Of a stretch of 64,000 nucleotides of DNA, positions 1 through 64,000 are shown in pieces (within the stretch, counting starts at the first letter, position 1; every line of letters begins with the position of its first letter). This DNA comes from Candidatus Uhrbacteria bacterium (GTDB lineage Bacteria > Patescibacteriota > Patescibacteriia > 2-12-FULL-60-25). The translations under genes were made by a program, and so were the position numbers. The stretch is from assembly GCA_003576745.1 (NCBI GenBank), contig QEVR01000003.1, forward strand, positions 1-64,000. Reading direction: 5' to 3'. A model generated the notes under the pieces. The model did no database searches. It was not told where the DNA came from and worked only from the letters and a program-made list of their open reading frames with translations.

Positions 1-167
1 GCAACAGGAATACTGCCGCTATCGAGCAGTTTGGCCTGATAATTGATCTGGGGCGTGATTCCCTGGGCGGCTAGGGAGGGGTGGAAGGAGAGGAGGAAAG
101 CAAAGAAAATAATGGCCGTGCCAAATACGGATGCAATGGACTTGGTATAAAAAGTCCTGTTTTTCAT
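1..167 (-). CDS. Secreted surface protein, N-terminal fragment cut by window edge
   Basis: The reverse strand from 167 reads a clear signal peptide: basic start MKNRTF, then a hydrophobic stretch ending in SLAAQ. It is followed by PQINYQAKLLDSSGIPV. The INYQ...L.DSSG.PV phrase is typical of the first module of secreted repeat proteins in Patescibacteria, by recollection of that family. Only 55 codons lie inside the window and the rest is off the left end. I chose the ATG at 165-167 because it begins the signal peptide; a different, longer frame here gives no sensible protein. Exact function is unknown. Confidence 0.7.
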   Translation of the reverse strand, partial: MKNRTFYTKSIASVFGTAIIFFAFLLSFHPSLAAQGITPQINYQAKLLDSGSIPV

Positions 168-331
168 TTTGTTTTATTTGATATTCCCAAGCGTTTTTGG
201 CTTGGTTGAGCAAAATTTTTTCCAATTTTTGGACAAAAGCTTTTTGCCTTTGACTACATGGAATTTTCTGCTCAACGATATTTTCCCATTATTTGATGTT
301 TTCTATGGCATTTAGCTCTACAGAGCAAAAA

Positions 332-352
332 GCACATGTGGACAACATGTGC
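332..352 (-). terminator. Rho-independent terminator of the large surface protein
   Basis: An 8-bp perfect stem (GCACATGT / ACATGTGC) with a 5-nt loop lies about 33 bp past the stop codon at 385. On the minus strand it is followed by TTTTTGC. It would end transcription of the upstream minus-strand surface gene cluster. Confidence 0.75.
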
Positions 353-384
353 ATCTTTATACAAAACCACCTTTCCTTACTTTT

Positions 385-3300
385 TTAGTTTCGATTGTTT
401 GGCTGTGATGGATTTTTCGGAATAGACCCAGTGTCCGAATCAGGGCGCGCAAGTTTCTCCGCTTCAGCTCCCATGGAAGAAGAAAGTCCACTCGCCGTAT
501 CCACAGACGGCATTCCCGGCCCTGAACCCGCGGATGTTCGAATCCCTGCCTTTGTCGAAGCGGGCGGCGTCGTAGCTGTGGAGCCGGTTGCAATGTTCTG
601 CGGAGCTAACGGCGCGTGTGCTCCGGTGTCCTGACGCATAAGAGCAATATCCTGCTCCACAATGCCCTCCGCCTTTGCCGTCAAATCAATATCGGGTAAT
701 CGGATGCGCGCATAGTTGCGCGCTTCGCTCATAAGATAGTACACGCTCTTGCCCACGAGAAATCCGTAGCGGCCCTTTGCATCCGTAAGCTGGGTTTCCA
801 AAAGTTTATTGAATTTCGAATCGAAAATGCGCACAATCGCCTGGGCAAGAGGCTTCTTTGTTTTTTGATCGTACACGATGCCCCAGCTTTTCGGCTTCGG
901 CGGCAGGGAAAGCCTGCGGAACAGCAAATAGATAGCCGCTTGCGCAAGCACGAGAAGCGCGAATGGAACGGTGGGGGTAATCAACAGCGCCACAAGGGAA
1001 AGAAGCACGCCGGAAAATGCGACGGCATGCTGAACCTTCCGCAAAAATGATTTGAGAATCACCTGCCTGGGCGTCTCTTCCGGCACAACCGGGTCCAGCG
1101 GAACATTCAGCGTGAGCGTGCTCGCTTCATCTACGCGTATGTCATTTCCGTAATACAAATCCACAAAATCAATGTCCACAGAGCGTCCCTTCATGTACTG
1201 GGACGGAAACACATAATTCGGCTTCACGGCCTCAATGTGATAGCGTCCGGGCTGAACGTACATGACATAGCGCCCGAGCTTGTCCGTCACCTTTGTATTC
1301 ACCGTGAGCCCTGTCTCCGCATGAATAAGGCGCACAATGGCAAGATCGACCGGCCGCTTTGTAAGAGAGTTGTATACTACGCCGAATTTTTTCCGTTTGC
1401 GCCTCCAAAAGAACAAGAGCGGCTGCGTAAAAAGATATTGGAGATAGGATAGAAGATTCAGCAGGGATATGGCGCTCGCGGCGTTCAATACCGCAACCGT
1501 CGCCACGGCGGGAGCAAGTATAGTTTTGTTCGCGGACTGCACCGCCGGAGATTCCAGAATTTGCTGGAGCTGTTCAATGCGGTATGCCGCCTGCTGTCCG
1601 AGATTCTGTATAACCTCCACGGCAGCGACAATCGGCGTGGCCGTCGCCAGCCCCTCAACGACCTCTTCCGGCGTCGGAGGAATTTTGATGAGCGTTATGT
1701 GCTGGGCAAAGACATTCGAATCGATGAATGACGGCGCTCCTTCAAAGGTTTCAAAACCTTCTTTTTCAACGCGGACATAATATTCGCCGGGCGGGACTTC
1801 ATACGCATATCCGCCGTCAGAACCCGACAACGTAGGGTTGGATTGTCCGTATTGCGCGCCGCTCCATTGCACCCATGTACCGCCCACGCGCTGAAAGAGC
1901 GTTATGGTCGCGTCCGGCACGGGTGTACTCGGCGCGCCAATGAGCGGACGTTCATACACGCTCCCGGCGGAAAGCACGAAAAGCTGCAACGCGTCCTCGG
2001 CAACGCGCCCGTCCGCAAACACCGCCTGCCCCTTTGCCTGATGCAGTCCCAGTTCTTCAGGCGCCGGAATGGTCGCGCGATAAGAATTCGTTCCCGGATC
2101 ATAACTCAAACTGTATGTATCCGGGCTAAAGACCACAAAAGCCACCTGCTCTGGCGCTCCATTCATGGACGACACGGGCACCACCACGAGAATAGATGAA
2201 TGCGCGGGAATCACAATATAGCCGCGCGAGTCTGCAACGAGCGGCAATGTTCCGCCCGCGCCGAAAAGCAGCACTTCCATGGTGGCGCCAGGCGTGGGAG
2301 GCGTTGTGGTAACGCCTCCGATCACGGGCGGTGGAAGAACCGGGGGCGGAAGAACGGGCGGAGGCACCACGGGCGGCGGCGACGTGGGCGTTGGCGTTGG
2401 GGGCGGCAGCGGCAAAGCCTGCGGCGTGGCCTGTGCCAGAGCGCCGGACGCATAATTCGCATTCGTGTCGTATGCGTATGCGCCGTAATAATACGCGGTG
2501 TCATTCGTCAAACCCGAATCCGTATGCGAGGTGCCGGGACCGGCATATACGAGCGTCCCATCGAAAGGCCCGGTGGGAAAACCCCCCGTCTTCCGTACAA
2601 TGCGAGTACCGGCGAAATCGGGATCTGTGGGCAGCGTCCATTCAAGAACAACCTGCGCATCTCCGGCCGTTGCGGTGAGCGTGACATTTGTAGGCGGCGT
2701 GGTATCGGAAAGCGTCGTGAATGTGAAATCGGAAGATACGGATGCATTGCCGTATGCATCCGCGGAAAGAACACGGAAATGATATGTCGTGCCCGGCTGC
2801 AATCCCGCAATGGGAAGAGCGTGCCCTGTTACCAAACCCAATGCGCTCGCCTGATTTCCATACGCATTCGTGAGTCCGAATTCCGCCACACTCGTGGCAG
2901 GTTCATCCGTATTCCATGTAAGCACCGCGCTCGAATCCGTAATATTCAACGCTTGTACATTCGAAATAACGGGCGGAGTGGTATCGCAGGGCATGATAAA
3001 AGAATAGCCGCCCGACATGGCGGTATTGCCAAGCTGATCCGCGGACGTAACGCGGAAAACATATGTCTGGCACGACAAAAGGCCGGTGAGATCTATTTGA
3101 TGCGCCAATACCAGGGACGCGTTGTTCGCCGTACCCGACGCATAAGCTGCCGTATGGCCGTAATCCACAATGGACGTAGAGCTCTCATCGGTCTGCCAGG
3201 TAATCTTTGCGGTCGTAAACGATGTGCTTGTGGCCTGCACATTAAAAATAAGCGGAGGCGTGGTGTCTGCCGGCGGTCCGCCGCCGCTACCGGACGGCTG

Positions 3301-3906
3301 ACCGGGCGCGGCCGGCGCTTGCACCTCCGCCGTTACGGAAACCTGATCCGAATCCACAATGGCAACGCCGGCCGCGCCCGTGTCTCCGAAGGTGCCGGCG
3401 ATGGAAATTTGATACGACCCCGTGGACGTAGGATTCACAATACGGTTCACCCCGCCAGCCGCATTCGTGCCGATGAGAATTTTCACCGTACTGCTCGCAA
3501 CAATTTCTCCGCCCGCCGCATCCGTAGGCGCGGTAAACGTTATCACCTGTCCGGAAATGCCTACGCCCCACACGCCCGCGCCTGCCGCGCCCGCCAGCGT
3601 TTCACTCGTTTCAAACCCCGTGCCCGTCCCATGGCTCAAATCAATGTCCCCCACAAGAATGGATGAAAGGTCGAATCCTGTGGCAAAGGTGGCTGTAATG
3701 GTATCGGATGACGCATCAACGCCCGTGGGGGTAATAAAACTAATCGTGTGATTGGACGGGTTGCTGGCCAGGGCATCGCTTATGGTATCGCTCACCTGAA
3801 CCAGTGGAGCCGCAATGGCAAGGGAGCCGTATATAAAAAACCCTGCCGCAAGCGCGGCGACCATGAAACGTGCAAGATGCCCAATTTTCTCCAAAAGGAT
3901 CTTCAT
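385..3906 (-). CDS. Large membrane-anchored surface protein with Fn3-like and carboxypeptidase-regulatory-like modules
   Basis: About 1173 aa. An N-terminal hydrophobic segment (residues about 12-33) exports it. A beta-rich domain follows to about residue 200. Next come three fibronectin-III-like modules, each opened by a DTTPP phrase, then a Pro-rich linker (PPPV repeats, about 505-545). Carboxypeptidase-regulatory-like modules (G.V....T..P...A.V.....G...T...G.Y) are interleaved with two hydrophobic segments, and the tail is Ser/Thr/Gly-rich. An open frame continues upstream to 4077, but that would overlap the preceding gene and lacks a signal sequence, so the ATG at 3904-3906 is preferred. 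It probably acts as a cell-surface adhesin or scaffold. The domain reading is by pattern and the exact ligand cannot be inferred. Confidence 0.8.
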   Translation of the reverse strand: MKILLEKIGHLARFMVAALAAGFFIYGSLAIAAPLVQVSDTISDALASNPSNHTISFITPTGVDASSDTITATFATGFDLSSILVGDIDLSHGTGTGFETSETLAGAAGAGVWGVGISGQVITFTAPTDAAGGEIVASSTVKILIGTNAAGGVNRIVNPTSTGSYQISIAGTFGDTGAAGVAIVDSDQVSVTAEVQAPAAPGQPSGSGGGPPADTTPPLIFNVQATSTSFTTAKITWQTDESSTSIVDYGHTAAYASGTANNASLVLAHQIDLTGLLSCQTYVFRVTSADQLGNTAMSGGYSFIMPCDTTPPVISNVQALNITDSSAVLTWNTDEPATSVAEFGLTNAYGNQASALGLVTGHALPIAGLQPGTTYHFRVLSADAYGNASVSSDFTFTTLSDTTPPTNVTLTATAGDAQVVLEWTLPTDPDFAGTRIVRKTGGFPTGPFDGTLVYAGPGTSHTDSGLTNDTAYYYGAYAYDTNANYASGALAQATPQALPLPPPTPTPTSPPPVVPPPVLPPPVLPPPVIGGVTTTPPTPGATMEVLLFGAGGTLPLVADSRGYIVIPAHSSILVVVPVSSMNGAPEQVAFVVFSPDTYSLSYDPGTNSYRATIPAPEELGLHQAKGQAVFADGRVAEDALQLFVLSAGSVYERPLIGAPSTPVPDATITLFQRVGGTWVQWSGAQYGQSNPTLSGSDGGYAYEVPPGEYYVRVEKEGFETFEGAPSFIDSNVFAQHITLIKIPPTPEEVVEGLATATPIVAAVEVIQNLGQQAAYRIEQLQQILESPAVQSANKTILAPAVATVAVLNAASAISLLNLLSYLQYLFTQPLLFFWRRKRKKFGVVYNSLTKRPVDLAIVRLIHAETGLTVNTKVTDKLGRYVMYVQPGRYHIEAVKPNYVFPSQYMKGRSVDIDFVDLYYGNDIRVDEASTLTLNVPLDPVVPEETPRQVILKSFLRKVQHAVAFSGVLLSLVALLITPTVPFALLVLAQAAIYLLFRRLSLPPKPKSWGIVYDQKTKKPLAQAIVRIFDSKFNKLLETQLTDAKGRYGFLVGKSVYYLMSEARNYARIRLPDIDLTAKAEGIVEQDIALMRQDTGAHAPLAPQNIATGSTATTPPASTKAGIRTSAGSGPGMPSVDTASGLSSSMGAEAEKLARPDSDTGSIPKNPSQPNNRN

Positions 3907-3912
3907 CAAACA

Positions 3913-3934
3913 AACCGAGCGTCTGTTGACGCTC
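3913..3934 (-). promoter_or_regulatory. Intercistronic hairpin just upstream of the large surface gene
   Basis: An 8-bp perfect stem CCGAGCGT / ACGCTCGG lies between the stop at 3992 and the start at 3906. On the minus strand it is followed by TTTGTTTGATG, so it could attenuate transcription between the two genes or stabilise the processed end. The start codon is only 7 nt from the stem. Confidence 0.5.
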
Positions 3935-3991
3935 GGTTCGGGAGGCATCACCGGATTCCCCGCGAGCCCAACGTCAAAGATGGGCGCGCCC

Positions 3992-4966
3992 TTACGATGC
4001 CTGGGATTTCTTGAGCGCGGCTCGCACGAGCAAGTTGTTATACAGCATGATGAGGAGAACAATGCCGACAAGGCCAAGGAGCGCGAGCAGCATCAAATGC
4101 CATGGCAGAACCCAAAAGGAAACCGTATGAACCGGAATCTGGACATTGTTGCTTCCATACGTCATGTCGATGCTCGCCGTGTAGCGTCCGATGGCGAAAT
4201 TCTTCCATTCGTTCTTGGTCTCCGCCCAAAAACCACGATCCTCGGGAATATCGAGCGTGTGCGCCCATCCGCTGTCGATGCGACGTACGCTATTCGGCAG
4301 AATGGCGGATTTATTCGGATTGCCCGGCACGCGCGCAACCACGCTTCCAAGAATATTCCGGATGACAAGCGTTCCTTTTGGCCTTTCATGCACGCTGCCC
4401 AAATTGCGCAGGCGGAATTCGAATTCAGCGGGCAGACGGTTCACGACCGTATGCTTTACGCGGAAAGAATCGACCTCGATGGATTCCACGATATCCCCAG
4501 GAACATTCACCAGAAGCAATACACCAACCTGTTCGGCAATGCCCACGCCGGATTCTCCGGATGCGCCGGGCGCGCGGGTAAAGAAAATCGTGGCATAGTG
4601 GCCGCCCGGGTCTGCATGTTCCGGAACGCTAATAAGGAACGGAAAATCCCTTGATGCGCCGGGATCAATCTGAATGGTCGGCTGATCGGGAATTACCCAA
4701 GACGCCAAATCGCTCGGCTGTTCCTCCTGCAAATACTCCTGACTCCCCTCTTCCCCGCTCGCGATAAAGTTCTGCGTATGCAAGGTAAACGACTGCGTCT
4801 CATTCGAATCATTTACGACGGTAATCTTTGCCTGCTGGCTTGACCCCGGCTGTATGTCGAAGTCGAACAGCACCGGCGACACGGTAATGGCCTGCGTAGC
4901 GGCCGGAATAAGTGACACCAAGATTGCCCCCCAGACGATGAACGAAAACCGTTTCCATGGCGACAT
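3992..4966 (-). CDS. Secreted Ig-like (DUF916-like) protein with C-terminal membrane anchor
   Basis: 324 aa. A signal peptide (residues 1-26, ending AATQA) is followed by ITVSPVLFDFDIQPGSSQQAKITVVN. This is the usual opening of DUF916/chaperone-like Ig domains that bind surface proteins in WxL systems. PGASRDFPF and PGGHYATIFF match the same fold. A single strong transmembrane helix lies near 285-310, followed by a short basic tail, so the bulk is outside the cell. It sits inside a run of surface genes on one strand and probably works in surface-layer assembly. Family assignment is by pattern, with moderate confidence. Confidence 0.75.
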   Translation of the reverse strand: MSPWKRFSFIVWGAILVSLIPAATQAITVSPVLFDFDIQPGSSQQAKITVVNDSNETQSFTLHTQNFIASGEEGSQEYLQEEQPSDLASWVIPDQPTIQIDPGASRDFPFLISVPEHADPGGHYATIFFTRAPGASGESGVGIAEQVGVLLLVNVPGDIVESIEVDSFRVKHTVVNRLPAEFEFRLRNLGSVHERPKGTLVIRNILGSVVARVPGNPNKSAILPNSVRRIDSGWAHTLDIPEDRGFWAETKNEWKNFAIGRYTASIDMTYGSNNVQIPVHTVSFWVLPWHLMLLALLGLVGIVLLIMLYNNLLVRAALKKSQAS

Positions 4967-4998
4967 AGTATGGGTTAATGGTGTTTAGTTTCGCGGCC

Positions 4999-5026
4999 GT
5001 CGCTCCAAAGCATGGTCTGGAGCGAC
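4999..5026 (-). promoter_or_regulatory. Intercistronic stem-loop between two surface genes
   Basis: A 9-bp perfect stem GTCGCTCCA / TGGAGCGAC with a 10-nt loop. There is no clear U-run on either strand, so it is more likely an mRNA-stabilising or processing element than a terminator. Confidence 0.45.
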
Positions 5027-5042
5027 AAGGCGGAACCAAAGC

Positions 5043-6107
5043 CTAGAACGTACCTGTCACACGATAGGTAATGATATGGCTGTAGTTACCTGTTGGCGTC
5101 CCGGCATCGATAGCGGCACCGTGCACCACGAGCGACGTCGTCGTCAAGCTTGGCGCAGATGCAGTAGCAAACGGTCGGGCATGCGAGATAATAGTCGTCG
5201 CGCTCGAGAAATTCAGCGGCGTGGAATCATTGCTGAATGTGAGCGACGCATCCGTGGATGTGCCCGCTTCCGTTACAGGCTCATCGAAGTCTCCTGCAAT
5301 CGAGCGGCCTCCGGTTGTGGCGCCCTCGAGGAATGCGATGCCATACGCTTCCGTTCCGGTTGCGAATGCGGTGTCATTCGTAATAGCCGTCATCGTGGCA
5401 TTGCCTGTGGAGTTGAACTCCTCATCCTGCTGAATGGTGGTGGTAAATCCATTCGCCGCATTGGTGGCAATGCGCAGGCGATAAGAGCAAAAACTCACCT
5501 GCGAAAGCGAGAGCACGCCAAGCTGGCAAATATTCGTTGCAGCCGTGTCAGCGGTATTCCGGATAACGAATGACAGCGTTGCCGGAACCTGCGCGGACAC
5601 GTCGATAATCTGGTTGCCTCCTGCCACATAATAGAGCGCCGCGCCGAAGTCCGTGGTATTGAACGCAGTGGTGGAGCTCGTTGTCAGGATAGCAACGGAA
5701 TAGTTCGCCGGCGTGGTTACGAGGCCATAGCTTAAGCACACCGTGCCACCCGTGCCCGTCGGAACGGACTCATTGAAGGTGTATGAAGCCTCGGACGATG
5801 TCCAGGAGCTCGTTGCCGCCGTGAGCGTATGCGTTGCGGTAAAGAGGAAGTCCGGCGTTCCGCAATGACTGATGGTTGACGTTGCGGCCGGAGAAATCGT
5901 CAAGCTTAATGTGGTGCCGGTGACATAAAAACCGGAAGTCACAAAGCTTGTATCGATTTCCGTTTGACCGCCCGCCCCCGCATCTGCCGTACCCGAATTG
6001 TCATTCAGGGAAACGGTAACGCCTGCCGCGCTTGCCGGGTATTGCGATACCAGGAGCGCTGATGCGGCGAGGAGCGCGGTGAATCTTGTGAGTAATCTTT
6101 TGTTCAT
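5043..6107 (-). CDS. Secreted Thr/Ser-rich surface protein
   Basis: 354 aa with a signal peptide (MNKRLLTRF..., cleaved about residue 28 after SAA). The rest is a Thr/Ser/Ala-rich beta protein with few charged residues. It ends YRVTGTF, matching the ending YRLTANF of the protein at 6325-7236, so the two share a C-terminal module (GTPTGNYSH versus STPTGNFSH just before it). I infer a shared sorting or assembly module. No catalytic motif is seen. An A/T-rich -10-like TATAAC lies only about 9 nt before the ATG, suggesting a very short leader. Confidence 0.75.
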   Translation of the reverse strand: MNKRLLTRFTALLAASALLVSQYPASAAGVTVSLNDNSGTADAGAGGQTEIDTSFVTSGFYVTGTTLSLTISPAATSTISHCGTPDFLFTATHTLTAATSSWTSSEASYTFNESVPTGTGGTVCLSYGLVTTPANYSVAILTTSSTTAFNTTDFGAALYYVAGGNQIIDVSAQVPATLSFVIRNTADTAATNICQLGVLSLSQVSFCSYRLRIATNAANGFTTTIQQDEEFNSTGNATMTAITNDTAFATGTEAYGIAFLEGATTGGRSIAGDFDEPVTEAGTSTDASLTFSNDSTPLNFSSATTIISHARPFATASAPSLTTTSLVVHGAAIDAGTPTGNYSHIITYRVTGTF

Positions 6108-6324
6108 AGCGAATAGTTATATAGGTAAACGCCTTCATGAGCGGCGTTTGTGATACGCTCCCTACTTCTCTCATGATGCAGTACGGAGCTTATCGCATAT
6201 TGATATTTATTTGTTTGTTTCGAATGAACGGCTCGTTCCCCGATCCCTTGTGTAGGGATCTTCGACCTTTCAAGGAACGACACCGACTCACGCCTGTCCG
6301 CGCAGCGATGCCGTAGCTCAAAAG
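6108..6324. other. Structured intergenic spacer between surface genes
   Basis: No gene is seen. It contains a nested hairpin at 6234-6279 (CGTTCC outer arm with GGAACG; inner GATCCCT-tgtgt-AGGGATC at 6242-6260). It also contains an AAACGCC/GGCGTTT hairpin near 6125-6150, close to the start of the downstream gene. These may be RNA processing or attenuation elements of the surface operon. Confidence 0.45.
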
Positions 6325-7236
6325 TTAAAAATTCGCCGTTAAACGATATTGAACATTATGTGAAAAGTTCCCCGTTGGCGTTGAAACGTCGATGGAAAGC
6401 TTGTAGATGAGGCCCGTGCGCTCATCACTTGCATGTGCAGAGCCAAGCTGAATGTCGCGCGTTGACGTGGTCAGTGCAAAGTCCATCCCCGTGCCTGTCG
6501 CAGATGAGCCGACGACCTCTCCTCCATATTCTTCATTGCCGGCCGTAACCGTGCCGTCGGCAGCATTTCTTATCGTCGAACTCCCAGACCGAAGATCGCC
6601 ATCTGTCCCAACCGTCACAGTATACCCGTTTTGTGCGTTTGTTGCGATACTTGTCAACGTAAAGGAGGTGCTCTCCTGGCCCGGGGCTTGCACCCCAAGT
6701 GCCGCGACATTTCCATTAGCCTTATAAGCAAAATCATTTCCTCCAGCAGGTGAGCCTGAAAGTAAATTCGTATCACCATCCCATTTATCCACAGTAATGG
6801 TTGATCCAGCGATACCTGTTATCTTTCCGAAAACGAGGAATTGCCCAAAACCTTTATTCTCGACAAGGCCAATATAGTTATCAACGGTAAAAACAGTGGG
6901 GTTCCCCACATCAACCTGATTCGTAGAACTGGAAAAGGACGTCCACGTAGTTTCGGTGCTATTTTCCTGCGTCCCGTTATCAATGGAAAGAAATGGCTCC
7001 TGCGTTTCACCAACGCGATACCCGGCCCTTAATTGAAAATTCGTGCTCTGCCCGTCCCCGCTCACAAATTGCCCCAGCGTGTCCCGTATTTGAAAATTCG
7101 TTGAACTGCTCACATCATCGCCCCCGGCATTGATGGAGTCCCATTCAATAAGATAATTCGTGCTGGACATACCTAAAGCCAGGGCCGAAATTGGAGCCAA
7201 AACCAAAGCAATGACTGTCCACAGCACTTTTTTCAT
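6325..7236 (-). CDS. Secreted protein with SSTNFQ-type repeats
   Basis: 303 aa. Signal peptide MKKVLWTVIALVLAPISALA. Three copies of an (S)STN[YF] motif follow at spacings of about 23 residues (SSTNYLIEW, SSTNFQIRD, QSTNFQLRAGYR), a module I know from exported Patescibacteria proteins. The C-terminus (TPTGNFSH...YRLTANF) is shared with its downstream neighbour at 5043-6107. Probably a surface or fibre protein; no enzyme motif. It has its own promoter upstream. Confidence 0.78.
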   Translation of the reverse strand: MKKVLWTVIALVLAPISALALGMSSTNYLIEWDSINAGGDDVSSSTNFQIRDTLGQFVSGDGQSTNFQLRAGYRVGETQEPFLSIDNGTQENSTETTWTSFSSSTNQVDVGNPTVFTVDNYIGLVENKGFGQFLVFGKITGIAGSTITVDKWDGDTNLLSGSPAGGNDFAYKANGNVAALGVQAPGQESTSFTLTSIATNAQNGYTVTVGTDGDLRSGSSTIRNAADGTVTAGNEEYGGEVVGSSATGTGMDFALTTSTRDIQLGSAHASDERTGLIYKLSIDVSTPTGNFSHNVQYRLTANF

Positions 7237-7256
7237 TCTTCTCTATTATAATTACT

Positions 7257-7285
7257 ATTATAACATATTTTTCGACTTCTTTCAA
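7257..7285 (-). promoter_or_regulatory. Sigma70-type promoter of the surface gene cluster
   Basis: Reading the minus strand, TTGAAA (7285-7280), a 17-nt spacer and TATAAT (7262-7257). A second TATAAT lies closer to the ATG. The predicted start near 7250 leaves a leader of about 14 nt without a strong Shine-Dalgarno sequence. Confidence 0.7.
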
Positions 7286-7374
7286 AAAGCCCTACATTAA
7301 GCACTTTTATAGTTTCGTAAAATATTTTTCTAAATTTCTCACAAGTACTCGTATAAAATAGAAATGATTTACAT

Positions 7375-7390
7375 TGTTTCACGTGAAACA
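7375..7390. promoter_or_regulatory. parS site 1 (ParB-binding centromere-like palindrome)
   Basis: Perfect 16-bp palindrome TGTTTCACGTGAAACA, identical to the consensus bacterial parS. It lies in an AT-rich spacer and is bracketed by an inverted repeat (TTAAGCACTT at 7297-7306 and AAGTGCTTA at 7422-7430). ParB loads here to drive origin segregation; parA/parB are not in the window. Confidence 0.93.
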
Positions 7391-7439
7391 GTCTAGGGAT
7401 TGGTAGAATGCGCAGATTAAGAAGTGCTTAGAGCATAAA

Positions 7440-7860
7440 ACGGGGGGTGGGAAGTAGGGGGCGTGGGCGTAGTCCATGAGCCCTGCGGAGAAGGGAGGAG
7501 GAAGTGGGGGGGTGTCTGTGAGTCTTGGGTCTTGAGATACGGGTCATGTGCCGTGGTTCGTGAGCCATGGGGTATAGGCCATGTGCCCTTTCTCTTTACC
7601 CACCAGTTCTAGGGTTTCAGGGTTCCAGGTTTCTAGAGTTTCTCTTTCCCAACTCTAGAAACCTAGAACGATTCCAGTACCAATTGCCAATAGCTAATTG
7701 ATAACAGCTCCCATCTACAATCTTCCACCTAACCCATAACTAATTACTCGTAACCCGCTCTCTTTGCCCTTTGCCCTCTTTTTCCCAATTCCCAATTACA
7801 AACAACCCAGCGAAAAGCCAGCATCTACAAACGATAAAAAATTTTTTAAAGTACCGTATA
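7440..7860. repeat. Mosaic intergenic repeat, copy 1
   Basis: No gene is seen. The stretch is built of short phrases that recur in other spacers of this window: words on the pattern of gtgagtcttgggtcttgag, ccctttctctttaccc, tgccaatagctaattg, taacccgctctctttgccc and ttcccaattcccaatta. It also contains an internal inverted pair (tttctagagtt / aactctagaaa near 7630-7665). Confidence 0.65.
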
Positions 7861-7876
7861 TTGAGCTTAAAAACAA

Positions 7877-7900
7877 AAGTCCTGCCTTTTGGCAGGACTT
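7877..7900 (-). terminator. Terminator downstream of tRNA-Ala
   Basis: 10-bp perfect stem AAGTCCTGCC / GGCAGGACTT with a TTTT loop. On the minus strand it is followed by a T-rich run (TTTTGTTTTT). It would end the tRNA-Arg to tRNA-Ala transcript. Confidence 0.8.
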
Positions 7901-7937
7901 CTTTCATTTCCGTAGCTCCGTAAGGAGCCCTGGAAGT

Positions 7938-8013
7938 TGGTGGACCGGAGGGGAGTCGAACCCCTGACCTCTGCAATGCGAATGCAGCGCTCTACCAACT
8001 GAGCTACCGGCCC
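7938..8013 (-). tRNA. tRNA-Ala (anticodon CGC)
   Basis: 76 nt with encoded CCA. The acceptor stem GGGCCGG/CCGGTCC carries the alanine identity pair G3-U70. Anticodon loop TTCGCAT between CTGCA and TGCAG; T-arm GGTTCGACTCC. It reads GCG codons. A parS site begins 6 bp from its 5' end. Confidence 0.95.
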
Positions 8014-8018
8014 ATAAT

Positions 8019-8034
8019 TGTTTCACGTGAAACA
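8019..8034. promoter_or_regulatory. parS site 2
   Basis: Perfect TGTTTCACGTGAAACA palindrome just upstream of tRNA-Ala. It is identical to site 1 and about 640 bp from it. Confidence 0.93.
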
Positions 8035-8200
8035 TTCCTTCGAAAAACAATGCAAATTATTGATTTTACAAATTTCACAGAATACAATTGTATTTATTAA
8101 CATCATGATATCTCCCATGGGGACATCTCAATAATATCGCGTGGATAGAGATGTTAGAGCTTAATTCTTCTTTCAATGAATGCAGGAATATCTCCTGGAA
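8035..8200. other. AT-rich spacer between parS sites 2 and 3
   Basis: No gene is seen. It is strongly AT-rich, with a possible stem ACATCTC/GAGATGT (near 8124-8155). It lies inside the tRNA-Arg/tRNA-Ala pair and between two parS sites. Confidence 0.4.
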
Positions 8201-8216
8201 TGTTTCACGTGAAACA
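8201..8216. promoter_or_regulatory. parS site 3
   Basis: Third perfect TGTTTCACGTGAAACA palindrome, 5 bp beyond the CCA end of tRNA-Arg. Three sites within 850 bp make a compact segregation locus about 12 kb from dnaA. Confidence 0.93.
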
Positions 8217-8221
8217 ATTTA

Positions 8222-8296
8222 TGGCGTCCCCGGGTGGAATCGAACCACCATCTAGAACTTAGGAGGCTCTCGTTCTATCCATTAAACTACGGGGAC
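8222..8296 (-). tRNA. tRNA-Arg (anticodon CCT)
   Basis: 75 nt with encoded CCA. Acceptor GTCCCCG/CGGGGAC; D-arm GTTT-AATGGAT-AGAAC; anticodon loop CTCCTAA in the stem AGAGC/GTTCT; T-arm GGTGGTTCGATTCCACC. It reads AGG codons. It probably forms one transcript with tRNA-Ala. Confidence 0.94.
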
Positions 8297-8436
8297 ATAT
8301 ATATTTTGAATGAACCTATGCGTCGTAAAATATTTAAATCTGTACTCATTGCCTGTTATCCTAAAAGAAGCTAGCTGATTCTAACTCAACTTCAATAAAC
8401 ACGAAAGGGTTACGCATCCGTCGGCGAGGAGACGAA

Positions 8437-8465
8437 TTGACGGTCTACGAAAAATAAGATATTTT
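8437..8465 (+). promoter_or_regulatory. Promoter of rpsT
   Basis: TTGACG, a 17-nt spacer and TATTTT. The expected start near 8472 is only about 8 nt before the rpsT ATG at 8480, so the message would be nearly leaderless with no room for a Shine-Dalgarno site. Confidence 0.6.
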
Positions 8466-8479
8466 TCTGCCACCCATCT

Positions 8480-8740
8480 ATGCCAAATAAACGCGCCGCA
8501 ATGAAAGATTTGCGCCAGTCGAAGAAAAGGCAGGCACGCAATATCAAAATGCAAACGCATGTAAAACATTCGTATAAGGACATTCAGACGCTTCTGCGCA
8601 TGGGAAAAACAGGAGAAGCAACGCAAGCGCTGCTCGCATTTCAAAAAACAGCGGACAAGGCCGCAAGAGGAAAATCCGTTCATCGTAATAAAGCAAACAG
8701 GATGAAATCGCGTCTCATGAAACGTCTTGCCGGGGCGTGA
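8480..8740 (+). CDS. rpsT: 30S ribosomal protein S20
   Basis: 86 aa, a normal S20 length. It is very basic and helical, opening MPNKRAAMKDLRQSKKRQ and ending with RGKSVHRNKANRMKSRLMKRL, the S20 pattern of A.S..KR.R...R....R at the start and H.N.A.R.KSRL at the end. S20 binds 16S rRNA early in assembly of the small subunit. It is transcribed away from holA, and the two genes share a bidirectional terminator. There is no obvious ribosome binding site because the promoter is so close. Confidence 0.95.
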   Translation: MPNKRAAMKDLRQSKKRQARNIKMQTHVKHSYKDIQTLLRMGKTGEATQALLAFQKTADKAARGKSVHRNKANRMKSRLMKRLAGA

Positions 8741-8743
8741 TTC

Positions 8744-8776
8744 AAAAACATCCTCTGTTGCAGAGGATGTTTTTTA
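8744..8776. terminator. Bidirectional terminator between rpsT and holA
   Basis: AAAAACATCCTCTG-ttg-CAGAGGATGTTTTTT. The stem is flanked by an A-run on one side and a T-run on the other, so it serves rpsT on the plus strand and holA on the minus strand. Confidence 0.9.
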
Positions 8777-8777
8777 T

Positions 8778-9614
8778 TTATGAAAGCGATGTAAGACTCT
8801 CTTCCGCATCAGCGATTCCCGTTCTCGACCACAAGAATGCCGTTGCAAGACGCGCGTATTGTAACCCGGCTTTCTCTTTCGGAAGTTTGGAAAGCTTTCC
8901 GGCGACAAATGGATGAATGCCGTTCCGATCGCCGGATTGTACATGGACATACGAACGCGCGAGATAAAGAGCCGATGAAAGAACGGACGAAGCATCATCG
9001 AACAGACGGAGTTTAGACCAGCGATCGCGTCGTCCTTCCAAAAAACGATCTGTTACATCATAGATCGATACAGACGCTTCCGTCTTTTCAAGAATCCCAC
9101 CAGCCCGCCATTTATCGAATTCCTGAACAAAATCCCATGTATTATCATTCACCCTTTCAGCGATGCGCGTAACCGCGGACGTGTCTTGTATGCCGGCCGC
9201 TGCGGCAAAGCCGCGCGCCCACGTTAAGAATTCGGCATGAGAAAGTTCGGGATAATCGTAGCGGTGAAAATTTGGCAAAGCCGCAAACGCATCAAGCTCG
9301 CTTTTTTTTATGGGCTTGGATTCCACACTTACCACAATGGTCATGTCGCTGTCGCGCGAAAGCGCTTGAAGCAGGGCTTTGCGTTTTATCTGCGGACAGG
9401 ATGAAACAAGATCGCTCGACCGAAAAAACCGTCTCGGCGAAAACAGGGAAGCGCTGGAAAGCAGGGACAGGAGCTCCTCGACGCCGTCCTTTCCGGAAGA
9501 AACGCGGGTAACAAAATTGCCGGACATGTCGAATTTCATCCGGAATGCGCTTTCAAGCTCCCTGGCTCGCGCAAGACTCCGATACGAATCTTCACCCGTA
9601 CAGAGAATCAGCAT
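8778..9614 (-). CDS. holA: DNA polymerase III delta subunit (clamp loader)
   Basis: 278 aa, shorter than the roughly 340 aa of Escherichia coli HolA. It starts MLILCTGEDSYRS, the usual delta opening (beta strand, then GED). It has the expected middle SLFSPRRFFRSSDLVSS (the S.F...R.....L pattern that contacts the clamp region) and TIVVSVESKP. Delta opens the beta clamp during loading at replication forks. It sits next to rpsT, a frequent bacterial pairing of holA and rpsT. Sequence divergence is high, so the assignment uses both pattern and context. Confidence 0.82.
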   Translation of the reverse strand: MLILCTGEDSYRSLARARELESAFRMKFDMSGNFVTRVSSGKDGVEELLSLLSSASLFSPRRFFRSSDLVSSCPQIKRKALLQALSRDSDMTIVVSVESKPIKKSELDAFAALPNFHRYDYPELSHAEFLTWARGFAAAAGIQDTSAVTRIAERVNDNTWDFVQEFDKWRAGGILEKTEASVSIYDVTDRFLEGRRDRWSKLRLFDDASSVLSSALYLARSYVHVQSGDRNGIHPFVAGKLSKLPKEKAGLQYARLATAFLWSRTGIADAEESLTSLS

Positions 9615-9677
9615 GAGCCGATTGTGAACCGCGGTGCTTCAAATAGCAAGATACAAAAGCGCGTCCTAAAGACGTCT

Positions 9678-12344
9678 TTAATCAAGAATCGGCTCGAGCG
9701 CATTCCAATGCTTGCCGTGCCTGGCCTCCACCACAATGGGACAGCCGATTTCTTCAATCGTTTCCATAACATTCCGAACATACGCCGCAATGTTCCGTAC
9801 GTCTTTTTTCGGCGCCTCGAAAAGCAATTCGTCATGAACCTGCAGAAGCATGCGAGTATCCGGAGACGTGTTCTGCAGGTTTTCAGAAACGCGTATCATC
9901 GCGAGCTTCAGTAAGTCCGCCGCAGTGCCCTGAACGGGCATGTTAATTGCCATGCGTTCCGCAGCCGCACGCAAGGCTGGCATATTGCTATTGATGTCGG
10001 GAATGGGCCTGCGCCGGCCAAACAGCGTTTCCACGTATTCGTAGCGATGCGCCAGCGCTTTGGTTTCCTCAAGAAATGTTTTGATGCCTTTATATGTTTC
10101 AAAATATCTTTTAATGAATTCCTTCGCTTCCGCAAAGGAAATCCCTGCAGACTGGGAAAGGCCAATGGGTCCCTGTCCATAAATAATGCCAAAATTAATC
10201 GCCTTGGCGGCGCGACGCTGATCCTTGCGTACGTCGCGGGGATCAATTCCCCAAATGCGGGCCGCCGTGGCGGTGTGAATGTCCGCTCCCGACTGGAAGG
10301 CATCCAGCATGGCGCGGTCTTTGGACAGGGCGGCGATGACCCGGAGTTCGATTTGGGAATAATCGCACGCCACAAGCTCCATGCCGGGGCCGGCAATAAA
10401 GGCCCGACGGATTTTTCTGCCGAGTTCGGTCCGTACCGGAATATTCTGCAAATTCGGCTCGGAGGATGACAGCCTGCCGGTGGCCGCAATGGCCTGATTG
10501 AATGTTGTATGAATGCGGCCGTTTGCATCCGCAAGACCCGGAAGCGCATCCACGTATGTGGACAAAAGTTTAGCGACTTCCCGATGCTGGAACATGAGAT
10601 CGATGATTTCGTGCTTGCCGCGAAGTTTTTCGAGTTCCGATGCGGCCGTGGAGTATCCGGTTTTTCCTTTTTTGATGCCTGCGGCTGGAAGGCCCAATTC
10701 CTCAAAAAGGATAACGGCCAGCTGCGCGGGGGATGCGGGATTAAATGCGTGACCGACGGTTTTTTCCATGCGCCGTTCAATCTTGCGCTTTTCCTCATTC
10801 ATCTCTTTGGAAAGACTTTTCAAATAAGGAAGATCAACGAGAATACCCGTTCGTTCCATATTGCGAAGAATGGGAATAAGCGGAAGTTCCATGCGCTGGA
10901 ATATACGATCCGCACCCGTCTTCTTCATTTCGCGCCGCTGTTCTTCCGCAATGGCAACAAGAGCCTGCGTCGTTCGGATTTCCCGATCCTCTCCTTCCGG
11001 AATGGGGGAGTGAAGATACTGAAGAACAAGGGCGTCCGCGTCCAAATTCCGTTCGCCGGCGGCCAAAAGATATGCGGCAATAAGCGTGTCATGCGAAATG
11101 CCCGCCAACGCAAAGCCCTCGTGCTCCAAAAGGGTCATGTGCCGCTTTGCGTCGTGAAAGATTTTCCCGATAGCAGGATTTGCCAGAAGCTCCCGAAGCT
11201 CGCCTTTGACCCGATGATTCCTGAAAAGATCGGCCGGAATGAACGCGCATTCCGCCTTCCAGCCAAGAGCGATGCCGCGGATGCCCCCGCCGAAGAGCGA
11301 ACCCTGCTCACGCTCCAATACCGACATCGCAATCTCCGTTTCCGCTCCTGCGCGGGCAAGAAACGCCAATGCATCCTTCTCCGAAAGAGCCGTTAATCGC
11401 TCTGACACGGACTGTTTTGTCTGCGCCGGGCTTGGGCGCCGGGAGAACGATTCGTTTTTGTCCACCTGATCGGGAAGCCGTGAAAACAATGACCGAAATC
11501 CAAAGCGCGCAGCCGCTTCGGTAAAGGCCTGCCGGTCTAATGAGGAAACATAAAAGGAAATCGACTTTTTCATCGGCGCATGCCTGTCCAAATCCACGAG
11601 TTCATACGCGAGCTTCGCGCTTGCTTCGCCCTCGAGCAGTTTTTTGCGAAGACCCGTCTTCATATCGGAAGACGGATCATGCGCCGCTTTGAAAATTCCG
11701 GAAAAGCTTCCGTATGCCCGGAGCAATTCCGTGGCCCCTTTTTCTCCGATTCCCGGCACCCCCGGAATATTGTCGGATGGATCGCCCTTGATCGCCTTCC
11801 AGTCGCGAAGCCGCGTAGGCGGAACGCCGTATTCTTCTTCCACGGCCTTCTCGTCAAAAAGTTTCGTTTCACTTACGCCTTTTTTAAAGGTAAGAACGTC
11901 CACGTTCGGGCCCACGAGCTGTAGCGTATCCCTGTCGCCGGTAACGATGCGCGTATAGTAGCCCTCGCTATCCGCACGCTCCGCGAGCGTCGCAATAAGA
12001 TCATCCGCTTCATACCCGTCTTTTTCCACTGAAGGCACGCCGAGCGTTTTCAGCAGGTCTTTTGCAAACGGAATCTGATCATACAGCTCCTGCTCCTTTT
12101 CTTCCCGCGTCGCCTTATACGCTTTATATGCCTCGTGACGGAATGTGGGAGCGGCCGTGTCCCAGCACGCAATAAACACATCGGGCTTTTCCTCTTTCAG
12201 AAGCTTCAATGCGACCGACGCCATTCCATACACGGCATTTACCACTGTACCGTCAGGCGCTTGAAGCGGCGGAAGCGCATGCCACGCCCGATGCAAAAGG
12301 GCGTTCGCATCCAATAACAAGAGTTTTTGCCGTTTTTTTGGCAT
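9678..12344 (-). CDS. polA: DNA polymerase I
   Basis: 888 aa. The N-terminal 5'-3' exonuclease (residues 1-290) shows LLLLDANALLHRAWHA, YEADDLIATLA, TGDRDTLQL and GDPSDNIPGVPGIGEKGA. The middle domain (about 320-500) lacks an intact DEDD set, so proofreading is probably absent. The family-A polymerase domain has GRLSSSEPNLQNIPVR, the metal-binding DYSQIELR, the O-helix RRAAKAINFGIIYG and the closing VHDELLFEAP. It fills gaps and removes Okazaki primers. It starts at the only ATG consistent with the family (MPKKRQKLLLLDANAL). Confidence 0.97.
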   Translation of the reverse strand: MPKKRQKLLLLDANALLHRAWHALPPLQAPDGTVVNAVYGMASVALKLLKEEKPDVFIACWDTAAPTFRHEAYKAYKATREEKEQELYDQIPFAKDLLKTLGVPSVEKDGYEADDLIATLAERADSEGYYTRIVTGDRDTLQLVGPNVDVLTFKKGVSETKLFDEKAVEEEYGVPPTRLRDWKAIKGDPSDNIPGVPGIGEKGATELLRAYGSFSGIFKAAHDPSSDMKTGLRKKLLEGEASAKLAYELVDLDRHAPMKKSISFYVSSLDRQAFTEAAARFGFRSLFSRLPDQVDKNESFSRRPSPAQTKQSVSERLTALSEKDALAFLARAGAETEIAMSVLEREQGSLFGGGIRGIALGWKAECAFIPADLFRNHRVKGELRELLANPAIGKIFHDAKRHMTLLEHEGFALAGISHDTLIAAYLLAAGERNLDADALVLQYLHSPIPEGEDREIRTTQALVAIAEEQRREMKKTGADRIFQRMELPLIPILRNMERTGILVDLPYLKSLSKEMNEEKRKIERRMEKTVGHAFNPASPAQLAVILFEELGLPAAGIKKGKTGYSTAASELEKLRGKHEIIDLMFQHREVAKLLSTYVDALPGLADANGRIHTTFNQAIAATGRLSSSEPNLQNIPVRTELGRKIRRAFIAGPGMELVACDYSQIELRVIAALSKDRAMLDAFQSGADIHTATAARIWGIDPRDVRKDQRRAAKAINFGIIYGQGPIGLSQSAGISFAEAKEFIKRYFETYKGIKTFLEETKALAHRYEYVETLFGRRRPIPDINSNMPALRAAAERMAINMPVQGTAADLLKLAMIRVSENLQNTSPDTRMLLQVHDELLFEAPKKDVRNIAAYVRNVMETIEEIGCPIVVEARHGKHWNALEPILD

Positions 12345-12366
12345 GCCCGAATGGTAGCACAGGGCC

Positions 12367-13068
12367 CTACCCTGTCGAACGGTACGTATCGGGTTGATTC
12401 ACGATGGCAATATCAATTCCTATCTCGCGCAAATGTTTGGCTCTGCGTTCCGTACTCCGCATAGGCCAATTCTCCCAGGCGACCGCGCATACTCCTCGCT
12501 CTTTCAATGTTCGAACGCGATCAACGTTCCAAAAGGTGGACGGAAGCCCGGCGGCGAATATGCCGTTTTGCAAAAACCACTCCGAAGCCGGGCCGATCCG
12601 ACGGGGCCATCGCTTCATTAAAAAAATACGGGGGACATCCGGCACCGAGGCGGCAGCGTCGTTCAGAACATCCTTGTGAAAAGAAGAGATGAGGGAACGT
12701 GAGCGCAGTCCCGCGCTCGTGCGAAGCTTTCGAACCAGTAATTCAAGCGCCGCGCGATCTTTGATTTCGAAATCAAGCCGAACCGGGGCCGGAACGGATG
12801 CCGTAACCTCATCGAGCATGGGAATACCCATGCCCTTGCGTAACCGAATTTTTCGGAAATCGCGCCGGGTCAATTCGGAAATACGACGATTGTCTCCGGC
12901 AATGCGGCGAAGGTCCTTGTCATGAGTGACAATCGCCAGCCCGTCGCGGCTGCGATGAATATCCAGCTCAATGCCGTCCACTCCAAGCTCTACCGCGCGG
13001 CGTATGGCCTCAATCGAGTTCTCATCCACGCCCTTAGATGCGACGCCACGATGCGCAAAAATCAACAT
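12367..13068 (-). CDS. Glycerophosphodiester phosphodiesterase
   Basis: 233 aa TIM-barrel enzyme. The catalytic H-R is in MLIFAHRGVASKGVDENS, followed by the metal-binding ELDIHRSRDGLAIVTHD. EIKD lies in mid-protein and WENWP near the end. It hydrolyses glycerophosphodiesters to glycerol-3-phosphate and an alcohol. No signal peptide is seen with this start, so it is probably cytoplasmic. The open frame extends to 13182 but the alignable enzyme begins at 13068; an ATG at 13080 is also possible. It lies 22 bp downstream of polA's start on the same strand. Confidence 0.88.
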   Translation of the reverse strand: MLIFAHRGVASKGVDENSIEAIRRAVELGVDGIELDIHRSRDGLAIVTHDKDLRRIAGDNRRISELTRRDFRKIRLRKGMGIPMLDEVTASVPAPVRLDFEIKDRAALELLVRKLRTSAGLRSRSLISSFHKDVLNDAAASVPDVPRIFLMKRWPRRIGPASEWFLQNGIFAAGLPSTFWNVDRVRTLKERGVCAVAWENWPMRSTERRAKHLREIGIDIAIVNQPDTYRSTG

Positions 13069-13306
13069 GGCCCAGAGCATAGCGCGGAACGGACTTTCCG
13101 TCACCGTATGTGAAATCCTCACAAAAAAAGCATCGATCGTGGGAGAAGAGACTATTCCCGCGTATCCTTTATTCAAAAACATCGGGAAATCGGCAATACG
13201 GCAAGGAGCGTGCGGGCACGAGAGCGTCTATTTCTCGCTCTCAGAGAATATTCTCTCGCATCTCGTCGTAAAAAAATTCCGCCGGGCATTTCGACGGAAT
13301 ATTCTT

Positions 13307-13381
<75 letters not shown>

Positions 13382-13430
13382 GCAAACGGGTCGAATCGTA
13401 GCGGCTTCTGCGCATTCCGTCCAGAACCAA

Positions 13431-13456
13431 AACGGCTCCGTCATATCGGAGCCGTT
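13431..13456 (-). terminator. Terminator of the 3D-domain gene
   Basis: 10-bp perfect stem AACGGCTCCG / CGGAGCCGTT. On the minus strand it is followed by TTGG; the T-run is short but the position, 8 bp past the stop, fits. Confidence 0.7.
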
Positions 13457-13464
13457 CGCTGCGC

Positions 13465-13998
13465 TTATTTATTCGTTTCCGTTCGTACGATCTCGACATG
13501 CGCAAAGCGCACGCCGAATTTGCGGGCTTCGGGAAGGCTTTCCATCCAAATGTCGATCTTGTACGTATACCGCTTGTTCATGCGATCATGAACCTCAAAA
13601 ATCTTGTCGCCGTACAGCTCGGGAATCCGAACCTTTGTGCCGAATGGAAGGAAGTTCGAAGCGATAATGCCGTCGCGCACATGCGAACCGTCAGCCGTAA
13701 TAAAGGGGGTGTCATCGGTTTCCTCCGGCCGAGAGGTATAGGCCGTCATAGGCACATAGTTGTAGGTTCGCAAAACTGTCACCGTTGTATACTGCGGAAC
13801 CTCAAAATGATAATCCGCGACCTCCTCCTCTGCCACGGGCGCCTGAACCGACGCAACAACAGGAAAGACATCCGCATCTGTCGCAACGGCTCGCGTCGGA
13901 AGAGAAACGGACAGGACGGCAGAGACCAGCGTGATCACAAAAAGACGCCGGCCGATCAGAGAAACGGGAATGGTTGGTGAATACGTAGAAGGGTTCAT
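13465..13998 (-). CDS. Secreted 3D-domain protein (putative cell-wall-active)
   Basis: 177 aa from the ATG at 13996-13998, which starts a signal peptide (MNPSTYSPTIP... LVSAVLSVSLPTRA). A longer open frame reaches 14214 but adds sequence with no sensible signal. The C-terminal 3D domain has MTAYTSRPEETDDTPF, TADGSHVRDGIIASNFLPFGTKV and EVHDRMNKRYTYKIDIW, with the conserved Asp residues that name the family and are shared with the lytic transglycosylase MltA core. It is likely a peptidoglycan-associated protein. It is divergent from the PBP gene at 14217, suggesting joint cell-wall function. Confidence 0.85.
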   Translation of the reverse strand: MNPSTYSPTIPVSLIGRRLFVITLVSAVLSVSLPTRAVATDADVFPVVASVQAPVAEEEVADYHFEVPQYTTVTVLRTYNYVPMTAYTSRPEETDDTPFITADGSHVRDGIIASNFLPFGTKVRIPELYGDKIFEVHDRMNKRYTYKIDIWMESLPEARKFGVRFAHVEIVRTETNK

Positions 13999-14216
13999 AA
14001 ATGGGTTTTTCTGCAAAGCCGCCTTTACAGCCAGAGAAAAAAGAGCATAGCAGAAATTACCCATTATGTCAATGGTTGAAGCTATTTTTTTAGCTATGTT
14101 TAGCCACTTTTCTATAAACGTTACCCAAAAATCGAGCATATCACGAGGCATTATCCTACACGGCCGTCTCCCATTTACCAATATGCTGTTTACGACTAAG
14201 CTTAGTTCCAACATCT

Positions 14217-17096
14217 ATGCCCATAAAGCATCTCCAGTCTATCGGAAAAGGCGGTTCCGGAACCTCATCCTCAGCCAAGCGGCCGCCCTGGAAAGCCATG
14301 GTGACAAGCGCCGCAGTTCTGGCCGGTATTGTCATCCTAATAGGCTTTTTTATCTTGACCCTTGCGCTGGCATGGTTTAGCAGGGACCTTCCGAATCCGA
14401 ATGCCCTTCTTGAAAGGGATGTCGCACAGTCCACAAAAATCTATGATCGCACCGGCGAAGTCCTCCTCTATGAAATCCACGGAGATGAACAAAGAACGCT
14501 CGTGACCATAGATCAAATTCCGGACGTCATGAAATGGGCAACGGTAAGCATTGAGGACAAGGATTTTTATAAACATCACGGAGTAAGCTGGAAGGGACTC
14601 TTCCGGGCATTTCTCACAAGCGCCATCAAGCGCCAGCGCGTACAGGGGACATCAACGCTCACCCAGCAATTCGTAAAAAATGCCGTGCTCACCAATGAAC
14701 GGTCCGTTGCGCGCAAACTGAAAGAGCTTTTGCTTTCCCTGCAAATCGAACGGAAATACACCAAGGATCAAATTCTCCAGCTTTACCTGAATGAAATTCC
14801 TTATGGTTCGACGCTGTATGGCGTTGAATCCGCGAGCCAGGGATACTTCGGCAAATCCGTGCGCGACATTGCATTGGACGAAGCCGCGCTCCTTGCGGCC
14901 CTTCCCCAGTCGCCCAGCCGGTACAACCCATATGGTACGGGATCGCGCGGAGACAGCAGGGAGCTTTTGGTCGGCAGACAGTGGTATGTGCTCGATCAAA
15001 TGGCGGAGCAGGGTTACATTACGAAAGAACAAGCGGAGGAGGCAAAAAATATCGACACGCTCGCAAAACTCGTCCCGAGACAGGTGGGGAATATCAAGGC
15101 GCCGCATTTTGTCATGATGGTACGCGAACAGCTTGCCGACGAATTCGGACAGCGCGCTGTGGAGACGGGCGGGCTCAAGGTACTCACGACCCTTGATTGG
15201 CGGCTGCAGCAGGAGGCGGAACGGATTGTGAGAGAATATGTGGATGCAAAAGGGGAAATCTATCGCTTCAGCAATGCCTCCTTGGTCGCCATCGGCCCCA
15301 GAGACGGACAAATCATCGCCATGGTTGGCTCAAAGGACTTTTTTAACGAAGAGATTGACGGCCAGGTAAACGTGGCGCTCCGTCCGCGGCAGCCGGGATC
15401 CTCGTTCAAGCCCATCGTGTATGCCTTGGGATTCCAAAAAGGCTATACGCCGGACACCGTGCTCTGGGACGTAAAAACGAGCTTTAAAACAGACGTCAAA
15501 GATTACACGCCCGCGAATTATGATCTAAAGGAACGGGGGCCCATCTCCGTTCGTCTTGCGCTTCAGGGATCCCTGAATATTCCCGCCGTCAAAATGCTGT
15601 ATCTCACCGGCGTGGGATCGGTGCTCGATTTTGCCGAACAGCTCGGCTATACCACCTTCGGTGACCGAAGCCGCTTTGGACTCTCGCTTGTTCTCGGGGG
15701 AGGGGAAGTAACGCTCCTGGAACACACGGCCGCCTTCGGCGCATTTGCCGCAGAGGGCGTCCTCCACCCCACCACGGCAATTCTGAAGGTCGAAGGAGCA
15801 AAGGGGGAAGCGCTCAAGGAATGGACATTGGGCGAAGGGAAAAAAGTAATGGATGCGCAGATCGCGCGGCTTCTTTCCAATGTTCTCTCGGACAATGCTG
15901 CGCGTGCGTATGTGTTCGGCGCGAACAACAATCTGACGCTTCCCGGCAGGCCGGTGGCCGCGAAAACCGGGACAACGAACAGCTATCGCGACGCTTGGAC
16001 CATGGGATATACGCCGTCGCTCGCAGTGGGCGTTTGGGCCGGAAACAACGATAATTCGGAAATGATCCATGGGTCGGGCGGATCCATGGCTGCCGCACCC
16101 ATCTGGCAACAATTCATGAAAGCCGCCACCAAAGATACTCCCGTGGAATCATTTACACCGCCCTCCCCGCCAGACACCACAAAGGAAGTCCTCTTGGGGA
16201 AAGCCTTCGAACAAACGGTGAAAATCGACACGGTCACCGGCAAACTCGCCACGGAATACACTCCTCCGGAATATGTGGAAGAAAAAGTCTTCCGCGAGGC
16301 GCACTCTATTCTCCATTACGTGAACAAAGACGATCCAAAGGGGCCCGTGCCGACCAATCCTGCCGCTGATCCGCAATACAATCGCTGGGAGAGCGCGGTG
16401 TACGTCTGGGTTCAAGATCCAAAAAATGAATGGAGCGCCACCGGAACCGCGCCCACGGAATATGATGACGTACACACAAAAGAAAATATCCCCGCGATCC
16501 GCGTCCAAAGCCCCGTACGAAACGACAGAATGCAAAGCCGCAGTTTTTCCGTCCGTGCAGAGGTGTATGCGCCGCGGACCATCCGTTCTGTTCGCGCCCT
16601 TATGGAAAATTATGTCATCGGAACTTCATATCAACCCTCAAACGGAAACGAATGGTCCTTTATAGCGGCGCTTCCGAATGCCATCGAAAAGGGTTTTCAT
16701 GACGTGGTGATTGAGGCACGGGATGATGTCGGGAATGTGGGCCGAGAGACGCTGACCATAAACCTACTGGCAGATCCGGAGCCCTTGCTCATGAGCTTTG
16801 TTGATCTCCCTCCGGGAACGATCTTGGGCCTGGATGCATTTCCGAAGCGCATATATCTCCAAGTGAATGATTTGAGTGCGGTTGTCCGCGCAGATCTCCG
16901 GCTTGAATCCCCCTCCGGAGAAAATCGGCTGATCGGATCGAATATTAAGCCGCAGGAAAATCCCGTTGAATTCCAATGGTCCTATGTTCAGGGTCCCGGC
17001 GTCTATACCCTTTATGCGATTGTAACGGATGAAAACGGGCGCACGATCGAGAGTCCGCGCATCAACATCTCCGTCACGCCGCCATTACTGGAGTAG
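14217..17096 (+). CDS. Class A penicillin-binding protein (bifunctional transglycosylase/transpeptidase)
   Basis: 959 aa, PBP1A-like. One transmembrane helix at about 30-55. Glycosyltransferase-51 domain with the catalytic Glu in SIEDKDFYKHHG, then GTSTLTQQFVKN and QLYLNEIPYG. Transpeptidase domain with the SxxK serine in RQPGSSFKP, SxN in QGSLNIP and KTG in AAKTGTTN. A C-terminal Ig-like extension follows (about 760-959; RSFSVRAEVYAP... and EARDDVGNVG), typical of Patescibacteria homologues. It polymerises and cross-links peptidoglycan on the outer face of the membrane. It is divergent from the 3D-domain gene. Confidence 0.96.
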   Translation: MPIKHLQSIGKGGSGTSSSAKRPPWKAMVTSAAVLAGIVILIGFFILTLALAWFSRDLPNPNALLERDVAQSTKIYDRTGEVLLYEIHGDEQRTLVTIDQIPDVMKWATVSIEDKDFYKHHGVSWKGLFRAFLTSAIKRQRVQGTSTLTQQFVKNAVLTNERSVARKLKELLLSLQIERKYTKDQILQLYLNEIPYGSTLYGVESASQGYFGKSVRDIALDEAALLAALPQSPSRYNPYGTGSRGDSRELLVGRQWYVLDQMAEQGYITKEQAEEAKNIDTLAKLVPRQVGNIKAPHFVMMVREQLADEFGQRAVETGGLKVLTTLDWRLQQEAERIVREYVDAKGEIYRFSNASLVAIGPRDGQIIAMVGSKDFFNEEIDGQVNVALRPRQPGSSFKPIVYALGFQKGYTPDTVLWDVKTSFKTDVKDYTPANYDLKERGPISVRLALQGSLNIPAVKMLYLTGVGSVLDFAEQLGYTTFGDRSRFGLSLVLGGGEVTLLEHTAAFGAFAAEGVLHPTTAILKVEGAKGEALKEWTLGEGKKVMDAQIARLLSNVLSDNAARAYVFGANNNLTLPGRPVAAKTGTTNSYRDAWTMGYTPSLAVGVWAGNNDNSEMIHGSGGSMAAAPIWQQFMKAATKDTPVESFTPPSPPDTTKEVLLGKAFEQTVKIDTVTGKLATEYTPPEYVEEKVFREAHSILHYVNKDDPKGPVPTNPAADPQYNRWESAVYVWVQDPKNEWSATGTAPTEYDDVHTKENIPAIRVQSPVRNDRMQSRSFSVRAEVYAPRTIRSVRALMENYVIGTSYQPSNGNEWSFIAALPNAIEKGFHDVVIEARDDVGNVGRETLTINLLADPEPLLMSFVDLPPGTILGLDAFPKRIYLQVNDLSAVVRADLRLESPSGENRLIGSNIKPQENPVEFQWSYVQGPGVYTLYAIVTDENGRTIESPRINISVTPPLLE

Positions 17097-17099
17097 GGG

Positions 17100-17312
17100 C
17101 TGTAGGTCGTGAGATATGGGTCGTGAGTCATGCGGGCGGAATGCGAAGACTACGTAGGGCGTGGTTGCGTAGGGGGAGCACAATCTTCCCCGAAACCCGT
17201 TCCCTTAGCCCTTAGTCTATACGTTCGTAGGTTCGTAAGACCGTAGTCTGTAAGCCATTCGCCCGTAACCCGAACCCCGTAACCACTCACTACTCACCAC
17301 TCACTTGTTCCC
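17100..17312. repeat. Mosaic intergenic repeat, copy 2 (left arm of the origin-block inverted pair)
   Basis: No gene is seen. Positions 17173-17237 match 20967-21032 in reverse complement with only two or three differences over about 65 bp (core ggagcacaatcttcccc, then aaacccgttcccttagccc, then tatacgttcgtaggttcg). The right part carries the taaccactcactactcac phrase also found at 57428 and, inverted, near 58465. Confidence 0.85.
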
Positions 17313-18446
17313 TTACTGCCGTATCGGCATCACGAGATACCTATAGGTTTCTTCCCCGCCTTCCGGAAGAATAAGAACGGGGCTCATGGGATCATTCATG
17401 AGCAGTTTCACCTTCGGCGTGGCGATGGCCGACAAGCCATCGCTTATGTATTTGAAATTCACGATAACACTTACATCTTCGCCGGAAATATCCCCCTGAA
17501 GCGTCATGGCTGTTTTCCCCGTACCTTGGTCTGCCGAATGCACGGTAAGCGTCCCCTCGGACGGCTTGCAGTCCAGATGGACATCATACAAGCCCTGTCG
17601 GGAAAAGAGGGACGCAGACTTTACGGCCTTTTGAAGCTCCTGCCGCCCAAGAATCGCCGTGGTTTTAAAGTGTTCTGGAATAATTTGCTGATAATCTGGA
17701 AAAGATCCCTCGATTAGCCTCGAAACAAGCTCGGTATTTCCGTAACTCACCACAAGCTGATTTTCCGTCATCACCCATTCCACATCCTCGGGCACGCCTA
17801 ACTCGTCCTTATAAGAAGAAAGGATGCGTCCAATTTCAACAATAGCCCGGGCCGGCGCAATCAGCTTCAACTCCTTGGATTCATTTTTTGGCTTCAGGAT
17901 CCGTTCGGCGAGCCGATAGCTATCCGTTGCCACAAAGGCGACCCGATCCTTTCCTAATATGCCCCCGAACCAGCAAGCGACGCCGGAAAGTTCCGGCCGT
18001 GATTCGGATGTCGAAACCGAAAAGACAACCTGGCTAAGACCGTGACGCAGATCCTCCGCCTTAAATGCAATTCCTCCTGATTTTGCTAATTTCGGAATCA
18101 AAGGAAATTCCGCCGCCGTCATTCCCCGAACAACCGTTTCCTGCCCGCTCGCGGAAATATGCAAACCCTCATCCAGAACTTCCAGCTCCACCTTTCCTTG
18201 CGGGAGGAGGGAGACATACTCCTGAAGGAGTTTTGCCGGCACGGTATATTCGCCCTCTACTTCTGTTTTTCCCCGAACTATTGTGCTCACCGCCAACTCT
18301 AAATTTGTTGCAGATAATTTTAAATTTCCCCCTTCCGTTTTTAATAACACATTTCCAAGCACCGGAAGGTTTACGCTTTTGTTCGTGATGTGGCTCACAA
18401 CGGAAAGCCCTTGTGTTAAATTTTCTTGTGTACACACGAACTTCAT
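17313..18446 (-). CDS. dnaN: DNA polymerase III beta subunit (sliding clamp)
   Basis: 377 aa, normal length, three repeated clamp domains. It opens MKFVCTQENLTQGL, with LPVLGNVLLKT and LSATNLELAVS in domain 1, FVATDSYRLAE in domain 2, and the C-terminal YRYLVMPIRQ that corresponds to the usual YLVMPMRL ending. It tethers the replicative polymerase to DNA. It follows dnaA on the same strand after a 205-bp gap that may hold DnaA-binding sequences. Confidence 0.97.
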   Translation of the reverse strand: MKFVCTQENLTQGLSVVSHITNKSVNLPVLGNVLLKTEGGNLKLSATNLELAVSTIVRGKTEVEGEYTVPAKLLQEYVSLLPQGKVELEVLDEGLHISASGQETVVRGMTAAEFPLIPKLAKSGGIAFKAEDLRHGLSQVVFSVSTSESRPELSGVACWFGGILGKDRVAFVATDSYRLAERILKPKNESKELKLIAPARAIVEIGRILSSYKDELGVPEDVEWVMTENQLVVSYGNTELVSRLIEGSFPDYQQIIPEHFKTTAILGRQELQKAVKSASLFSRQGLYDVHLDCKPSEGTLTVHSADQGTGKTAMTLQGDISGEDVSVIVNFKYISDGLSAIATPKVKLLMNDPMSPVLILPEGGEETYRYLVMPIRQ

Positions 18447-18651
18447 AAGTAATAGAGAAAAGAATAAAGGGTGGAAGTAGTAAGCGTGTGGGTAGCGGGG
18501 ATAAGGGAGAAAGAGAGCGGTTTTCTTCGAAGGAAGGTTGAAAATTATTCAGATGTTTTGTGTATGCCGCTGTGAGGAACTGTGGACGGTTCCGTAATGT
18601 TCCGGGTCGGCCACGTTGCACGCACAGGTCTTCCACGGGCATGTGGATGGT
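18447..18651. other. dnaA-dnaN spacer, candidate origin region
   Basis: No gene. It has AT-rich tracts (near 18455-18475 and 18535-18560) and several degenerate DnaA-box-like TGTGGA words: TGTGGACGG at 18581, TTCCACGGG at 18631 and TGTGGATGG at 18642. None is a perfect TTATCCACA. In many bacteria oriC lies here or just upstream of dnaA; the choice cannot be settled by eye. Confidence 0.35.
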
Positions 18652-20037
18652 TTAGGCGGCCTGATCCGAATAAATTTTTTCTCGGATAATAGCCACGTCT
18701 CTTTTTGTTTGTTCATCCTTTTCCAGAAGGGAAAGGATTTTATTACATGCATGCATGGCGGTCGTGTGATCCCGGTCGCCGACATGGGTACCGATGGCGG
18801 GGTAAGAGCATTTTGCGTCCTCGCGGAGCAGGTACATGGCCACCTGCCGTGGAAAGGCAAAGCGCTTTTCCCTGCTTTTTCCAAGCACGTCATCCATGGT
18901 GATGTCATAGTATTGAATGACGATTTCCAAAAGCTTCCTCGGAGTGATGCTCCGTTTTTGGACGGTCGGGACAAAGCTTTGGAGAAGCGTCTGAACCGTA
19001 TCCATGGTCGGCTGGATATTCTTGAACTGGTGATAGGCGATAATTTTATTGAGCGTCCCCTCGAGCTCCCGCACATTGGACTGAACCGTTCCGGCAATGG
19101 CGCGGAGAATTTCCGCATTCAGCGGATAGCTTTTTCCTGCGCATTTTGCCTCCAAAATAGCGATGCGTGTCTCAAAATCCGGGGTCGAGATATCCGTAAT
19201 CATGCCCCATTCAAAACGGGACAAGAGCCGGCTTTCGAGGGATTGAATGTCTTTCGGCGAACGGTCGCTGGAAAGGACAATCTGCTTATTTACCTGATGC
19301 AGAGCATTGAATGTGTGAAAGAACTCCTCTTGGGTTCCCTGTTTGCCCGACAGGAATTGGATGTCATCCACGAGGAGAACGTCCACATTCCGATAGCGAT
19401 CCTTAAATTCCTTCACCCGCCCTCCGCGGACCGCCTGGATGAATTCATTCGTAAAGCGCTCACAGGTAATGTAACGGACCACGGCTCCATTTCGGGTTTT
19501 GAGGACATGCTGGCCGATGGCTTGAAGAAGATGCGTTTTTCCGAGGCCTACGCCTCCATAAATGAACAGGGGATTATAGGCTTCTCCGGGATTGGTAGCC
19601 GACGCCATGGCCGCAGCATGCGCAAGCTCATTTCCTTTTCCCACGATGAAATTATCGAAACCGTATCGCGGATTCAGGCCGGCATCGTCCGCGGGCTCTG
19701 TCTGCGGCGCCGGAGAATGAGATGTGTCCGGCTCCCAGCCGGTGGACGGTTCGCTTGCAGGCGGTGAATGCTGTACGTCGGATGCCGTGCGCATTTCAAC
19801 CTTATAGTGTGCTTCACGTACGGCATTGGATGTGACGTGGCGGAGCGCCTTCACGATGGCGTCGTGATACTTTTTTTCAAGCCAAGCCTTGGTAAAAGTA
19901 TTGGGAACGGCGATAATCACGCGGCCATTATCAAACGAGGAAATGGATGTATTGCGGAACCAGGTGGTAAAGTTCGCTTTGGAAAGCGTGAGTTCGAGCT
20001 CGCCGAGGGCCGCGAGCCATATGGCCTGGAGATCCAT
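18652..20037 (-). CDS. dnaA: Chromosomal replication initiator DnaA
   Basis: 461 aa from the ATG at 20035-20037 (MDLQAIWLAALGELEL, the usual domain I opening). An in-frame ATG at 20085 gives an unlikely extension. Domain III AAA+ has Walker A GGVGLGKTH, Walker B VLLVDDIQFL, sensor-1 LSSDR and an Arg-finger SRLLSRFEWG. Domain IV has the DNA-binding signature DRDHTTAMHACNKI. It binds DnaA boxes and melts the origin. Gene order dnaN-dnaA facing rpmH-rnpA is the classical bacterial arrangement. Confidence 0.98.
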   Translation of the reverse strand: MDLQAIWLAALGELELTLSKANFTTWFRNTSISSFDNGRVIIAVPNTFTKAWLEKKYHDAIVKALRHVTSNAVREAHYKVEMRTASDVQHSPPASEPSTGWEPDTSHSPAPQTEPADDAGLNPRYGFDNFIVGKGNELAHAAAMASATNPGEAYNPLFIYGGVGLGKTHLLQAIGQHVLKTRNGAVVRYITCERFTNEFIQAVRGGRVKEFKDRYRNVDVLLVDDIQFLSGKQGTQEEFFHTFNALHQVNKQIVLSSDRSPKDIQSLESRLLSRFEWGMITDISTPDFETRIAILEAKCAGKSYPLNAEILRAIAGTVQSNVRELEGTLNKIIAYHQFKNIQPTMDTVQTLLQSFVPTVQKRSITPRKLLEIVIQYYDITMDDVLGKSREKRFAFPRQVAMYLLREDAKCSYPAIGTHVGDRDHTTAMHACNKILSLLEKDEQTKRDVAIIREKIYSDQAA

Positions 20038-20160
20038 AAAAAAGAGGTTAGGGAGAGGCTTAGATGTCAACAACCGCGCAAGCACTCGTCAAATCTGTGG
20101 AGCAATTGTGTATATCTTACAAGGAAACGTCAAATCCTATCGACCAGGCTAAGCTCACGC

Positions 20161-20189
20161 TTGTCTCTTTTGTAGAGAAGTGGCATTAT
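20161..20189 (+). promoter_or_regulatory. Promoter of rpmH-rnpA
   Basis: TTGTCT, a 17-nt spacer and CATTAT. The predicted start near 20196 gives an 11-nt leader before the rpmH ATG. Confidence 0.55.
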
Positions 20190-20206
20190 CTTAGTCAATA
20201 CCTAAT

Positions 20207-20356
20207 ATGCCGAAAAGAACCTATCAACCAAAAAAGAAGCGTCGCGCGAAGGTCCATGGCTTCCGGGCCCGCATGGCCACGAAGCAAGGGAGAAAGGTAC
20301 TGGCGCGACGACGGAAAAAAGGCCGAAAATCCGTTGCGGTGAAAAAAGCGAGATAA
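20207..20356 (+). CDS. rpmH: 50S ribosomal protein L34
   Basis: 49 aa, normal for L34. [20 protein letters not shown], then [19 protein letters not shown], the standard L34 pattern (KRT.QP..RRR...HGFR.RM.T..GR..L..RR.KGR). Part of the large ribosomal subunit. It is divergent from dnaA and followed 16 bp later by rnpA, the usual operon. Confidence 0.98.
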
Positions 20357-20372
20357 GCAGGGATGGGGCGAT

Positions 20373-20834
20373 ATGCTTCCGAAGATCGTCCGCCTGAGAC
20401 ATCAATCCGATTTTGCGCGGCTGTCCGTGAAAGGGCGGCCGCTTTATGGACCGTTTTGCATTCTTCGTGCATGGAAATCCGGATCAACACCGTCCAAAAT
20501 CGGCTTTGTCGCTTCCGGAAAAATGTTCCGGAAGGCCACGGAACGGAATCTTGTCCGACGTCGCATGCGAGAGGCCTTTCGCCCGTTGCTCTCCAAGGTT
20601 CCTCATGGGTATGACATGATTTTTGTGGCGCGTCCGGAGGCGAAAAAGGCCGATTTCGGGGAAATGCGGAAATCCCTGGAGCATCTTATTGAAAAAATGC
20701 CCAAAGAAATGGAGCGGCCATACATCAGAAGGCCGAAAGCCCCGAAAAGCCGGAAAGGGCAGATTGAATATGCAAAGCAGCTCGGTGTTCAGAGGCCGCC
20801 GGGCAGGCCGCCACAGGAAAAGAAAAAGTCATGA
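20373..20834 (+). CDS. rnpA: Ribonuclease P protein component
   Basis: 153 aa, longer than the usual 110-120 because of a basic Pro/Lys-rich tail (about 115-153; RPPGRPPQEKKKS). The core has the conserved RNR-like motif in ATERNLVRRRMREAFR and the opening LRHQSDFARL. It binds the RNase P RNA and assists tRNA 5' processing. It is co-transcribed with rpmH. The tail has no recognised function. Confidence 0.95.
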   Translation: MLPKIVRLRHQSDFARLSVKGRPLYGPFCILRAWKSGSTPSKIGFVASGKMFRKATERNLVRRRMREAFRPLLSKVPHGYDMIFVARPEAKKADFGEMRKSLEHLIEKMPKEMERPYIRRPKAPKSRKGQIEYAKQLGVQRPPGRPPQEKKKS

Positions 20835-20889
20835 TTTTTGCAGTACGCCGGTGAGAGTGGCGGTTTGATGGGATGATTGAAAATGTAGC

Positions 20890-21108
20890 CGTTCTAATGT
20901 TCCAGAGTTTTAGGGTTCTGGGGTTAGGGTCAAGAGTTTCGGATCTTGGATAAACAGCGCATGACCTACGAACCTACGAACGTATAGACCAAGGGCTAAG
21001 GGAACGGGTTTCGGGGAAGATTGTGCTTCCCCGCGCAACCACGTCCTACGCAACTACGTACTACGTCCTACGCAACCCCCACTCCCTACTTCCCGTCCCT
21101 CTCCCCCT
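20890..21108. repeat. Mosaic intergenic repeat, copy 3 (right arm, inverted relative to copy 2)
   Basis: No gene. It carries the reverse complement of 17173-17237 at 20967-21032, followed by acgtcctacgcaactacg words that recur in every other copy. It separates rnpA from yidD, which are normally adjacent. Confidence 0.85.
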
Positions 21109-21109
21109 C

Positions 21110-21367
21110 ATGCTCACCTCCATCCTGCATTTTCCGCGCCGCATCATTCAAGCGATGATCGTAGCCTATCAATATACGCTCTCCCCGGATCATGGGTGGA
21201 TGTCGAGATTTTTTCGATACCGCGTTTGTCGTTTCCGTCCAACCTGCAGCGAATACGGATATACAGCTATCGGGAAATATGGCGTCATAAAGGGCGTTCC
21301 CATGGCGATATGGCGAGTGTTACGATGCAATCCTTGGTCGCATGGCGGACATGATCCGGTGCCATAA
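21110..21367 (+). CDS. yidD: Membrane protein insertion efficiency factor YidD
   Basis: 85 aa. It has the family core AYQYTLSPDHGW, then CRFRPTCSEYGYTAIGKYGVIKG and RVLRCNPWSHGGHDPVP, with the conserved CxFxPTCSEY and CNPW. An amphipathic N-terminal helix probably lies at the inner membrane. YidD helps YidC insert membrane proteins. Here it lies downstream of rnpA as usual but is separated by a repeat, and yidC does not follow: the next gene is on the other strand. Confidence 0.95.
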   Translation: MLTSILHFPRRIIQAMIVAYQYTLSPDHGWMSRFFRYRVCRFRPTCSEYGYTAIGKYGVIKGVPMAIWRVLRCNPWSHGGHDPVP

Positions 21368-21372
21368 ACGAG

Positions 21373-21405
21373 AAGCGCCCACCCCGGAGAAGGGATGGGC
21401 GCCTT
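21373..21405. terminator. Bidirectional terminator between yidD and the GT-B-like gene
   Basis: Stem GCGCCCA...TGGGCGC (21375-21402) extended by a CCCC/GGGA inner region, followed by CTTTGT on the plus strand. Confidence 0.7.
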
Positions 21406-21409
21406 TGTA

Positions 21410-22441
21410 TCAGAGACGTTCGATTACGTCGGCGCAGCGCGCAGGGTCGAATACGGGAGCGTTCAGGTAGCGTTTCTGTGCTTCCCGGAGCTCCTCTCGG
21501 CGCGCAAGGGCGTCCGAGATGCTGAAGCGCCCCAAGGTCTGGATGGCCGCACCTACCGTGACGAGCGGGTAGGTATACAAGCCGGAATTCTCCACCATGG
21601 CCCTTTGCGCCATTGGTCCCTTGATGCTCACCGGCACCCTGGCGCATTGCGCCGCAATGCGGAGGGATGTGCCGAAGCAGGAAACCGTGATGTCGCACAA
21701 GCTCGCGAGCTCGTCCGTGGTGAAGTCCGCGGGATCTTCGAGCATGTCCTTGCGGAACGACGCGAAGAGTTCGAGCTGAATGGCCCAGGTTGCCGCAAAG
21801 GGCTTGGAGGCGTATTTGGGATGGAAGCGCGGAATGATCATGACAGGTTCGCGATCATCTGCCACGGAGAGAAGCAGGAACTGTAGCATCTCTGCCGTGT
21901 GTTCTCCCTGCCCGGAGAAGAGAATGGAGATTCTCTGGTTCTGCAGCGTCCGGAATCGCGATGCCTTTCGCTCTTCCACGCCTGCGAATTCGCCCATGGC
22001 CGGGTCGCCGCAGACCACCACCTCTGTTGAAGTCCGGAAACGTTCTTCTTGCGCGATGATCTCCTTGGCGATGTCGTCGATCACGAAGATGGTCGTCGGC
22101 ACGGCCTTTGACCGCGTATGCGCCCCCCAGGTGTCTTCGAACCAGTGGATCGGGATAGCGTGTTTGTTCGCGAAGGAGGAGCATTCGTCCTCCCAGTGAT
22201 TCGGAAAACTCAATCCCGCGAGAATCGCATCGGCTCGGAAACCGGGACAGAGGGGGACGGGTCTCGTCGCATCCACCGGTCCTTCTTCCTGCAGTTCCCA
22301 TCCCGCCTTCTTCCAGATAGCGGCGGATAGGCCCTCGGCCCACACGGAAATTTCGTGGCCCCTTTTTCGGAGCTCCTCGGCGACCGGCAAAATCATACGG
22401 ACGCCGGCCTTGTCCTTTGTGACCGCTGTAATAATTGCCAA
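21410..22441 (-). CDS. Putative GT-B-fold glycosyltransferase-like protein
   Basis: 343 aa. The opening AIITAVTKDKAGVRMILPVAEELRKRGHEISVWAEG is a Rossmann strand and helix of the GT-B type. SILFSGQGEHTAEML, IIPRFHPK and LCDITVSCFGTSLRIAAQCARVP follow in the second half, where nucleotide-sugar enzymes have H.NP and GT..E.A motifs. No catalytic residue can be fixed with confidence. Unlike its neighbours it has a good Shine-Dalgarno sequence (AGGAGA, 4 nt before the ATG), which hints at recent transfer. It could instead be a CDP-glycerol- or epimerase-like protein. Confidence 0.5.
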   Translation of the reverse strand: MAIITAVTKDKAGVRMILPVAEELRKRGHEISVWAEGLSAAIWKKAGWELQEEGPVDATRPVPLCPGFRADAILAGLSFPNHWEDECSSFANKHAIPIHWFEDTWGAHTRSKAVPTTIFVIDDIAKEIIAQEERFRTSTEVVVCGDPAMGEFAGVEERKASRFRTLQNQRISILFSGQGEHTAEMLQFLLLSVADDREPVMIIPRFHPKYASKPFAATWAIQLELFASFRKDMLEDPADFTTDELASLCDITVSCFGTSLRIAAQCARVPVSIKGPMAQRAMVENSGLYTYPLVTVGAAIQTLGRFSISDALARREELREAQKRYLNAPVFDPARCADVIERL

Positions 22442-22502
22442 TGTATTCTCCTGGTCGGATGTGGAATGAACGGAATCCTCCTATCACGAAAAAGCGAAAA
22501 CG

Positions 22503-22724
22503 TCAAGAAATCCGAATGTTTTTCAGCCTGGAGGCGTGGCCTTTCAAAATGGAAATTCGGGAAGGGCTGACATCGAAGTACTCTGCAAGGAGTTTTACGA
22601 GCGCCTCGTTTGCCTTTCCTTCCACGGGCGGCGCTTTGACGCGTATTTTCCAGATGCCATTATCCATGCCAACAATCTCGTCGGCCTTTGCGTTCGGCTG
22701 GAGATTCACGCGAATGCTCTTCAT
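22503..22724 (-). CDS. DUF167 (YggU family) small protein
   Basis: 73 aa. It contains the family core VKAPPVEGKANEALVKLLAEYF followed by ISILKGHASRLKNIRI, where the Gly-Lys-Ala-Asn patch and the SR.K ending are conserved. The function of YggU proteins is not established. Its ATG overlaps the stop of the inositol-monophosphatase gene by 4 nt (ATGA), so translation is probably coupled. Confidence 0.9.
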   Translation of the reverse strand: MKSIRVNLQPNAKADEIVGMDNGIWKIRVKAPPVEGKANEALVKLLAEYFDVSPSRISILKGHASRLKNIRIS

Positions 22725-23539
22725 GTTTTTTGAAGGTACAGGGAGAGCACCGTCTCCGACAGCTTTGCGTTTGAAAAAATAATCTCTTCATCTCCCGGTT
22801 TCCAAGGTTTTCCATTTCCATTTAATGCTTTGCCTCCCGCTTCGCGAACGAGGAGCGCGCCGGCCGCGACGTCCCATGCATGAACCCCTTCGAGAATGGA
22901 AAAATCCGCGCGTCCAGCCGCCACCCAGGCGGCTTCCACCACGGCGGCTCCCAGCACTCTTTCTGACCTCACTCGCTTGCTGAAACGAGTAATCATGCGT
23001 ACCCCTTTGCCGATATGCTTGCCAAGATATCCGTAGCACATGAGCCCAAGGGATTCATGGAGCTTGGAGGTTTTCGAGGCCATGAGCCGATGTTCTCCCA
23101 TAAAAGAGCCCTCGCCGAGGACAGCATGATAGCGCTGGCGAAGCGCCGGCAGGGAAATGAGTCCGACCACGGGTTCGCCGTGATAAAGGAGGGCGAGAGA
23201 AATGCCCCAAAGCGGAATACGCGCGGCAAAATTCGTGGTTCCGTCGATGGGATCCAGCGCCCAGGCGAGTTCTGTCTTCGCGATTTGCTGCTCGGAGATA
23301 TCGCCGCCTTCCTCCGAACACACCGGAATGCCCGGTGTAAGCCTGCGCAGGCTCTTTCGCACGGCTTCATTCACGGCATTGTCCACGGGCGTAACGATTT
23401 CCCCGTGCGCTTTATAGGAATATCCGTTTGTCGCGCGGTAATCAAAATGCCGGAGGGCATTTTCCTCCCCGGCGGATATTGCCGTTCGCGCAATGCCGAG
23501 CCATCGTCTTTTGCGACGCGCATCAATCAGTCTGCGCAT
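22721..23539 (-). CDS. Inositol monophosphatase family protein
   Basis: 272 aa. Metal-binding motif 1 WALDPIDGTTNFAARIP and motif 2 AWDVAAGALLVREAGG are both complete, and the upstream acidic SEEGGD supplies the other metal ligand. These Mg-dependent phosphatases act on inositol-1-phosphate or related sugar phosphates (the SuhB/CysQ superfamily), and the substrate cannot be told from sequence. Probably cytoplasmic. It is translationally coupled to the DUF167 gene downstream. Confidence 0.92.
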   Translation of the reverse strand: MRRLIDARRKRRWLGIARTAISAGEENALRHFDYRATNGYSYKAHGEIVTPVDNAVNEAVRKSLRRLTPGIPVCSEEGGDISEQQIAKTELAWALDPIDGTTNFAARIPLWGISLALLYHGEPVVGLISLPALRQRYHAVLGEGSFMGEHRLMASKTSKLHESLGLMCYGYLGKHIGKGVRMITRFSKRVRSERVLGAAVVEAAWVAAGRADFSILEGVHAWDVAAGALLVREAGGKALNGNGKPWKPGDEEIIFSNAKLSETVLSLYLQKT

Positions 23540-23561
23540 GCGAATATCATAACACGGAAAG

Positions 23562-23591
23562 AAAAAACGCCCCGTTAGAAGGGCGTTTTTT
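23562..23591. terminator. Bidirectional terminator overlapping the end of tig
   Basis: AAAAAACGCCC / GGGCGTTTTTT with an 8-nt loop. The tig stop codon and its last three codons are inside the hairpin. Confidence 0.92.
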
Positions 23592-24906
23592 CTTTGTCGT
23601 CCGTCGCCGGATATCCTTCGATCCCCGCGCGTTTGATAAGATCCAGGGTTTTTTGATTTCGCAGGAGAATGGCCACGTATTCGCGATACTCCGGGGAGCT
23701 CACCCGCTCGCGCGTATCCTTATCATCATCACGCAGACCGGAGAGAATGCGGTCGATTTCCCGGTCCAGGTCCTCGTCTGTAACGCGCACCTGTTCCTTT
23801 TTCGCGATCTCCTTTATGAGGGTCGCGGTTTTGATTCTTCGAATCGCCTGTGGCGCAAAATCCAGCTTCAGTTCGTCCTTCGATTTTTTTATGGAAGCGA
23901 GGTAGTCTGAAAAATTCATCCCCCGATCTTCCACGGCATGCTCCAATTCATGGAGCATCTTTGCAACCTCTTCATTCACGAGGAGCTCGGGGACGTCGGA
24001 AAAGCCGGATGCGTCAACCAACTTTTCCAGCAATTCGATTTCGCTCTTATCCTTGGCGCGCTCCGTTTCTTCAAGCTGGATATTCGATTTCAACACGCTT
24101 TTCAGCGCGTCAAGAGTTTCCTGTCCGAGGCTTTTGGCGAACGCATCATCGAGTTCGGGGAGTTCAAGCGCGAATATTTGTTTTGCCTTTGCCGTAAAAT
24201 CCACGCTCTTGCCGCTCAAATGTTTTTGATAATGGCCTTCGGGGAAGGCGAGCGTGAATGTTCGTTCTTCTCCCGTGGACATGCCAATCAACTTTTCCGT
24301 AAATCCGGGAATATAATGCTCTTCCGCCAAATACACGCGATACCCTTGAGCCGTACCGCCTTCGAGAATGACATGATCCCGCTTCATTTCAAGATCGATC
24401 ACAATCAAATCCTCTTTCGTTGCAGGTTGAAGCTTTACGACCTCTTTGCGCTGCATGCGGCGGAGTTCCTCGAGCGCCTTTGTTACATCTTCATCCGTTG
24501 CCTGGCGCGCCGTAAACGTGACGCGAGGAATATGATAATCCGCAAGACTCGCCACATTCGGAGCAATCGGGGCGATAACGGTGAACTTGATATCACTTCC
24601 GGGCGTGAGCTGATCCACCTGCACTTCCGGAGAACCGACCGTATCTATGTCCTGATCCAGCACCGCGCGCATGTACCAAGCCTTGACGATGCGTTCCAGA
24701 GCAGCTTCCCAAATGCGCATTTCCCCGCCGCAGGCTTTTGCGATTTCGGCATAGGGAGCCTTGCCCGGCCGAAAGCCGGGAATCGGCTTTGCTTCTCCCA
24801 AGGCGCGGACAGCTTCATCGATGTAGGGCTTTGCTTCCTCGGGCGTGACCGTAAAAACAAGCTTGAGTTTTGAGCCCGGAAGTGTTTCCGGCGCGGGGAT
24901 TTGCAT
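23575..24906 (-). CDS. tig: Trigger factor (ribosome-associated chaperone, PPIase)
   Basis: 443 aa from the ATG at 24904-24906. The N-terminal ribosome-binding domain has the signature GFRPGKAPYAEI. A PPIase-like middle domain includes EEHYIPGFTEKLIGMSTGEERTFTLAFPEGH, followed by a long helical C-terminal chaperone arm with DREIDRIL. It binds nascent chains at the ribosome exit. The open frame extends to 24960 but the family start is at MQIPAPETLPGSKLKL. The C-terminal codons double as one arm of its terminator. Confidence 0.95.
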   Translation of the reverse strand: MQIPAPETLPGSKLKLVFTVTPEEAKPYIDEAVRALGEAKPIPGFRPGKAPYAEIAKACGGEMRIWEAALERIVKAWYMRAVLDQDIDTVGSPEVQVDQLTPGSDIKFTVIAPIAPNVASLADYHIPRVTFTARQATDEDVTKALEELRRMQRKEVVKLQPATKEDLIVIDLEMKRDHVILEGGTAQGYRVYLAEEHYIPGFTEKLIGMSTGEERTFTLAFPEGHYQKHLSGKSVDFTAKAKQIFALELPELDDAFAKSLGQETLDALKSVLKSNIQLEETERAKDKSEIELLEKLVDASGFSDVPELLVNEEVAKMLHELEHAVEDRGMNFSDYLASIKKSKDELKLDFAPQAIRRIKTATLIKEIAKKEQVRVTDEDLDREIDRILSGLRDDDKDTRERVSSPEYREYVAILLRNQKTLDLIKRAGIEGYPATDDKEKTPF

Positions 24907-25022
24907 AGGGGGCGGAGGATAAAGGGAATTGAGCCTCCTGTCAACCGCCCGAATGCGCAAAAAAAGCAGGTTAGTGCCCGCTTCCGTGATGCTTGTGATG
25001 CTTGATGTTCACTATCGTTCAC

Positions 25023-26366
25023 TTACCGTACATATGCAAGCGGATTCACGCGCTTGCCGTTGATATAGACCTCGTAATGCAGGTGCGTTCCTGTTGAACG
25101 TCCCGTTGTTCCGACCATAGCCAGTACCTGTCCCTTCTTTACGGTTTCTCCGGCATTTACGAAAAGTTTGGAGGCATGCGCATAGCGCGTCATAACGCCG
25201 CCGCCGGTCACGACTACCTGCAGGCCATATCCTCCCTTATTCCATCCCGCCGTGGTAATGACACCATCGTGCGATGCATAAATCGGCGAGTCATAATGCC
25301 CGTCGATATCGAGGCCAGTATGCTGCCATCCGTAGTATTGCGTAATGACGCGGCCGCTTGTAGGCCACAGGAGTTTTCCGGAGGGAAGATTGGATGACGT
25401 GTCGTCCGGCGGCTTTGCGATACTAGGATTCGGTGCCGTGGCCGAAGGTTCTTTGGCGTAGGAGGGCGGCATGCGCGACGCCAAAGACGGCGGCGTTACA
25501 GGCGGCTTGCCGCCCGGTAGGACGATTTCAATTCCCACGGGGAGCGTCTCGTCCTGTGGCAGGCGATTGGCGCGGATAATTTCGCCCACCGTTGAACCGT
25601 ATTTGTTGGCAAGTGACAACAGGGTATCTCCCTTTTTGGTGGTAATGAGCACGCCGGAGACAGGCGGAATACGTAGAGTGTCACCAGGACGGATATATTG
25701 CGTTTCCGAACGGTTGTTTGCCCACAGAATTGTTCCGATATTCACGCCGAAGCGTTGGGCAATCACGCCCAGTGTGTCTCCGTGTTGGACCACATAGGTT
25801 TCCGTTTTTGTTCTCTCCGAACTCGGCCCTGCCGGTTCGTCCGGTGTATGCGCGGCATAATTCGCCACGAGCGTTCCTGGAGCGTACACCGTCGTGAGCG
25901 GGGGTTCATCCACGTCGTCATACATAAAGTCGATGTCCGGAATGGCAACAAGGGACGATTCGGCCGTGTGCCGTGTATCGTGAGCGAGCGTGTCGGGATT
26001 CACGCTCTCTTCCGTGGATCGATTATCCTCGCCGGCGACCATGGCGTAGAGCAGGCTGTTCTGGCCGATATCCTGCGCCTTGGCGGTATGACCAAGCAGG
26101 TTCAGTCCGATGGTGATAACGGTCATGCCGGCGACAATTGCATGAAACAGATATCGGTGGCTGGCTACATATACAAAAGATCCATGCGCGGGAATTGCCA
26201 GTCGAGAATAACGGAGCCTGATAATAATGAAAAATTTGTACAATGGGAGGATACACACGCGAACCAGCAGCCTTCCGATACCGGAAGCCGCGCGTTTGAG
26301 GGACGGCCAGACATTCTCTGCGGCTTTTTGAAGGCAGCGGAGCAGCCAAAGGACTGCCCGGTTCAA
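25023..26366 (-). CDS. LysM-M23 peptidoglycan endopeptidase
   Basis: 447 aa. One transmembrane segment near residues 75-95. Two LysM repeats (TYVVQHGDTLGVIAQRFGVN and ITTKKGDTLLSLANKYGS), a Pro/Ser-rich linker, and a C-terminal M23 metallopeptidase with HTGLDID (first zinc His and Asp) and HLHYEVYINGKRVNP (HxH). It cuts peptidoglycan cross-bridges or acts as an activator. The frame begins with TTG at 26366, as there is no in-frame ATG before the membrane helix, so the start is uncertain. Confidence 0.9.
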   Translation of the reverse strand: MNRAVLWLLRCLQKAAENVWPSLKRAASGIGRLLVRVCILPLYKFFIIIRLRYSRLAIPAHGSFVYVASHRYLFHAIVAGMTVITIGLNLLGHTAKAQDIGQNSLLYAMVAGEDNRSTEESVNPDTLAHDTRHTAESSLVAIPDIDFMYDDVDEPPLTTVYAPGTLVANYAAHTPDEPAGPSSERTKTETYVVQHGDTLGVIAQRFGVNIGTILWANNRSETQYIRPGDTLRIPPVSGVLITTKKGDTLLSLANKYGSTVGEIIRANRLPQDETLPVGIEIVLPGGKPPVTPPSLASRMPPSYAKEPSATAPNPSIAKPPDDTSSNLPSGKLLWPTSGRVITQYYGWQHTGLDIDGHYDSPIYASHDGVITTAGWNKGGYGLQVVVTGGGVMTRYAHASKLFVNAGETVKKGQVLAMVGTTGRSTGTHLHYEVYINGKRVNPLAYVR

Positions 26367-26579
26367 CAGCGAATGTATTGTCGTTCTGTTCGTATGGTTT
26401 TGTGCATTGGCCAGGGTCTCCTCACGTGGCCTTTGCGTGCTCCTCCAAAGCCCCGGGCTCGGGGCAGAGCGCGGGAAAACCTATCAGCGCAGGGGGTTTC
26501 GGTCAAGGGCTGAGACGTATTATTTTGCTGTGTTGAGAGAAAAAATAATACACATTGCTCATTTTCCTGGCCTTTTTGG

Positions 26580-28094
26580 TTATTCAAAGATTTGCCGATA
26601 TTGAAGAGCCTCGGCGACATGTTCCATGGTGATGTGTGCGGAACCGGATAAATCGGCGATGGTCAGAGCAACTTTGAGAATACGGAAATAAGATCTGCCG
26701 GAAAGGTGATATCGCGCATCAGCCTGTTCCAACAGCTTTCTCGCATCTTCATGGGGTTTGAAAGGTCCCCGGAAAACCTGCGAAGGCAGTTCGCTGTTCA
26801 GGAGGACGCCCGTTTCCCCGCGACGACCCATTTGTCTGTCACGGGCGGCGCAGACCCGTTCGCGTATGGCGGCGGATGCTTCGGCATCCGACTGGTCGAG
26901 CAGGGAGGATGTTTTTACCCTCGGAACCTCGATAAGAAGATCGATTCGATCAAGCAGGGGTCCGGAAATGCGTTTGCGGTAGAGCGCGATTTGCATAGGC
27001 GTGCAGGAACACTCATGATCCGGATCCGTGGCATAGCCGCATGGGCACGGGTTCATGGCGGCAATCAGATTGAAACGCGCGGGGAAGGTTACGGACTGCT
27101 GAACGCGCGTTACTGTGACGGTTCCATCTTCGAGCGGCTGCCGGAGATTTTCCAGCACCGGTCTGGCGAATTCCGGAAATTCATCTAGAAAGAGAACGCC
27201 GCGATGCGCAATGGAAACTTCGCCGGGACGCGGAACCGTTCCGCCCCCGACCAGCGAAGCGCCGGATGCCGTATGATGCGGCGTCCGGAATGGACGCTCG
27301 GACATGATTCCCTTGCCGGAGTCGAGTTTGCCCGCCACGCTCCAGATTCGCGTGACCTCCAGAATCTCCTCCGGTTCGAGCGCAGGCAGAATGGAAGGGT
27401 AGCAGTGCGCAAGAAGCGTTTTCCCGCTGCCCGGCGGGCCCTGCATGAGCACATTGTGGCCGCCTGCCGCCGCGATTTCGAGCGCGCGTTTTGCCTGCTC
27501 CTGTCCTCGAACCGAGGAAAAGTCGGGGAACGCCCGCGGTATGAGGCCGCGCTCCAGGATTTGCGTTGGCGTTCTTGGTAATCGCGTTCGTCCCTCAAGA
27601 TGCGCGACGACCTCGGAGAGCGATTCGGCGCCGTATACCCGAATACCAGGGACTAACGAGGCCTCTTTCGCATTCGCTCGAGGAACGATGACCTCGGAGG
27701 CGCCGCAATGTTTTGCAAGAGCTGCGAGACTCATACTTCCATGTATCGGCCGGAGCTGCCCGTCAAGGGACAATTCGCCCGCAAGCAGGGCATGTTGCGT
27801 CGCAAGACTCGCAGGATGCCGTAAACCGATAAGCGCAACGGCAATGGGAAGATCGTAGAGCGTCCCGGCCTTTCGGAGATCGGCCGGGGCAAGATTCACA
27901 ATGGCGGTTCCGCGCGGAAACAGGAACCCTGAGTGTTTGACCGCGCTTTTTACCCGTTCGCGCGCTTCTTGCACCATGGCGTCCGGCAATCCAACAACAT
28001 AAAAACGGGTGAGCCCCGGTCGGGCATCAGCTTCGACCTCAACGCGTTCTGCATCAAGGCCAATAATGGATCCGGTAAAGGTTTTGCTTGCCAT
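26580..28094 (-). CDS. comM: YifB/ComM family Mg-chelatase-like AAA+ ATPase
   Basis: 504 aa from the ATG at 28092-28094. N-terminal ChlI-like domain (FYVVGLPDAMVQEARERVKSA), Walker A QGPPGSGKTLLA, the HRGVLFLDEFPEF Walker B region, RFNLIAAMNPCPCGY with the conserved Cys cluster, and a C-terminal helical domain (SGRSYFRILKVALTIADL). ComM is a hexameric helicase that extends branch migration during natural transformation. Patescibacteria often have DNA-uptake genes, which fits. Confidence 0.94.
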   Translation of the reverse strand: MASKTFTGSIIGLDAERVEVEADARPGLTRFYVVGLPDAMVQEARERVKSAVKHSGFLFPRGTAIVNLAPADLRKAGTLYDLPIAVALIGLRHPASLATQHALLAGELSLDGQLRPIHGSMSLAALAKHCGASEVIVPRANAKEASLVPGIRVYGAESLSEVVAHLEGRTRLPRTPTQILERGLIPRAFPDFSSVRGQEQAKRALEIAAAGGHNVLMQGPPGSGKTLLAHCYPSILPALEPEEILEVTRIWSVAGKLDSGKGIMSERPFRTPHHTASGASLVGGGTVPRPGEVSIAHRGVLFLDEFPEFARPVLENLRQPLEDGTVTVTRVQQSVTFPARFNLIAAMNPCPCGYATDPDHECSCTPMQIALYRKRISGPLLDRIDLLIEVPRVKTSSLLDQSDAEASAAIRERVCAARDRQMGRRGETGVLLNSELPSQVFRGPFKPHEDARKLLEQADARYHLSGRSYFRILKVALTIADLSGSAHITMEHVAEALQYRQIFE

Positions 28095-28390
28095 ATTCCA
28101 GTCCGTCTCACGGATCGGAATATTCCGCAATACCTATTTTTATTAAGAAAACAACTCGTTTCTGACGGCGTATTTCTTAGCAGATGCGCTAGCCTACGTC
28201 TCCCTCGGGTTCCGGCATCACCCAGTATTCGGGATGCGCCATATCAGCAGACGGCATTTTGCGTCATTCGCGAGACTGCGTATCGATGGTTGGTTTTGCC
28301 TCCGTATTGCAGGATTCCGGATGCAGTCCCCTGCCTCCCGAGGACATATTGCCGACACGCTCTCGTTTTGTCTTCGCGCTTTATGCGATA
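28095..28390. other. Spacer between lspA and comM
   Basis: No convincing gene on either strand. The short phrase cacccagtattcgggatgcgcc at 28218 resembles acccagtactcgtggttcgg at 35343, inside a real gene, so a decayed gene fragment is possible. No hairpin of note. Confidence 0.35.
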
Positions 28391-28885
28391 TTACGATGAC
28401 TCGGCTCTCGCCAGATGCGATTTCTTTTTGAGAGAGATATACCAAAGGGCGCCGGCGACGATGGCGATATCCGCAAGATTTATAGCGCTTCTTCCAAAAA
28501 GAAGCATCCAGTCACGCACAAAATCATACAGAACGCGGTCGATCAAATTTCCAATGGCTCCTCCAAGAATGAGGGAAAGAGCTAAGGCTTCTCGATATGT
28601 TCGTGTCTGATCCGCCTTCCGGATCCCTCGGAGAATCAGCAGCATGACTGTCACGGTCAGAAAAATCGTGATCGGCTGCGGAAGTGGCGCATTTGCGACG
28701 ATGCCGTAATTTCGATGAATAACAAGATCAAGCACACCTTGGAAGAGCGGCGTTACCCCCTCTTTGAGATGCGTAAAAAAATATGCCTTGCTCAGTATGT
28801 CCCCAAAGACAATGCCAGCCGCCACAAGGACGGCTGGCAGCCAAACGGATTCGTCTAAAATTCTTGCGTGAGTACTTTTTTGCAT
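28391..28885 (-). CDS. lspA: Lipoprotein signal peptidase (signal peptidase II)
   Basis: 164 aa with four hydrophobic helices. The catalytic aspartates are in GGAIGNLIDRVLY and INLADIAI, and RNYG corresponds to the family N..G motif. It cleaves the signal peptide of prolipoproteins in the membrane, matching lipoprotein genes such as 63064-63843. Its ATG lies 31 nt inside the end of the upstream DksA-like gene, so the two form one operon. Confidence 0.93.
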   Translation of the reverse strand: MQKSTHARILDESVWLPAVLVAAGIVFGDILSKAYFFTHLKEGVTPLFQGVLDLVIHRNYGIVANAPLPQPITIFLTVTVMLLILRGIRKADQTRTYREALALSLILGGAIGNLIDRVLYDFVRDWMLLFGRSAINLADIAIVAGALWYISLKKKSHLARAESS

Positions 28886-29232
28886 GAAATACAGCTTGAG
28901 GAGGCTGGACGCGCCTCAAGCCGCTTTTCTTGAATGTCTTTCTTGCAGTATTTGCAGATGCCGTATGTTCCCTTCTCGATTGATTCAAGCGCTTTTTGAA
29001 CATCTCGAAGCTCTTTTTCCAGTCGCGCGTCGAGGGAAAGCTCGTCGCTGTATTCGGAAACTTCCATAGCATTATCATCATCCGAATTTCCGCCTGATTC
29101 CGGATAGGCAGCATCGAAATGCCCCGTGGACGCATTTTTCACGCCGATATCCCCCAGGTCACGTTCAAGACGGGCTTTCTCGTCGAGAAGCCGCGCTTTC
29201 ATTTTTTCAACGAATTCAGGATTGTGCGGCAT
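28855..29232 (-). CDS. DksA/TraR-type C4 zinc-finger protein
   Basis: 125 aa. A long N-terminal helical pair with an acidic tip (SDDDNAMEVSEYSDE) leads into a C4 zinc finger, CKYCKKDI...CISCKKVL, preceded by GTYGICKYC. The family binds the RNA polymerase secondary channel (DksA) or is of unknown role (YteA). It overlaps lspA by 31 nt, a pairing frequent in this phylum by recollection. The start is close to an AT-rich -10-like sequence, so the leader is short. Confidence 0.9.
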   Translation of the reverse strand: MPHNPEFVEKMKARLLDEKARLERDLGDIGVKNASTGHFDAAYPESGGNSDDDNAMEVSEYSDELSLDARLEKELRDVQKALESIEKGTYGICKYCKKDIQEKRLEARPASSSCISCKKVLTQEF

Positions 29233-29269
29233 ATATTCTGTATAACCCGAATAGGGTACAAGGGGAAGA

Positions 29270-29615
29270 TCAAATGATCAAGGGGAGGGTTGGGGGCGTG
29301 AGTAGGGGGTTGGGTTGCGTAGGGGGGAAGAGTACGTAGGACGTGGTTGCGCGGGATGTAGGTCGTGAGTCATGGGGGGTTGCGTAGTACATAGGACGTG
29401 GTTGCGTAGGGGGAGCATAATCTTCCCCATAACCTGTTTCCCTTAACCCCTTGCCCTTTTGCCAATTGCCAACAGCTTCTACCTACAATCTTCACCATAA
29501 CCCGTTCCTTTTACCCTGTGCCCTTAGCCTTTTTATCAATTCCTCATTGCTCATTGCTAATCACTAATTTCCAATTCCCTATTCCCAATTTCTAAATGCC
29601 AATTATTAATAAGAA
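29270..29615. repeat. Mosaic intergenic repeat, copy 4
   Basis: No gene. The phrase gtaggacgtggttgcg occurs at about 29336 and, slightly altered, at about 29391. It is followed by tagggggagcataatcttcccc, then cccgttcc/ttgccc, then a run of ccaattgcc, cattgctaatcactaa and ccaattcccta words, in the same order as in the other copies. Confidence 0.8.
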
Positions 29616-29623
29616 ATCGCCAA

Positions 29624-30106
29624 ATAGAAAAGGGCCTCGAACTACCCTAATGCATAATGCGCAAATGTGGCGTCGAGGCCCCCTGGCCGAGACGCTGATG
29701 AGGATCACAGGTGTTGCGGAGCGGAAATGACATCGCTCGACGCGTGCTGTGCTCAACCCATACGAGAGCGTCCAGGCTACAAGAAAGGTACTGCCGCATG
29801 AACCTGATTCCGGCAGAGCCCCGTGGGAGGATAAACCTCCATTGGGGAATACCCAAAGAGACTTTACGTTTGGTTTTTGTTTTCTCAACCCACAACGTGT
29901 TGCGGGAATCGAGAATCGAGTTCATACGCGGATCAGATATCCACAGAACAGGTTTGGATATCCGTCCCTCTGCAGTTTGAAGGTGCGTTCGACAGACGCG
30001 CTTTTCGTGGTCCGCCAGAGGGCGAACAGGTCTGCGGCTGAATTTCCCAGCCTCGAATCGCGGCCATGCCTTGCCATCCGTACTTGGACGGCTGTGTAAA
30101 GTCCGT
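29624..30106 (-). ncRNA. Unrecognised structured RNA of about 480 nt with its own promoter and terminator
   Basis: A consensus promoter (30113-30141) and a U-tailed terminator (29632-29681) frame this stretch. Between them on the minus strand are many compact helices: GGCTG/CAGCC, long-range CCCTCTG/CAGAGGG, GATATCCA/TGGATATC, CCCGCAAC/GTTGTGGG, nested CCCC-GGAGG/CCTCC-GGGG, CTGCCG/CGGCAG and GAGCG/CGCTC. I looked for RNase P, tmRNA, SRP and 6S hallmarks and found none. An open frame of 164 codons overlaps it but its residues look unlike protein. The RNA interpretation is inference; it could be a divergent known class. Confidence 0.6.
29632..29681 (-). terminator. Terminator of the putative structured RNA
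   Basis: GGGCCTCGA / TCGAGGCCC, a 9-bp perfect stem with a 32-nt loop. On the minus strand it is followed by TTTTCTATTT. Confidence 0.75.
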
Positions 30107-30112
30107 GCGTAT

Positions 30113-30141
30113 ATAATATTCCCTTTTGGATAACTCATCAA
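30113..30141 (-). promoter_or_regulatory. Promoter of the putative structured RNA
   Basis: Minus strand: TTGATG (30141-30136), exactly 17 nt, then TATTAT (30118-30113). Predicted start A at about 30106. The next protein gene on this strand lies far downstream (29232), beyond the terminator. Confidence 0.7.
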
Positions 30142-30192
30142 TTAGAGCGGAAAGATGCGGAAAAATGGAGCTTAATGTAGCAAAAACCTAAC

Positions 30193-30214
30193 TTATCCAC
30201 AGAACTGTGGATTA
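30193..30214. promoter_or_regulatory. Paired DnaA boxes / short palindrome
   Basis: TTATCCACA (30193-30201), a perfect DnaA box, faces TGTGGATTA (30206-30214), a near-perfect box in the other orientation, 4 nt apart. The same bases can fold as ATCCACAG/CTGTGGAT followed 10 nt later by TTTTT on the minus strand, so it may instead, or also, be the terminator of the gene ending at 30241. Confidence 0.55.
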
Positions 30215-30240
30215 TTCACGTTCATGAAGGTTTGCGGATA

Positions 30241-31404
30241 TTATTTTTGTAAATCTTTCGTTTCAATGCGCGCACATACCTTTTCCGACTCGCGTATTTC
30301 AAAGGCGCGAAGGAATTTCTGCCAGTTTTCAGAAAAACCCCAGGATATGAGAAGATTTTTGAGTGGCTCATCTGCAAGACGAAGTCGTATTGTGCCGGGG
30401 CAGCCTTCGGGAGATTCGCCATTAAAAACAGGCATGCGTTCTCTGTTTCTTGAGAATGTTTCGTCGCTTGTATGGGTAGCCTTTGGAAGAACAGGACGAA
30501 GCGTGTAGGCAATTGTCCCATCTGGGAGAATGGTTTCTGTTGTCGTCGTTTTTCCAAAGGCGCCGAGAGCGAGCAGGTCATCCTCCGTGCCAAGCTGGCC
30601 GTACCAGCGTACGAGCGGACTGGAGGATGCATCAATGCCGATCATGGACGGTGGCGTTGTTATCCCCCGAAGATCGATTCCCTGACTAAGCAGCGCATCG
30701 ATTGCAGGATCGGCTTCACGTCGATCGCTTGCGAGGGTGACCACGAGCGCGTCATGAAATACGGGAGCTATCTGGATCCCATCCGGAGGAAGATTCACTT
30801 CGCCGTGTATGCCGTCCCAGGTGCCGATGATCGTCATGCGTTCGGTTTGTATGCCGAGCGAGAGATCGCTCAAAATGTCGGCACGTAATTGCCATGATGC
30901 GTCATGGTCTCGAAGACGGAACATAAGTCCAAAAAGCGATCGGACGCGAAACGATTCGTTTGCGTATTCATTTGTGTCCGCGAGAATCGTAAATATCGTT
31001 TCACGCCTCGAAAAAATTCCGGGAGCGTCTGCGGCAAATATCCTCCCAGGCATGACGGCGTAATAGAGCGGACCCCCGCTTTCTCTTGAGGCATAGCCAA
31101 GAACGACGGGTACAGAACCCCCGCGCTGCAGAGCCGTACGCCAGGCGAAAGGGAGATCCTCCAGCAGGGCGGCCGGCATTTTTGATTGAATCGTTTTCGG
31201 TTTCATTGCCGCAAGAAAAATGGTGTTTGCGGGCAATAATATGCTTGCAAGCAGGGTATAAAGCCAAAGTGCAAGAAATGTTCCCAAAAGCAAAAGCCCC
31301 GCGATGATCGCAAGGACTCTTACGGGTCTGCGTGGTCCTCGCGACGTGCCGTACGCCAGAATGGCGCTGCCTTTCGGCGTCGTATCGATGACCAAGTGAT
31401 CCAT
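30241..31404 (-). CDS. Membrane-anchored protein of unknown function
   Basis: 387 aa. A short cytoplasmic N-terminus (about 28 residues) and one strong transmembrane helix (about 29-55: VLAIIAGLLLLGTFLALWLYTLL) precede a large extracytoplasmic part with no recognised motif. It sits 3 bp after the pnp stop, so it is probably co-transcribed with pnp. The link to RNA decay is only positional. Confidence 0.75.
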   Translation of the reverse strand: MDHLVIDTTPKGSAILAYGTSRGPRRPVRVLAIIAGLLLLGTFLALWLYTLLASILLPANTIFLAAMKPKTIQSKMPAALLEDLPFAWRTALQRGGSVPVVLGYASRESGGPLYYAVMPGRIFAADAPGIFSRRETIFTILADTNEYANESFRVRSLFGLMFRLRDHDASWQLRADILSDLSLGIQTERMTIIGTWDGIHGEVNLPPDGIQIAPVFHDALVVTLASDRREADPAIDALLSQGIDLRGITTPPSMIGIDASSSPLVRWYGQLGTEDDLLALGAFGKTTTTETILPDGTIAYTLRPVLPKATHTSDETFSRNRERMPVFNGESPEGCPGTIRLRLADEPLKNLLISWGFSENWQKFLRAFEIRESEKVCARIETKDLQK

Positions 31405-31407
31405 AGG

Positions 31408-33630
31408 CTACGGCCGTCGGCCATGCGGCGGTCTTCCATGCGGACGCCCCCCCGGGCCGCTACGGCGCGGCGGTCTTGTGGCCGGCGGTTCCCCATTGTC
31501 GACATAGCCGAGGAGCGCGCGCTTCCGCGAAAGATTGATGCGTCCCATGCTGTCGATTTCAATGACTTTTACCTTTACCATATCTCCAAGTTTAACTACG
31601 TCATGGACGCTATTTACGCGTTCAGCCGCCAGTTCGGAAATATGCACGAGACCTTCCTGCTTCGGGAGGATTTCGACGAAGGCGCCGAAGTCGAGGATAC
31701 GCGTTACCGGTCCTTCAAAAATTTCACCCACCACAACTTCCCGCGTGAGCTGTTTAATCCAGTCCACGGCTTTCTGCATGCTCTCCGGATTCGGCGAGGT
31801 TACCAAGACAAGACCATCATCTTCGATATCGATCTGAACGCCGGTCTGGCCGATAATTTCATTGATCATTTTGCCTCCTGGACCGATGACGTCGCGAATT
31901 TTTTCCGGATTGATGCGGAAACTTTCGATGCGCGGCGCCCATCGGCTCAAACTCTCTCGCGGCTTTGGAATGGATGCAAGCATGTTTTCCAAAACCTTCA
32001 TGCGCCCTTCCTTAGCCTGCGTCAGGGTTCGGACAACTACATCCCACGGAAGGCCGGATGTTTTAGTATCCATTTGTACGGCCGTGATGCCCGTTGATGT
32101 GCCGGTAATTTTAAAATCCATGCCCCCTTTGCCGTCTTCCAGATCCTGAAGGTCCGTAATAACCACATAGGTTCCGGCTTCCTCGTCCGAGGCCAGGCCC
32201 ATGGCGATTCCGGCAACCGGGGCTTTAATGGGCACGCCGCCGTCCATAAGAGCGAGTGTAGATCCGCAGGTCGAAGCCATGGAACTGGATCCGTTCGAAC
32301 CCAGCACTTCGGATACCACGCGTATGGTGTACGGAAAAGATTCGCGGATCGGCAGGACGGCCTGCAATGCCCGTTCTGCAAGCGCGCCGTGTCCGATTTC
32401 GCGTCGGCCGGGACCGCGGTTTGGTTTTGCTTCGCCCACGGAGTATCCGGGGAAATTATAGTGATGGAAGTACCGTTTCGTTGCCTGGAATTCCATGGTA
32501 TCGAGCGTTTGCTCCATGCCGGGAGATCCGAGCGTAAGCGTTGAGAGCACTTGCGTTTCGCCGCGTTCGAACAAACCGGAACCGTGCGTGCGCGGCAGAA
32601 CGTCGATAATCGAAGCGAGCGGCCGGATATCGGTGAGCGAACGGCCGTCCACCCTCCGTCCTTCATCCAGAATCATGCGGCTCGCCTCATCATTCATGAA
32701 ACCGTACAACAGTCCTTGAGCATAGGTGCGTTCGGCATCCGAGGAGCCGGCCGCTTTGAGCCCGGCTTCCAGGTCCGCAGCCAAATGCGCCTTCGCTTCT
32801 TTCCGCTCCGCTTTGCTCATAAGCGGGCGGCTGCGCATGTGTTTTTTGGCGCTTTCGCGGAGGATGGCATAAGCGCGATCCTTCCACGCGTTCCGTTCCG
32901 CCTCGGCCGCGCGCGCCTCATCGTTCGCAAACAGATTCCATTTTTCTTTTCCATGCTCTGCCGCGATTTTATTGATCAGATCGATGATCGGCCCGAGCGC
33001 ATTCATGGCAAGCTTCATGGCCTCCAGCATATCCTCCTCCGGAATTTCATTGGCTCCTGCTTCCACCATAATGACTTTTTCCGCCGTCCCGGCCACAACC
33101 AAATCCAAATCGCCTTCCGCGGTTTCGCGATAGGTCGGCATAAGCACCCATTCGCCGTTCACGCGTCCAACGCGGACGGCCGCAATCGGACCTTTCCAAG
33201 GAATATCCGAGAGCATAAGGGCGCAAGAAGACCCGATGAGACCCGGAACATCCGCGTCATTTTCCTGGTCATGGCTGAAGACCGTGGTCGTGACATTCAC
33301 CTCCCTGCGGATAGTATCGTCGAACAGCGGGCGTATGCTCCGATCGATCAGGCGACCCGAAAGAATCGCTTCGTCAGTCGGTCGGCCTTCGCGCTTTATG
33401 AACCGTGAACCTTTAATTCGCCCCGCGGCATACATGCGTTCTTCGAAATCCACGCTCAAGGGAAAAAAATCTATCCCCTGGCGCACATCTCCCATGGTCG
33501 CCGTGCACAATGCGACCGTATCTCCATACCGAACCGTGCAACTGCCGTTCGCCTGCTGGGCGAGACGTCCAACGCCGATGGTAAGCCGGCGTCCGGCCAC
33601 CTCAATTGAATACTCTTTTTGAGAGTCCAT
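31408..33630 (-). CDS. pnp: Polyribonucleotide nucleotidyltransferase (PNPase)
   Basis: 740 aa, normal length. Two RNase PH cores: the first has GDTVALCTATMG and KREGRPTDEAILSGRLIDRSIRPLF; the second has FERGETQVLSTLTLG and GRREIGHGALAERAL. Then come the KH domain (IRDVIGPGGKMINEIIGQTG) and the S1 domain (FEGPVTRILDFGAFVEILP). The Pro/Arg/Gly-rich tail (PPRRSGPGGRPHG) is basic. It degrades RNA 3' to 5' with phosphate. The leader carries a long hairpin, recalling the autoregulated pnp leader of other bacteria. Confidence 0.97.
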   Translation of the reverse strand: MDSQKEYSIEVAGRRLTIGVGRLAQQANGSCTVRYGDTVALCTATMGDVRQGIDFFPLSVDFEERMYAAGRIKGSRFIKREGRPTDEAILSGRLIDRSIRPLFDDTIRREVNVTTTVFSHDQENDADVPGLIGSSCALMLSDIPWKGPIAAVRVGRVNGEWVLMPTYRETAEGDLDLVVAGTAEKVIMVEAGANEIPEEDMLEAMKLAMNALGPIIDLINKIAAEHGKEKWNLFANDEARAAEAERNAWKDRAYAILRESAKKHMRSRPLMSKAERKEAKAHLAADLEAGLKAAGSSDAERTYAQGLLYGFMNDEASRMILDEGRRVDGRSLTDIRPLASIIDVLPRTHGSGLFERGETQVLSTLTLGSPGMEQTLDTMEFQATKRYFHHYNFPGYSVGEAKPNRGPGRREIGHGALAERALQAVLPIRESFPYTIRVVSEVLGSNGSSSMASTCGSTLALMDGGVPIKAPVAGIAMGLASDEEAGTYVVITDLQDLEDGKGGMDFKITGTSTGITAVQMDTKTSGLPWDVVVRTLTQAKEGRMKVLENMLASIPKPRESLSRWAPRIESFRINPEKIRDVIGPGGKMINEIIGQTGVQIDIEDDGLVLVTSPNPESMQKAVDWIKQLTREVVVGEIFEGPVTRILDFGAFVEILPKQEGLVHISELAAERVNSVHDVVKLGDMVKVKVIEIDSMGRINLSRKRALLGYVDNGEPPATRPPRRSGPGGRPHGRPPHGRRP

Positions 33631-33648
33631 ACAGTACTGTGTAAGGGC

Positions 33649-33696
33649 TCCTCAACAGACACAATCCGCGTGTCGCGAATCACTGTCTGTCGAGGA
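33649..33696 (-). promoter_or_regulatory. Long leader hairpin upstream of pnp
   Basis: Minus strand: TCCTCgACAGACA pairs with TGTCTGTtGAGGA, with an inner CGCG-aca-CGCG. It ends about 18 nt before the pnp ATG. In Escherichia coli a pnp leader hairpin is the site of RNase III/PNPase autoregulation; the same role here is inference. Confidence 0.6.
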
Positions 33697-33768
33697 ACGT
33701 GAATGAAGATTCAGATACGGCGCTCGTCGTCATTTAGGCGACGGCCGCCAAGGAAGCCCGAACCGGGC

Positions 33769-34446
33769 TTATATTGTCACACGAACCTGACGTTTTCCAG
33801 ACCCGTCCGGTCGCCCACCCTTCTTTCGGGACGAAGCGTCCCTTGGGAGATCCTGTTGTTTTGCTGGTTCCGCCGGCTTTGGCGCGGAAGGTGCCGGGTG
33901 GCTCGGCGATGGCTGAACGCGCGCTGCGCGGTTCACTTTGACGGCTCCCATGGCCATAAGCAATTCCACAGGGTGGTCGGAGATATCGAAATACTCGTCC
34001 GCGGCCTCCCGGAGCATTTTTGACGTAGATTCGCCGAAGGCCGCGACGATAACGCCGATACCTTTGTTCTTCAGGTATTGGACAAGCGGCACAAAGTCGC
34101 CGTCGCCGGTGACAAGCGCCACCACGTCTGCACGTTCCGACAAGGTAATGGCGTCCACGGCCATGCCTACATCCCAGTCGGCTTTGCGTTCTCCCGAGGC
34201 GAATTCCTGCACGTCTTTTGTTTTACATTCAATGCCCGATGCCTTCAGGGCATCGAGGAACCCGCGCTCTTCGCCTCCTTTGGAGGTCGCCGCGTACGCG
34301 ATAGCGCGGATGAGCTTGCGGTCCTCGGTGATCATTTCCACGAGTTTCGGGAAATTCAAATGAGCTCCATACAGATGTTTGGCGGAGTGATACATGTTTT
34401 GCGTGTCGATGAGAACGACAACGCGCTGATCCGGTCGCTTGATCAT
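33769..34446 (-). CDS. NYN (LabA-like) domain ribonuclease
   Basis: 225 aa from the ATG at 34444-34446 (MIKRPDQRVVVLIDTQNMYHSAKHLYG); an ATG at 34473 is also possible. The PIN-like NYN fold has the acidic residues in VVLIDTQN, KADWDVGMAVDAI and ALVTGDGDFVPLVQYLK. The tail is Pro/Ala/Lys-rich (about 170-225), low complexity and basic, perhaps RNA-binding. Members act on RNA; the target is unknown. A short hairpin AAGCCCGG/TTCGGGCTT overlaps the stop codon. Confidence 0.9.
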   Translation of the reverse strand: MIKRPDQRVVVLIDTQNMYHSAKHLYGAHLNFPKLVEMITEDRKLIRAIAYAATSKGGEERGFLDALKASGIECKTKDVQEFASGERKADWDVGMAVDAITLSERADVVALVTGDGDFVPLVQYLKNKGIGVIVAAFGESTSKMLREAADEYFDISDHPVELLMAMGAVKVNRAARVQPSPSHPAPSAPKPAEPAKQQDLPRDASSRKKGGRPDGSGKRQVRVTI

Positions 34447-34599
34447 AGGAATAATGCGTAAAGAATCGCCCATTCCTTTTTGGTGGGCGCACTGGAGCAC
34501 GATTTTTGGGTAAAAAAATGGGGTATCCTTACGAAAAATCGTTCCAATGATAACAACAGTATACTGTTTGTCTGCGGATTTGTCAAGTTGGGTGGATAA

Positions 34600-34815
34600 C
34601 GGAAGTGAGGAGAAGGCTTGCGTAGAACGTCGTTGCATAGGGGGAGCATAATTCTATCCGAGACCTGTACCCCATTCTTTTTGTCCTTGTGTCTGTACGT
34701 CCGTAGATCCATAGGTCATGAGCTTTGGGCCATGCACAATAACCCGTTCCCTTTGCCCTCTTTTCCCAATTGCCAAAAGCTAACACCTATAATCTTCTCC
34801 GTAACCCGCCGAGGC
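34600..34815. repeat. Mosaic intergenic repeat, copy 5
   Basis: No gene. It has gcgtagaacgtcgttgcata, then gggggagcataattctatcc, tgtacgtccgtagatcc and aggtcatgagctttgggcca, then cccgttccctttgccc and ttcccaattgccaaaagcta, in the same word order as copies 4 and 7. Confidence 0.8.
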
Positions 34816-34821
34816 TACAAC

Positions 34822-34849
34822 AAAAATCCCGACGCATGGTCGGGATTTC
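34822..34849 (-). terminator. Terminator of rpsO
   Basis: AAATCCCGAC / GTCGGGATTT with a 5-nt loop, followed on the minus strand by TTG after a T-run. It lies just past the rpsO stop. Confidence 0.88.
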
Positions 34850-34853
34850 TATT

Positions 34854-35114
34854 TCACACCTTCAGTTCCGCCATCAGATCGTCGTAGGCCTTGGAGTCCT
34901 CGCGTTTCAGATACTTCATGAGCTTTCGGCGTTCGCTCACCTTTTTGATGAGTCCGCGGCGCGAGCTGAAGTCCTTCTTATGCATGCGGAGGTGCTCGGT
35001 AAGGTCTTTGATTTCCGCGGTGAGAATGGCGATCTGCACCTGCGGAGAACCGGTATCGGTTTCGTGAGCCTTGTACTTTTCGATGATCCGCTTCTTTTTT
35101 TGCGGCGTCAGCAT
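34854..35114 (-). CDS. rpsO: 30S ribosomal protein S15
   Basis: 86 aa, normal length. MLTPQKKKRIIEKYKAHETDTGSPQVQIA, then LTEHLRMHKKDFSSRRGLIKKVSERRKLMKYLKREDSKAY, the full S15 pattern. The frame is open upstream to 35417 but that sequence is not S15-like. S15 binds the 16S central domain. rpsO and pnp are adjacent in many bacteria; here the NYN gene and a repeat lie between them. Confidence 0.97.
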   Translation of the reverse strand: MLTPQKKKRIIEKYKAHETDTGSPQVQIAILTAEIKDLTEHLRMHKKDFSSRRGLIKKVSERRKLMKYLKREDSKAYDDLMAELKV

Positions 35115-35280
35115 ACTCGTCGGAATCTGGCTGTTGCGCGGGATCCGCGATGAATCCGGTCGCTCGGTCAGCTTCCGCGTTCGCGTACACCCAGCCGGAG
35201 CCGGATGAACGTAATGAGTTAGAGAGAGCGCGCTCACGCTATCAGTAATCAGGCCTTTGGTCAAGACCGCAAGACATGAA

Positions 35281-35306
35281 AACGCTCCGCGGGCAGGCAG
35301 AGCGTT
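35281..35306 (-). terminator. Terminator overlapping the stop codon of the zinc-motif gene
   Basis: AACGCTC / GAGCGTT stem with a 12-nt loop. On the minus strand it is followed by TTC after TT; the gene's TAA lies in one arm. Confidence 0.65.
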
Positions 35307-35673
35307 AGTCGATTTCATCGTCGGCGGATGCCGGCGGATGTACCCAGTACTCGTGGTTCGGAACGATTTTGAGAAACGCGCAGCGCTGAATACGCAAGAG
35401 CGTGAGGGCGCTGTCATGCATCCATGCGTCTCTATCGCCGATGAGATTTCCGAGCAGGTCTATCATGTCGCGCACGGTTTTGGCGTCATTATAAGCATCG
35501 AATGCGGCAAAGGAAGCTTCTTTGCGCAATATCAGGATGGAGGCGAAGTCCGAGCGGAGTTCATTTCGGACATCGTCGAATTTTCTGCATTCGGGATGGC
35601 GGCCGTCTTTTTTAACGCGTCCGCACACATCGCAATGAGGGAGCCCCGCGATCGGCGCGTTTTGCTTGGACAT
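35305..35673 (-). CDS. Small protein with a Cys4-like/zinc motif, unknown function
   Basis: 122 aa. The N-terminus has HCDVCGRVKKDGRHPEC, a possible zinc knuckle (C..C....C plus His). The rest is helical, with the acidic end PPASADDEID. I do not recognise a named family. It stands alone between rpsO and the divergent xer gene and has its own terminator. The long frame, ATG start and terminator support a real gene. Confidence 0.65.
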   Translation of the reverse strand: MSKQNAPIAGLPHCDVCGRVKKDGRHPECRKFDDVRNELRSDFASILILRKEASFAAFDAYNDAKTVRDMIDLLGNLIGDRDAWMHDSALTLLRIQRCAFLKIVPNHEYWVHPPASADDEID

Positions 35674-35781
35674 GATCTTTGAACGAGCGATGGAAAATCG
35701 TATGGAGAAAAGACGTTTTTGTCAAGAGGAGCGGGCGCCTCTCCTCCATTTTACGACACTCTTGTATACTCTGAAAAATAT

Positions 35782-36717
35782 ATGGCACTGAAGCTTTCTT
35801 CGTATCTTCGGAATTTCCTCGAATACCTCGAGATCGAAAAAGGACGGTCGCAAATGACCATCCGGAATTATGAGTTTTATCTTCGACGATTCATCGAATG
35901 GGCGCAGGATCCCTCGTCGGACGTGCTTACAAGCGACATAATCCGTCAATATCGCTTGTACCTGAACCGGCTTAATGACGGCCGAGGCGGGACGCTCAAA
36001 AAAACAACGCAAAATTATCACCTCATTGCCCTCCGATCTTTTTTGAAATATCTCGCCAAGCATGACGTAAAAACCCTGGCGCCAGAAAAGATCGAACTCG
36101 CAAAGCAGGGGACGCGCGACGTGGCTTTCCTCGACGCATCGGATCTGTCGCGCCTTCTCGAAGCGCCGTCCAAGAGCGATGCGCCGGAAATCCTGAAAGC
36201 CCGCGACCGTGCCATTCTTGAACTCTTTTTTTCCACGGGCCTTCGCGTGTCCGAGCTTGCGAATTTGAAAATCGATCAGGTGAATCTGAACCGCAACGAA
36301 TTTACGGTTCGCGGAAAGGGTGACAAAACGCGCGTGGTCTTTCTTTCGAATCAGGCCAAACACTACCTCCGCGAATACCTGAAAGGCCGGCAGGATGACT
36401 CTCCTTTTCTCTTCGTTCGTCATGACCGCGCGAAAAAAGCCGATGCGGAAACTGGACCCATTACGCCGCGCTCCATTGAGCGGCTCGTTCAATATTATTC
36501 TGCGGCCGCAGGCATTCCAAAAACGGTTACGCCGCATACGCTGCGTCATTCCTTTGCGACCGACCTCCTGATGAACGGCGCAGACATTCGTTCCGTACAG
36601 GCGATGCTCGGTCACGCATCCATTACCACAACGCAAATTTACACGCATGTTACCAATCAGCAGCTTCGCGAAGTGCATCAGGCCTTTCACGCGCGACAGA
36701 GGGATGAGGAGGAGTAA
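35782..36717 (+). CDS. Tyrosine recombinase, XerC/XerD type
   Basis: 311 aa from the ATG at 35782 (MALKLSSYLRNFLEYLEIEKG); an upstream extension to 35719 looks non-coding. N-terminal SAM-like core-binding domain (residues 1-100). Catalytic domain with Arg in FFSTGLRVSELANLK, Lys in the beta-hairpin KGDKTR, HTLRHSFATDLL (HxxR), GHASITTTQIYTH (His) and the nucleophile Tyr in QIYTHV. It resolves chromosome dimers at dif. A TATACT -10 at 35765-35770 leaves a leader of about 5 nt. The genome may have a single Xer protein. Confidence 0.93.
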   Translation: MALKLSSYLRNFLEYLEIEKGRSQMTIRNYEFYLRRFIEWAQDPSSDVLTSDIIRQYRLYLNRLNDGRGGTLKKTTQNYHLIALRSFLKYLAKHDVKTLAPEKIELAKQGTRDVAFLDASDLSRLLEAPSKSDAPEILKARDRAILELFFSTGLRVSELANLKIDQVNLNRNEFTVRGKGDKTRVVFLSNQAKHYLREYLKGRQDDSPFLFVRHDRAKKADAETGPITPRSIERLVQYYSAAAGIPKTVTPHTLRHSFATDLLMNGADIRSVQAMLGHASITTTQIYTHVTNQQLREVHQAFHARQRDEEE

Positions 36718-36759
36718 GTGGGAAGCAGGGAGTATAATTCTCTGAAGCACGACGCAACT

Positions 36760-37347
36760 ATGCCGCCAAAGTCTCTTCCAAAGCCAAACATACAGACCTG
36801 TCCCCCGGGCCTTCTTGCGATCGTCGACCTTATCAGCCGCGTTCCCGCGCGCGCGTCCGACCTGTTGGAATATGAAGTCATCAGACGCAAACGCGAGCTT
36901 ATCCGCACGCAGGAAGCGCGAGCGCTTTTATCATGGCATCCATGGGAAACGATGCGCCTCCTCGTCCTCTCCGGCGCCGTGGCATTTTTCCTTGCATGGT
37001 TTTTTAGCGCCATTGCTGAACTCGGGAGGTTTTACAATAGCATCGTGTCCGCCACGCACATTCAGGTTCCATTCATTGATCAGCGTCTTATTGATTTACT
37101 CGGCTTGGTGCCAAAATCATCGTTTCGGCTTTTCTCTTCCATCCCGGATTTCGGCGCCTTGGAGGCATTCTATGTAGCTTTGGGCGTCATGGCCCTTCTT
37201 GCCTTCACGAAGCTCGTCTTCATCAGCATCCATTGGAAGAAGATTAAGCTTCTCGGAGATGCTGAACGCGAACTTGGAGAGGAGTTGAAGGAGCTGGAGC
37301 GATGGAAAGAAGATTTTTCGGCCGCAAAAATGAAAACGCAGGCATGA
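36760..37347 (+). CDS. Two-helix membrane protein, unknown function
   Basis: 195 aa. Two transmembrane segments (about 65-90 and 140-165), a charged amphipathic C-terminal helix (GDAERELGEELKELERWKEDF) and a cytoplasmic N-terminus. No family recognised. The frame is open from a GTG at 36718, but 36718-36755 matches the intergenic repeat words, so the ATG at 36760 is preferred. It directly follows xer. Confidence 0.65.
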   Translation: MPPKSLPKPNIQTCPPGLLAIVDLISRVPARASDLLEYEVIRRKRELIRTQEARALLSWHPWETMRLLVLSGAVAFFLAWFFSAIAELGRFYNSIVSATHIQVPFIDQRLIDLLGLVPKSSFRLFSSIPDFGALEAFYVALGVMALLAFTKLVFISIHWKKIKLLGDAERELGEELKELERWKEDFSAAKMKTQA

Positions 37348-37435
37348 TTGACGAAACGGGAAATCCCGGTTATTCTCCAGCGTTCTTTTCTCGTATTTTT
37401 AGAAAACATTCGAGATTCGAATTCGTTTACAGAAG

Positions 37436-37634
37436 CATGTTACGTTTCCGCGAACTCGCTCCCTTGCCCTGTATGTCGCAAAGCCTCATACAGGGTCTGC
37501 GCTCGCTCGTTCATGAAAGCATGATACGCTTTCATGAACTCGCTCCCTTGCCCCTGTATGTCGCAAAGCCTCATACAGGGTCTGCGCTCGCTCGTTCATG
37601 AAAGCATGATACGCTTTCATGAACTCGCTCCCTT
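37436..37634. repeat. 85-bp tandem repeat, about 2.4 copies, abutting tRNA-Arg
   Basis: Two near-identical units with an 85-bp period (first from 37471, second from 37556) are preceded by a degenerate third. Each unit contains two hairpins, CCCTGTATG/CATACAGGG and TCATGAAAGC/GCTTTCATGA. Each ends in cgctcccttgcccctgta, whose last nine bases equal the first nine of the adjoining tRNA-Arg, so the repeat seems to have amplified from the tRNA 5' end. Confidence 0.85.
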
Positions 37635-37710
37635 GCCCCTGTAGCACAATGGATAGTGCGCCGGACTTCTAAGCCGTGCGATGTAGGTTCGACTCCTACC
37701 GGGGGCACCA
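37635..37710 (+). tRNA. tRNA-Arg (anticodon TCT)
   Basis: 76 nt with encoded CCA. Acceptor GCCCCTG/CGGGGGC; D-arm GCAC-AATGGAT-AGTGC; anticodon loop CTTCTAA; T-arm GTAGGTTCGACTCCTAC. The anticodon stem CCGGA/GCCGT has mismatches at its two ends, so it is weaker than normal. It reads AGA codons. Confidence 0.88.
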
Positions 37711-37712
37711 CC

Positions 37713-37741
37713 AAAAAACAGCAGCGTGCGCTGCTGTTTTT
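37713..37741 (+). terminator. Terminator of tRNA-Arg
   Basis: AAAAACAGCAGCG-tg-CGCTGCTGTTTTT immediately after the tRNA. Confidence 0.88.
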
Positions 37742-37870
37742 GGTTTCATGCGCGCATACGAAGCTACGGAGCGAGAATGGGGATGGAATTCATTCCCGTT
37801 TCGTCCCCGCTTTCTCTATTCATCAGAAGTGCGTTGACCACGGAACCGGTCCGGGTTAGGGTTTGTCCAT

Positions 37871-38611
37871 ATGAATATTCTCATCTACGTCATACTCGGG
37901 ATTCTCCTTATTTCTATACGTCAGGTGAACCAGTATCAGCGAGGCGTTATGCTGACGCTCGGAAAGTTTACGGGGGTCAAAGGCCCGGGCTGGCGGCTTG
38001 TATTTCCGATTTTTCAGAGTATGCGTCGAATCGACATCCGCACCAAGGCCGTGGATGTGCCCGATCAGGAGGCGATCACGAAAGATAATGTCAGCTGTCG
38101 CATCAACGCCGTCATCTACTACCGCGTGACAGATGCGGCCAAGGCCGTACTCGAAGTCGAGAATTTTTGGATGGCTGTGAGCCAACTCGCGCAGACCACC
38201 ATGCGCAATGTGGTGGGCCAGCTTATGCTCGATGAACTTCTTTCACAGCGCGATGAAGCGTCCACGCGTATACGAGAGATTATTGAAAAGGACGCGTTGG
38301 CATGGGGTCTTGAAATTTTGAACGTCGAACTCAAGGACATCCAGCTGCCGGAAGACATGAAGCGCACCATTGCCAAGCAGGCAGAAGCCGAACGCGAGCG
38401 CCGGGCCGTTATCATCAATTCCGAGGGAGAAGTGGCTGCAGCAGAAAATCTCCGCAAGGCGGCGGAAATTTTGGCGTCCTCTTCCGGTGCCCTACACCTT
38501 CGAACGCTGAACTCCATTAACGATATTTCGAGCGACCAGTCTAATACGGTTGTCTTCGCGGTACCGCTCGAAGTGCTTCGCGCATTTGAGAAGTGGGGTG
38601 GAAAAACATAG
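37871..38611 (+). CDS. Slipin/stomatin-like SPFH-domain protein
   Basis: 246 aa. An N-terminal membrane-inserting segment (MNILIYVILGILLISI) is followed by the SPFH band-7 domain: NQYQRGVMLTLGKFTGVKGPGWRLVFP, then VDVPDQEAITKDNVSCRINAVIYYRV and LDELLSQRDE, then a coiled C-terminal region (KQAEAERERRAVIINSEGE). It forms membrane microdomains and often partners with an NfeD-like protease, which is not seen here. Normal length for bacterial slipins. Confidence 0.93.
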   Translation: MNILIYVILGILLISIRQVNQYQRGVMLTLGKFTGVKGPGWRLVFPIFQSMRRIDIRTKAVDVPDQEAITKDNVSCRINAVIYYRVTDAAKAVLEVENFWMAVSQLAQTTMRNVVGQLMLDELLSQRDEASTRIREIIEKDALAWGLEILNVELKDIQLPEDMKRTIAKQAEAERERRAVIINSEGEVAAAENLRKAAEILASSSGALHLRTLNSINDISSDQSNTVVFAVPLEVLRAFEKWGGKT

Positions 38612-38670
38612 AAACGCAAACAGTCCTGACCAATTGGCGCGACCTTTGGCTACGTTCATGGGCAAAACTC

Positions 38671-38699
38671 TTGCCTCAAGCCAAAAAAGAGGCTATGAT
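38671..38699 (+). promoter_or_regulatory. Promoter of tRNA-His
   Basis: TTGCCT, a 17-nt spacer and TATGAT. The predicted start near 38706 gives a short leader to the tRNA at 38733. Confidence 0.6.
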
Positions 38700-38732
38700 C
38701 TGGCCGCTTCAGGTACAGTTTAAGAGCGTCAT

Positions 38733-38807
38733 GGTGACCATGGTGTAGAGGCAACACAGCGGGTTGTGGTCCCGTTATCATGGGTTCGATTCCCATTGGT
38801 CACCCCA
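38733..38807 (+). tRNA. tRNA-His (anticodon GTG), integration target
   Basis: 75 nt including the encoded extra G-1 that pairs with C73, diagnostic for tRNA-His. Acceptor GTGACCA/TGGTCAC; anticodon loop TTGTGGT in GCGGG/CCCGT; T-arm ATGGGTTCGATTCCCAT; CCA encoded. The serine recombinase gene on the other strand ends inside it (38778), so this tRNA is the left attachment site of the island. Confidence 0.95.
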
Positions 38808-40394
38808 TCGAGAAATAACTTCGGCAAAAGCCGGAGTTTTCTCGTTTATAGAGCCATTTTCTGTCAGTTCCAACCGCTTGTAATCCGCTTCGATAGCGGA
38901 ATAGCTATTTTTGATTGGAACGAACCAGTCACAGCCCGAAATCGTGAGTTTTTTATCTTTTATCAGGAAGTTCCAACCAAGTGCGGAGAAAATCTCGCGC
39001 TTCTTTTCCAAAGTTCCTAGAGCAAACTCTTTGCGAGCGTGGGTAACAAAACAAAACGTGCGCTCGGTGAGCTCCAACCATTTCTCGGCACGACTTTCCG
39101 TTTCCCGCAGGTTATTTTTGAGTTTGGCAATTTTTTCCTGCAAAGCGTCCCGTTCCTTCACGAAAAAGGCGTCATCAATAAGCTGGCGGTAACGCATACG
39201 GGAAAGCTCGTCGAGCTCCCTTTGCGTTTCGGCCAGTGATTTGTGCTGATTCTCGTAGATTTTCGTGCGATCCTCGATTTCTTTGTCGTTATCCCTATTC
39301 AAGATTTCCAACGCCCAGTCTTTGAATTGGGGGAGAATGGTATGCTTTTCGAGCTCCGCCTCGATCTGATCCTCAAGCTCCTTTGCGGTCATTGGCTTTT
39401 GATCGCAGGCAATGCCCTTTTTCTTTTTCGTGCAGTAATAGTAGACGTAGGTTTTGAGCTTCCCTGTCTCTTTCACTATTTTTGTCTTCTCGACAGCCGT
39501 AATCATGGAACCACAAACGGCACAGCGTATGATGCCCGTGAATGGAAAGTCGTGACTTTTAGATCGTGGTTTGCCTTTTCTCCCCAAAATGACCTGCACG
39601 CGGTCGTATTCTTCCATCGTTATCATTGGTTTGTGATTGCCTTGATAGTTTCGCCCTGTCCATTCAAACATGCCTGTGTAGAAAATGTTGGTGAACATCT
39701 TGTAGGCGACGCTTTGTGCGAGCTCCCCACCGCCTCCACGCTTGCGGGTAGGCACGCGAAAACCCCACTCCTTGTTCGCAATCTCAAGGATCATCGGCAC
39801 GGTGTAATTGCCTGTGAGCAGCATGTCCCACATTTTACGGACGAGATCGAAACGCTCTGGGTCTGGGTAGATGGTGTGTTCCAGTTTGTCGTTCAAATAA
39901 CCGAGGGGAGCGCGTGACGGCAGCCAACCGCGATCCGCTTTGCCTTCCATGCCACGCTTGCTGTTTTTACGCAGATCAATGATGAACTGGTTAGCCATGC
40001 CGCTCTCCACATTGAACAGGAGCACGTTATCGTCGGGGAGATACTGACGATCAATCGTCTGGATGGATTGCAAGATGCCTTTTTGGAGCATCCAGCTCAA
40101 TTTGCCGCTATCAATCGGGTTGCGCGACAGGCGATTGATTTGCCAGCACAGGATACCGTTCGCGTCGCCTTTCTCGATCCGTTCCAACATGCTGGTGAAC
40201 TCGGGACGGCAGTCGGGCATTTTGGCGGACTTAGCTTCGGTGATGATTTCTTTGATTTCGATCTTCAAATCGGCCGCCAAGAGTTTGAGGCGGTTGGCCT
40301 GGTCTTCGATGGATTGAACCTGCCTGTCTTCGCTTTCGGACGACTTACGCGCATACAGGAAGTAGTGCAGGTTTGGTTGGTTTGGCTTCGTCAT
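38778..40394 (-). CDS. Large serine recombinase (integrase)
   Basis: 538 aa from the ATG at 40392-40394. Resolvase domain with the catalytic Ser at about 18 (YARKSSE) and the conserved Arg in INRLSRNP. Recombinase domain with GWLPSRAPLGY. Zinc ribbon (CAVCG at about 291, with distal YYYC and GIAC). Long coiled coil at about 370-470, as in large serine integrases. The final ten codons (WGDQWESNP and stop) are read antisense through the T-arm and acceptor of tRNA-His, so integration defines the protein's C-terminus. It catalyses integration and excision of the island. Confidence 0.95.
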   Translation of the reverse strand: MTKPNQPNLHYFLYARKSSESEDRQVQSIEDQANRLKLLAADLKIEIKEIITEAKSAKMPDCRPEFTSMLERIEKGDANGILCWQINRLSRNPIDSGKLSWMLQKGILQSIQTIDRQYLPDDNVLLFNVESGMANQFIIDLRKNSKRGMEGKADRGWLPSRAPLGYLNDKLEHTIYPDPERFDLVRKMWDMLLTGNYTVPMILEIANKEWGFRVPTRKRGGGGELAQSVAYKMFTNIFYTGMFEWTGRNYQGNHKPMITMEEYDRVQVILGRKGKPRSKSHDFPFTGIIRCAVCGSMITAVEKTKIVKETGKLKTYVYYYCTKKKKGIACDQKPMTAKELEDQIEAELEKHTILPQFKDWALEILNRDNDKEIEDRTKIYENQHKSLAETQRELDELSRMRYRQLIDDAFFVKERDALQEKIAKLKNNLRETESRAEKWLELTERTFCFVTHARKEFALGTLEKKREIFSALGWNFLIKDKKLTISGCDWFVPIKNSYSAIEADYKRLELTENGSINEKTPAFAEVISRWGDQWESNP

Positions 40395-40446
40395 AGGGTT
40401 TGCCGACCAAAAAGGACGGCTCTGGTTGATCCATCGCCACAACACA

Positions 40447-40506
40447 AGAGTGCTGTTTTGCTGGCAGAGCCGCCCGTCTTGGGTGGCAAATACAGTAAAA
40501 CACTCT
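40447..40506 (-). promoter_or_regulatory. Large stem-loop between the recombinase and the 504-aa gene
   Basis: Outer arms AGAGTGcTGTTTT / AAAACACTCT enclose an inner hairpin GCCGCCC-gtctt-GGGTGGC (40469-40487). It lies after the stop at 40554 and before the recombinase start at 40394, so it may limit read-through into the integrase gene. Confidence 0.55.
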
Positions 40507-40553
40507 CGTCAGATGTGGCTTGGATCAACATTGCCATCATAGCTCATTATGCC

Positions 40554-42068
40554 TCATTTGTGAACGGTCCCGAACTCGTCGCCCAAAACCTTCTCGAACT
40601 CGTCATAGTAGATTTTGAGCCTGTCTTTCGCGGGCTCGATCCCGTCAGGGTCAATGACGAAATTGGCTTGCGGCGCGTCCATGAAATAACGGCAGTCGTA
40701 GAGCATGTATGCTTCGCTGCCGAACTTGTCTTTGATGAACCGCAAGCCGTCATTCAGCATATTGATGTCGTGTCTTATCTTTTCAAGATAGATGTTCACC
40801 TTTTCGGTCAGGTCAACATCGTAGATTTTGGAGAGACGAGCGAAGATGTCTTGAAAACCAAGCAGCAAGGCGTACTCATTCATTAGATCGCCGCGCTTGA
40901 TAATGTCGAACAGGGTGCCGACGGGCATAAACGCTTCCGCTTGGTTTTTGTAATCCGTGACGAACTTGTAGTCACCCTTCATCGGATAGAGACTCTTGCC
41001 GAGGATGGTTTCGTGTTTGCGCTCAATCCCGAAAATGTTGTCAGTGATGATGCGCGTTTCCAACTCCCCATCATCTATCATCTGTTGGATTTTCTGTTCG
41101 GCTTTAGTCTTGGCTTCCAGCCACCGTTTGAAAACCGCTTTATGTGGCAGTTTCGTGCTCGCATCGTTTACCGTTTCGTGTTTGTCGCTCAAAAACAGAG
41201 GCGCGTGTTCTTCCAGCAATCCTTCATCCAGCCATTTCCGCGTCGCGCGTTTTATCAATTCTCCCACGCTCGTTTTCCGTTCCTCGGCGCAGCCCGTGAT
41301 TTTCTCGACGAGCAACTTTTCCAACGCCACATCATCGTCCTGCTTATCAGGCAGATCAATGCCTTCGTACTCCGCCCATTTTTTCGCTACCTCCAAGAGC
41401 GGGATGTCTGCAAAGTAACCGTGAAAGCTCCACGGCTTTATGAAATCGCTCGGTTTCTTTTCTGCAAGCGCGGCCGCGTACTTGTTGAACGCCCGTTTTG
41501 AAATCAGGTCGGCGATCTCATCTTTCGCTTCGTCGGTCGCTTCGCCTTTGTCCCCGAGCAATTCATAAAGCGCGAGCTCCGACGTGAGGTAATCGCTTTC
41601 GGTCTCAATGTCTGGGTATAGCTTGAGCAAGTCCTGCCGCAACTCACCATCCATCAGATCGAAAGCATAGCGGTAGGTGACGTATTCGTGGATCAATCCA
41701 GTATTTTCCAGTATGGTGTTCAGATCGTCTTTATTGCTTCGTTTTTTGGCGAGTTCACCATCCGCTAACATGTAATAAGTAGCCGCGACTTCTGCTCGCA
41801 GATGCGCGTTCTGCGCTCGCAAATAGGCAGTCTGGGCATCAATCTCGGCAAGCAGAGCCGTCCGCCATGCACCGTTGTATTTGTTGTACTCCCTGATCTC
41901 GTAGTTGTCCTTCGGATGCCATCCTTCGACCAGAGCGTACTTGTCCGCATCGCTCAAAAATCCTTTTCCTTCGCGCTCCTCGGTCACGACGTTTTGCACG
42001 AACATCTGGCAACGTTCCTTCGGGGTGAGGTTGCCTTTCTGTAATAGGCTGGTGAGATTTTTCTTCAT
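40554..42068 (-). CDS. Island protein of unknown function (504 aa, helical)
   Basis: 504 aa, charged and largely alpha-helical, with a coiled stretch at residues 65-95 (LAEIDAQTAYLRAQNAHLRAEV). No signal peptide, membrane helix or catalytic motif that I can name. It follows the primase operon on the same strand, so it is probably expressed with replication functions. A weak AAGGACG lies upstream of the ATG. A structural or packaging-like role is possible but unsupported. Confidence 0.7.
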   Translation of the reverse strand: MKKNLTSLLQKGNLTPKERCQMFVQNVVTEEREGKGFLSDADKYALVEGWHPKDNYEIREYNKYNGAWRTALLAEIDAQTAYLRAQNAHLRAEVAATYYMLADGELAKKRSNKDDLNTILENTGLIHEYVTYRYAFDLMDGELRQDLLKLYPDIETESDYLTSELALYELLGDKGEATDEAKDEIADLISKRAFNKYAAALAEKKPSDFIKPWSFHGYFADIPLLEVAKKWAEYEGIDLPDKQDDDVALEKLLVEKITGCAEERKTSVGELIKRATRKWLDEGLLEEHAPLFLSDKHETVNDASTKLPHKAVFKRWLEAKTKAEQKIQQMIDDGELETRIITDNIFGIERKHETILGKSLYPMKGDYKFVTDYKNQAEAFMPVGTLFDIIKRGDLMNEYALLLGFQDIFARLSKIYDVDLTEKVNIYLEKIRHDINMLNDGLRFIKDKFGSEAYMLYDCRYFMDAPQANFVIDPDGIEPAKDRLKIYYDEFEKVLGDEFGTVHK

Positions 42069-42073
42069 AGTGG

Positions 42074-42445
42074 TCAGCGTCCTTTTCGTTTTTCCAAGAA
42101 CAACCCCATGACCTCAACCTTGTCGCTCAATTCGCTGATCTCGTAGGCTTTGAGCAGTTTGTCGGTCAGAAATCCGAGGCAGTTAGCGATCTTCACGTCC
42201 ATCTCCCCGCTACGCACGGCGTTGATCGTTTCTTCCAAAAGCGAGATCACGTCCTTCGGGCTCGTGAGCTTGATCGGTGGGAGAGGGGTTTTGACGACGA
42301 TTTGATTTTCCTTGCCGCCGCGCGAACGAGCATCGCGTTTTTCGTCTTCGCTCACGGCAGGATTGTGGAGATAGCAATTCTCGTCGCCCTGCATCGCCTG
42401 CGCTTGGCAGGGTTCTCCCGTGGTTGTCAGTGCTTTGCACAACAT
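42074..42445 (-). CDS. Small Cys/His zinc-motif protein
   Basis: 123 aa. The N-terminus is CKALTTTGEPCQAQAM and then ENCYLHNP, a C-x8-C-x9-C-x2-H zinc-like motif seen in small phage and mobile-element proteins. The middle is basic, and the helical C-terminus (MDVKIANCLGFLTDKLLKAYEI) may mediate dimerisation. Function unknown. It lies 5 bp upstream of the 504-aa gene and 19 bp downstream of the primase gene, so it is part of the same operon. Confidence 0.72.
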   Translation of the reverse strand: MLCKALTTTGEPCQAQAMQGDENCYLHNPAVSEDEKRDARSRGGKENQIVVKTPLPPIKLTSPKDVISLLEETINAVRSGEMDVKIANCLGFLTDKLLKAYEISELSDKVEVMGLFLEKRKGR

Positions 42446-42464
42446 AAGTTATGGGGTGGGTGGG

Positions 42465-44669
42465 TTAGAAAGGCAGGGCTTCGTTTTTCTCCCCACCTTG
42501 CGTTGCACTATTTCCTACACTGTCGCTGTTCACTCCACTCTCGTTTCCACTATTGTTTGGAAGCTGGTAGAGCGAGGCAGGGAAAATCATCATCTTACGT
42601 TTGTCATCGGGGTCCTGTTCCTGAACGATCAGTCCAGCCGTTTCGAGCATGGGGAGGATTTGCTGGCGCAACTGGTTGCTGTCGAGCATTCGTCCATAGA
42701 CCGCAAAGTGTTTCTCCAAGACTTCTTGCCGCGAGACGCCAACTTTTGCCACGGGTTCGGCCAACATGCTATTCAAGACGTTTTTCGCTTGCCACGCGGG
42801 GAGAATGACCTCACGGAACAGGTTGTAGATGTACGGCGGCAGGTTTAGCTCTTGGCTCACAGCGATTTTCTCCCAGAGCTTGAACGCCGCATCAATGTCC
42901 TCATCGTTGGCAGTGATCGTGGTGCCGTTTCGTTCCCGCCACCAGACGTTCAGCAAGGCAAAGGATTTGACGAGAGCAAGCAGACGCTTGATGTCGCGTT
43001 GGTGACGAGGCTTGAGCGTCTTGTTATCGCTCAAAAACTGTTGCTCGATGCGTTCGTGATGCAGGATGTTGATTTCTTGGATGTTTTCTAGCTTGATCGC
43101 GCGGATGCGTTCCTTGAGCAATGCACGGTCTGGGTTCTCGTTCAGCCAACCGACAAACTCCTCGCTGTTCGCTTCCTTGCGGATCGTCGCGCTGATGCCT
43201 TGCTGGATTTTCTCTTGGCTTACCTCTGGGGAGAGAAGTAGAAAACGGGTGGCCTCCTGTTCGTCAATTTTCAAACCTGCCGTGCAAAAGATGACGGACG
43301 GATAGCCGCGCAAAAGTATGTTTTTGGTCTTCATGCCGAACTTTTGCGACTTGTCCGTGATTTTCAGCATGATCTCTTTTTTGTCGTGCGAGAGGAGCGG
43401 CCGCAGGCGTGCAAGGAGCTCGTTATGCGGCTGATCGAGGAAGATCAGAACCTTGTGGGACAAGTCCACCAGATAACAATTTTTGTCCTTGTTGTACTCC
43501 CCGACATCGTGAAAGAACGCGGTCGGTGAGCAGTAGGCGATCTCCATAACGTCGCCCTCGGGAAACAGGCGGGCGATCTCGGTTGGAATATAGCTTTTGC
43601 CCGTCGAGCTCGGCGCGTTGTAGCTGATGTTGAACTGGGAGCTTTCAGTGTAGGCGGATAACTCGCATAAAAAGGTCGAGAGCTTATTTTCTGCGTCGTA
43701 CTTGATCGTAAGCCCAAGCGTATCGAGGAGCTGGTCTGCGGTCATGGGAGAGAATTGTGTGACATCAATCCGTTCGGGGTATGGCTTGGCGTACTTGCCG
43801 AACAAGTCCTCAACCGTGCCGCCGAACTTCACGAAGTAATCCGTGATGTCACCGTGCTCCCCGAGCTCCGATGGAAGCGCGACCATGTACGTCTCACACG
43901 CTCCACCATTTTCAAACATTTTCGCGGCGCGATCCGAGCCCTTCCGTCCCGCATCATCGAGGTCGAAGCAAATATAAACCTTGCCGCATTTTTGGATGCG
44001 TTCAGCCCATTGCTCTTTGAACGTCATCGCACCATGCGTGCTCGTCACGGCTGCAACGCCTTTTGAGACAAGAGCCAAGCAATCCAGCTCGCCCTCGCAC
44101 ACCACAAGAGGTCCGTTCAGGTTTTCCAGTATCTCCCAGTCGTAGAGCTGGGCTTCCGCGCCGCTTTTTGGATAGGTGATCTTTTCGTCGCCATCAGCAG
44201 GGTCTTGGCGCAGTTTGAAATACGAATAGTTGCCGTACACATCCTTGATCGGGATCGTGATCCATTGCTTGCGATAAAACTGGCCGTAGCCGAGCTTATA
44301 TTTATCAATCACATCATCGGTCAACCCGCGCTTATGTAGGTACTCGCGGATTGGCTGCGGCAACGCTTCATGGCATTTTTCAACCAAGCTCGCATCAAAA
44401 CGTGTGACCTTTCTCGGCCGTGGCGCATCTTGAAACATGGGCTCGTCGCCAAAATGTTTCATCAGCGTTTTCAAATTGCCCTGCGCTCCGCATTTCTTGC
44501 AGTTATACTGCGAAGTCTCTGGATTGAAATAGAGATGCCCCTCGTTCGGGCGACTGTCGTGATCGCAATCCGCAAAAACGCATTTAGCGACCAGCTCCTC
44601 GCCGCTCTCGCGGAACTCGACGCCTTTGTCGCGCAGGTAGTCGCGGATGGAAATGTCTTGTAGGTTCAT
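42465..44669 (-). CDS. Primase-ATPase replication protein
   Basis: 734 aa. N-terminal zinc-binding primase domain with C30, C35 and the NCKKCG pair near 57-60. TOPRIM catalytic region with the Glu in LVVCEGELDCLAL and the acidic CFDLDDAGR. An AAA/RecA-like ATPase follows, with Walker A NAPSSTGKSY (about residue 350) and a Walker B-like VLIFLDQPHN. It makes primers and probably unwinds the element's DNA, giving replication independent of host primase. The tail is low-complexity Asn/Ser/Gly. Its first codons overlap the small gene at 44666. Confidence 0.85.
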   Translation of the reverse strand: MNLQDISIRDYLRDKGVEFRESGEELVAKCVFADCDHDSRPNEGHLYFNPETSQYNCKKCGAQGNLKTLMKHFGDEPMFQDAPRPRKVTRFDASLVEKCHEALPQPIREYLHKRGLTDDVIDKYKLGYGQFYRKQWITIPIKDVYGNYSYFKLRQDPADGDEKITYPKSGAEAQLYDWEILENLNGPLVVCEGELDCLALVSKGVAAVTSTHGAMTFKEQWAERIQKCGKVYICFDLDDAGRKGSDRAAKMFENGGACETYMVALPSELGEHGDITDYFVKFGGTVEDLFGKYAKPYPERIDVTQFSPMTADQLLDTLGLTIKYDAENKLSTFLCELSAYTESSQFNISYNAPSSTGKSYIPTEIARLFPEGDVMEIAYCSPTAFFHDVGEYNKDKNCYLVDLSHKVLIFLDQPHNELLARLRPLLSHDKKEIMLKITDKSQKFGMKTKNILLRGYPSVIFCTAGLKIDEQEATRFLLLSPEVSQEKIQQGISATIRKEANSEEFVGWLNENPDRALLKERIRAIKLENIQEINILHHERIEQQFLSDNKTLKPRHQRDIKRLLALVKSFALLNVWWRERNGTTITANDEDIDAAFKLWEKIAVSQELNLPPYIYNLFREVILPAWQAKNVLNSMLAEPVAKVGVSRQEVLEKHFAVYGRMLDSNQLRQQILPMLETAGLIVQEQDPDDKRKMMIFPASLYQLPNNSGNESGVNSDSVGNSATQGGEKNEALPF

Positions 44670-44878
44670 AGCTTTGTAATTTCGGGTAATGGGGGAGATA
44701 ATTTTCTCCGCTCCTGAATAAAATCGAACTCCTTTTGTGTCATCGGCTTGTAGACGACGGCGAGCAATCGCAAGAGTTTGATGCCCTGCTCGTAGGCATC
44801 CTGTTTGCTGATCTCTTTTCCGAACCGTTCCCGATAGATGTATTGGAACTTTCGGATGTCGTCGTCGCTCAAGACCAT
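44666..44878 (-). CDS. Small conserved-looking mobile-element protein
   Basis: 70 aa, mostly helical: DDDIRKFQYIYRERFGKEISKQDAYEQGIKLLRLLAVVY. I recall similar short proteins next to primases in Patescibacteria elements but cannot name a function. It overlaps the primase start by 4 nt (ATG inside the stop region), indicating coupled translation. Confidence 0.7.
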   Translation of the reverse strand: MVLSDDDIRKFQYIYRERFGKEISKQDAYEQGIKLLRLLAVVYKPMTQKEFDFIQERRKLSPPLPEITKL

Positions 44879-44885
44879 AACGACA

Positions 44886-45176
44886 TCACTCGCTGTACAA
44901 TTTATTTTTCAACGCCTTGATCGTGTCCGCGTAAGCCCTCGCCTTGATTTCCAAACGGTCGGACCAGTACAGGTCGCACAGCTCCTCGATGCCATCCTGT
45001 TTTCTGAAAATGAAAAGGCACTTGCGTGGGTTGTCTCTCCCCACCGACAAGAGCTCAAAGCCTGAACAGACGAGAGCTGCGGCGCAGTTCAAGTCATATA
45101 AAGTGAACACAAACGAAGGATCGTCGAGCGGGATGTATTGCGGCTCCCGCGATGGCCGCTGATCTTTTCGCGTCAT
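44886..45176 (-). CDS. DUF5659-like small protein
   Basis: 96 aa from the ATG at 45174-45176. FVFTLYDLNCAAALVCSGFELLSVGRDNPRKCLFIFRK resembles the short DUF5659 domain (YDL..A..L...G.E.......K..F.F) found in mobile elements. No catalytic motif. It sits 8 bp upstream of the 70-aa gene and is the first gene of the primase operon. A longer frame exists to 45224, but the extra residues look unrelated. Confidence 0.65.
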   Translation of the reverse strand: MTRKDQRPSREPQYIPLDDPSFVFTLYDLNCAAALVCSGFELLSVGRDNPRKCLFIFRKQDGIEELCDLYWSDRLEIKARAYADTIKALKNKLYSE

Positions 45177-45298
45177 AGAGTAATGATGGAAAAAGGTGAG
45201 TAATGACGTTTTGGTGAAAACCAAAAACGCATCTTGAGGATGCGTCTTGGGCTCTGTGCGGTCGGTCTACGATTTCACCTTTTTCTCCATCGTTTCTC
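45177..45298 (-). promoter_or_regulatory. Spacer with hairpin upstream of the primase operon
   Basis: It contains ACGCATC-ttga-GGATGCGT (45227-45246) and a GGTGAAAACC-type arm. It separates the unknown pair (45299-47400) from the primase operon and could terminate the former; on the minus strand the hairpin is followed by TTTTTGGTTTTC. Confidence 0.6.
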
Positions 45299-46228
45299 CT
45301 AAACTGGATCAGCCATCATGTAATGGCCGACTGTCGGAACAGAAATGACTTCATCAATTTTCTTGCATTTCTGCTTTATCTCACCCTTTATCTTCTGGCA
45401 GTCCTTTTGTGAATCATCAGCAACCTGTTTTCCCATCTTACCTCGAACAAAATAGTGAATGTCACCGTGGGGTACTTGCTTCATCCAGTTATCCCACAGG
45501 TAAAGTAGGAAATAGTATTGTGGGCTTTCAAGTGCGGCCGTGTAGATACGTTTGCCATCCAACGACAGGTGGCCGTTCTTTTTATCAAATTGGACTCGAC
45601 GCACGTCGTCGAAACACCTGACAATCCCCATCTTGTAGAAAATCTCCTTGTTGGCCGTAGGGACGAGCGCGTCGGCGAGTATGCAATAGCGCGTGCCTTC
45701 TTTGCCGTGAACAAGGTTGGGCTCTGCCGTGTTTGTGATGAGGACTTTCGGGGAGTTGCTGGCATTTTCAAAAAACGATGATGGCTCATGCAGATCGCCC
45801 GTTCGCAGGTAGTACACGGTCGCTTTCACTTTTTTGTCCTTATACGTTCCCAGACGATAGAAGGCATCCGTAGCATAGTCCGCTTCGTCTTTGATTGATC
45901 CGTCGTTCGTTTTCAATCCGAACTCGGTCGCAAGGAGATGCAGAAAAGCGGCATTGTCGTATTCAAAAATCGCCACGTCATCATCTGTGAGCTCTTGTCT
46001 GCCACATCCGTTCTCACATATAAAAAACAGAGCACCATCTTCCTCCCTAACTTGGCACTGATGATCTTCACCACAGAGCGTGCAGTCCACTGCATCGAGA
46101 TTTGCAGCACGCACGAGGATTTTCTTTCGTATTAGTTTTTCAAAATCGTCAAGATGCTCACGCCGCTCTCTGATGCCGAACTGGATCGGCAATGATCGTG
46201 CAGAGATACGTTCCAAAAACCACTGCAT
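45299..46228 (-). CDS. Unknown island protein with zinc-knuckle (second of a pair)
   Basis: 309 aa. The N-terminal third has a four-Cys pattern, CTLCGEDHQCQV then FFICENGCGRQEL, probably a zinc ribbon. The remainder includes KVLITNTAEPNLVHGKEG and a Lys-rich C-terminus. No enzyme motif recognised. It starts 2 bp after the stop of the 389-aa gene, so the two are made together and likely work together. Its place next to a restriction system suggests a defence or anti-defence role, which is inference only. Confidence 0.72.
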   Translation of the reverse strand: MQWFLERISARSLPIQFGIRERREHLDDFEKLIRKKILVRAANLDAVDCTLCGEDHQCQVREEDGALFFICENGCGRQELTDDDVAIFEYDNAAFLHLLATEFGLKTNDGSIKDEADYATDAFYRLGTYKDKKVKATVYYLRTGDLHEPSSFFENASNSPKVLITNTAEPNLVHGKEGTRYCILADALVPTANKEIFYKMGIVRCFDDVRRVQFDKKNGHLSLDGKRIYTAALESPQYYFLLYLWDNWMKQVPHGDIHYFVRGKMGKQVADDSQKDCQKIKGEIKQKCKKIDEVISVPTVGHYMMADPV

Positions 46229-46230
46229 AA

Positions 46231-47400
46231 TCAGGCAACATAGATACCCAAGTCTTTGAGGAACTTGCGGACCACATCATCTTGCGGACGATTTTTGAGC
46301 GCACAGGTGTTAGGTGGGGTAATAGTCACCGGCACCTGCTTACGCCTACCTTTGCCCGTCTGCTTGAATACGACCGTGATTTTGATGCTCTTTACCTCCC
46401 AGTCTTTGTTTAGATCGAGACCGAGGTCCTTGAGGATTTGCTGCGCTGCGCCTGTCCCAGCGTATTGAGCCCTACCCCCAACATCAACAAATAACGTGTG
46501 TGGTACGCCTTTATTCTTGAGACGGATGGATTTGAGATACGCCCGCTCGATGCCATAAGAGGCATTTGGAGCTTCCAGCTTGAGATTTGCCAGCCCGTTT
46601 GTCGTCGGGAGTTGGTAGCGGATTTCGTCGGTTTTGACGTTCTCTATTCCGAGGAAATGAGAGCAAAACAATTTCTGCATTTCTTTTATGATGGGATCGC
46701 CACCGAGTGCACGGACACCCAACATTTTGAGTTCTGGCTTGTAGACAAAAACAACATCAAAGACGGGTTTGCGGACGCGTTTCTCGTCGAGACGCTTTCC
46801 GTCGAAGCCGATGTCGCGCGTGGGGAGGTCTTCAAGATAAGCACGAAGGATGATTTTATCCTTGTCAGGCCATGATTTGATTTTACATTTTTCGCCTTTG
46901 TACGTTTTTTGATACACGGCTTGCACCATCGGCTCGAACTGTTGGATTCTTGCTTCCGTAATATCTGATAACGGAACGGTAGACGGAAGCGTGAGTTCTT
47001 TCACGACAAACTCCTCGATGTTGGCGTAGCTGTAGTAGTTATCAAACTCGGTCGGAAATTGTGTGAAAGCGGCGAGAGCTCGCTCGTCATTGTTCTGACA
47101 CTTCTTTTCGATGTGCTCGTCGCGATTTATGTTCGGGGCATAGGTGCAAAATGCCGCGATGTGGTTTTCTGACGAGAGTGAGTTGATGTACTCAAGCTCC
47201 ATGTACACCCTGTCGCGCAATGCGTCGTCATTTTGCGCTTTGATGTATTCAATAAAACGATCCGCGCGTTGTTCGCTCGTCTCCTCCTTGTTGCCGATGG
47301 GAAAATTGTTTTTGCCGTGCCGCTCTTTGAGGTACTCGGCAAGGAGCTCCCCACGGATGTGCAGAACAAAATCCCTCGGATCGGTGTAATGCGAAGCCAT
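46231..47400 (-). CDS. Unknown island protein (first of a pair)
   Basis: 389 aa, no membrane helix or signal. The N-terminus is highly charged (MASHYTDPRDFVLHIRGELLAEYLKERHG). The C-terminal half is beta-rich with basic patches (KSIKITVVFKQTGKGRRKQVPVTI). I do not recognise a family. It is divergent from the HTH-mod-res operon, with the start codons 75 bp apart, so that short spacer must hold both promoters and the HTH protein may control both directions. Confidence 0.72.
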   Translation of the reverse strand: MASHYTDPRDFVLHIRGELLAEYLKERHGKNNFPIGNKEETSEQRADRFIEYIKAQNDDALRDRVYMELEYINSLSSENHIAAFCTYAPNINRDEHIEKKCQNNDERALAAFTQFPTEFDNYYSYANIEEFVVKELTLPSTVPLSDITEARIQQFEPMVQAVYQKTYKGEKCKIKSWPDKDKIILRAYLEDLPTRDIGFDGKRLDEKRVRKPVFDVVFVYKPELKMLGVRALGGDPIIKEMQKLFCSHFLGIENVKTDEIRYQLPTTNGLANLKLEAPNASYGIERAYLKSIRLKNKGVPHTLFVDVGGRAQYAGTGAAQQILKDLGLDLNKDWEVKSIKITVVFKQTGKGRRKQVPVTITPPNTCALKNRPQDDVVRKFLKDLGIYVA

Positions 47401-47475
47401 CGTAATGAGTTAGTAATGATAATTCGTCCACAGGATGACCTGTGAAAGGCATCTAACGTGTGGTATTGTTACCAA

Positions 47476-47691
47476 ATGTTACACCGAACGTCAATCGAGG
47501 ACGGTGCAAAAAATCAGCACGAGCTCCCCGAACTGCTCACGCTGAAAGAGGCGAGCGAAATCCTAAAGTGTCATCCAAACACCCTTCGTCAGTGGGACAA
47601 GAAGGGTATTTTGCCTGCGATCCGCATCGGGGAGAAACGGACGCGGCGATACAGAAAAGAAGACATCCTCAAGTTCCTGCAAGGAAAGTGA
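47476..47691 (+). CDS. MerR/excisionase-type helix-turn-helix protein
   Basis: 71 aa from the ATG at 47476; another in-frame ATG is at 47458. The winged-helix core LLTLKEASEILKCHPNTLRQWDKKGILPAIRIGEKRTRRYRKEDILKFL matches the excisionase/MerR DNA-binding fold. It is probably a regulator of the divergent promoters or a directionality factor for the serine recombinase. It is the first gene of the operon, 33 bp before mod. Confidence 0.88.
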   Translation: MLHRTSIEDGAKNQHELPELLTLKEASEILKCHPNTLRQWDKKGILPAIRIGEKRTRRYRKEDILKFLQGK

Positions 47692-47724
47692 CGGCTCACA
47701 TCACAACCAACAATTACTATTACT

Positions 47725-49530
47725 ATGGCAAACGAGTTCCAAAAAGTTGAACAAGCGAAGGGTCGCCCGCTCTTGCAATGGGTCGGCAAAAAGCCGCTTG
47801 AGAGCATCGAGTATTACCCCGCGCAGGAAAAAGAAATCTACGGCGATAAAAGTGCAAAGGATTTCAACAAGTTGTTCTGGGGAGACAACCTGCAAGTGCT
47901 CGCGCATCTCCTCAAGGAGCATCGCGGCGCGATTGATTTGATCTACATTGATCCGCCGTTCGACAGCAAGGCGGACTATGTGAAAAAAGTGGAGGTCAGA
48001 GGAGAAAAAATCGAAGGACAACAGCAGAGCCTGTTGGAGGAGAAACAGTACACAGACATCTGGGATAAAGATGAGTGGTTGCAATTCATGTATGAGCGTT
48101 TGATTTTGATGAAAGAGCTCATGTCTGAAAAAGCCAGTATTTTTGTACACATTGATTACCACCGATCATCGTATCTCCGATTGGTCATGGATGAAGTCTT
48201 TGGGGAGGATAATTTTCGCAACGAAGTTATTTGGTATTATCCGAATAAAATACAGGGCAATATCAATCGGCTTGCGGCAAACCACGACAACATTTACTGG
48301 TACTCCAAAACCCCAGATTTCAAGTTCCATCGCATCGAAGAAGAACGAGCAAAATCAATCAAAGTCAACGCACGTTATTGGGACGCGGAGAAGCAGTTGT
48401 TTGCCACAAAGCGAGATGGCAAAGGAAACGTCATCTATGTCGAGCGAGGCGCAAAGATTATTGATGACGTTTGGATCATCCCTGCCATTTCTTCGGGCGG
48501 CAAGGATCAAACTGACTATCCGACACAGAAACCCGAAGAAATCCTCGAGAGAATTATCGTGTCCATGAGTGATGCGGGTGATAGTGTTTTGGATTGTTTC
48601 GCTGGCTCTGGTACTACCTGTGCCGTAGCTCAAAAGCTCGGCCGACGATGGATCGGTTGCGACATCAACTTGGGAGCCATTCAGACAACGACGAAACGCC
48701 TCAATCAGATCATCGCCGAACAGATCAAGGAAAAGAAAGGCAAGCTCTTGAGCGATTTCAAAGGATCGCTCGGATTCAAGGTGTTCAACGTGAACGACTA
48801 TGACCTGTTCAACAACGAGGTTCAGGCGAAGGAGATCGTGATGCAGCAGTACGGCGTTGAGCCGATCAAGCGAAGCTACTTTGACGGCGTGCTGGATAAC
48901 AATTTCGTGAAGGTGATGCCGCTCAACCGCGTGCTCAACAAGATGGACATTCGCACACTCCTCAAGAACATAGGCGATAAGCTGGACGGATTCACCGTGA
49001 AGGCCAAATCAAAATCTGGGGAGCCGATCTACGAGGAGGGCGTGCTGGTGATCTGTTCAGGCATGGAACTCGACGTGGCGGATTTCCTGAAAAAAGAGAA
49101 TAAGACGGGCGTAAAGATCGAGGCGCGTGACATCATCACGGACAAGAAAAATCTGATCTTCCGCAAGAGAGCCGAGGCCAAAATTGAGGTAAGGACCAAA
49201 GACAAAAAGTTGACCGTCGAGCTCAAAGACTTTTTCTCCCCGAGGCTCATGCAAAAGCTCGAACTGGAAAACGAGAAGGTCTTGAAAAAGGAAGATCGCG
49301 CGAAGGTCACGGATTTCCGACAGATCGTTGATAGCGTCACGATTGACGTGGACTACGATGGCAAGCTATTCAACGCCGAGGAAAAGCTGATGGACCTCCC
49401 CGACAAGAAGGAGGTCATCAAAGGCAAATACGAATGGGAGTATCCGAAAAAGGGCAAGTACACCGTGGCCGTAAAAATCGTGGACGTGCTCGGGGAGGAG
49501 GACTTTCAGACGTTCGACGTAACCGCATAA
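47725..49530 (+). CDS. mod: Type III restriction-modification methyltransferase (Mod)
   Basis: 601 aa, beta-class N6-adenine or N4-cytosine methyltransferase. Motif IV YIDPPFDSKADY (residues 76-79 DPPF) precedes motif I DCFAGSGTT (292-298), with TQKP in between and GDNL at about 53, in the order expected for the beta class. The C-terminal third is charged and unlike other Mod proteins I can recall; it would hold part of the target recognition. It forms the Mod2-Res complex with the next gene, 4 bp downstream. All catalytic residues are present. Confidence 0.95.
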   Translation: MANEFQKVEQAKGRPLLQWVGKKPLESIEYYPAQEKEIYGDKSAKDFNKLFWGDNLQVLAHLLKEHRGAIDLIYIDPPFDSKADYVKKVEVRGEKIEGQQQSLLEEKQYTDIWDKDEWLQFMYERLILMKELMSEKASIFVHIDYHRSSYLRLVMDEVFGEDNFRNEVIWYYPNKIQGNINRLAANHDNIYWYSKTPDFKFHRIEEERAKSIKVNARYWDAEKQLFATKRDGKGNVIYVERGAKIIDDVWIIPAISSGGKDQTDYPTQKPEEILERIIVSMSDAGDSVLDCFAGSGTTCAVAQKLGRRWIGCDINLGAIQTTTKRLNQIIAEQIKEKKGKLLSDFKGSLGFKVFNVNDYDLFNNEVQAKEIVMQQYGVEPIKRSYFDGVLDNNFVKVMPLNRVLNKMDIRTLLKNIGDKLDGFTVKAKSKSGEPIYEEGVLVICSGMELDVADFLKKENKTGVKIEARDIITDKKNLIFRKRAEAKIEVRTKDKKLTVELKDFFSPRLMQKLELENEKVLKKEDRAKVTDFRQIVDSVTIDVDYDGKLFNAEEKLMDLPDKKEVIKGKYEWEYPKKGKYTVAVKIVDVLGEEDFQTFDVTA

Positions 49531-49534
49531 GAAC

Positions 49535-52075
49535 ATGGACAGCTTATTTCTCCAAAACATCCGCGCACGGGTGTCTGACTGGCGAACAGGCGGATATCAA
49601 GGCGTCCTACGCGAGACGCAGAACATCCTCGCGCACGCCAAGCGCGTCGGTTTTTTGCACCCGCCGCAATTCGAGGCGTTTGAGACGTATATCTATCTCA
49701 AGGAGATCGTTGGCAACAAGCTGTCGCTTGAGGTCTTTCGTTCGTCGTTCGCAAACGAGCTGGAGTTTTTGCGTGCACTCGGCATCACTGACAAAGAGGC
49801 TCTCGAACTCGCCTACGATCCGAAGAAGAACGAAAAGATACAGGCGATTTTGGAGGAAAAGTTCGGCACCGCCGACTACGCAAATCAGGTCTACGCGCTC
49901 ACAATGGGATCGGGGAAAACGATCCTCATGGCTGTGATGATGATCTACGATTTCGTCCTCTCGTACTACCACAAAGACGACAAGCGGTTTGCGAAAAATG
50001 CCCTTGTCTTTGCGCCCGACACGACGATCATCGAAAGCCTGAAAGAGATCAAGACGTTCGACTACGCAAAGGTTTTGCCGAAGGAATACCAAAACATCCT
50101 GCTCAACATCAAATACCATTATCTCGAAAGTACAGACACGCCACTCTCCCCGAATGGCAACTACAACGTCATCGTTTCCAACTCCCAGAAGATCATCCTG
50201 AAAACGCGATCCGAAAATGGAAATGGCACAATGCGGCTGTTCGGCGACAAGGGCGATCTGGAAAAGCGGGAAGTGGAAAACAAGCGTCTCTATGCCATCC
50301 GCACGCTCTCGGAGCTGATGATCTTCGTTGACGAAGCACATCACTCCTACGGCAAAACGCTCGAAGGCACGCTCAAAAAGACGCGCCAGACGATTGAGTA
50401 TCTGCACAAGAGCACGCCGCTCATCGCGGTCGTGAACTTGACGGGTACGCCGTATGTGAACAACAAGATGATCGCGGATGTCGTCTATCATTTCGGACTG
50501 AAGCAAGGTATCGAAAAAGGCATCCTGAAACAGGTCCGCATTTTGGATTATGGCAATGTGAAATCCGAGCAATTTCTTGAGGAGGTCATTGATACGTTCA
50601 AGAGCGAGTACGGAGCGAAACGGCTGGAAGGCAGGCTCCCGAAGATCGCGTTTTACGCGGCCAGCATTTCCGATCTGCAACAGGAGCTCAAGCCAAAGCT
50701 CGAACGGATACTCGCCGCGCGGAAAATCAATCTCGACACGATTCTCGAATACCACACCGAAGCGGAAGACAACCGCGACGAGTTCTTCAAGCTCGATACA
50801 GCCGAAAGCAAAAAGCAGTTCGTTCTGCTTGTCGGCAAAGGTACGGAGGGCTGGAACTGCCGCTCGCTGGTCGCGGTTGCGCTCTACAAGAAGCCGACGA
50901 GCACGATCCTCGTCCTCCAGTCCACAACGCGCTGCTTGCGTGCCATTGGCGACAATTCAACGCGAGCGCATATCTTCCTGTCGAAAGAGAACTACAAAAT
51001 CCTCGACCACGAACTCAAAAACAACTTTTCATCCAGCATCAGCGAGCTAAACGCGCAGGATCAGAAAATGATTGATTTTGAATTGAAAGTCGAAAAACGA
51101 AGAACCGTGAAGGTGAAAAAGATATTGAAAGAAATCATCGCCGTCCAAGACAGCAAAGCTGAAGACATCAAGATAGATTTCAAGAAGTTCAAAGCCGATG
51201 ATTACATGTCGTATGTGAGCGAAGGCTCGATCTTTTTGGGCGAGGGCGGCAAAGCGGGCTTTCAGGAAGCGAAAGCGATCCGCAGGCTCAAAGAGGAAGG
51301 CGACAGGACGTTTTACGAGATCGTCGAGATCATCAATCGTTATACGCATTTGTCATGTCTCGTCATCGAGAGCATCATGGAGGTAAGCGGCAAAAAACGG
51401 GCTGATTTGGTGAAGGAAGCCAACGAAAACGTCGCCTTGCTCCCGTTCATCATCCAAGAAATCCTCAAGAGCGCATACAAGTACGAAGAAAAATCCGAGA
51501 CGGTCGAGGAAGAACTTGAACTCACAAAGCTCTACCCATTCAAAATCAGCGTTCAGCAAGGCAGAAACGCACTCGTTGTCTACCGTGAGGACGAAGAACG
51601 CGACGGACGAAAAGGACGCATCGGTTTTCACATCAATCCATACAACTTCGATAGCGGTGACGAAAAGGACCTATTCAGATACTTGCGCGACGTTTTGGAA
51701 AAGAGAGAAGCGGTCAAAGATGTGTATTTCACGGGTGGCGTCACCGACACTTCCCACAACGATTTTTATTTTGAGTATTGGAGCCCAGAAAAACGGCGCA
51801 TTGCACGTTATTTCCCCGATTTCCTTGTGGAGACGACAAGGGGGAGATTTTTGGTGATCGAGGTCAAGCACGGCGGGGAGAAGGCGGATTACGAAGCCAA
51901 CAAACGATCCTATAAAGGCACGCTGGAAAGCGTGACGAACGAAGTCTTTGCCAAAGAGCTCGGCTTTGAGGAGTTCCGCGCGGCAAACAAAAACTTTGAG
52001 TATGTCATCAAGTTCAACGCTTCGCTTCAGCAGGAGCAGGTGAAGCTACTTGAGGAAATCCAAAACCTCGCATGA
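49535..52075 (+). CDS. res: Type III restriction enzyme Res subunit (helicase-nuclease)
   Basis: 846 aa. SF2 helicase with Walker A TMGSGKTIL (about 125-129), Walker B/DEAH in IFVDEAHHSYG, motif III NLTGTPY, and motif VI within STTRCLRAIG. C-terminal PD-(D/E)xK nuclease: ARYFPDFLVETTRGRFLVIEVKHGG (about 760-790), with the Asp, Glu and Lys present. It translocates or slides and cuts unmethylated sites. It overlaps the next gene by 4 nt (ATGA), so the downstream nuclease is coupled to it, which is not usual for type III systems. Confidence 0.95.
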   Translation: MDSLFLQNIRARVSDWRTGGYQGVLRETQNILAHAKRVGFLHPPQFEAFETYIYLKEIVGNKLSLEVFRSSFANELEFLRALGITDKEALELAYDPKKNEKIQAILEEKFGTADYANQVYALTMGSGKTILMAVMMIYDFVLSYYHKDDKRFAKNALVFAPDTTIIESLKEIKTFDYAKVLPKEYQNILLNIKYHYLESTDTPLSPNGNYNVIVSNSQKIILKTRSENGNGTMRLFGDKGDLEKREVENKRLYAIRTLSELMIFVDEAHHSYGKTLEGTLKKTRQTIEYLHKSTPLIAVVNLTGTPYVNNKMIADVVYHFGLKQGIEKGILKQVRILDYGNVKSEQFLEEVIDTFKSEYGAKRLEGRLPKIAFYAASISDLQQELKPKLERILAARKINLDTILEYHTEAEDNRDEFFKLDTAESKKQFVLLVGKGTEGWNCRSLVAVALYKKPTSTILVLQSTTRCLRAIGDNSTRAHIFLSKENYKILDHELKNNFSSSISELNAQDQKMIDFELKVEKRRTVKVKKILKEIIAVQDSKAEDIKIDFKKFKADDYMSYVSEGSIFLGEGGKAGFQEAKAIRRLKEEGDRTFYEIVEIINRYTHLSCLVIESIMEVSGKKRADLVKEANENVALLPFIIQEILKSAYKYEEKSETVEEELELTKLYPFKISVQQGRNALVVYREDEERDGRKGRIGFHINPYNFDSGDEKDLFRYLRDVLEKREAVKDVYFTGGVTDTSHNDFYFEYWSPEKRRIARYFPDFLVETTRGRFLVIEVKHGGEKADYEANKRSYKGTLESVTNEVFAKELGFEEFRAANKNFEYVIKFNASLQQEQVKLLEEIQNLA

Positions 52076-52845
52076 AAAAAGAGTTCAAAGTAAAATCGCG
52101 CGGCCTGTATAAAGAAGGCAAAGGCCCGTTCAAGATCAGTCGTTCTGGGATTGAACTGTTTGTAGAGTGTCCGTGTTGTTTTTACCTGAACAATCGTCTC
52201 GGCATCCGCAGGCCATCCGGTCCGCCATTCAACATCAATAAGGCCGTGGATGCACTGCTCAAAAAAGAGTTTGACGTTCACCGTGCAGGTAAAACACAAC
52301 ATCCGTTGATGAAGAAATACAAGATCAATGCCGTACCGTTCCAGCATGAGATGATGGACGAATGGCGCGAGAACTTCAAGGGCGTGCAACACCTCCACGA
52401 GCCGACCAACCTATTGATTACTGGCGCAGTGGATGACATCTGGGTGAACAAAAAAAGGGAATTGATCGTCGTTGATTACAAAGCCACTTCAAAGGCAACC
52501 GAGGTGGATTTGAGCGCAGACTGGCAGATGGGTTACAAACGGCAAATGGAGGTGTATCAATGGCTTCTGCGACGCCTCGGGTTCAAGGTGTCCAACACGG
52601 GCTATTTCGTCTATTGCAACGGACGGGCAGACAAAGAGGCTTTCGATGGCAGGGTAGAGTTTGATGTTTCCGTACTTCCGTACACAGGAGATGACAACTG
52701 GGTGGAAGGCACGCTCTATAAAATAAAGGCATGTCTGACTGGCGAAAATACGCCTGGAATGAGCGTAGATTGCGAGTTCTGCGGGTACGCAAAAGCTCGG
52801 CAGGCATTGACTATTTCGCCAAAATCAGTTATCTTGAGTGTGTAA
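52072..52845 (+). CDS. Cas4-like Fe-S PD-(D/E)xK nuclease, coupled to res
   Basis: 257 aa. The nuclease core is GAVDDIWVNKKRELIVVDYKA (Asp and the D-x-K pair), followed by QMEVYQWLLRRLG, the QxxxY of the Cas4/RecB family. Cys residues flank the core: VECPCCFYLN near 33-36 and CEFCGYAKA near 230, the arrangement that holds a 4Fe-4S cluster in Cas4. It probably trims or resects DNA ends. It is not next to CRISPR genes, but is translationally coupled to Res. Why a second nuclease is needed is an open question. Confidence 0.85.
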   Translation: MKKEFKVKSRGLYKEGKGPFKISRSGIELFVECPCCFYLNNRLGIRRPSGPPFNINKAVDALLKKEFDVHRAGKTQHPLMKKYKINAVPFQHEMMDEWRENFKGVQHLHEPTNLLITGAVDDIWVNKKRELIVVDYKATSKATEVDLSADWQMGYKRQMEVYQWLLRRLGFKVSNTGYFVYCNGRADKEAFDGRVEFDVSVLPYTGDDNWVEGTLYKIKACLTGENTPGMSVDCEFCGYAKARQALTISPKSVILSV

Positions 52846-53096
52846 GGTCATTACAACTTCCACTGTCGCTCGCAGTTCAATGAGCCGTCGTCTTCTCCTC
52901 GCAATACTGCGAGGTAGGCAAACAGGGAAATCTGCTGTGAGCCAGATGAAGAATGGCGACTAACCGCACGCGGTTGGGAGATTTCATTCAGCTTTTGCTG
53001 GATCAAATCTTTCAGCCGCGTTTTGTTTTTCAAAGGTCGTTCCCGAGGTGATCGGGAGGAGAACAAATCGGCATCTCACTCCTAACGATTACCATT
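52846..53096. other. Structured spacer, possible leader or small RNA
   Basis: No gene. It has CCTCGCA-atac-TGCGAGG (near 52895-52915), CCGCACGCGG, TTCAGCTTTTGCTGGA and TTCCCGAGGTGATCGGGAGG. The final part (ggtgatcgggaggagaacaaa) resembles tttatcggggaggcgaacaaa at 54670. It could be an untranslated RNA leader of the HD gene; the bases do not match a known riboswitch that I can recall. Confidence 0.4.
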
Positions 53097-54482
53097 ATGA
53101 AAAACAATCAAAACGATTCAAAAAACGTCTCCCCGTGGCAGGAATACTGGGATACATGCGACAAACTCACAAAGAAAGCCGAGGACTTGGTGCGTGAATG
53201 TATCAAAGGAACTCGCAAAGGTCTCCCCGATGAGCCGAACTATCTTCATTCGTTCCGCGTGCGTGACATGGTGAGTTCATGTCATCACTGGGATGATCCC
53301 GATTACGATTTATTCATCGCCGCACTCTTACACGACATCGTTGAGGACGGCGGTGTCTCGTTCGAGGAACTAGAAAAAATGGGCTTCACGAAACGCACGG
53401 TAGAGCTGGTGCGCCTCTGCTCACATGACATGAACATCAAAGACAAAACCGAACGATGGATACGGATGATCGTGCATCTTGTCGAAGCAAAAGACGAGGA
53501 CGCTTGGCGGATCAAGCTAGCTGACCTGACGGACAACCTTGCTCAATCCAAGGGCTTATCGCCGGAAAATCGTCAGTTCATGGTCGAAGTAAAAGCACCC
53601 ATGCTCTTGCGGCTGGGTCATGTTGGTTATTCCGCGTATGGAAAGCTCCAAGATGAAATGGAAAGGCAGAAAAAGGAGCTTGCAAAGCAATGGCGGTATG
53701 TCGTCACGCAATGGACGGAGGAGTTCGATATTGATGGGTTGTATGACCATTTCGCGGTGCTGGGAGATTTTGAGGATCGGTGTACTGCCTTTGTCCATGC
53801 GGTGACTGAAATGGAAGCCCGCGTCAGAGAGCGGCTGGAACCGAAGGTGGACTGGAACCCGCTCGAACGAGACGATCGGGTACGACCGCCATTCGGGAGG
53901 CCAAACAAGTTCAACAAAATCGTATTTTCAAAGGCGGCATCGCGCCGTGACAAAACTGGATACGATTCGATCTACGTCTACATTGAGGTGATCGAGGTGC
54001 CTTATGATGCCGTTGTCGGGGAGCGCATGTTCAACCGAGAGTGCGGATGGGACGTGCACTACTTCTACGAAAAGCTGACTGGTTCAAAAAAAGACAAACA
54101 GAAATCTGATGCTCTTTTTAGCCTGAAACGAGATCGCAAGAAACCCACGCAATGTCATCTCTGGAAAAAAGAGGAATTGACCGATGGTGACCTCGATAAT
54201 GCGTTCGACGTACTGCATACGTTTTCCGAGGATTCACATTTCAGCCGCAGGCTCATCAAGTGCAAAGACTGTGGCCAGCTCTATCTCAAAGAGTTCTATG
54301 AGGAGATAGATTGGATTGATGGCGAAGACCCGCAATATGTGACCTACATTCCCGTTGAAAGCCAGAAGGAAGCCGAGACGATCAATCAAGTCGGTTTATG
54401 GGAGTTCCAAGCCTTTTCTCCGAGGATCAATAGGGATTGGCCAAAGGACGAGCCGAAGAAAATCTACTGGATCGGCAGATAA
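53097..54482 (+). CDS. RelA/SpoT-like HD hydrolase with novel C-terminal half
   Basis: 461 aa. The N-terminal HD domain (residues 45-160) has H51 (LHSFRVRDMV), the HD pair in AALLHDIVEDGG (about 79-80), FEELEKMGF and IKLADLTDNLAQSKG, the metal-binding pattern of SpoT/MESH1 ppGpp hydrolases. The second half (about 230-461) has no recognised fold, but contains CKDCGQLYLKEFYEE, a zinc-like pair. A nucleotide-signal hydrolase is likely; the substrate could be (p)ppGpp or a defence nucleotide. It is last in the island cargo operon. Confidence 0.8.
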   Translation: MKNNQNDSKNVSPWQEYWDTCDKLTKKAEDLVRECIKGTRKGLPDEPNYLHSFRVRDMVSSCHHWDDPDYDLFIAALLHDIVEDGGVSFEELEKMGFTKRTVELVRLCSHDMNIKDKTERWIRMIVHLVEAKDEDAWRIKLADLTDNLAQSKGLSPENRQFMVEVKAPMLLRLGHVGYSAYGKLQDEMERQKKELAKQWRYVVTQWTEEFDIDGLYDHFAVLGDFEDRCTAFVHAVTEMEARVRERLEPKVDWNPLERDDRVRPPFGRPNKFNKIVFSKAASRRDKTGYDSIYVYIEVIEVPYDAVVGERMFNRECGWDVHYFYEKLTGSKKDKQKSDALFSLKRDRKKPTQCHLWKKEELTDGDLDNAFDVLHTFSEDSHFSRRLIKCKDCGQLYLKEFYEEIDWIDGEDPQYVTYIPVESQKEAETINQVGLWEFQAFSPRINRDWPKDEPKKIYWIGR

Positions 54483-54746
54483 AGACTTGGGTGAGGAAAA
54501 TCTGCTATCATTTTGTTGGGATAGCGAGATTTGGCATTTTTCGGCCGAGAGGTCGGAAACAGTGCCGTGCAATAAGTCCGCCATCCGCCTTTGTGCGGTG
54601 GATTCGCCTCACGGCGAAAGGTGCGGTGAAAAGCGGCGGTGACTTACGGGTATACCAAGAGCCCTGATTTATCGGGGAGGCGAACAAAGGCACGAAACAT
54701 TCAAGAGCACGGTGATGACCTTCAAGTAACTGGCTATCCAACAAAG
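54483..54746. other. Structured spacer after the HD gene
   Basis: No gene. Hairpins CCGCC-tttgt-GCGG and TTCGCC-tcac-GGCGAA lie near 54585-54620. It also holds a second copy of the atcgggg-agg-gaacaaa motif seen at 53046. Confidence 0.4.
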
Positions 54747-54774
54747 AACTCCCACATGGGAGTTTTGTGTTTTG
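54747..54774 (+). terminator. Terminator of the island cargo operon
   Basis: AACTCCC-acat-GGGAGTT followed by TTGTGTTTT. The only strong intrinsic terminator seen between mod and ywbE. Confidence 0.85.
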
Positions 54775-54799
54775 AGAAATAGTGAGTAGCGCGGTGGGG

Positions 54800-54918
54800 T
54801 TACGCGACAACCTTCTCCCTCATGTCCGGAATATAGATCGTCGCATCATTTTTCCTTGCGAACACAGTTCTCACTTCCTCTACCACGGCACCCCACAAAT
54901 AATCGACGGCATAAACCG
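54800..54918 (-). pseudogene. Possible gene remnant at the island's right edge
   Basis: One minus-strand frame reads about 38 protein-like residues (VDYLWGAVVEEVRTVFARK, then DATIYIPDMREKVVA) to a TAA. It has no ATG and is closed upstream by a stop inside the perfect inverted repeat at 54895-54930. Probably the tail of a gene cut by element integration or deletion. Short, so uncertain. Confidence 0.35.
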
Positions 54919-54930
54919 TCGATTATTTGT
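54895..54930. repeat. Perfect 15-bp inverted repeat near the island's right border
   Basis: ACAAATAATCGACGG-cataaa-CCGTCGATTATTTGT. It has no U-run, so it is not an evident terminator. Its symmetry and place suggest a recombination or protein-binding site. Confidence 0.8.
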
Positions 54931-55104
54931 GATCGCGATGTTAATGGAAAGAGTGTGATGGGGTTCGGGTGAGCGTTTTGCTCTTCGACCGTATTCGTAG
55001 GAAAGGGTGCACGGGAAACCCGACAGTTTTTCGTGGATGGAGATTATCCAATACCGCTTACGCCTCCCCAAGTGTCGGCTTTTGGATTACGCTGAATAAA
55101 ATAT

Positions 55105-55302
55105 ATGGACGGCACTATTCGGAAAAACATTCATCCCGGTCTTGCAGTTGTCATTGTAAAGAAAGAGGATCAGCATACAGGCAAAGGGACGCAGGGAATC
55201 GTAAAGGATATTTTGACCAGCAAAGCGGCGCATCCGCGTGGCATTAAAGTACGGCTGGAATCGGGAGATGTAGGAAGAGTTCAGCACATCATGATCTCAT
55301 AG
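55105..55302 (+). CDS. YwbE family protein
   Basis: 65 aa, a normal length. MDGTIRKNIHPGLAVVIVKKEDQHTGKGTQGIVKDILT then HPRGIKVRLESGDVGRVQHI, the full DUF2196/YwbE pattern (small beta barrel). Function unknown. It is the first chromosomal gene after the island, with its own strong terminator. Confidence 0.93.
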   Translation: MDGTIRKNIHPGLAVVIVKKEDQHTGKGTQGIVKDILTSKAAHPRGIKVRLESGDVGRVQHIMIS

Positions 55303-55355
55303 GCGAAAGGCGCAAACGTTTTAACATGTAACCTTTGTAGGAAATCAATAACAGA

Positions 55356-55382
55356 AAGCCCGTCATGAGGCATGACGGGCTT
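55356..55382. terminator. Bidirectional terminator after ywbE
   Basis: 12-bp perfect stem AAGCCCGTCATG-agg-CATGACGGGCTT, serving ywbE (plus) and the amine oxidase (minus, ends 55429). Confidence 0.9.
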
Positions 55383-55428
55383 GAGGGGTTTCGCCGGATT
55401 GGCGCTTGAGAGGCGTTCGGAGAAAGGG

Positions 55429-57117
55429 CTAGAGGCGCCCTTTTTTGATGTCTTCCAGAATTTCATTGGCGGCGCGAATGCCGGAGCGGACCGCGCCTTC
55501 CATGAAGCCCTGCCACCAGTAGAACGAGTCGGCGTGTTCGCCGGCGAACTTCAGGAGGTCCGCCGCCTCGCCTTCGAGTCCGGCGAGGGTGGTGAACTGG
55601 CCGGGGAGATAGCAGGTGTAGGATCCGCGCGACGTGGACTGATTCAGCCAGTGCGCGAATTGCATGACGTATTTTCCGCCGGAGTGCGTCGCCGCAGCCT
55701 TTGCTCCCGGATAGACCTTGTCGAGATCCGTGAGAAAGGCGTCCGCGTGTAACTGCATTTGCGTGTCGTCGATGACAACCGCGCTCGGCGCGCCAATGTG
55801 ACAGCTCGCGCAAGTGGAGCCGCCGCCTACCGCCGGTCGTTGGAGCCTGTAGCCGCGATCGCCGCCGGAATAGTCGGTGAGCACCGCATGCCCCACGGCC
55901 TGCGAGTAATTGGTTTCCCATGTGTTCTGCACGTCGGGAAGATCGCTGTACGCCGTTCCATTGCCGCCGTGGAGTTCGATCCAGGGCCGAGCGTCGAAGC
56001 CGATCATGGTTTTGGCATTGAAACCGTAGCCGAGCTCAGTGATGGCGCGGAGCTTGTCCTGCGACAGTCCCAGGCTTGGATCGAGCGCGACCGTACGGAG
56101 TACCGAGAACGGGATGGCGAGTACCACCGAATCCGCGTACTCTTCGCTCGAGGATCCGCTGAACGACATGGCGTATTGGCCGGATGCGAGTCGTCGAAGC
56201 CCCGTGAGCCTTGCGCCCGTCACGACCGGACCCGGAAGCCGGTCGCGGATTCCGGCGATGATCTGGTCATTGCCGTTCACGAGATGGTATCGCTCATCGC
56301 TTGAACCAAAGGGTTCGAATTTCGACCGACGGTCAGCGCGGATGAAGAACAGAAAGTTCAGCACGCTCTGCTCGGAGAGCTCGCGTCCGTATTCCGCGAT
56401 GTATGCCTGTTCGAGCACGGCGCTGACGAGCGGCAAGTCGCCCGCCCTGCTTTGCAGGTAGTCCGCCATGCTCGTGTAATCGAAGAGTGTGTCGTAGATG
56501 GTGTGGTTGTAGAAGTCCGGCGCGCTCGACAGCAGGGCGATATCGTCCCGCATGCGTCCGACGAGCACGCGCATTTCATCCACCACCTCGGCCTCGCTGT
56601 GATGCTGGCCGAAGAAGTAGTATGCGACGTCTCCGGGCTCTTTGCCCAAATCCTCCTTGGCGAGCTTGAACTCTTGCGCATAGCCGAGCATGTTCTTGTG
56701 CGCATTGTCGATGAGCTCGCCGCCCATTTCCACGGTTTGGCCGGGAAAAAGATGGCTAGAGTAGCACCGTCCGCCAAGGCGGGAATTCGCTTCGTACACC
56801 ACGGCGGAAATGCCCTTGGCGCGAAGCCTGTCTGCGCAGGCCATGCCGGCAAGGCCGCCGCCGATAATGGCCACGCGGGCCGTGGACGGCGGTTTGGGAT
56901 CGGCCTTTGCCTTTCCGAATGAACCGCCAATAGCAATGCCTGCACCCGCGGCCGCAATGCCGCCCATGAAGGCGCGGCGTTCCATGGCTTTCCTCGCGCG
57001 TTCGGTTGCCTCTTGCCGTTGCGCGATGGCGCTCCGGGCGGAGACATTTTGTTCATCGCAGACCTTGGCGAGCGCGAGCGCCCGCCGGACGGCGTCAAAG
57101 AGTCGTGAATGGGACAT
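55429..57117 (-). CDS. Flavin amine oxidase with Tat-like signal and internal CxxCH
   Basis: 562 aa from the ATG at 57115-57117, with a fair Shine-Dalgarno sequence (GAGAGGTG). Twin Arg at 47-48 (MERRAFMGG) precedes a hydrophobic stretch (about 52-66), a Tat-like signal placed unusually far in. FAD-binding GGGLAGM (about 87-92) and EANSRLGGR follow, and the C-terminal half matches amine oxidases. Odd point: CASCH (436-440) inside an insertion, the heme c attachment motif. It oxidises amines or related substrates, probably outside the membrane. High G+C and a rare family for this phylum suggest transfer. Confidence 0.88.
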   Translation of the reverse strand: MSHSRLFDAVRRALALAKVCDEQNVSARSAIAQRQEATERARKAMERRAFMGGIAAAGAGIAIGGSFGKAKADPKPPSTARVAIIGGGLAGMACADRLRAKGISAVVYEANSRLGGRCYSSHLFPGQTVEMGGELIDNAHKNMLGYAQEFKLAKEDLGKEPGDVAYYFFGQHHSEAEVVDEMRVLVGRMRDDIALLSSAPDFYNHTIYDTLFDYTSMADYLQSRAGDLPLVSAVLEQAYIAEYGRELSEQSVLNFLFFIRADRRSKFEPFGSSDERYHLVNGNDQIIAGIRDRLPGPVVTGARLTGLRRLASGQYAMSFSGSSSEEYADSVVLAIPFSVLRTVALDPSLGLSQDKLRAITELGYGFNAKTMIGFDARPWIELHGGNGTAYSDLPDVQNTWETNYSQAVGHAVLTDYSGGDRGYRLQRPAVGGGSTCASCHIGAPSAVVIDDTQMQLHADAFLTDLDKVYPGAKAAATHSGGKYVMQFAHWLNQSTSRGSYTCYLPGQFTTLAGLEGEAADLLKFAGEHADSFYWWQGFMEGAVRSGIRAANEILEDIKKGRL

Positions 57118-57229
57118 GTGAACACCTCTCAGTTGTGAACGTGCAAACCCGTTCAGTTGAACGGATGGCAGCTGAAATGCGGCATTCGCCGCACGTCCGC
57201 AGGATGATAGCAACAATCGATGCATGGGT

Positions 57230-57500
57230 GAAGCATCGTACGTGGAGAACGGGGAGTTGGGAGTGGGGGAGGTTGGCCGTGGGCCATGAGCCTTGGGCCA
57301 TGCGGTGAACGGGATGCGAAAAGGACGTAGTTGCGTAGGGGGGAGCATAATTCTACCCGAACCCCGAGACCCGAGCGGTCCGTAGGTCCGTAAGTCCGTA
57401 GGTCATGAGCTGGTTCACTCTAGACCCGTAACCACTCACTACTACTCACTTGTTCCCTTTCACTCATTGCTAATTTCCAATTGCTTTTTCCCCGCACCCC
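57230..57500. repeat. Mosaic intergenic repeat, copy 6
   Basis: No gene. It has ggacgtagttgcgta, ggggggagcataattctaccc, gtaggtccgtaagtccg and taggtcatgagctggttc, then the taaccactcactactactca phrase and cattgctaatttccaattgc. The last part is repeated inverted at 58430-58490, so the SH3 gene lies between the arms. Confidence 0.85.
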
Positions 57501-57588
57501 TTTGCCGTCTTTGACGGGAATGTCCGGCCTCGCATGGGGCCGGATGTTCGTTTAGAATGTCTGTATCATTCAAGTCAGACATGACCAT

Positions 57589-58374
57589 ATGAAGATTATC
57601 GTTCCATTCATCACTCTTACAGCCCTTTTTTTCGGCATGTTGCCTGCCCATGCCGGCGGATGTTATGTGGATCCCGTTATCGAATATTCTGGGAGCGGTT
57701 CCATTACATCCGCGGTTTTTTTGCGCGATGAGGCATGTATGGACGGCTCCATCGTCCTCGGGACTGTGCCGTCCGGCGCATCCGTTTCCATCATTGGATT
57801 TACGGACGGCTGGTATCGCATCGAATGGAATGGCGCACGCGGCTGGATCGGCATGCAATTCGCAAAGAATGACGCCTCGAAAACGGGAAAAATATGGGCT
57901 TCATACCGGGAGTATATGGATACGCTGCCGAGCATAAAACCGGGAACGTCCTCTCCCGTTTCGACGCCATATACTTCCGATCCAACAATGTTGTCCCGTA
58001 CGCGCGGGTACATCCTCTTGCAGGTACAAAGTCACGGCGAAGCATGGTATGTGGATCCTGTAACGGAGAAGCGGTATTACATGAAAGACGGTCCCACGGC
58101 GTATCAGATGATGAGGTCCTTTGGCCTCGGGGTGTCGGAAAAGGATTATGCCGCTATGGCGGGAGGAAATTGGACCATAAAAAATCGTTTGCGCGGTCGC
58201 ATCATTCTGCGCGTTCAGGAACATGGTGAGGCATATTACGTTCATCCCCACACTCTTGAGATGCACTATCTCAAGAACGGCGACGAAGCCTATCGCGTTA
58301 TGCGGTTATACAGCCTTGGCATTACCAATGCTGATCTCGGGAGCATTGCGGAAGCCACCATTCCTCTTAAATAG
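57589..58374 (+). CDS. Secreted SH3-domain protein with two YYM-type repeats
   Basis: 261 aa. Signal peptide (residues 1-22). Bacterial SH3 domain at about 45-95 (VSIIGFTDGWYRIEWNGARGWIG). Two copies of a repeat follow: RGYILLQVQSHGEAWYVDP with KRYYMKDG, and RGRIILRVQEHGEAYYVHP with MHYLKNG. Each is followed by an MRSFGLG / MRLYSLGI motif. By recollection, such repeats occur in other Patescibacteria wall proteins. A likely cell-wall-binding role. A GC-rich hairpin (57529-57549) lies in its leader region. Confidence 0.85.
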   Translation: MKIIVPFITLTALFFGMLPAHAGGCYVDPVIEYSGSGSITSAVFLRDEACMDGSIVLGTVPSGASVSIIGFTDGWYRIEWNGARGWIGMQFAKNDASKTGKIWASYREYMDTLPSIKPGTSSPVSTPYTSDPTMLSRTRGYILLQVQSHGEAWYVDPVTEKRYYMKDGPTAYQMMRSFGLGVSEKDYAAMAGGNWTIKNRLRGRIILRVQEHGEAYYVHPHTLEMHYLKNGDEAYRVMRLYSLGITNADLGSIAEATIPLK

Positions 58375-58605
58375 ATAAGAACCTATTGGCAATGGGATAC
58401 GTTCGGGTGTTCCGGGATAGCTATAGGGAGTTAGCAATGAGCGATTGGTGAAAGGGAACAAGTGAGTAGTTAGTAGTGAGTGGTTATGGGTTTCGGGCGC
58501 AAGGCTCACGGCGCATGGACTTTGCACCCTTTACGCTCTACGTCCTACGTACTCTTCCCCCCTGCGCAACCACGCAACGACGTCCTGTGCCGTACTTTCA
58601 TTCCA
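58375..58605. repeat. Mosaic intergenic repeat, copy 7 (inverted)
   Basis: No gene. It contains, in reverse orientation, caatgagcgattggtgaaagg, aacaagtgagtag and gtgagtggttatgg, then ctacgtcctacgtactcttccccc and gcgcaaccacgcaacgacg. With copy 6 it forms an inverted pair around the SH3 gene. Confidence 0.8.
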
Positions 58606-58608
58606 TCC

Positions 58609-58614
58609 TATACT
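58609..58614 (+). promoter_or_regulatory. -10 element of a leaderless BASS transporter gene
   Basis: TATACT ends 6 nt before the ATG at 58621, so transcription should start at or next to the A of the start codon. The -35 is weak (TGTGCC near 58586). Confidence 0.5.
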
Positions 58615-58620
58615 GCTCCC

Positions 58621-59547
58621 ATGCGATTTTCTTTCCGGCTCCTGTCCGAGTCATATATCGCCATCTTGGCGGCCGCCATTCTTTTTGGTCTGCTCGTTCC
58701 CGCCACGCGCGCGCTTGTTCCGTATAACACCCTGCTTCTTCAGGCGATTTTTCTCATTTCAAGCTTAAAGCTGAACGGAGCGGAAATCATAAAACACGGG
58801 AAGGACTGGAAGCTCTTGCTCGCGTCTAATGCCATTATGATTATCCTTCTTCCATTTGCTGTCAGGATCATTGCCCCGTCCATAGTGCCGGATCTTGCAT
58901 TCCCGCTATTTCTCCTCGCGGCAATGCCGGTAGGCATGACGTCGCCATTGCTCGTGGAAGTCATCGGCGGCAGACAGGCGCTTGCGCTCGTCCTTACTGT
59001 TACGAGCTCGCTTTTTGCGCCTTTGAGCATCCCTATCGTTACAAAAATCGCGTACGGACAGACGATTTCGGTTGATGCGTTTGCCATGTTTAAGAGCCTG
59101 TTGCTCGTCATCTTGCTGCCGTTCGCGGTTGCGATGATTTTGAAACGCGTAATGCCGAACGCCGTCCGTACGATTAATGCAAAAAGCAAGCCATTTTCGC
59201 TCGTACTGTTGGGTCTCGTTATCGCCTCAGCTATCGCCGCGCATGCTTCGGAAATTCTCGGCAGTTTGGCATCCGGGGGCGCGCTATTGCGGATGCTCTT
59301 TATCCTTTTTGTTTTTTTCGTCCTCCTGCATCTTATCGGCTATTACGGGCTCTGGTGGAAAACGCGCGAGGACAGGCTCACAATTTCCGTGTGTCTTACG
59401 TATATGAATTTTACGCTCGCCATTTATCTTTCCTCAAAATATTTCTCGGATCCCGTGACCGTCCTCGCTCTTGTTCTTGCGATTTTGCCGTGGGCGATGC
59501 TTTTACCCGTCTGGAAGCGCGTGTGCCGCATGCGACTGCTGCCATAG
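58621..59547 (+). CDS. Bile acid:sodium symporter (BASS) family transporter
   Basis: 308 aa from the ATG at 58621. An open frame begins at 58480 but that part is repeat sequence. Nine to ten hydrophobic helices. The family's central GMTSPLLVEVIGG and the paired VTSSLFAPLSIP, plus a late YMNFTLAIYLS, match the crossover motifs of the fold. It takes up organic anions with sodium; substrate unknown. It ends about 110 bp before typA. Confidence 0.87.
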   Translation: MRFSFRLLSESYIAILAAAILFGLLVPATRALVPYNTLLLQAIFLISSLKLNGAEIIKHGKDWKLLLASNAIMIILLPFAVRIIAPSIVPDLAFPLFLLAAMPVGMTSPLLVEVIGGRQALALVLTVTSSLFAPLSIPIVTKIAYGQTISVDAFAMFKSLLLVILLPFAVAMILKRVMPNAVRTINAKSKPFSLVLLGLVIASAIAAHASEILGSLASGGALLRMLFILFVFFVLLHLIGYYGLWWKTREDRLTISVCLTYMNFTLAIYLSSKYFSDPVTVLALVLAILPWAMLLPVWKRVCRMRLLP

Positions 59548-59613
59548 CAGGCCTGTGCCGTATGGCAATGCGCGTGATCGCGTGATGCGAACGTGTGGAT
59601 TTGGGTATCGGGC

Positions 59614-59642
59614 TTGATAAAAACTCGGATATCGGATATACT
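59614..59642 (+). promoter_or_regulatory. Promoter of typA
   Basis: TTGATA, a 17-nt spacer and TATACT, near consensus. The expected start near 59649 leaves about 11 nt before the ATG at 59660, without a Shine-Dalgarno sequence. Confidence 0.7.
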
Positions 59643-59659
59643 CCGGCCGCTTTACGCGC

Positions 59660-61462
59660 ATGACGAATATCCGCAACATCGCCATCATCGCCCACGTCGA
59701 TCATGGTAAAACAACGCTCGCCGACGCTCTGCTCAAACAGAGCGATACGTTTCGCGAACGCGGCCTCGAGGGGACGACGATTTTGGATTCGAATGATTTG
59801 GAACGCGAACGTGGGATCACCATCCTCTCCAAAAACTGCGCCGTGGTGTACGGAGACACCAAAATCAACATCGTGGATACTCCGGGACACGCAGACTTCG
59901 GGGGAGAAGTGGAACGCATCATGAATCTCGTCGATGGGGCTCTCCTGCTCGTGGATGCGAAAGAAGGCCCAATGCCGCAGACGCGCTTTGTGCTCAAAAA
60001 AGCCATCGAGGCGGGGCATCGTATCATTGTTGTTATTAATAAAATCGACAAGCCGGATGCGCGTCCGGACTGGGTGTTGAATCAAACATTCGATCTTTTT
60101 GTCCATTTGGGCGCCTCGGATGCTCAGGCGGATTTTCCGGTTATCTATGCATCGGCCAAGCAGGGGAAAGCCGGCGCCGAGCCGAATCTCGCGTCCATGA
60201 CTGACGTCAAACCAATCTTCGAGAGCATCCTGAATGAGATACCGGCGCCGAAGAATGACGCCTCCGGTCCGCTTCAGGTGTCCGTTGCGAACATCAGTTA
60301 CGATAATTACAAAGGGAAGGTTGGCATCGGCCGCGTGGTGCGCGGCACGTTCAAGCCGGGCGCGGTGGCATGGATAAATCGCGAAGGCAAAACAAGCTCG
60401 GCTAAAATTAGCACTGTATTTTCTTTCATGGGGCTCGGCAAGGTTGAGGTTCAGGAGGCCGTGGCCGGCGACATCGTGGCATTTGCGGGCATTTCCGATT
60501 TGAATATCGGCGAAACCATCGCGGATCCCGCGCATCCCGAGGCCCTGCCCGTCATCGCCATTGAAAAACCGACCGTCAAAATGACATTCGGTGTGAACAC
60601 GTCCCCGTTCTCCGGGCAGGAAGGGGAGTTCACGACGAGTCGGAACATCAAGGACAGGCTGGAACGTGAAATTCAGAATGATGTTGCTCTCCAGGTGGAA
60701 CCTGGCTCGAGCGATAGCACGTTCATCGTTTCCGGCCGCGGAGAATTGCATTTGGCCATCCTCATCGAGCGCATGCGTCGCGAAGGATATGAGCTTCAGG
60801 TCTCCCGGCCGCAGGTGATTCTCCGCGAAGAGAACAGCGTCAAAATGGAGCCCTTCGAAGAAGCATCCATCGAATGCCCGGAAGCCTTGAGCGGCTCCGT
60901 TATCGAAAACATAGGAAAGCGCAAAGGGGAGATCCTCGACATGCGTATGGAAAGTGGCACGACGTATCTGGAATGCGTCTTCCCGACGCGCGGACTCATT
61001 GGGTATCGCAATCAATTCATGAAGGACACCAAGGGCCAGGGCATTTTGAACACCGTTTTTCTGGAATATCGCCCCATGCTGGGGACCATTGAAGCCGCTC
61101 CGCATGGATCATTGATCGCTTTTGAAACGGGAACGGCAAATTCCTACGGTCTTCAGAATGCGCAGGAGCGCGGCCAGTTGTTTATCGGTCCCGGCGCCAA
61201 GGTGTACGAAGGTATGGTCGTGGGGCAGAACTCTCGTCCGGAAGACATGGAAGTGAACGTATGCAAGGAAAAGCGGCTCACGAACATGCGTTCCAAAGGC
61301 GAAGGCGTGGCCGAAGGGCTGGATACCCCGCGTTTCATGAGCCTTGAAGAATCCATGGAGTATCTCGGCGATGATGAATTGCTCGAAGTGACTCCTGTAT
61401 CCCTCCGCATACGGAAACAGCTTCTAAAACCGCATGAACGAAAGCGGGCCGGCCAGGCATAA
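59660..61462 (+). CDS. typA: Ribosome-dependent GTPase TypA/BipA
   Basis: 600 aa. G1 [10 protein letters not shown]2 GITILSKN, G3 [12 protein letters not shown]4 NKID and G5 SAK (in ASAKQGK) form the GTPase domain. Then an EF-G-like domain II and the conserved [23 protein letters not shown] and [16 protein letters not shown]. TypA promotes 50S maturation and stress or cold growth. Normal length. Confidence 0.97.
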
Positions 61463-61492
61463 ACATCCTATCGAATCCCGGGGTGTTTTTTG
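61463..61492 (+). terminator. Terminator of typA
   Basis: AAACATCC...CGGGGTGTTTTTT, an imperfect stem of about 8 bp ending in six T residues. Confidence 0.65.
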
Positions 61493-61569
61493 ATCCGCAT
61501 ATCCTTCCGTGGCCTGCCACGGCTCTTTTGAGGTATGATGAGAAGCATCTTATTCATTAATGTGTTTCT

Positions 61570-61800
61570 ATGGGAATGACCTGTGCAAATTGCGGAATCA
61601 GCGGGGGATGCAAATGCCCTCATCATAAAATGGTGCCGCTCTTCATTACCCTGATCGGCGCGGTGTTCCTTTTGCAGGCCTTTGATGCTGTGAGCGCATC
61701 GTTCACGGCATGGGCCTGGCCGCTTCTCGTAACCCTCATCGGCCTCACCAAGCTCATGGGCGGGAACTGCAAGTGTTGCGCAAACGGGGCTAAAAAATAA
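61570..61800 (+). CDS. Small Cys-rich membrane protein
   Basis: 76 aa. Cys-rich N-terminus (CANCGISGGCKCPHH), two hydrophobic helices (about 23-38 and 48-62), and CKCC near the end. The two cysteine groups on either side of a helical hairpin suggest metal binding at one membrane face. I recall such small proteins in this phylum but no function is established. TATGAT lies upstream as a likely -10. Confidence 0.75.
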   Translation: MGMTCANCGISGGCKCPHHKMVPLFITLIGAVFLLQAFDAVSASFTAWAWPLLVTLIGLTKLMGGNCKCCANGAKK

Positions 61801-61818
61801 GCGCTCTGTTTGCAGGAC

Positions 61819-61844
61819 AAAAATGCCCTCTCAAGGGCGTTTTT
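61819..61844 (+). terminator. Terminator between the small membrane gene and pyrD
   Basis: AAAAATGCCC-tctcaa-GGGCGTTTTT. It ends 13 nt before the pyrD ATG chosen here, so pyrD needs its own start signal or read-through. Confidence 0.88.
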
Positions 61845-61857
61845 GTATGGCCTGGCT

Positions 61858-63039
61858 ATGGATCCAGCATCTGGCCTTATTTTTTTAGTGGCGTATGCTT
61901 TGTCCATGTTCGCTACCGCGTTGTGGAGCATGGCCTATAGGGGTTTTGCCAAGCCGTATTTTTTCCGCCGTGATCCCGAAGCTGTCCATGACCGCATGAC
62001 GAACATAGGGAGTTTTCTCGGTTCGCATATCGTTACGCGAAAGGCGGCGGAGGCCTGCTTCCATTACAGGCATCCTGCGCTCGAACAAAACATCCTCGGC
62101 ATCCGTTTTGCGAATCCGATCGGTCTTGCCGCCGGATTCGACAAGGACGCGCGGCTCACGGACATCATGGCTGCCATTGGCTTCGGTTTCGAAGAAATTG
62201 GATCTGTTACCGGCGAGCCTTGCGAGGGCAATCCCAAGCCGCGTTTGTGGCGCCTGCCAAAATCCCGCGGCATTCTCGTCCATTATGGCTTGAAGAACGA
62301 AGGTTGTGAGGTTATCGCACATCGTCTGCGGAACAGGCGACTCCGTTTTCCAGTAGGCACGAGTATTGCGAAAACGAATTCGCCAGCGACCGTGGATATT
62401 CCGTCCGGCATCCGCGATTATGCCAAGGCGTTTCGCGCTTTCTCCGCCATTGGCGACTATTTCACCGTCAATATCAGCTGCCCGAACGCGTATGGAGGAG
62501 GGCTGTTCAGCGATCCGGCACGTCTTGATGCACTGCTTGCCGAGCTGGATGCGATTCCGACGCAAAAACCCGTTTTTTTGAAACTGCCTGCCGATATCGG
62601 CGAAAACGGCCTTCGGGAAATCGTTTCCGTAAGTCGGCGCCACCGTTTGCATGGATTCATCGCGTCGAATCTTACAAAGCGCCGAGATCTTCCGGGCCTC
62701 TACCGGGATGAAATTGCCGGACACGACAAGGGAGGGATAAGCGGCGTCGTTCTTCGGGACATTTCAAATAATCTCGTCTCCCGTCTTTATGTCCTCGCGG
62801 GCGGTGAATTCGTCATCGTTGGGTGTGGAGGTGTATTTTCGGCGGAGGATGCCTATGAAAAAATCCGCCGCGGTGCTTCCCTCGTGCAGCTCGTAACCGG
62901 CCTCATCTACAATGGCCCGCAACACATAGGAGAAATCAACCGCGGCCTTGCGCGATTACTGCAGCGAGACGGATTCGCCTCCGTCCGCGAGGCCGTGGGC
63001 ATTGACGTTCGCAATGCATCCATAGCCCGATCCGCCTGA
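61858..63039 (+). CDS. pyrD: Dihydroorotate dehydrogenase (quinone), class 2
   Basis: 393 aa from the ATG at 61858, just after a terminator; an open frame upstream begins at 61810. N-terminal membrane-associated helix (class 2 feature), then PIGLAAGFDKDA, the FMN-binding NISCPNAYGGG, KLPADIGENG, ISGVVLRDIS and IVGCGGVFSAEDAYEKIRRGASLVQLVTGLIYNGP. The catalytic base Ser is in NISCPN. It oxidises dihydroorotate with quinone in pyrimidine synthesis. Other pyr genes are not in the window. Confidence 0.95.
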   Translation: MDPASGLIFLVAYALSMFATALWSMAYRGFAKPYFFRRDPEAVHDRMTNIGSFLGSHIVTRKAAEACFHYRHPALEQNILGIRFANPIGLAAGFDKDARLTDIMAAIGFGFEEIGSVTGEPCEGNPKPRLWRLPKSRGILVHYGLKNEGCEVIAHRLRNRRLRFPVGTSIAKTNSPATVDIPSGIRDYAKAFRAFSAIGDYFTVNISCPNAYGGGLFSDPARLDALLAELDAIPTQKPVFLKLPADIGENGLREIVSVSRRHRLHGFIASNLTKRRDLPGLYRDEIAGHDKGGISGVVLRDISNNLVSRLYVLAGGEFVIVGCGGVFSAEDAYEKIRRGASLVQLVTGLIYNGPQHIGEINRGLARLLQRDGFASVREAVGIDVRNASIARSA

Positions 63040-63048
63040 AAAGCGGTG

Positions 63049-63054
63049 TACAAT
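63049..63054 (+). promoter_or_regulatory. -10 element directly before the lipoprotein gene
   Basis: TACAAT ends 9 nt before the ATG at 63064. With the usual start distance the leader would be about 3 nt. Confidence 0.45.
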
Positions 63055-63063
63055 ATCTTCACC

Positions 63064-63843
63064 ATGCGACGCGTATTCATTCTTCCCATCTTTCTCGCTC
63101 TCGTAGGCGCGGGTTGTGCCGACCGATGGGACCGGCTCATCTCGGCGAATTATTATTTGACCCCGGAATTGCATGAGCAGAGCCGCGCGGAGGTCGAGCA
63201 GACGCTCGTAAAACTGGCGGAGCAGATTGGCATTTCCACAAAAATTTTCGAAGAGCGAAAACGGAGTCTTGATATCCGCATGGGCTATCCGGAACTGCAG
63301 GCTGGCGGGAGTACGTCGTCCCGCGAAACCTTCAACAAAGCTATGAAGGCATACATCGACGGCACGGTCGATCAGTTTAAGAAAGATTTCGAAGCCGCTG
63401 GCAGCGCATCCGATGCCGGAGACTGGCTTTTGTCATCCGACTATCGCGTTCCGTACACTTCGCCGTCGCTTGTGTCCGTCGTGATTGACGGCAGTATGTA
63501 TCAGGGCGGAGCGCACCCGAACAGCTTTTATCAAACATTCATCTACCTCGTGCAGAAGGAGCGTTTCGTGAGCGCGGAAGAGGTCTTTTCCGAGGCATCC
63601 GATCTTCTGGCCGCATCTGACGCCGCGCAAAAGGAACTTGCCGCAAGGGATATCTCGGATGCCGAATGGATACAGAACGGCGCAGGGCCTTCCATGGAAA
63701 ATTATCGGCATGTATATATCACGGACGCCGGGCTTGCCGTGATCTTTCCGCCGTATCAGGTGGCGGCATATGCCGCCGGCCCGCAGGAAGTCATTATTCC
63801 CTGGAGTGTTATTCCCGGGACGCGACATGTCCTGTTTCGATAG
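63064..63843 (+). CDS. Lipoprotein with DUF4163/DUF3298-type domain
   Basis: 259 aa from the ATG at 63064. Signal MRRVFILPIFLALVGAGC with a lipobox-like VGAGC, so it is likely lipidated (LspA is present at 28391). The body has the RsiV-like DUF4163/DUF3298 pattern: VVIDGSMYQGGAHPNSFYQTFIYL and a late VIIPWSVIPG. Such proteins bind ligands, for example lysozyme in RsiV, at the cell surface. Function here is unknown. Confidence 0.85.
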   Translation: MRRVFILPIFLALVGAGCADRWDRLISANYYLTPELHEQSRAEVEQTLVKLAEQIGISTKIFEERKRSLDIRMGYPELQAGGSTSSRETFNKAMKAYIDGTVDQFKKDFEAAGSASDAGDWLLSSDYRVPYTSPSLVSVVIDGSMYQGGAHPNSFYQTFIYLVQKERFVSAEEVFSEASDLLAASDAAQKELAARDISDAEWIQNGAGPSMENYRHVYITDAGLAVIFPPYQVAAYAAGPQEVIIPWSVIPGTRHVLFR

Positions 63844-63864
63844 AATCATTCGGATTGCGCAGGG

Positions 63865-64000
63865 GTGAAGAGTACGTAGTTGCGTAGGGCGTAGGGGGAG
63901 AGTACGTAGTTGCGTAGGGGGCATAATTCTAACCGAGATCCGAAACCCGTTCTCTTTGCCCTTTGCCCTTGCACTCAGTATGTTCGTAGGTCCGTAAGAC
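63865..64000. repeat. Mosaic intergenic repeat, copy 8 (cut by the window edge)
   Basis: No gene. It has gagtacgtagttgcgta (twice), gggggcataattctaaccgag, aaacccgttctctttgccc, gttcgtaggtccgtaag: the same words in the same order as copies 2 and 6. Confidence 0.85.

What the first reader, a model, noticed from the sequence alone, without database searches (positions are those of the whole stretch)
29624..30141. Possible new class of large structured RNA
A near-consensus promoter with exactly 17-nt spacing, at least seven compact helices including a long-range CCCTCTG/CAGAGGG pair, and a U-tailed terminator define an RNA of about 480 nt on the minus strand. I found none of the conserved cores of RNase P RNA, tmRNA, SRP RNA or 6S RNA. 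The overlapping 164-codon frame has an unprotein-like composition.
Basis: partly seen in the sequence, partly recalled or inferred. Interest (0 to 1): 0.78.

Follow-up and report, generated by a model that had tools for sequence, protein, structure and literature searches.

The report
Phylum-wide structured RNA of Patescibacteria
The spot holds the gene for a roughly 480-letter folded RNA that makes no protein, matches no catalogued RNA family, and occurs usually once per genome, most often just upstream of the same gene (dksA), in many lineages of the tiny Patescibacteria, which suggests an undescribed basic cell component.

Summary
The finding holds up and is larger than claimed. Window 30106-29624 (minus strand) encodes an independently transcribed structured RNA in a Patescibacterium of the Uhrbacteria group. 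The 164-codon frame is not a gene: substitutions fall evenly on the three codon positions, most indels shift the frame, and homologues carry stops in every frame. Unguided alignment and covariance models built here find relatives in 30 of 36 genomes of the family, at least 94 of 381 of the class, and, more sparsely, in other classes of the phylum. They are nearly always single copy. Outside the family, 56 of 72 match loci lie 0.17-1.2 kb upstream of dksA on the same strand. Covariation is decisive: the 17 best-covarying column pairs of 19,306 are all predicted base pairs, and the score is 0.52 against 0.20 shuffled and at most 0.15 slid. A second class gives the same core fold de novo. No Rfam family matches, and the genome has its own RNase P RNA and tmRNA elsewhere. 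Function is unknown. The best guess is a trans-acting housekeeping RNP scaffold or global regulator.

The parts
30113..30141 (-). promoter: -35 TTGATG (30141-30136), 17-nt spacer, -10 TATTAT (30118-30113)
   Evidence: same spacing in most homologues
29624..30106 (-). structured noncoding RNA, about 480 nt (start inferred from the -10 box, end from the U tail)
29986..30106 (-). variable 5' domain; includes local hairpin CGCC-CUCU-GGCG (30024-30013) with compensatory changes inside the genus
29786..29985 (-). conserved core (models R1, R2, R3)
29972..29976 (-). P1 5' strand ACUGC, pairs with 29790-29794 GCAGU
29790..29794 (-). P1 3' strand GCAGU
29931..29967 (-). P2 hairpin (29967-29954 with 29944-29931)
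   Evidence: found de novo in a second class
29913..29928 (-). P3 5' strand, long-range helix; contains an invariant C-G pair and a nearly invariant U.G pair
29795..29810 (-). P3 3' strand
29862..29886 (-). conserved A-rich single strand (GAGAAAACAAAAACCAAACGUAAAG) inside P3
29812..29853 (-). P5 hairpin (29853-29848 with 29819-29812)
29684..29779 (-). 3' domain: P6 (29779-29770 with 29693-29684), inner P7 (29763-29759 with 29700-29697), variable arms
   Evidence: a P6 pair is the best covarying pair of the full-length set
29624..29681 (-). P9 terminator hairpin (29681-29669 with 29646-29633) and U-rich tail

Best explanation
A single-copy gene for a roughly 480-nt noncoding RNA, transcribed from its own sigma-70-type promoter and ended by an intrinsic terminator. 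The RNA folds into a conserved core: P1 and hairpin P2, then a long-range helix P3 that closes over an A-rich single strand and hairpin P5. A 3' domain (P6-P8) and the terminator hairpin (P9) follow. It acts in trans as a housekeeping RNA and is not a leader of dksA. The fold and conservation are shown by covariation; transcription is inferred from the conserved promoter and terminator. Trans action is inferred from its separate promoter and terminator, and from genomes where it has moved away from dksA or faces the other way. Most likely mechanism (inferred, about 35%): the folded core is the scaffold of a stable ribonucleoprotein, and the exposed A-rich strand is a docking site for a protein, RNA polymerase or the ribosome, giving a general regulatory or assembly role rather than control of one gene. 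The confidence given is for the core claim, not for this mechanism.
For: Homologues at the same place (upstream of dksA-lspA-comM, downstream of pnp) at 57-64% nucleotide identity. Unguided alignment of 28 sequences: the six best-covarying column pairs of the region are all RNAalifold pairs. CM-guided alignment of 47: the top 17 of 19,306 pairs are structure pairs; 20 of 43 pairs significant against a tree-based null. Pair counts: 24 pairs, 21 with two-sided changes; covariation score 0.532 vs 0.215 +/- 0.010 shuffled and at most 0.119 slid; 0.518 vs 0.202; 0.407 vs 0.143 in loci almost all unused in building the model. De novo recovery of the same core fold in another class. Distribution: 47 and then 94 of 381 class genomes, and further hits across the phylum, nearly all single copy. 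56 of 72 loci have dksA 174-1195 nt downstream on the same strand. Noncoding. Conserved promoter. Independence from dksA: in L051 (G014) the RNA is on the strand opposite dksA; in G028 it is 7 kb from dksA and in G032 on another contig. Specificity: R3 in the window plus 16 unrelated or RNA-free loci gives this site at 5e-36 and next best 0.019.
Against: No transcript was seen: there are no RNA-seq data here. The molecular function is a guess; no protein partner, target or catalytic signature was found. CM-fitted alignments lean towards the model's structure, although unguided alignments agree. Phylum hits with E above about 1e-5 are partly chance (several of the loci fetched lack a detected dksA; some are at contig ends). 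Six of the 36 family genomes in the class draw gave no hit, part of which may be incomplete assemblies.
Confidence: 0.88

Rival explanations
1. A 6S- or Ms1-like RNA that binds RNA polymerase and tunes transcription, functionally linked to the neighbouring dksA/traR regulator.
For: Conserved linkage to dksA; a single-copy RNA with its own promoter. Ms1, an RNAP-core-binding RNA of Actinobacteria, was also traced by gene synteny (PMC9130861, listed).
Against: No RF00013 match in the region. The fold is multi-branched with a long-range helix, not the single long hairpin with a central bulge known for 6S. The linkage includes lspA, comM and pnp, so it may be plain synteny.
Confidence: 0.2
2. A cis-acting leader (riboswitch-like attenuator) of dksA or the dksA-lspA-comM genes.
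For: It lies 0.17-1.2 kb upstream of dksA on the same strand in 56 of 72 loci.
Against: It ends in its own terminator, and promoter-like sites recur between the RNA and dksA (e.g. L163, L172, sequence). In L051 it is on the strand opposite dksA; in G028 and G032 it is far from dksA. In the window 390 nt of repeat-rich sequence separate it from dksA.
Confidence: 0.05
3. A very divergent copy of a known universal RNA (RNase P RNA, tmRNA, SRP RNA).
For: SRP RNA was not found by Rfam models in these genomes, and the block CCAGGAUCGGGUCGAAGCAG superficially resembles SRP helix 8.
Against: RNase P RNA and tmRNA are each encoded elsewhere in the genome above cut-off. The SRP-like block is the 3' strand of helix P3, with many compensatory changes. 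No Ffh M domain was found to bind an SRP RNA. Relaxed Rfam scans of the RNA and of 18 loci give nothing.
Confidence: 0.03
4. A dual-function RNA that also encodes a short peptide, for example in or near the A-rich unstructured strand.
For: The A-rich single-stranded segment is the kind of place where tmRNA carries its tag frame (own knowledge; for the segment).
Against: No frame is kept: stops in all three frames of homologues, even substitution by codon position. The A-rich segment has no conserved start or stop codon (alignments).
Confidence: 0.04
5. A protein-coding gene (164-codon frame or another frame), with RNA structure incidental.
For: The frame is open in the window; tblastn finds weak similarity in close relatives.
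Against: Substitutions 59/61/52 by codon position, 15 of 15 indels frameshifting against L002, stops in every frame; no Pfam hit; its start codon is the -35 hexamer; covariation.
Confidence: 0.01

Closest known systems
OLE, GOLLD and ROOL RNAs (large ornate bacterial RNAs)
   Same: Large, elaborately folded, independently transcribed bacterial RNAs of unresolved function, found by comparative genomics.
   Different: No Rfam match to any of them. This RNA is chromosomal, nearly always single copy, at one conserved locus across a phylum. I did not test for multimers of the kind reported for those RNAs (PMC12286853, abstract).
6S RNA and Ms1 RNA
   Same: Single-copy, presumably abundant, trans-acting RNA; here next to a dksA/traR-type transcription regulator.
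   Different: No RF00013 match and a different, branched fold with a long-range helix and an A-rich strand. RNAP binding untested.
tmRNA
   Same: Several-hundred-nucleotide RNA with long-range pairing and an unstructured A-rich segment.
   Different: The genome has its own tmRNA elsewhere. No tRNA-like domain (ARAGORN) and no conserved frame.
SRP (4.5S) RNA
   Same: Only a superficial CCAGG...AGCAG sequence resemblance.
   Different: That sequence is one strand of a long-range helix here; no SRP RNA model hit and no Ffh M domain found in the lineage.

Membership tests
RNase P RNA (RF00010) | score above gathering cut-off at this locus | tested here: not met
   No hit at the locus; the genome's RNase P RNA is at G000:C3:398195-398743, 127.8 bits
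tmRNA (RF00023) | tRNA-like domain and model match at this locus | tested here: not met
   No hit; own tmRNA at G000:C3:237215-237615, 95.4 bits
SRP RNA (RF00169, RF01854) | model match | tested here: not met
   0 of 19 genomes for each model
SRP RNA (RF00169, RF01854) | Ffh M domain partner present | tested here: not met
   PF02978 0 of 19 and 0 of 268 genomes; controls 14 of 14
6S RNA (RF00013) | model match at this locus | tested here: not met
6S RNA (RF00013) | binds RNA polymerase | not testable with these tools
   needs co-purification
OLE / GOLLD / ROOL RNAs | Rfam model match | tested here: not met
New structured RNA class | covariation beyond phylogeny | tested here: met
New structured RNA class | own promoter and terminator | tested here: met
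   sequence level only:
New structured RNA class | no protein coding | tested here: met
New structured RNA class | discrete transcript in cells | not testable with these tools
   needs RNA-seq or northern blot

The most novel reading that the evidence does not exclude
An ancestral housekeeping ribonucleoprotein RNA of the Patescibacteria, present in the common ancestor of several classes and kept in single copy, carrying out a general function (transcription, translation or membrane targeting) that other bacteria perform differently. It could be connected with the apparent lack of the signal recognition particle in the phylum.
Probability: 0.45. Interest if true: 0.95.

Novelty: categorically new. 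Interest (0 to 1): 0.86.

Why it matters
Few bacterial RNAs are conserved across a whole phylum, and most of those (rRNA, tRNA, RNase P, tmRNA, SRP, 6S) have been known for decades. An undescribed RNA of this kind in Patescibacteria, a large and mostly uncultured part of bacterial diversity, would be a basic cell component missing from present annotation. It is directly testable wherever a cultured member carries it. It also supplies a locus and covariance models that can be run over existing metatranscriptomes.

Tried and rejected
RNase P RNA, tmRNA and SRP RNA: found elsewhere or absent. SRP helix 8 resemblance of CCAGGAUCGGGUCGAAGCAG: explained as the 3' strand of P3. Long-range CCCTCTG/CAGAGGG helix: not conserved. 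Coding frames: rejected. DnaA boxes plus GC skew as a sign of a replication origin at this locus: two exact TTATCCACA boxes in the window and no clear skew switch near 30 kb; not pursued. The permissive Rfam matches (SNORD48, ctRNA_p42d and others) score far below gathering cut-offs. Pattern hits in a Microbacteriaceae and a Sphingomonas record (L063, L066) are chance: profile E only 0.01-0.02. Ten literature searches found no earlier description of such an RNA, in an open-access library only.

Full report
Locus. The window lies in a genome (G000, 1.06 Mb in 4 contigs) whose RNA-bearing relatives in a named collection are recorded as Candidatus Uhrbacteria or Patescibacteria. On the minus strand the order is pnp (31408-33630), a 387-aa protein of unknown family (30241-31404), the candidate RNA (30106-29624), dksA/traR (28855-29232), lspA (28391-28885) and comM (26580-28130).

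Observation. The promoter TTGATG-17-TATTAT and a terminator hairpin with a U tail are present. The single site is not significant by itself (5 promoter-like sites found, 3.7 expected), but it is conserved: most homologues have a TTG...TATNAT-type promoter with 17-nt spacing at the same place, and homologues in another class show sites close to TTGACA-17-TATAAT (sequence). The predicted RNA is more stable than shuffles (z -3.67). Rfam gives nothing even at E up to 5.

Homologues. Blast-level search found five relatives in genus and family. All sit at the same place, between the upstream gene and dksA, at 57-64% identity. Fetching dksA upstream regions in the family and iterating a profile HMM gave 28 sequences.

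Not a protein. Between the window and eight homologues, substitutions are spread evenly over codon positions (for example 59/61/52), most indels shift the frame (15 of 15 against L002), and all three frames of the homologues contain stops. No Pfam family matches the overlapping frames.

Structure. RNAalifold on the unguided 28-sequence alignment predicts nine or more helices. In an all-against-all covariation test with a null simulated on the tree, the six strongest column pairs are all predicted base pairs. In the core, 21 of 24 pairs have compensatory changes. With 47 sequences aligned to a covariance model, the 17 strongest of 19,306 column pairs are base pairs of the structure, and 20 of 43 pairs are significant. 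The whole-structure covariation score is 0.532 against 0.215 +/- 0.010 in shuffles and at most 0.119 when partners are slid; for a broader set it is 0.518 against 0.202; for the loci fetched afterwards, almost all new to the model, 0.407 against 0.143. Window coordinates of P1, P2, P3, P5, P6, P7 and P9 are in the parts list. P3 contains an invariant C-G pair and a nearly invariant U.G pair (33/33 and 32/33). An A-rich strand of the type AAAACAAAAACAAAA inside P3 is among the most conserved sequence.

CCCTCTG/CAGAGGG is not conserved. CCCTCTG lies in a local hairpin whose stem changes in compensation within the genus, and CAGAGGG overlaps P1 and P2.

Distribution. Model R1 found 47 of 381 class genomes (30 of the 36 family members in the draw), R2 found 94 of 381, nearly always one copy. 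R3 found further members in other classes of the phylum, for example G621 (1.5e-16), G726 (7e-11), G582 (2e-10), G478 (4e-10) and G407 (1.6e-7). The gene neighbourhood is an independent check because the models know nothing of it: 56 of 72 loci outside the family have dksA 174-1195 nt downstream on the same strand, and several of the remaining 16 end at a contig end. For nine sequences from the phylum-level hits, an unguided alignment folded de novo gives the same core: a P2-type hairpin, a P3-type long-range helix, the A-rich strand, a P5-type hairpin and a 3' domain. As a specificity check, R3 finds only this site in the window (5e-36; next best E 0.019) and nothing in 16 other loci.

Independence from dksA. 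In G014 (L051) the RNA is on the strand opposite dksA; in G028 it is about 7 kb from dksA and in G032 on another contig. With its own promoter and terminator this argues for a trans-acting RNA rather than a leader.

What it is not. RNase P RNA and tmRNA are encoded elsewhere in the genome. SRP RNA is not found (0 of 19), and neither is the Ffh M domain (0 of 19 and 0 of 268; controls 14 of 14), so this is not a canonical SRP RNA. Relaxed Rfam scans of 18 distant loci give nothing. Literature searches found no earlier description, but only open-access text was searched.

Mechanism. Shown: conserved fold, noncoding, conserved promoter and terminator sequences, near-universal single copy, wide distribution. 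Inferred: transcription, abundance, trans action. Guess (about 35%): the scaffold of a housekeeping ribonucleoprotein whose A-rich strand docks a protein, RNA polymerase or the ribosome. An RNAP-binding 6S/Ms1-like role is the leading specific rival.

Limits. No expression data were available. CM-guided alignments favour the model. Hits with E above about 1e-5 outside the class need the synteny check. E-values come from shortened calibration. The 6S family was not searched genome-wide.

Noticed in passing
whole genome G000 and 267 other Patescibacteria genomes: The Ffh M domain (PF02978) was found in 0 of 268 genomes while 14 of 14 control genomes ring; RF00169 and RF01854 SRP RNAs were 0 of 19. 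The phylum seems to lack a recognisable signal recognition particle. I could not verify this by a second method or find it stated in the literature.
   Followed up: partly
30192-30214: Near-perfect palindrome ATCCACAG-TT-CTGTGGAT containing a DnaA-box-like TTATCCACA (30193-30201), just upstream of the RNA promoter. Similar TTATCCACA/TGTGGATAA sequences occur upstream of or at the start of the RNA in many other loci.
   Followed up: partly
29280-29600: Low-complexity degenerate repeats (GGGAATTGG/AAGGG-type, then CAACCACGTCCTACGTAC-type) between the RNA terminator and dksA.
   Followed up: no
30241-31404: 387-aa protein between pnp and the RNA, conserved in the family at 25-31% identity but without a Pfam family.
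   Followed up: no
L163-L183 (other classes): In distant homologues the A-rich strand is longer, with several AAAACAAAAAYAAAA blocks, and a hairpin with stem strands UAGCCUG and CAGGCUG between P3 and the A-rich strand is strongly conserved.
   Followed up: partly
G243 (L157, L158), G023, G546, G680, G688: A second, weaker match to the RNA model in the same genome; paralogue, assembly duplication or chance was not resolved.
   Followed up: no

What the first reader, a model, noticed from the sequence alone, without database searches (positions are those of the whole stretch)
47476..54482. Composite defence operon: type III R-M + Cas4-like nuclease + HD hydrolase
HTH, mod, res, a Fe-S PD-(D/E)xK nuclease overlapping res by 4 nt and an HD protein follow in one direction to a single terminator. 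Type III systems normally need only mod and res. The coupled Cas4-like nuclease and nucleotide-type HD enzyme suggest an extended system, for example end-resection plus a signal-nucleotide response.
Basis: partly seen in the sequence, partly recalled or inferred. Interest (0 to 1): 0.72.

Follow-up and report, generated by a model that had tools for sequence, protein, structure and literature searches.

The report
Restriction operon with plug-in nuclease
A mobile DNA element in a tiny bacterium carries a restriction system whose last gene is a Cas4-like DNA-degrading enzyme that, across this bacterial phylum, keeps turning up as the last gene of unrelated anti-virus operons, while the neighbouring 'HD' gene is a separate unit that only happens to follow it.

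Summary
The five genes exist where stated, but they are two units, not one operon. Unit 1 (47476-52845) is HTH-mod-res-nuclease: an apparently intact type III-like R-M system, with the nuclease start overlapping the res stop by 4 nt. It lies on an integrative element beside tRNA-His with a large serine recombinase. Unit 2 is the HD gene. It has its own promoter (52807-52835), which overlaps the last nuclease codons, then a conserved structured leader with a strong terminator-like hairpin (52968-53021). The same promoter-leader-HD block sits near tRNA-His in two other genera without mod-res, so the junction is at about 52806/52807. No HD homologue of this subfamily is beside mod-res elsewhere. 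The nuclease is a solo Cas4-like protein, widespread in this phylum and mostly away from R-M. Yet it recurs downstream of unrelated defence operons: in 85 genes, 11 methyltransferases upstream on the same strand (0.55 expected), 1 downstream; in fresh genomes, 6 of 25 against 0; on seven viral contigs, at types I, II and III R-M, CBASS and Gabija genes. The tree needs at least 10 changes of this association. Best reading: a plug-in DNA-end nuclease for defence operons; function untested. Solo-Cas4 in CPR and Cas4 beside R-M were known.

The parts
47476..47691 (+). small HTH (MerR/excisionase-like) protein, likely regulator; alternative GTG start 47458
   Evidence: Pfam HTH_17 1.9e-13, MerR; NCBIfam excisionase domain 8e-8; a similar HTH ORF precedes mod in L116
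47725..49530 (+). Mod: type III-like DNA methyltransferase, beta order of motifs (DPPF at 76, FAGSG at 292)
   Evidence: PF01555 1.2e-50; PADLOC MTase_III 6.6e-72; motifs
49535..52075 (+). Res: SF2 helicase-nuclease (GSGKT 125, DEAH 266, TGT 303, PD-(D/E)xK 761-779)
   Evidence: PF04851 4.8e-10; motifs; 80 relatives, most with mod nearby
52072..52845 (+). solo Cas4-like PD-(D/E)xK nuclease, D121/D122, D135-Y-K137, Q158-x3-Y162, four Cys; start overlaps res stop by 4 nt
   Evidence: PF12705 1.2e-12; conservation in 86 sequences; AF2 model, Cas4 Z 12.9; R-M association
52807..52835 (+). promoter of the HD unit (TTGACT-17-TATCTT), inside the last 13 codons of the nuclease gene; marks the right junction of the R-M insert at about 52806/52807
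   Evidence: homology to the tRNA-His-to-HD region of G291 and G321 begins at 52807; hexamers kept in G291, G321, G297 but not found in G298 by the same pattern
52846..53096 (+). conserved structured leader of the HD unit, with hairpin 52968-53021 and U-run; terminator or attenuator. Not part of the R-M unit
   Evidence: 75-89% nt identity in family genomes; hairpin z -7.6; covariation, 7 pairs changed on both sides
53097..54482 (+). HD protein with SpoT/MESH1-type HD site and an unknown C-terminal domain; separate unit, not part of the R-M operon
   Evidence: SpoT_RelA 1.2e-10 over residues 46-174; PDB 3nqw 1.6e-6; homologues without mod-res
38778..40445 (-). large serine recombinase at the left end of the element; its 3' end overlaps tRNA-His (38734-38807)
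   Evidence: XisF/CcrA-type, phrog_95 integrase 3e-67, tRNA
42465..47400 (-). element backbone genes: TOPRIM primase (42465-44669), 70-aa, DUF5659 (44886-45224), 309-aa and 389-aa proteins; in varying subsets upstream of mod-res in most of the 21 closest Res loci

Best explanation
The unit is HTH-mod-res-nuclease on a serine-recombinase element integrated next to tRNA-His. Mod methylates host sites. Mod-Res translocates on and cuts unmethylated invading DNA (inferred from type III biochemistry). The 4-nt-coupled Cas4-like nuclease then resects or degrades the DNA ends, so that the cut cannot be repaired (inferred, untested). The nuclease is a lineage-wide solo-Cas4-like protein that has been attached many times downstream of different defence operons, because it acts on a product that many of them share, broken DNA. 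The HD gene is a separate, independently promoted unit that was already downstream of tRNA-His. Shown here: gene content, intact motifs, predicted fold, overlap, separate HD unit, repeated R-M association. Inferred: co-transcription, end degradation, defence function.
For: Motifs of Mod, Res and nuclease are intact. The AF2 model (pLDDT 84.6) matches Cas4, AdnA, RecE, MGME1 and EXO5 exonucleases. In 85 nuclease genes of 80 genomes, 13 have a methyltransferase within 8 kb against 2.2 expected, and 11 of these are same-strand upstream against 0.55 expected. Other PDDEXK_1 genes of the same genomes: 3 of 84 (Fisher p 0.016; 0.027 without the window). In 24 fresh genomes, 6 of 25 scored genes have a methyltransferase upstream on the same strand and 0 downstream. 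Res-nuclease with a 4-nt overlap recurs in G146 (L282), and mod-res-nuclease with a 0-nt gap in viral contig L300, where PADLOC calls MTase_III and REase_III. The R-M label needs 11 changes on the tree, at least 10 forced by supported branches. HD separation.
Against: 72 of 85 nuclease genes have no methyltransferase of the two families searched within 8 kb; many sit beside genes that read as housekeeping, truB and serS by eye. 0 of 80 Res relatives have this nuclease on the DNA held, so mod-res plainly works without it. The nearest tree relatives of the window copy are chromosomal copies without R-M. L242 and L244 keep similar DNA downstream of the nuclease with different defence operons upstream, which also fits a hot-spot boundary. 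The up-versus-down count is 10 to 1 without the window (p 0.012), and operon genes are not independent. No transcript, activity or phage data exist.
Confidence: 0.6

Rival explanations
1. Boundary or passenger model: the nuclease is a chromosomal or element repair gene that marks the edge of a defence hot spot. Defence operons swap in upstream of it and overlaps arise by chance or for expression only; it has no role in restriction.
For: Most copies are away from methyltransferases (72 of 85). L242 and L244 share similar downstream genes but have different upstream operons, mod-res-SIR2-HerA against mod-res-mod-HerA-unknown. The window copy groups with chromosomal copies.
Against: 34 of 41 genomes of the window's family lack the nuclease, so here it most likely came with the element rather than being a resident edge. 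Tight or overlapping junctions recur with unrelated partners (L282 -4, L300 0, L301 -4, L299 +4 nt). The direction bias was seen again in fresh genomes.
Confidence: 0.25
2. One reading: one five-gene composite system in which the HD enzyme answers a signal nucleotide and the nuclease resects ends.
For: All five genes are co-directional; the HD site is complete and of the SpoT/MESH1 type.
Against: HD has its own conserved promoter, leader and terminator-like hairpin; its homologues are not beside mod-res; the 80 Res loci lack its subfamily, with one weak generic HD hit in L159; no nucleotide synthase among the proteins scanned.
Confidence: 0.04
3. MGE-Cas4 model: the nuclease serves the element itself (recombination, replication or counter-defence), not restriction.
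For: It is on a recombinase-bearing element; in L282 it overlaps a serine recombinase by 4 nt; MGE-encoded Cas4 of unknown role is known (PMC5704561 abstract).
Against: The related elements L126-L146 share the backbone and mod-res but lack this nuclease; on viral contigs the partners upstream are defence or HerA genes rather than replication genes in 7 of 7 close relatives.
Confidence: 0.1

Closest known systems
Type III restriction-modification (Mod-Res; EcoP15I and EcoP1I recalled)
   Same: Beta-order methyltransferase plus SF2 helicase with C-terminal PD-(D/E)xK, adjacent and co-directional
   Different: Extra HTH and overlapping Cas4-like nuclease; Res is outside PADLOC's REase_III models (no hit) and below NCBIfam's cut-off for BPTD_3080
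Solo-Cas4 and Cas4-like pfam12705 proteins (Hudaiberdiev et al. 2017, PMC5704561; abstract, passages and section 8 read)
   Same: They report solo-Cas4 in many CPR genomes, solo-Cas4 beside R-M genes in several DPANN archaea ('uncharacterized defense pathways'), and a UvrD-Cas4-like fusion beside type III Mod-Res or Dcm
   Different: Here it is a stand-alone short nuclease with no helicase fused, in Patescibacteria, repeatedly the downstream gene of types I, II and III R-M, CBASS and Gabija operons; the passages and section that I read do not describe that pattern
Argonaute-associated Cas4 family protein ACE1 (PDB 9iac, 9iab; entry titles only)
   Same: Cas4-family nuclease tied to a non-CRISPR defence protein; fold match Z 9.0
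   Different: Partner is Argonaute; Z to Cas4 proper is higher (12.9)
MESH1 / SpoT HD hydrolases
   Same: The HD protein has H51, HD79-80, ED83-84 and KLADLTDN; PDB 3nqw E 1.6e-6
   Different: No synthetase; extra unknown C-terminal domain; not part of the R-M unit

Membership tests
Type III R-M | Mod of the beta class N6/N4 methyltransferase type | tested here: met
   PF01555, PADLOC MTase_III, DPPF before FxGxG
Type III R-M | Res with SF2 helicase motifs and C-terminal PD-(D/E)xK, adjacent to mod | tested here: met
   Motifs; mod stop 49530, res start 49535
Type III R-M | ATP-dependent cleavage between inverted unmethylated sites; one-strand m6A | not testable with these tools
   Needs biochemistry
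Cas4 (CRISPR adaptation) sensu stricto | Reaches curated Cas4 model cut-offs | tested here: not met
   NCBIfam cas4 30.5 bits, cut-off 65; Pfam Cas_Cas4 19.0, cut-off 22.7
Cas4 (CRISPR adaptation) sensu stricto | Next to cas1/cas2 or a CRISPR array | tested here: not met
   No cas1, cas2 or effector family among the ten proteins scanned around it; arrays were not searched for beyond repeat scans
Cas4-like PD-(D/E)xK (pfam12705) | Model above cut-off, PD-(D/E)xK plus Q-x3-Y, four Cys, Cas4/RecB fold | tested here: met
   48.8 bits, cut-off 22; conserved residues; fold
UvrD-Cas4 fusion of type III loci (PMC5704561) | Nuclease fused to a UvrD-type helicase | tested here: not met
   257-aa protein with no helicase domain
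RelA/SpoT-type HD hydrolase (HD gene) | HD catalytic signature | tested here: met
   SpoT_RelA domain match, below full-length cut-off
CBASS / signal-nucleotide system | Nucleotide cyclase or synthase in the operon | tested here: not met
   No cyclase family among the proteins scanned in 42.4-54.5 kb

The most novel reading that the evidence does not exclude
Patescibacteria use one interchangeable solo-Cas4-like nuclease as a common downstream executioner for many unrelated immune operons (types I, II and III R-M, GmrSD, Schlafen, Gabija, CBASS loci). It acts as a portable stand-in for RecBCD-type degradation of broken invader DNA, and mobile elements bolt it onto the end of whatever defence they carry.
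Probability: 0.33. Interest if true: 0.75.

Novelty: new variant of a known kind. Interest (0 to 1): 0.55.

Why it matters
Solo-Cas4 in ultra-small bacteria has had no assigned function; the 2017 survey calls for experiments on it. A specific, repeated position behind many defence operons gives a testable role (end resection after restriction) and a marker: in these genomes the nuclease can point to uncharacterised defence operons. It also corrects the composite reading, since the HD gene should not be built into a model of this system.

Tried and rejected
HD as an operon member: rejected. Nuclease as a fixed part of this Mod-Res clade: rejected, 0 of 80 Res loci carry it on the DNA held. Nuclease as pure housekeeping with random neighbours: rejected as the whole story by the strand and side bias. 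HD structure: single-sequence model useless (pLDDT 38), not used. Scans of viral contigs with single proteins P0002, P0001 and P0004 found no relatives; only the nuclease alignment did. Phage records: no match; plasmids: one gammaproteobacterial plasmid, 45.6% identity, no R-M gene named in the annotation nearby. PDB by sequence gave no useful nuclease match, only chance hits. Att repeat at the window's own junction: none of 16 nt or more in 36-60 kb and only chance 9-10-mers between the tRNA-His end and 52-55.4 kb; G291 shows an 18-bp duplicate of its tRNA-His 3' end. Rfam: nothing for leader or trailer above gathering score.

Of the 90 nuclease genomes first listed, G155, G107, G069, G111, G025, G159, G166, G218, G234 and G027 were left out, as were the genomes with only weak or fragmentary nuclease hits and, G302 and G313. 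The context scan had 87 loci, 2 without a called nuclease ORF (L081, L245), so 85 scored. The fresh set had 26 genes, 1 not scored (L321). In the fresh set some congeners of first-set genomes occur, and the marker queries for HsdM, Eco57I and Dcm came from the first set, viral contigs included.
Full report
What is there. The window is a 64-kb piece of contig C1 of a 1.06-Mb, four-contig genome. Close Res relatives are mostly named as Patescibacteria/CPR genomes, so the host is taken to be one too (inference). On the + strand lie HTH 47476-47691, mod 47725-49530, res 49535-52075, nuclease 52072-52845 and HD 53097-54482. Domain searches support each name. Mod has DPPF before FAGSG (beta order). 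Res has GSGKT, DEAH, TGT and a C-terminal PD...EVK. HD has H51, HD79-80, ED83-84 and KLADLTDN.

The element. On the - strand to the left are a large serine recombinase (38778-40445), whose 3' end overlaps tRNA-His (38734-38807), and replication-type and unknown genes, among them a TOPRIM primase. A scan of 84,980 species genomes with a five-sequence Res alignment kept 80 of 95 loci. Of the 21 closest (L126-L146), all show mod before res, and most share one or more of these left-hand genes. So mod-res is stable cargo of a family of elements. 0 of the 80 loci encode a relative of the nuclease on the DNA held (up to 8 kb a side; several contigs are shorter). One, L159, has a weak, opposite-strand HD-type match far away. 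In the similar arrangement of genome G256 (res 76% identical; the same locus as L126), nothing like the nuclease or HD follows res; that genome keeps its nuclease on another contig.

What follows res elsewhere. Of the 21 closest Res loci, all but L140 and L145 hold at least 300 nt after res. In four of those 19, the gene starting within 10 nt of, or overlapping, the res stop has an endonuclease-like match: DUF2726 in L129 and L130 (E 1e-25 and 4e-28, with weak REase_MTES_1575 matches; that DUF2726 is PD-(D/E)xK-like is recalled), Cas_Cas4 plus RNase_H_2 in L139 (2e-5 and 4e-25), and HARE-HTH in L144 (1e-19, with weak PD-(D/E)xK matches). A fifth, in L127, overlaps by 4 nt and has no Pfam match. 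So the place after res may be a slot for swapped-in nucleases. This was not tested against chance.

The HD gene is another unit. (1) A 251-nt gap holds a 54-nt hairpin (52968-53021; -39.4 kcal/mol for 86 nt, shuffles -18.5 +/- 2.8) followed by a U-run. (2) The leader 52846-53096 is 75-89% identical in other genomes of the family, above the HD reading frame itself (about 74-83% in the main matches); 9 of 41 family genomes match it, own genome and one 23-nt hit included. It stands before HD genes (G291, G321, G297, G298) and before stand-alone copies of the HD protein's C-terminal domain (G307, G303). (3) Homology to the G291 and G321 leaders starts at window 52807, inside the last 13 nuclease codons, with a promoter TTGACT-17-TATCTT whose hexamers are kept in G291, G321 and G297; the pattern was not found in G298. 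(4) In G291 and G321 this block lies downstream of tRNA-His with no mod-res between; G291 shows a duplicated 18-bp tRNA-His 3' end. The plain reading is an insert, from the tRNA-His end to about 52806, between tRNA-His and a resident HD unit. No direct repeat marks the window's own junction, so the exact mechanism is open.

The nuclease family. It has matches in 106 of 286 phylum genomes but only 7 of 41 of the window's own family. In an alignment of 86, S23, R24, C33, D121, D122, D135, Y136, K137, Q158, Y162, C234 and C237 are invariant and C36 is 85/86. An AF2 model from 11 sequences (pLDDT 84.6) matches Cas4 of the Cas4/Cas1/Cas2 complex (7mi5, Z 12.9, rmsd 4.2, 183 residues), AdnA, RecE, MGME1, EXO5, lambda exonuclease and, lower, the Argonaute-associated Cas4 ACE1 (Z 9.0, rmsd 4.6, 191). 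It passes PF12705 but not the curated Cas4 cut-offs, so it is Cas4-like, not Cas4.

Association with defence. With PF01555 and PF02384 in 80 nuclease-bearing genomes, 13 of 85 nuclease genes have a methyltransferase within 8 kb, 2.2 expected from genome size and gene number. 11 are upstream on the same strand (0.55 expected), 1 downstream, 1 on the opposite strand. Genome sizes in that expectation are the rounded values of the tool. 84 other PDDEXK_1 genes of the same genomes, from the listed part of a truncated output, gave 3 (Fisher p 0.016, 0.027 without the window). In 24 fresh genomes, 6 of 25 scored genes had a methyltransferase upstream on the same strand (L317, L320, L322, L325, L331, L338; two are weak Dcm-type matches, 7e-11 and 1e-9), one more had only an HsdR-like gene (L330), one a Dcm-type gene on the other strand (L327), and none a methyltransferase downstream on the same strand.

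Partners. Next to or a few genes before the nuclease are, by Pfam, GmrSD (L058), Schlafen helicase (L062), EcoEI-type HsdR (L074), DUF4011/MTES helicase-nuclease (L082), SIR2 plus HerA behind mod-res (L242), HerA behind mod-res (L244), type III res (L282, 4-nt overlap, then a serine recombinase again with 4-nt overlap), reverse transcriptase (L268), Mrr-like (L280) and DUF4268 behind an Eco57I-type enzyme (L067). On viral contigs the nuclease alignment found 13 loci. The seven with at least 55% identity all have a same-strand gene ending from 14 nt before to 41 nt past the called nuclease start. By PADLOC and Pfam these operons are: type I R-M plus CBASS cyclase (2e-104) and 2TM effector (6e-60) in L299; MTase_III plus REase_III in L300, with a 0-nt gap and a recombinase-like ORF on the other strand (read by eye); C5 methyltransferase plus SNF2 in L301; HerA alone in L302; an Eco57I-type methyltransferase in L303; GajA and GajB (8e-63, 3e-50) in L304, behind an ORF that reads as HsdR (by eye); and an N6_N4 methyltransferase in L305. 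The six more distant loci were not scanned against libraries; they showed no such operon to the Mod/Res profiles. Whether these contigs are true viruses was not tested.

Counter-results. Most nuclease genes are not near methyltransferases (72 of 85). Several sit next to genes that read as truB or serS (by eye), and the window copy groups with six chromosomal copies without R-M (support 99/95). The R-M label is scattered: 11 changes, at least 10 forced, hardly less than shuffled labels (12.3; 73 of 500 shuffles as low). So association is gained and lost often rather than inherited. That fits a plug-in, but also a hot-spot edge.

Prior knowledge. Hudaiberdiev et al. 2017 (PMC5704561; abstract, passages and section 8 read) already report solo-Cas4 in many CPR genomes, solo-Cas4 next to R-M genes in several DPANN archaea, and UvrD-Cas4 fusions beside type III Mod-Res and Dcm. 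An aquifer survey reports high defence density in CPR (PMC12259885, passages), and a patescibacterial island with a full type I R-M is described in PMC12455944 (passages). I found no paper describing the repeated downstream position of a stand-alone Cas4-like nuclease across types of R-M, CBASS and Gabija in Patescibacteria; searches, open-licence full texts only.

Verdict. The R-M-nuclease unit is real and of moderate interest as one case of a wider pattern. The five-gene composite is not supported. Function of the nuclease is inferred from fold and place, not shown.

Noticed in passing
window 52846-53096: Conserved structured non-coding leader before the HD gene, more conserved than the gene, with covarying stems (7 of 40 pairs changed on both sides in 7 sequences, 0 of 500 shuffles) and a terminator-like hairpin; no Rfam family. 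Candidate attenuator or riboswitch-like element.
   Followed up: partly
L129:11944-12016: A 73-nt piece of the same leader (81%) lies about 100 nt upstream of an 87-aa, zinc-ribbon-like ORF on another mod-res element, so the leader is not tied to HD genes.
   Followed up: no
window 54516-54660: Stretch downstream of the HD gene, about 75-87% identical in G321, L079 and, in part, L133 (downstream of res there); unexplained conserved non-coding DNA.
   Followed up: no
window 54136-54482 (HD protein residues about 347-461): The C-terminal domain of the HD protein, with a CxxC motif, exists as a stand-alone gene in three family genomes (G298, G303, G307); function unknown.
   Followed up: no
L299:6101-8720: CBASS cyclase and 2TM effector sit between a type I R-M operon and the nuclease on one viral contig.
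   Followed up: partly
L067:8307-8630 and L268:9346-9654: Similar-looking 102-107-aa proteins directly follow the nuclease in two R-M loci; possible partner (by eye).
   Followed up: no
genome G000 contig C3:67669-70796: A second N6_N4 methyltransferase with a type III res-like gene just downstream in the same genome, without the nuclease family.
   Followed up: no
window 37423-37638: Tandem direct repeat, two identical 85-nt copies with a related 47-nt piece, just before tRNA-Arg.
   Followed up: no
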